The notes beneath the pieces are model-generated. The model worked only from the letters and a program-made list of their open reading frames with translations, was not told where the DNA came from and did no database searches. Shown here piece after piece: positions 1-11,349 of a stretch of DNA of 11,349 nucleotides. The first letter of the stretch is position 1; the number at the start of each line of letters is the position of its first letter. Location: NCBI GenBank assembly GCA_030428695.1, contig JAUIEM010000333.1, forward strand, positions 1 to 11,349, read 5' to 3'. Origin of the DNA: a bacterium (GTDB taxonomy: Bacteria > Planctomycetota > J058 > JAJDCP01). Both the position numbers and the translations under genes were made by a program.

Positions 1-440
1 GCGGCGGCGACCAGCACGACCGCGCGGGCGACCGGCTCCGCCGGCAGCAGGGCCGCGCGCGCCGCGCGCCCGGCGGCGGGGTCGTCGCCGTGGAAGCGCT
101 GGAACACGAGGGGCGAGGCCTCGGCGTGTCCCGCGCTCGCCAGCGCCGCGCCCCAGACGAGCTTGGGCAGGCAGGGGTTCACCGCGCCGAAGGTCGCCGA
201 CTGGAACCCGGCGCGCCACGGCGCGTGGATCTGCGGCGTGAGCTCCGCGCCCGCCGGCGGGCCGCCGTGGACGAGCTGGCGCCAGTGCAGCGCGCTGGCG
301 GCGATCCACTCCGGCTCGTCGCTGTGCAGCTGGCCCTCGAGCGCGCGCGCCCGCGTCGCGCGGAGCGACACGAGCGCCACGGCGAAGGCGGCCGCGAGCA
401 GCGCCGCGGACAGCAGGCGGGACCGGCGAAGGCGCTCCAC
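1..440 (-). CDS. GT-C-like integral membrane protein, 5' part (3' end outside the window)
   Basis: An open minus-strand frame runs from a GTG at 440 to the left edge without a stop (146 codons seen). The product starts VERLRRSRLL, followed by a hydrophobic stretch at about residues 9-28 (LLSAALLAAAFAVALVSL), which fits a first membrane helix with positive residues on the inside. Next comes a loop with HSDEPEWIAASALHW (about residues 43-57) and later NPCLPKLVWGAAL (about 92-104). An acidic DE pair just after the first helix and an NP-x-PK-type segment are typical of the first extracytoplasmic loop of GT-C glycosyltransferases (ArnT/PMT, GT39), which move sugars from polyprenyl-phosphate donors. 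That assignment is a resemblance from reading, since only the N-terminus is present. The gene is transcribed divergently from the sulfatase-like gene. No clear Shine-Dalgarno sequence precedes the GTG, so the start is tentative. Confidence 0.6.
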   Translation of the reverse strand, partial: MERLRRSRLLSAALLAAAFAVALVSLRATRARALEGQLHSDEPEWIAASALHWRQLVHGGPPAGAELTPQIHAPWRAGFQSATFGAVNPCLPKLVWGAALASAGHAEASPLVFQRFHGDDPAAGRAARAALLPAEPVARAVVLVAA

Positions 441-486
441 GGCCGGCCACGATAGCGGCGCGCGACGGCGCGGCGCCAGCGCCCGC

Positions 487-492
487 TATACT
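487..492 (+). promoter_or_regulatory. Candidate -10 element (TATACT) of the sulfatase-family gene
   Basis: TATACT at 487-492 matches the TATAAT consensus at five of six positions and stands out in an otherwise almost pure G/C region. It lies in the 59-bp gap between divergent genes. The sulfatase ATG is at 500, seven bases after the hexamer, so transcription would begin at or next to the start codon and give a leaderless or nearly leaderless mRNA. This agrees with the lack of a Shine-Dalgarno sequence there. No convincing -35 hexamer is visible 16-18 bases upstream (GACGGC at 464-469 is poor). Single hexamers are weak evidence. Confidence 0.35.
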
Positions 493-499
493 CGCCGCG

Positions 500-1945
500 A
501 TGCCGCGCACGCCCCCGAACGCGCCCCGCGAGCCCGCCGCGTCGCGCCGCGCCGCCCCGCGCCGGCGGATCGTGGCCGCGCTGGCCCTCGCGGCCCTCGC
601 GCTGCAGGGGGCCTGTCGCGAAGAGCCGGTGCGCCCGCCGAACCTGCTGCTCGTCGTCCTCGACACGACCCGCGCCGACCGCATCGGGTGCTACGGCGCG
701 GGGCCCGGGGCCACGCCGGCGATCGACGCCCTGGCCGCTCGCGGGACGCGCTTCGCGAACGCCTACGCGCAGTCGTCGCTGACGCCCGTCTCGGCGGCGT
801 CCTTCCTGACCGGCGCGTGGCCCTTCCGCACGGGCATCCGCAGCCTGTTCGTCGTCTCCGAGGGCGAGCTGTCGGGCGACGTGACCAGCGTGTTCGAGGA
901 CCTGCGCGCCGCCGGCCGCGCGACGGGCGGCTTCGTCAGCGCGCGCCCGATGGGGGCGCACTACGGCCTCGACCGCGGCTTCGACGTGTACGAGGACGAG
1001 ATCCAGGACGCGCCGGGCGCGGGCACCGTGCGCCGCGCCGTGCAGCGGCGCGCGGAGGAGACGACCGAGCTGGCCCTGGCCTGGCTCGACGAGCACGCCG
1101 GCGGGCCCTTCGCCGCGCTCGTGCACTACTTCGACGCCCACGACGTCGCGCTGCTGCCCCCGGCCCCGTTCCTGGCCGAGCACGTGTCCTTCGAGCTGCC
1201 CGCCGGCCTGGGGCGCGAGCCCACCGTCGAGCAGGTGCGCGAGCTGTGGCGGACGCCGGAGCGCCGCCGCGAGGTCTACGCCGCCGAGGTCACGTACATG
1301 GACGACCAGGTGCGCCGCCTGCTCGAGCGCCTCGAGGTGCACGGCGCGCTCGAGAACACCATCGTGTGCGTGATCGCCGACCACGGCGAGTCGCTGGGCG
1401 AGCACGGCTTCTGGGACCACGGGATGCTGTGGGAGGAGCAGCTGCGCGTCCCGCTCCTCCTGGCCGGACCCGGCGTGCCCGCGGGCGCCGTCGTGGACGC
1501 GCGCGTGCGCCTGGTCGACCTGGCGCCGACGCTGGCCGAGCTGCTCGGCCTGGACGCGACCGGCGCGCGCCGCGACGGTGTCTCCGCCCTCGACCTGGCG
1601 CGCGGGGCCGCGCCGACCGTCGAGCCGCGCCCGCTGTACGCCGAGGTGCGCCACGCCGAGGGCGACCGCCTCGACCGCCCGCCGGCCCTGCACGCGGTGA
1701 CGCTGGGCGAGTGGAAGCTCGTGACCGGGCCCGGCGGCGCCGGCGCGCGCGTCTACGACCTCGACGCCGACCCCGGCGAGCTGCGCATGCTCGACCCCGC
1801 CCGCGACGACCGCGCCGCCCGCCACCTGGCCCTCCTGGAGGCCTGGGGCGCCTGGACCGACGGCGCCGCCCGCCTCGAAGGCGTCCCCGCCGACGTCCTC
1901 GACGACCTCCGCGAGCTCGGCTACCTCGGCACGGACGAGGAGTGA
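500..1945 (+). CDS. Sulfatase-like hydrolase/transferase of the alkaline phosphatase superfamily, probable exported lipoprotein, Thr at the nucleophile position
   Basis: The 481-residue product has an Arg-rich N-terminus, a hydrophobic stretch at 24-35 and LQGAC ending at Cys39. This looks like a lipoprotein signal, although Gln at -3 is unusual. The mature part starts with NLLLVVLDTTRADRIGCYG (48-66), in which Asp55 is the expected first metal ligand. The nucleophile segment TPVSAASFLTG (95-105) aligns with the sulfatase signature CxPSRAxLLTG, but Thr95 replaces the Cys/Ser that is converted to formylglycine. ADHGESLGEHG (293-303) supplies the second metal-binding Asp-His pair (Asp294, His295), with a further His307. 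EWKLVTGPGG near the C-terminus is the usual late strand. With Thr in this place the enzyme is more likely to act on phosphate or phosphodiester bonds, or as a transferase, as in EptA/LtaS-type enzymes, than as a formylglycine sulfatase. Its substrate is unknown. The neighbouring membrane glycosyltransferase-like gene hints at cell-surface work. It stops 30 bp before hsdM. Confidence 0.85.
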   Translation: MPRTPPNAPREPAASRRAAPRRRIVAALALAALALQGACREEPVRPPNLLLVVLDTTRADRIGCYGAGPGATPAIDALAARGTRFANAYAQSSLTPVSAASFLTGAWPFRTGIRSLFVVSEGELSGDVTSVFEDLRAAGRATGGFVSARPMGAHYGLDRGFDVYEDEIQDAPGAGTVRRAVQRRAEETTELALAWLDEHAGGPFAALVHYFDAHDVALLPPAPFLAEHVSFELPAGLGREPTVEQVRELWRTPERRREVYAAEVTYMDDQVRRLLERLEVHGALENTIVCVIADHGESLGEHGFWDHGMLWEEQLRVPLLLAGPGVPAGAVVDARVRLVDLAPTLAELLGLDATGARRDGVSALDLARGAAPTVEPRPLYAEVRHAEGDRLDRPPALHAVTLGEWKLVTGPGGAGARVYDLDADPGELRMLDPARDDRAARHLALLEAWGAWTDGAARLEGVPADVLDDLRELGYLGTDEE

Positions 1946-1948
1946 CCC
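1939..1948. repeat. Left copy of a 10-bp inverted repeat (GGAGTGACCC) bracketing the defence block
   Basis: GGAGTGACCC covers the last sense codon and the TGA stop of the sulfatase-family gene. Its exact reverse complement, GGGTCACTCC, occurs at 10727-10736 over the stop codon of the convergent TPM gene. The pair encloses the lower-GC restriction block. The match does not extend further inward or outward. Because both genes end in Glu-TGA, about six of the ten bases could coincide easily, so a link to insertion is only a suggestion. Confidence 0.3.
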
Positions 1949-1975
1949 CAAGCCTCAAGTGTGAACGGACCAGGC

Positions 1976-4126
1976 ATGAACCACAGCCAGATCGTGAGCT
2001 TCATCTGGGGCGTCGCGGACCTGATCCGCGACACCTTCAAGCGCGGCAAGTACCAGGACGTGATCCTGCCGCTGACCGTGCTGCGCCGCCTCGATTGCGT
2101 GCTCGCCCCCACCAAGCCGGAGGTCCTGGCGGTTCAGGCCAAGTACAAGGGCAAGATCGAGAACCTCGACCCGCAGCTCCGGCGGGCCTCGGGATTCGCC
2201 TTCTACAACACCTCTCGCTACGACTTCGAGAAGCTACTGGCCGACGCTCCGCACATCGCCCAGAACCTGCGCAACTACGTCGCGGGTTTTAGCCCCAACA
2301 TGCGCGAGGTGCTCGAGAAGTTCGACTTCGACAACACGATCTCGAAGCTGGACGAGGCCGGCATCCTGTATCAGGTCGTGCAGCGATTCGGCGATTCCAA
2401 GGTCAACCTGCATCCAGACCCGGATCAGGGGGGCGTCGACAACTTCACGATGGGCACGATCTTCGAAGAGCTCATCCGGAAGTTCAACGAGGCGCTGAAC
2501 GAGAATCCGGGTGAGCACTTCACGCCGCGAGACGTCGTCCACCTGATGGTCGACCTGATGCTCGCCGGAGACGAGGGGCGGCTCAACAAGGACGGGGCTG
2601 TGCTGAGCATCTACGACCCCTGCTGCGGCTCGGGCGGCATGCTCACGATCGCCAAGGAGCACATCACCGTTGGAGAGCGCCGCGAGGGCGAGCTCCACCA
2701 GCCCGCCGTGAACGCCGGCGCGGACGTTCACCTCTTCGGCCAGGAGGTCAATCCCGAGACCTGGGCGGTGAGCAAGGCCGATCTCTACATGAAGTCCATC
2801 GATGGACGAGACGCCGAGAAGATCGCGTTCGGGAGCGTCCTGTCGAACGACCGGCACTCGGGAACGGCGTTCGACTACATGATCGCCAATCCCCCCTACG
2901 GGAAGGACTGGAAGCGCGATCAGGACGCCGTGCGCGCGGAACACGACCGTGGCGCAGCCGGCCGCTTCGGTCCCGGCCTGCCGCGGATCAGTGATGGCCA
3001 GCTCCTGTTCCTCCTGCATATGCTCGCGCACACGAAGGAGCAAGCGCAGGGCGGCTCACGTGTCGCCATCATCATGAATGGCTCGCCGCTCTTTACTGGC
3101 GATGCCGGCAGCGGTGAGAGTGAGATCCGTCGTTGGATCCTCGAGAACGATCTGCTCGAGGCGCTCATCGCGCTGCCCGAGCAGCTCTTCTACAACACCG
3201 GCATCGCGACGTATGTGTGGGTGCTCACGAATCGGAAACGCCCCGAGAAGCGAGGGAAGGTCCAACTCATCGACGCATCCCACTTCGACCAGGAGGCGAA
3301 GCGGGGTCTGTTCAGCACCCTGATGCGCAAGACCCTTGGATCGAAGCGTCGAGAGATCCCTTTCGACAAGAAGCAGGACATCCTGCGGCTGCTGACCGAG
3401 TTCGAAGATGGCGCCACCCGCACCGTCGTCGAGAGCGGTGAGGAGCGGAAGGTGGTCGTCAGTCGCATCTACCCGACCACCCACTTCGGCTTCCGCAAGA
3501 TCACGGTCGAGCGGCCCCTGAAGCTGGACTTCCAGGCAAGCCCCGAACGGATCGCCCGACTGGAGGACGAACGCGCCTTCCGCAACCTGGCGGTATCGAA
3601 GAAGAAGGGCGCTGCCAAGGCGAAGGACGAAGAGGCAGGACGGGCACAGCAGGCGGCGATCCGTATGCTGCTCGGGGAGCTTCCGAAGGACCTGTATCTC
3701 GATCGCGCTGAGTTCGAGTCCGTGCTTGGGAAGGCGACTAAGCATGCCAAGCTCAAACTCGCCGCGCCGATCAAGAAGGCCATCCTCTCCGCGCTCTCCG
3801 ATCGCAACGAAGATGCCGAGACCTGTCGCGACAAGGACGGCCACCGTGAGCCGGATCCGGAGCTGCGCGACACGGAGAGCGTGCCCCTCGAGGAGGAGGT
3901 CGAGGCCTTCTTCGAGCGCGAAGTGAAGCCGCACGTGCCCAATGCGTGGATCGACACCTCTCGCCGGGACCCCCAGGACGGTGAGGTCGGTCTCGTGGGG
4001 TACGAGATCAACTTCAACCGGTACTTCTACGAGTACCGGCCGCCCCGGCCGCTCGAGGAGATCGAGGCGGACATCCAGGAGCTGGAGGAGGAGATCGTGG
4101 CCATGCTGAGGGAGGTCACCGGCTAG
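1976..4126 (+). CDS. hsdM: Type I restriction-modification methyltransferase subunit HsdM (N6-adenine)
   Basis: The product is 716 residues from ATG 1976. It opens with MNHSQIVSFIWGVADLIRD, the usual start of this family, and AGG of GGACCAGG lies just upstream. A GTG at 1961 would add five residues with no better ribosome site. The N-terminal helical HsdM_N domain covers about residues 1-165. GEHFTPRDVV (179-188) leads into the SAM-dependent methyltransferase fold. DPCCGSGG (214-221) is the SAM-binding motif I, and NPPY (305-308) is the catalytic motif IV of amino-methyltransferases that modify adenine N6. LIALPEQLFYNTGI marks the end of the core. A long C-terminal part follows, with a charged KKKGAAKAKDEEAGR linker and a final coiled-coil-like segment (EEIEADIQELEEEIVAML) likely to pack on HsdS. 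At 716 residues it belongs to the longer HsdM type. It works as an M2S complex with HsdS and joins HsdR for restriction. No promoter is evident in the 30 bp after the sulfatase gene. Confidence 0.95.
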   Translation: MNHSQIVSFIWGVADLIRDTFKRGKYQDVILPLTVLRRLDCVLAPTKPEVLAVQAKYKGKIENLDPQLRRASGFAFYNTSRYDFEKLLADAPHIAQNLRNYVAGFSPNMREVLEKFDFDNTISKLDEAGILYQVVQRFGDSKVNLHPDPDQGGVDNFTMGTIFEELIRKFNEALNENPGEHFTPRDVVHLMVDLMLAGDEGRLNKDGAVLSIYDPCCGSGGMLTIAKEHITVGERREGELHQPAVNAGADVHLFGQEVNPETWAVSKADLYMKSIDGRDAEKIAFGSVLSNDRHSGTAFDYMIANPPYGKDWKRDQDAVRAEHDRGAAGRFGPGLPRISDGQLLFLLHMLAHTKEQAQGGSRVAIIMNGSPLFTGDAGSGESEIRRWILENDLLEALIALPEQLFYNTGIATYVWVLTNRKRPEKRGKVQLIDASHFDQEAKRGLFSTLMRKTLGSKRREIPFDKKQDILRLLTEFEDGATRTVVESGEERKVVVSRIYPTTHFGFRKITVERPLKLDFQASPERIARLEDERAFRNLAVSKKKGAAKAKDEEAGRAQQAAIRMLLGELPKDLYLDRAEFESVLGKATKHAKLKLAAPIKKAILSALSDRNEDAETCRDKDGHREPDPELRDTESVPLEEEVEAFFEREVKPHVPNAWIDTSRRDPQDGEVGLVGYEINFNRYFYEYRPPRPLEEIEADIQELEEEIVAMLREVTG

Positions 4127-4134
4127 GAATTTTG

Positions 4135-4170
4135 TAAATGTCGGCGGATAGCAAAATTTGCCGACATTTA
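4135..4170. promoter_or_regulatory. Inverted repeat IR1, probable AbiEi operator (distal copy)
   Basis: TAAATGTCGGC (4135-4145) and GCCGACATTTA (4160-4170) are perfect 11-bp inverted arms around a 14-bp spacer. The inner core TGTCGGC-N14-GCCGACA is repeated exactly, with the same spacer length, 43 bp downstream. The stretch is AT-rich compared with the genes on either side. AbiEi antitoxins are known to repress their own operon by binding two inverted repeats and bending the DNA, so an operator role is the best reading. As RNA the repeat could also fold into a hairpin behind hsdM, but no U-run follows to make a classical terminator. Confidence 0.65.
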
Positions 4171-4174
4171 TCTA

Positions 4175-4181
4175 TGTCGGA
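4175..4181. repeat. Extra half-site TGTCGGA next to IR2
   Basis: TGTCGGA at 4175-4181 directly abuts the left arm of IR2 (TGTCGGC, 4182-4188), giving a tandem pair of heptamers that differ at one base. It lies between the two inverted repeats in the same orientation as their left arms. It could be an auxiliary binding site or a trace of repeat duplication. Confidence 0.4.
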
Positions 4182-4209
4182 TGTCGGCACTTGCAAGGAT
4201 CCGCCGACA
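4182..4209. promoter_or_regulatory. Inverted repeat IR2, probable AbiEi operator (proximal copy)
   Basis: TGTCGGC (4182-4188) and GCCGACA (4203-4209) repeat the arms of IR1 with an identical 14-bp spacer. The spacer sequence differs from that of IR1 except for a TTGC core, and here includes the palindrome CTTGCAAG (4190-4197). The 43-bp step between repeats is about four helical turns, which would place two bound proteins on the same DNA face. The right arm extended inward (ATCCGCCGACA, 4199-4209) is also the exact complement of the extended left arm of IR1 (TGTCGGCGGAT, 4139-4149). The candidate -35 lies inside the spacer, so binding here should block RNA polymerase. Confidence 0.65.
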
Positions 4210-4220
4210 AATTCCATAGT
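4191..4220 (+). promoter_or_regulatory. Candidate promoter of the abiE-hsdS-hsdR unit
   Basis: TTGCAA (4191-4196) and CATAGT (4215-4220) each match four of six consensus positions with an 18-bp spacer. The pair overlaps IR2, as expected for a repressed promoter. Initiation would fall at about 4227-4228, directly on the proposed GTG start of the antitoxin gene. The hexamers are weak, and other AT-rich hexamers in 4128-4220 could serve instead. Confidence 0.35.
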
Positions 4221-4227
4221 ACGAGGT

Positions 4228-4830
4228 GTGAAGGAACTGACGGAAGCCAGCCTGAGGAGAGCCGGTATCGGGGCGTTCTTCCGTCCGCGGGACGTACAGA
4301 GCCTGGGCGTCTCCCACTATCAGATCCAGCGTCTGGTCGAGGCGGGCGCCGTGGAGAAGCTGGGATTCGGCCTGTACCGCCTGGTGGAGGTCGAGCCCAC
4401 CGAGCTCGAGACCGTGGCCATGGTGGCGGCCGCCGTTCCGGGAGCGATCGTCTGCCTCCTGACCGCTCTCGGCGTCCACGGCATCGGCACCCAGGTTCCA
4501 GCGGACGTCTGGATCGCAATCGACCGCAAGGCGCGCAAGCCGCGCAAGGTCCCCGCGAGGCTGAAGATCGTCCGCTTCTCCGGAGTGATGCTCACCTACG
4601 GGGTTGTCCAGCAAACAATGCTCGGCGTCCCCGTATCCATCACCTCCCCGGCACGAACCGTGGTGGATTGCTTCCGCTACCGGAACAAGATTGGCATCGA
4701 CGTTGCCATGGAGGCGCTTCGGGACGCGGTTCGCTTGCGCATCACAACCATCAGGGAGATCGAGAGGGCGGCCGAGGTCTGCCGGGCACGCACTGTCATG
4801 CGCTCATACCTCGAGGTCTTCTCGGCATGA
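4228..4830 (+). CDS. abiEi: AbiEi-like type IV antitoxin and probable autorepressor
   Basis: The product is 200 residues from GTG 4228. Residues about 12-52 (GIGAFFRPRDVQSLGVSHYQ, then a QRLVEAGAVEKLGFGLYRL segment) form the N-terminal winged helix-turn-helix of the AbiEi_4 type, with the GLYRL wing. The C-terminal part contains PADVWIAIDRKARK and a strongly basic segment, then SPARTVVDCFRYRNKIG (about 140-156), the signature stretch of the AbiEi C-terminal domain, which neutralises the toxin and contributes a charged DNA-facing surface. In this family the antitoxin does not bind the toxin stably but counters its action, and it represses the operon. The frame stays open upstream to 4138, and an ATG lies at 4174, but those codons would run through the operator repeats and encode no family sequence, so GTG 4228 is preferred. 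GAGG at 4223-4226 is too close to be a good ribosome site, which is compatible with leaderless initiation. The stop overlaps the toxin start (ATGA). Confidence 0.85.
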   Translation: MKELTEASLRRAGIGAFFRPRDVQSLGVSHYQIQRLVEAGAVEKLGFGLYRLVEVEPTELETVAMVAAAVPGAIVCLLTALGVHGIGTQVPADVWIAIDRKARKPRKVPARLKIVRFSGVMLTYGVVQQTMLGVPVSITSPARTVVDCFRYRNKIGIDVAMEALRDAVRLRITTIREIERAAEVCRARTVMRSYLEVFSA

Positions 4831-5741
4831 CGCGCAATCCGCGCGACCTGGCCGCGTCGATCCACCGCCGGTTGCTCAACGGCGCAAGGGAGCGCCACGA
4901 AGACCCTCAATTCGTCCTGCAACGCTACGCGGCGGAGCGGTTCCTGTTCCGCCTGGGAGAATCCCGCCACCGCGAGAACTTCGTCCTCAAGGGAGCCATG
5001 CTGTTCAGTCTGTGGGGCGGGTCGCTCTACCGGCCCACACGTGATCTCGACTTCACTGGATACGGGAGCGACGAAGTGGACGAGCTGTTGGGCCGCGTCC
5101 GCGACATTTGCTCGACCCAGGTGCCCGATGACGGGATCACCTTCGACCTCTCGGAGCTCCGGGCCGAGCCGATCCGGGAGGAGGTCGAGTACGGCGGCCT
5201 GCGAATCCAGTTCAAGGCCCGTTTGGGACGCGCGGAGGTCCGCATGCAGATCGATGTGGGATTCGGCAATGCGATCGAACCAGGACCGGAAGAGGCGGAG
5301 TACCCACCTCTGCTGGACGCTCCCGCCCCGCGCATTCGCGCCTACCCCACGGTTGCCGTCGTCGCGGAGAAGCTGCACGCTATGACGGTCCTCGGCGAAC
5401 GCAACAGCCGGTACAAGGACTTCTACGACCTCTACGTGCTCACCGAAAACATCGAGTTCGACGCACGGACTCTCGCGAGCTCGATCCGCGCGACTTTCGA
5501 TCGGCGCCGAACCACGATCGACCCCACGATCCCCATCGCGCTCACTTCCGCGTTCTATGCCGATGCCCACCGATCACGGCAGTGGCGGACCTACATCGAG
5601 CGCAATTCGCTCCCGAGTGTTCCGAGCGACTTCGATCAAGTGGGCGAACGGCTTAGACGATTCCTGCTTCCGGTTTGGGATGGCATGGGCACGAGGGATG
5701 CCCTCGAAGGTGTATGGCCGCCAAAGGGGGGATGGGAGTGA
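4827..5741 (+). CDS. abiEii: AbiEii/AbiGii-family nucleotidyltransferase toxin
   Basis: The product has 304 residues and starts at ATG 4827 inside the antitoxin stop (ATGA), so translation is coupled. FVLKGAMLFSLWGG (52-65) is the nucleotidyltransferase motif I in the KGA-type variant seen in one branch of the family, where many members have KGGT. RPTRDLDF (69-76) supplies the metal-binding Asp73 and Asp75. AEKLHAMTVLG (180-190) holds Glu181-Lys182, and RYKDFYDL (195-202) is the conserved KDFYD motif. The C-terminal half is helical with SRQWRTYIERN. AbiEii-type enzymes are pol-beta-fold nucleotidyltransferases. AbiEii was described as a GTP-binding bacteriostatic toxin, and related MenT enzymes add nucleotides to tRNA acceptor ends. 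The target here is not deducible. All catalytic motifs are intact, so the gene is probably functional. Its end overlaps the start region of hsdS, which is unusual for a stand-alone abiE pair and ties the toxin to the restriction genes. Confidence 0.88.
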   Translation: MTRNPRDLAASIHRRLLNGARERHEDPQFVLQRYAAERFLFRLGESRHRENFVLKGAMLFSLWGGSLYRPTRDLDFTGYGSDEVDELLGRVRDICSTQVPDDGITFDLSELRAEPIREEVEYGGLRIQFKARLGRAEVRMQIDVGFGNAIEPGPEEAEYPPLLDAPAPRIRAYPTVAVVAEKLHAMTVLGERNSRYKDFYDLYVLTENIEFDARTLASSIRATFDRRRTTIDPTIPIALTSAFYADAHRSRQWRTYIERNSLPSVPSDFDQVGERLRRFLLPVWDGMGTRDALEGVWPPKGGWE

Positions 5742-7144
5742 CCGCGGACAATGCCGGCGAGGTGCCCGATGGGCTTAGCGCGCTCGAAGAGACACGTTCG
5801 AGGCGATTCAGGCCGTATCCGGAGTACACCGACTCGGGAGTATCGTGGCTGGGTCGGATCCCTTCACATTGGAAGGTGAGGAGATCGCGCTCGACCGTCA
5901 CGGGGTGTCAGAACGGAACCTGGGGAGACGAACCCGACGGGATGCACGACATGATTTGCGTCCGCGTCGCAGACTTCGATCGAGTTCGCCTCCGCGTGAG
6001 GTTGGAAGACCAGACACTACGCTCGATTGAACCGAGGGCTGCCCAGGCGCGCCAGCTAGGCAGGGGTGACCTGCTCCTGGAGAAGTCGGGTGGCGGCGAG
6101 AAGCAGCCCGTTGGCGCAGTCGTCATGTATGATCACGGTGAGCCTGCGGTCTGCTCGAACTTCGTCGCGCGACTGTCTATTGCCGACGGCAATGATCCGC
6201 GATTCCTGACATACCTGCACGCCGCCCTCTACGCAGCTCGCGTCAACACGCGGTCGATCAAGCAAAGCACGGGGATCCAGAATCTCGACAGCACGAGCTA
6301 CCTGAACGAACGCGTTGGACTACCTGAGCGCCAAGAGCAGGTCATGATCGCTACCTTCCTTGACCACGAGACCTCGAAGGTCGATGAGCTGGTCGAGAAA
6401 AAAGAACGGCTGATGGAGCTACTCCAGGAGAAGCGCACCGCCCTCATCACCCATGCCGTTACCCGCGGACTCGACCCGACATTCCCAATGAAGGAGTCCG
6501 GCATCGAGTGGATAGGTGAGATACCGGCGCACTGGGAGGTGGGCCCAGTCTACGCAAGGTACGAAGTAGCGCTTGGGAAGATGCTCGACGCGAAGAAGGT
6601 CACTGGGGAGCACTTGGGACCGTACATCCGAAACGTCGACGTGCAGTGGGATACGGTCAACACGGATGATCTCCCGGAGATGGACTTCTCTCCATCGGAA
6701 CGTGAGAGGTATGGCCTCCGCGGCGGTGACCTACTTGTCTGTGAAGGCGGTGAAGTCGGTAGAACGGCGCTATGGACTATCGACACCGGGAAGTACTTCT
6801 ATCAGAAGGCCATACACCGCGTGCGACCCCGATCGCGTGATGAAGAGCCGCGGTACTTCTTCTACCTGATGTACGCGCTCGCGAAGCGTGGAGTGTTCGT
6901 CGCAGGGGGAAACCCAAACACGATCGACCACCTGACTGCAGTGCAGCTTAGGCACTATCGCATTCCCTTTGCTCCAATCGTTGAGCAACGCGCCATCGCC
7001 GGATTTCTCGACTGCGAGACGGCAGGGATCGACGCCCTTGTCGCCAGAATGCGCGAGGCAATCGGCTGCCTCAGGGAGTTTCGCACCGCCCTCATCTCCG
7101 CCGCGGTCACCGGCAAGATAGACGTCCGCGAGGAGGTGCAATGA
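5732..7144 (+). CDS. hsdS: Type I restriction-modification specificity subunit HsdS
   Basis: The product is 470 residues from ATG 5732, preceded by AAAGGGGGG. GTG 5738 (GTGA overlap with the toxin stop) and ATG 5714 are alternative starts. The protein is a tandem duplication. SGVSWLGRIPSHWKV near residue 40 matches SGIEWIGEIPAHWEV near residue 255. The helical conserved region near 195-250 (ATFLDHETSKVDELVEKKE, then EKRTALITHAVTRG) matches the C-terminal one (AGFLDCETAGIDALVARM, then EFRTALISAAVTGKI). Between them lie two different target-recognition domains, about 55-195 and 270-410, so the subunit should read a bipartite DNA site with two unlike half-sequences. The long helices act as the ruler between them and bind two HsdM. 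Key residues for the DNA target cannot be read off, so the site is unknown. The stop overlaps the hsdR start (ATGA). No disabling mutation is seen. Confidence 0.93.
   Translation: MGVTADNAGEVPDGLSALEETRSRRFRPYPEYTDSGVSWLGRIPSHWKVRRSRSTVTGCQNGTWGDEPDGMHDMICVRVADFDRVRLRVRLEDQTLRSIEPRAAQARQLGRGDLLLEKSGGGEKQPVGAVVMYDHGEPAVCSNFVARLSIADGNDPRFLTYLHAALYAARVNTRSIKQSTGIQNLDSTSYLNERVGLPERQEQVMIATFLDHETSKVDELVEKKERLMELLQEKRTALITHAVTRGLDPTFPMKESGIEWIGEIPAHWEVGPVYARYEVALGKMLDAKKVTGEHLGPYIRNVDVQWDTVNTDDLPEMDFSPSERERYGLRGGDLLVCEGGEVGRTALWTIDTGKYFYQKAIHRVRPRSRDEEPRYFFYLMYALAKRGVFVAGGNPNTIDHLTAVQLRHYRIPFAPIVEQRAIAGFLDCETAGIDALVARMREAIGCLREFRTALISAAVTGKIDVREEVQ
6434..6448 (+). repeat. 15-bp direct repeat in hsdS, first copy (second at 7082-7096)
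   Basis: CGCACCGCCCTCATC occurs at 6434-6448 and again at 7082-7096, exactly 648 bp apart (216 codons). The copies encode RTALI in the two conserved helical regions of HsdS. Identity at DNA level beyond the protein need could allow recombination between the halves, deleting or swapping a target-recognition domain in frame. Confidence 0.6.
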
Positions 7145-10100
7145 GCCCTGTGATTTCCGAACGCGCCTTCGAAGAAGCGATCGAGTGCGCGCTGCTGCAG
7201 CACGGACCCGATGCCTGTCCGGGCGATGCAACCACTGTGCGCGAGTCAACGCCGCCGTACGGCGAGCAACACGTTCCCGGAGGCTACCTCAGGCGCCGAG
7301 CGGAAGACTACGACCGCGGTCTCTGCCTCATCCCGACCGACGTCCTGGACTTCCTCCTCGCCACGCAGCCGAAGGAGTGGGAGAAGCTCAAGCAGCACCA
7401 CGGGGGAGACGTGAAGGCTCGGTTCCTCGGGCGTCTCTCCCGCGAGATCGGCCGGCGCGGCGCCCTCGATATCCTCCGTAACGGCATCAAGGACTCGGGC
7501 TGCAGGTTCCAGCTCGCGTACTTTCGGCCTGCGAGCGGGCTCAACCAGGAGCTGCAGCGTCTGCACGGAGCCAACTTCTTCGCGGTAGCGCGCCAGCTTC
7601 GGTACAGCGAGAAGGGCGAACAGAGCCTCGACCTCGCGCTGTTCCTGAATGGGCTCCCCATCTTCACGGCCGAGCTCAAGAACCCGCTCAACGGCCAGGA
7701 CATCGAGGATGCGGTCCGTCAGTACCGGAACGACCGCGATCCGCGCGAACCGCTCTTCGCCTACGGGCGATGCCTCGCCCACTTCGCCGTAGACCCCGAG
7801 ATGGTATTCGTCACGACCAAGCTCGCCGGGGCGAAGACCCGTTTCCTGCCCTTCAACCGAGGTCGATTCGGCGGAGCCGGCAATCCACCGGTACCACCCA
7901 CCCAGCAGGGCTACCCGACCGACTATCTGTGGGAGAGGATCTGGGCGAGGGACAGCGTGCTCGACCTGGTCCGCCAGTTCATCCACGAGGTCGAGGACGA
8001 GGACGACAAGGGACGCAAGACCGGCAAGCGCTTCCTGATCTTCCCCCGCTACCAGCAACTCGACTGCGTACGGGGACTCGTCGGACACGCTCGCGAGCAC
8101 GGCCCAGGCGAGCGATACCTGATCCAGCACTCGGCCGGAAGCGGCAAGAGCTTCACCATCGCGTGGCTCGCCCATCAGCTTTCGGTGCTGCACGATGCGG
8201 CCGACCGCAGGGTCTTCGACTCGATCGTCGTGGTGACCGACCGCCGCGTCCTCGACCGGCAGCTCCAGCGCACGATCCGCCAGTTCGAGCAGACCCTGGG
8301 TGTCGTGGAGAACATCGACCAGACATCTCGCCAGCTGCGGGAGGCTCTGGAGGCGGGACGCACGATCATCGTCACGACGCTTCAGAAGTTCCCCGTGATC
8401 GCCGAGCAGATTGGCCAGCTTCCGGGCCAGCGGTTCGCCCTGGTCGTCGACGAGGCGCACTCCTCGCAGTCAGGAGAGAGCACGAAGAGCCTCAAGGCTG
8501 TCCTGGCCGCAGGCGACCTCGAGCAGGCGGAACGGGAGGAGGCCGGCGCGGAGACGCCTGAGGAGGAACTGGAGAACCGGGTCCTCGAGGAGATCAAGAG
8601 CCGCGGTCGGCTGCCGAACCTCTCGACCTTCGCCTTCACGGCCACCCCAAAGCCGAAGACCCTCGAGCTCTTCGGCAGGAAGCGCGCGGACGGGAAGTTC
8701 GAGCCGTTCCACCTCTACAGCATGCGGCAGGCGATCGAGGAGGGGTTCATCCTCGACGTGCTCGCGAACTACACGACCTACAAGGCCTACTGGCGTTTAC
8801 TGAAGAAGATCGAGGACGACCCGCGCTACGAGAAGCGCAAGGCCGAGGCGATGCTCAAGGCCTTCGTCGAACTCCATCCGCATGCCATCAACGAGAAGAT
8901 CGGCATCTGTGTCGAGCACTTTGCCGCGCAGGTAGCGACCGCCATCGGAGGCCGTGCCAAGGCGATGATCGTCACCCGCTCACGGCTCCACGCGGTGCGA
9001 TACAAGCTCGCCCTGGACCGCTACCTGGCGGAGAAGGGGCACCCCTGGAAGAGCCTGGTCGCCTTCTCGGGCACCGTGAAGGACGGCGGGGATGCGTACA
9101 CCGAGTCCGGCATGAACTCGGCTGGTCACGACCGTGTGATCGGTGAGCGCCAGACCGCAGCAGAATTCGAGAAGCAGGAGTACCGCTTCCTCGTCGTTGC
9201 CAACAAGTTCCAGACCGGGTTCGACCAGCCGCTGCTCCACACGATGTACGTGGACAAGAAGCTCGGCGGCGTGGGCGCGGTGCAGACCCTCTCTCGCCTG
9301 AACCGCACGCACCCCGGCAAGAAGGCCACCTGCGTCCTCGACTTCGCCAACGAAGCCGAGGAGATCAAGAGAGCCTTCGAGCCCTACTACGAGACGTCCC
9401 TCCTCTCGGAGGAAACCGATCCGAACCTGCTCTACGAGGTGCAGGGCCGGCTCCTCGACTTCGGTGTTTTTACTGCGGACGACGTGGAGGACTTCGCCCG
9501 CATCTACTTCGACGGCAAGGCCACCCAGGACCGGCTCTACGCGGTCCTGGAACCCACTCGGCAGCGATTCGGTGACCTAGCCCCTGACGAGGGTCGCGAC
9601 TTTCGCGGGCAGCTCACCGACTATGTCCGACTGTACGCCTTCCTCTCGCAAGTGCTGACCTTCGCCGATCCGGACCTCGAGAAGCTGTACGTCTTTGTGC
9701 GCTACCTCAAGCGGCTGCTTCCGGCCGACCGCGAGGAGCTTCCGCGCGAGGTCCAGCAGAACATCGACATGGAGTCCTACCGGGTCCAGCAGAGCAGTCG
9801 GGGGAAGATCGCGCTCGAGCGCCAGGCGGGGCAGCTGGATCCAGTGGGATCGAAGCCGCGGGGCGGCGGCGGTGACGACGATCTGGAAGCCCTGTCCCAG
9901 ATCATCGCCGCCCTGAACGAACGCTTCGGCCTGAACCTAGGCCCCGAGCACCGCGTCACGCTCGAGCACATTCGCGACGCGCTGGACTCGGACACCGGTC
10001 TCGATGCCAGCGCCCGGGTGAACACGCGCGAGAACGTCCGCCTGACGTTCGACCCCAAGGTCGAGGACAAGATCCAGGAGATCGTCGAGACCAACTTCGA

Positions 10101-10686
10101 CCTCTACAAGCGGATCACGGACGACCCCGACTTCGGCCGCGCCCTGAAGAACTTCCTCTTCGACGACTATATCCGCCGCCACCGGCGGGCTGAGGAGCTC
10201 CTCAAGCTGCAGGAGTCGAAGACCCTGGAATTCAAATCGAGCCTGCGCTGGAGCCTGAAGGAGGACCGCAAGGACGACAAGCACGTGACCCACGCCGCGC
10301 TCAAGACGATCGCTGCGTTCCTCAACACCGAGGGCGGGGATCTCCTGATCGGGGTCGATGACGATGGGACGGTCCTCGGGCTGGAGCACGACCGACTGGA
10401 GAACGACGACAAGTTCATGCGTCATCTGGCACAGGTCGTGCGCAACGGCCTAGGAGACCGCGCAAGCACTTGCATCGACCCGAAGACACAGATCGTCGAG
10501 GGAAAGACAATCTGCCTAGTCAGCTGCCAGCGAAGCCCGGAACCTGTCCTGCTGCGATGGAAGGGCCTCGAGAGCAGTCCAGAGGGCGACCTCTTCGTGC
10601 GCAGCGGGCCTGGCAGCGTTCGCCTAGGGGTCGAAGACGCACGGAAGTACGTCGGGACGAGATTCGGCAACAGTCTGCGAACGTGA
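7141..10686 (+). CDS. hsdR: Type I restriction subunit HsdR with a C-terminal AlbA_2/Schlafen-type domain
   Basis: The 1181-residue product starts at ATG 7141 in the hsdS stop (ATGA). The N-terminal nuclease domain has a PD-(D/E)xK site: Asp164 in SLDLALF, then Glu178 and Lys180 in AELKNPL. The motor follows: Walker A HSAGSGKS (330-337), Walker B DEAH (437-440), motif III TATP (500-503), and the second RecA lobe with ANKFQTGFD (687-695) and LSRLNRT with Arg719 and Arg722. It pumps DNA past the complex using ATP and cuts on collision. A helical region ends near FDDYIRRHRR (about 1005-1015), where HsdR proteins of this type normally stop. The extra part has ESKTLEFKSS (1025-1034), AALKTIAAFLNTEGG, LLIGVDDDGTVLGL (1068-1081) and FVRSGPGSVRL near 1155, the pattern of AlbA_2 (Schlafen AlbA) domains. 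Glu1025, Glu1030 and Lys1032 match the E-x4-E-x-K of Schlafen nuclease cores. The frame is continuous across the junction, so this is a true fusion unless there is a sequencing error. Confidence 0.94.
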   Translation: MSPVISERAFEEAIECALLQHGPDACPGDATTVRESTPPYGEQHVPGGYLRRRAEDYDRGLCLIPTDVLDFLLATQPKEWEKLKQHHGGDVKARFLGRLSREIGRRGALDILRNGIKDSGCRFQLAYFRPASGLNQELQRLHGANFFAVARQLRYSEKGEQSLDLALFLNGLPIFTAELKNPLNGQDIEDAVRQYRNDRDPREPLFAYGRCLAHFAVDPEMVFVTTKLAGAKTRFLPFNRGRFGGAGNPPVPPTQQGYPTDYLWERIWARDSVLDLVRQFIHEVEDEDDKGRKTGKRFLIFPRYQQLDCVRGLVGHAREHGPGERYLIQHSAGSGKSFTIAWLAHQLSVLHDAADRRVFDSIVVVTDRRVLDRQLQRTIRQFEQTLGVVENIDQTSRQLREALEAGRTIIVTTLQKFPVIAEQIGQLPGQRFALVVDEAHSSQSGESTKSLKAVLAAGDLEQAEREEAGAETPEEELENRVLEEIKSRGRLPNLSTFAFTATPKPKTLELFGRKRADGKFEPFHLYSMRQAIEEGFILDVLANYTTYKAYWRLLKKIEDDPRYEKRKAEAMLKAFVELHPHAINEKIGICVEHFAAQVATAIGGRAKAMIVTRSRLHAVRYKLALDRYLAEKGHPWKSLVAFSGTVKDGGDAYTESGMNSAGHDRVIGERQTAAEFEKQEYRFLVVANKFQTGFDQPLLHTMYVDKKLGGVGAVQTLSRLNRTHPGKKATCVLDFANEAEEIKRAFEPYYETSLLSEETDPNLLYEVQGRLLDFGVFTADDVEDFARIYFDGKATQDRLYAVLEPTRQRFGDLAPDEGRDFRGQLTDYVRLYAFLSQVLTFADPDLEKLYVFVRYLKRLLPADREELPREVQQNIDMESYRVQQSSRGKIALERQAGQLDPVGSKPRGGGGDDDLEALSQIIAALNERFGLNLGPEHRVTLEHIRDALDSDTGLDASARVNTRENVRLTFDPKVEDKIQEIVETNFDLYKRITDDPDFGRALKNFLFDDYIRRHRRAEELLKLQESKTLEFKSSLRWSLKEDRKDDKHVTHAALKTIAAFLNTEGGDLLIGVDDDGTVLGLEHDRLENDDKFMRHLAQVVRNGLGDRASTCIDPKTQIVEGKTICLVSCQRSPEPVLLRWKGLESSPEGDLFVRSGPGSVRLGVEDARKYVGTRFGNSLRT

Positions 10687-10693
10687 GAGTTCC

Positions 10694-10718
10694 GTCGGGC
10701 GTGCTCGCGACGCCCGGC
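10694..10718. terminator. Weak hairpin between convergent hsdR and TPM genes
   Basis: CGGGCGT (10696-10702) and ACGCCCG (10710-10716) pair perfectly around a 7-base loop, and a T-G wobble plus a G-C pair extend the stem to nine. It sits 7 bp after the hsdR stop and 11 bp before the TPM stop, where a bidirectional terminator would be expected. Neither side is followed by a T-run, so it is not a classical intrinsic terminator. Confidence 0.35.
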
Positions 10719-10726
10719 TTCGTCAA

Positions 10727-10736
10727 GGGTCACTCC
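10727..10736. repeat. Right copy of the 10-bp inverted repeat bracketing the defence block
   Basis: GGGTCACTCC here is the reverse complement of GGAGTGACCC at 1939-1948. It covers the stop codon of the minus-strand TPM gene. It marks the point where the base composition returns to that of the left flank. Confidence 0.3.
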
Positions 10737-11349
10737 GCGCGGACGATCAGGCGGTCGGGGATCTCGTTGCGGTCGCCTTCCTTCCAGGGGAACTCGGTGG
10801 CGAGGAGGTCGCCGGCGCGGTGGATGGCTTCGACGAGGCCGTCGCGCAGGGAGCCGCGCCGGATGCCGGCGAGGACGGCGGCGTCGACGTCGACCCAGAA
10901 GTCCTCGGGCACCTTCGCGGCGATGCCCTCGTCGGCGAGGACGACGACGCGGCGCTCGAGCAGGCTGACGAAGAGCAGCACGCCCGTCGCGGCCTCGGTG
11001 CGGTGCAGGCCGTGGGCGTGGAACTCCTGGAAGGCCTGCTCCTCGGCGACCGCGGTGGCGCGGTGCTCGGGCACGAACAGGCGCTGGAAGTCGGGCAGCG
11101 CGCGGGCGAGCACCCAGCCGAGGGCGCCGAGCGCCACCTGGGCGAGCACGACCAGGGCGGGCTGGTCCCACGGCAGGGCGGGGCCCAGCAGGGCGGTGCC
11201 GAGCAGCGCCACGACGGCGGCGGCGAGCCACTTCGCGCCGGGGTGCGGGTCGGAGCGCTCGACCACGACGGGCAGGATCTCGCCGACCGTGCGGCGCTCG
11301 GCCGCCGCCAGCGCGGCGTGCACGGCCTCGCGGTCGCGCTCGCCCAGCA
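10730..11349 (-). CDS. TPM-domain membrane protein (COG3762/YgcG-like), 5' end probably outside or at the window edge
   Basis: The minus-strand frame is open from the right edge to the TGA at 10730-10732. A GTG at 11321-11323 could start a 197-residue product, but the codons upstream read LGERDREAVHAALAAAERRT, which continues the amphipathic first helix of TPM domains, so the real start is at or beyond the edge. TVGEILPVVVERSDPHPGAK is the first strand of the TPM fold. Two hydrophobic segments follow (counted from the GTG): WLAAAVVALLGTALLGPAL at 32-50 and ALVVLAQVALGALGWVLA at 56-73. The rest of the domain includes TGVLLFVSLLERRVVVLADEGI and DGLVEAIHRAGDLL. COG3762 proteins are membrane-bound, commonly encoded beside LemA and a second TPM protein (COG1512), and their biochemical role is poorly defined; plant TPM relatives help photosystem repair. 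The gene converges on hsdR and has the same extreme GC at third positions as the sulfatase-like gene, so it belongs to the host background. Confidence 0.78.
   Translation of the reverse strand, partial: LGERDREAVHAALAAAERRTVGEILPVVVERSDPHPGAKWLAAAVVALLGTALLGPALPWDQPALVVLAQVALGALGWVLARALPDFQRLFVPEHRATAVAEEQAFQEFHAHGLHRTEAATGVLLFVSLLERRVVVLADEGIAAKVPEDFWVDVDAAVLAGIRRGSLRDGLVEAIHRAGDLLATEFPWKEGDRNEIPDRLIVRAE

Follow-up and report, generated by a model that had tools for sequence, protein, structure and literature searches.

A clade of type I restriction HsdR subunits with a C-terminal Schlafen/AlbA_2 domain, a candidate built-in RNase

The operon and its restriction subunit

The window, that is, the whole stretch of 11,349 nucleotides analysed here, contains a complete type I operon on the forward strand, with the gene order hsdM-abiEi-abiEii-hsdS-hsdR (Table 1). 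The abiEi stop overlaps the abiEii ATG by four bases, as the hsdS stop does the hsdR ATG; hsdS probably starts downstream of the TTG at 5675.

Table 1. Features of the window, with supporting E-values; the abiEii scans were run on 4830-5738, starting one codon short.
Feature	Position	Strand	Evidence
Sulfatase gene, upstream of operon	500-1945		
hsdM, type I methyltransferase subunit, 721 aa	1961..4126	+	Pfam N6_Mtase 2.5e-55, HsdM_N 2.2e-24; PADLOC MTase_I PDLC03029 1.4e-263, residues 6-720
abiEi, antitoxin/regulator of an AbiE type IV toxin-antitoxin pair inside the hsd operon	4138..4830	+	Pfam AbiEi_4 8.4e-7; PADLOC AbiEi 2.8e-64
abiEii, nucleotidyltransferase toxin	4827..5741	+	Pfam AbiEii 7.6e-48; PADLOC 4.5e-111
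hsdS, specificity subunit	5675..7144	+	Pfam Methylase_S 1.1e-12; PADLOC Specificity_I 5.7e-109, from residue 44
hsdR-AlbA_2 fusion, 1181 aa	7141..10686	+	PADLOC REase_I 1.4e-33, residues 144-752
HsdR core, residues 1-1008 (nuclease, motor, helical C-terminal part)	7141..10164	+	Pfam and invariant residues
SLFN_AlbA_2 domain, residues 1025-1161	10213..10623	+	Pfam 2.7e-18; E1025, E1030, K1032, D1074
TPM-domain gene, downstream of operon		-	

HsdR is encoded by one open frame (ATG at 7141, TGA at 10684-10686) that runs from the core into the AlbA_2 domain uninterrupted by a stop. It has a PD-(D/E)xK nuclease, an SF2 motor and adjacent hsdM and hsdS genes, as expected of a type I HsdR, and Pfam places HSDR_N at residues 144-230, SWI2_SNF2 at 305-544 and a T1R_D3-like domain at 678-730. 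The nuclease residues D164, E178 and K180, the Walker A lysine K336 and the DEAH box (437-440) are invariant in 40 aligned sequences, so that the restriction part looks intact as judged from its sequence. With 212 bits, the protein misses the cut-off of NCBIfam TIGR00348 (hsdR, 284.55), and the best PADLOC REase_I match spans residues 144-752, indicating a divergent, poorly modelled R subfamily. The AlphaFold model of full-length HsdR (mean pLDDT 58.7, pTM 0.42) is too weak for placing the AlbA_2 domain.

A scan of one genome per species yielded 91 relatives, 80 of which were kept as 78 loci. In 48 loci, hsdM and hsdS precede hsdR; 41 of these have AbiEi or AbiEii (32 have both) in the interval from hsdM to hsdR. 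Among the 41 of these 48 loci that show AlbA_2, AbiE is present in 37 (absent in L013, L036, L050 and L056); it occurs without AlbA_2 in L035 and L041, and also in L027 and L053, two loci truncated before the AlbA_2 position could be read. AbiE and AlbA_2 are both missing from the distant L064, L065 and L068. The AbiE gene or pair diverges much faster than hsdM and hsdR.

The AlbA_2 domain and its carboxylate triad

The AlbA_2 domain directly follows the helical C-terminal part of HsdR. SLFN_AlbA_2 (PF04326) matches with 67.1 bits in the whole protein and with 72.8 bits (E 4.5e-20) in the tail alone, against a gathering cut-off of 25.3, and profile positions 1-116 of 118 are covered, making the domain nearly full-length. 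The protein ends 20 residues past this match, with no further family and no HTH or HATPase/HTH behind AlbA_2. In three domain-less relatives (L035, L041, L074), the match reaches residue 1017-1018 and no more than 8 further residues precede the stop, indicating that the boundary between HsdR and AlbA_2 is a natural one. The predicted model of the domain adopts the Schlafen core fold in one lobe; as the protein has one AlbA_2 domain only, the two-lobed, U-shaped core of SLFN proteins, described for the animal enzymes (SLFN13/11/14) as a clamp, is absent.

Profile alignment to rat SLFN13 (5yd0) pairs E1025, E1030 and D1074 (codons 10213-10215, 10228-10230 and 10360-10362) residue by residue with chain positions 218, 223 and 261, which, minus 13, correspond to SLFN13 E205, E210 and D248, reported as its catalytic carboxylates (PMC5862951). 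In sequence, the protein thereby has the E/E/D triad of the Schlafen RNases (SLFN11/12/13/14, SAMD9). Across the aligned HsdR relatives, E1025 (53/53), E1030 (53/53) and D1074 (52/52) are invariant, whereas the neighbouring D1073 is alanine in 39 of 52. The complete E/E/K/D set is found in 119 of the 120 fusion proteins listed; in the remaining one, K replaces the second E. An earlier note on this DNA had proposed, from its letters, that a Schlafen-like AlbA_2 domain with an E-x4-E-x-K motif is fused to the end of HsdR. The fusion and its boundaries proved right, the predicted model shows the Schlafen core geometry at the level of the fold, though in a single lobe, and the motif reading extends to a triad of carboxylates that includes D1074. 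The note's further idea, an RNase released when restriction stalls, stays a hypothesis.

The background for the triad comes from 60 genomes of a single phylum, in which we took 30 AlbA_2 loci, a small sample biased to high-scoring domains; 25 were aligned, one of them an HsdR that was left out of the counts, and nine rows were cut by the local alignment. Eight of the 15 rows readable at all positions have E/E/D, six replace the aspartate by E, P or N and one has A in place of the second glutamate. The glutamates thus appear to be common in AlbA_2 domains (14/15), the aspartate as third carboxylate less so. A 35-row alignment cautions against over-reading the triad, as all three carboxylates are also kept in an AlbA_2-HATPase protein (at L003). 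In the PDB, the AlbA_2 profile also matches chain 9ylu (molecule name CbCash), with E 2e-4.

Family, descent and other C-terminal modules

A search with residues 940-1181 returned 1487 protein clusters at E <= 1e-3; all 120 matches listed are 83-93% identical and combine PF04326 with one or more HsdR-type domains. Likewise, in 63 of the 78 scanned loci the AlbA_2 match covers half or more of the domain, which together with the clusters excludes chance or an assembly error. The earlier note had named, as a finding that would speak against its reading, an architecture already common and catalogued whose role is proven to be non-catalytic. The fusion is indeed common in databases, but no NCBIfam or PADLOC model matches the tail at E <= 1e-3, and we found no paper: a literature search by title or start of abstract, with most subscription papers and a bacterial Schlafen preprint outside its coverage and therefore weak as evidence, returned none on an HsdR-AlbA_2 fusion.

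In the alignment, 59 rows including the window cover most of the core, and 53 have letters at column 1025; those that do not are L035, L041, L064, L065, L067 and L068. The domain is also absent from L074, a partial locus outside the 59 rows. Mean identity to the window residue is 0.75 for AlbA_2, 0.69 for the helical part, 0.82 and 0.78 for the motor parts, 0.77 for the nuclease and 0.68 for the N-terminus. Considering loci with a match of at least half the gene, AlbA_2 has a median of 76.7% identity to the window (63 loci), the HsdR core 76.0% (75, slightly lowered by four distant domain-less relatives) and HsdM 71.8% (44), compared to 54.3% for AbiEi (41), 42.7% for AbiEii (32) and 34.5% for HsdS (53). 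The similar medians of AlbA_2 and core indicate that the domain evolves with the motor, unlike the exchangeable parts.

A quick maximum-likelihood tree of 93 HsdR cores (SH-aLRT support only, midpoint root, long branches flagged among domain-less rows) places all 59 AlbA_2-labelled rows in one clade of 71 rows with an SH-aLRT of 100, and the sister of this clade, L082 (67% identical), is without the domain. The raw count on the tree is 11 label changes (9 forced), with unreadable rows counted as changes. The 12 rows without a readable domain in the clade comprise five contig-end cuts, four broken frames and three true absences (L035 with L041, and L074). We rejected the four broken-frame rows (L059, L060, L069, L077) as domain losses, since tblastn places the domain behind the core in each; each gene has a frame break at some point, which may stem from a sequencing error. 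On this midpoint-rooted tree, we interpret the history of the domain as one gain and two losses. Domain-bearing rows are named after 12 phyla plus Aminicenantes, and while single labels may err, nearly all being metagenome-assembled, this spread suggests horizontal transfer.

Four whole-genome draws, 1384 genomes in total, contained 171 genomes with an HsdR relative at E <= 1e-100, of which 20 (10/52, 1/58, 1/28 and 8/33) have a match through AlbA_2, to residue 1175-1177; four of the 20 (G001, G007, G002, G006) were chosen as centre genomes, at most two first-look candidates were scored per genome, and short contigs cut some matches. All 20 show at least 68% identity over the best piece. Relatives at 34-59% identity mostly end by residue 1020 and none passes residue 1068; the two that reach beyond 1060 (G215, G193) both have S24 tails. 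G013, the genome of L082 at 67%, lacks AlbA_2, and a 76% fragment in G058 covers residues 675-888 only. HsdR relatives on plasmids (762 records) and phages (3 records) are all below 60% identity, and the matches listed (15/762 and 3/3) contain no AlbA_2 version, all ending at query residue 1039 or before. A search for the stand-alone domain returned 1001 proteins; judging by the lengths and contig sizes of the 120 listed, our impression is that most are HsdR fragments, though a genuine split gene may be among them.

Related AlbA_2 domains also end a second, unrelated restriction enzyme. Two loci encode a GmrSD_N protein of 776-778 aa with a C-terminal AlbA_2 domain, upstream of hsdM in L003 (1427-3757) and between hsdM and hsdS in L050 (3861-6197). 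Members of the GmrSD family that have been characterised are modification-dependent. A search with the GmrSD tail gave 459 clusters at E <= 1e-3; all 120 matches listed (P0241-P0360) have PF04326 and mostly PF03235, and 118 of them keep E/E/K/D, the other two having N for D. These proteins share with the HsdR fusion a related AlbA_2 domain, its C-terminal place and the same residues, and differ in the restriction enzyme. In a domain tree of 21 HsdR rows, 16 of the 120 GmrSD proteins and 20 others, the HsdR and GmrSD groups each form one clade (98/97 and 100/99), and the two join, together with L105, with moderate support (84/92), the join of L105 to the GmrSD group being flagged for a long branch. 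L105 (L105:1141-1947) is a small protein in which two probable membrane segments, assigned by eye, precede an AlbA_2 domain that falls close to this subfamily. At L003, the AlbA_2 + HATPase_c_4 protein (L003:3867-5054) lies directly behind the GmrSD-AlbA_2 gene, ahead of hsdM, so that this one defence locus holds three AlbA_2 domains. A text search of PMC4619093, on GmrSD, found no mention of AlbA, Schlafen or PF04326.

A different module occupies the same position in other HsdR proteins. Six of 18 relatives from the census (L079, L080, L083-L086; 45-47% identical) have an S24-type tail from about residue 1015-1020, a ratio that gives no frequency, as long open frames were one reason for choosing the 18. 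Pfam finds Peptidase_S24 in all three of the tailed proteins scanned (E 4.6e-9 to 5.2e-8), and the blocks AAAGAF, SMEP and YTVKRY, which we take to be the cleavage site, serine and lysine of LexA/UmuD, are invariant in all six. A phmmer search of one such tail against the PDB returned neither LexA nor UmuD, its one match being a designed protein at E 0.075, so that the S24 assignment is based on Pfam and the alignment. The S24 rows and the tail-less L090 form a separate clade, away from that of AlbA_2. Possibly, the S24-tailed proteins are restriction enzymes that inactivate themselves by cleavage when DNA is damaged. Our reading of these arrangements is that the C-terminus of HsdR may serve as a socket for add-on modules.

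A putative RNase and its alternatives

We propose, with what we consider an even chance of being correct, that the C-terminal single-lobe Schlafen/AlbA_2 domain is a metal-dependent RNase, plausibly a tRNase like those of SAMD9 and SLFN, that provides a second line of defence in the manner of PrrC/EcoprrI. This reading is supported by the fusion itself, the origin of the domain in one HsdR clade, its long retention, its invariant carboxylates, its predicted fold and its position. From these we infer RNA cleavage, silencing in the complex and switching on when restriction is blocked. The AlbA_2 domain would be silent within the assembled restriction complex until restriction is overrun, is blocked (a DNA-mimic anti-restriction protein could do either) or stays engaged for a prolonged time; the freed domain would then cut RNA and shut down translation, so that the PrrC/EcoprrI logic would be contained in one polypeptide, and a single protein may attack phage DNA first and then RNA.

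PrrC is reported to be bound physically to EcoprrI and to stay silent until T4 Stp inhibits the restriction enzyme, whereupon it cuts tRNA-Lys (PMC2610378, PMC12707154). We have borrowed the trigger logic from this pair of a type IC restriction-modification system and a latent anticodon nuclease, which likewise combines a type I complex and a translation-blocking RNase in one locus. PrrC, however, is encoded by a separate gene and has an ABC-ATPase and another nuclease domain, whereas the candidate RNase described here is a Schlafen/AlbA_2 domain fused to HsdR; a Pfam scan of the five operon proteins detected no ABC-ATPase family at E <= 1e-3. HsdR-AlbA_2 may work like PrrC without being one. 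SAMD9 and SAMD9L, for which cleavage of tRNA-Phe has been reported, have an AlbA-type tRNase domain as well, but in SAMD9 it lies near the N-terminus, and the first two glutamates are 12 residues apart instead of 5; SAMD9L of some mammals is reported to have asparagine at the aspartate position. The nearest published idea we found comes from a 2026 survey (PMC12839542), in which Schlafen RNases with a minimal histidine kinase and wHTH beside BREX are proposed as backup effectors. There, too, a Schlafen RNase would back up a DNA-targeting defence; the BREX-linked proteins are described as separate genes, in contrast to the covalent C-terminal domain of HsdR.

Alternatively, the AlbA_2 domain could be a non-catalytic binder that tethers HsdR to DNA or structured nucleic acid (ends, forks, nascent RNA) and thereby adjusts translocation or the choice of target. 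There is a crystal structure of the SAMD9 domain with DNA (7ksp), and the AlbA2 domain has been called a DNA/RNA binder with multimerising properties (PMC11221667); the basic residues K1032, R1036, K1055 and R1154, invariant in the aligned relatives, and the occurrence of the two glutamates in other AlbA_2 domains would suit this role too. A binder, however, has no need to keep all three carboxylates, the third of which is invariant here and variable in the background sample, and SLFN13 is reported to lose its RNase activity on E205A or E210A substitution (PMC5862951), so that we regard pure binding as a somewhat doubtful explanation. It is unlikely that the domain is a control module, occupying a C-terminal slot that senses damage, an inhibitor or a nucleotide and switches restriction on or off, as an S24/LexA-type module might do by self-cleavage. 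The S24-type tails with their invariant blocks do sit at the same position, but they belong to a different clade, so that a shared role is only an analogy, and the triad points to nucleic-acid chemistry. That AlbA_2 binds the hsd promoter and limits expression of the operon, as annotated for AlbA_2 transcription regulators, is very improbable: AbiEi in the same operon does belong to a regulator family, and one source labels many domain-matched proteins 'predicted HTH transcriptional regulator', though by length most of these look like HsdR fragments, but the domain has no helix-turn-helix behind it, and fusion to the subunit of a large complex would, in our judgement, be a poor design for a repressor. 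Finally, a neutral passenger acquired by accidental read-through is scarcely credible for a domain that is retained in rows bearing the names of 12 phyla, changes about as fast as the motor and has invariant acidic residues, even if the true absences show that some hosts can dispense with it.

The RNase reading can be widened, tentatively and as a possibility we rate rather low, to a whole clade of HsdR motors with a built-in Schlafen tRNase that is released when a phage blocks restriction, and to a C-terminal socket for unrelated modules, AlbA_2 in this clade and a LexA-like, self-cleaving one elsewhere. The parts are all known; what is new is the architecture and the proposed logic. If the domain cuts RNA, restriction guarding of the PrrC type would have arisen twice, the second time by covalent fusion of an unrelated nuclease; the antiviral Schlafen/SAMD9 RNase core would gain a close functional parallel in a bacterial restriction enzyme; and the silencing of a suicide RNase by a type I complex would become directly testable. 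If the S24 clade self-cleaves, it would link the SOS response directly to restriction alleviation.

MenT toxins, relatives of AbiEii, are reported to modify the acceptor ends of tRNAs; by analogy, the operon may hold two translation-blocking modules, AbiE and AlbA_2. Other accessory genes vary by locus and include Fic-related, GmrSD and AAA_14/DUF4143 genes and an IrrE-like peptidase with DUF4411. The Fic-related cluster, its assignment taken from a single member (L011:7829-8995), comprises 13 genes, 11 of which lie between hsdS and hsdR.
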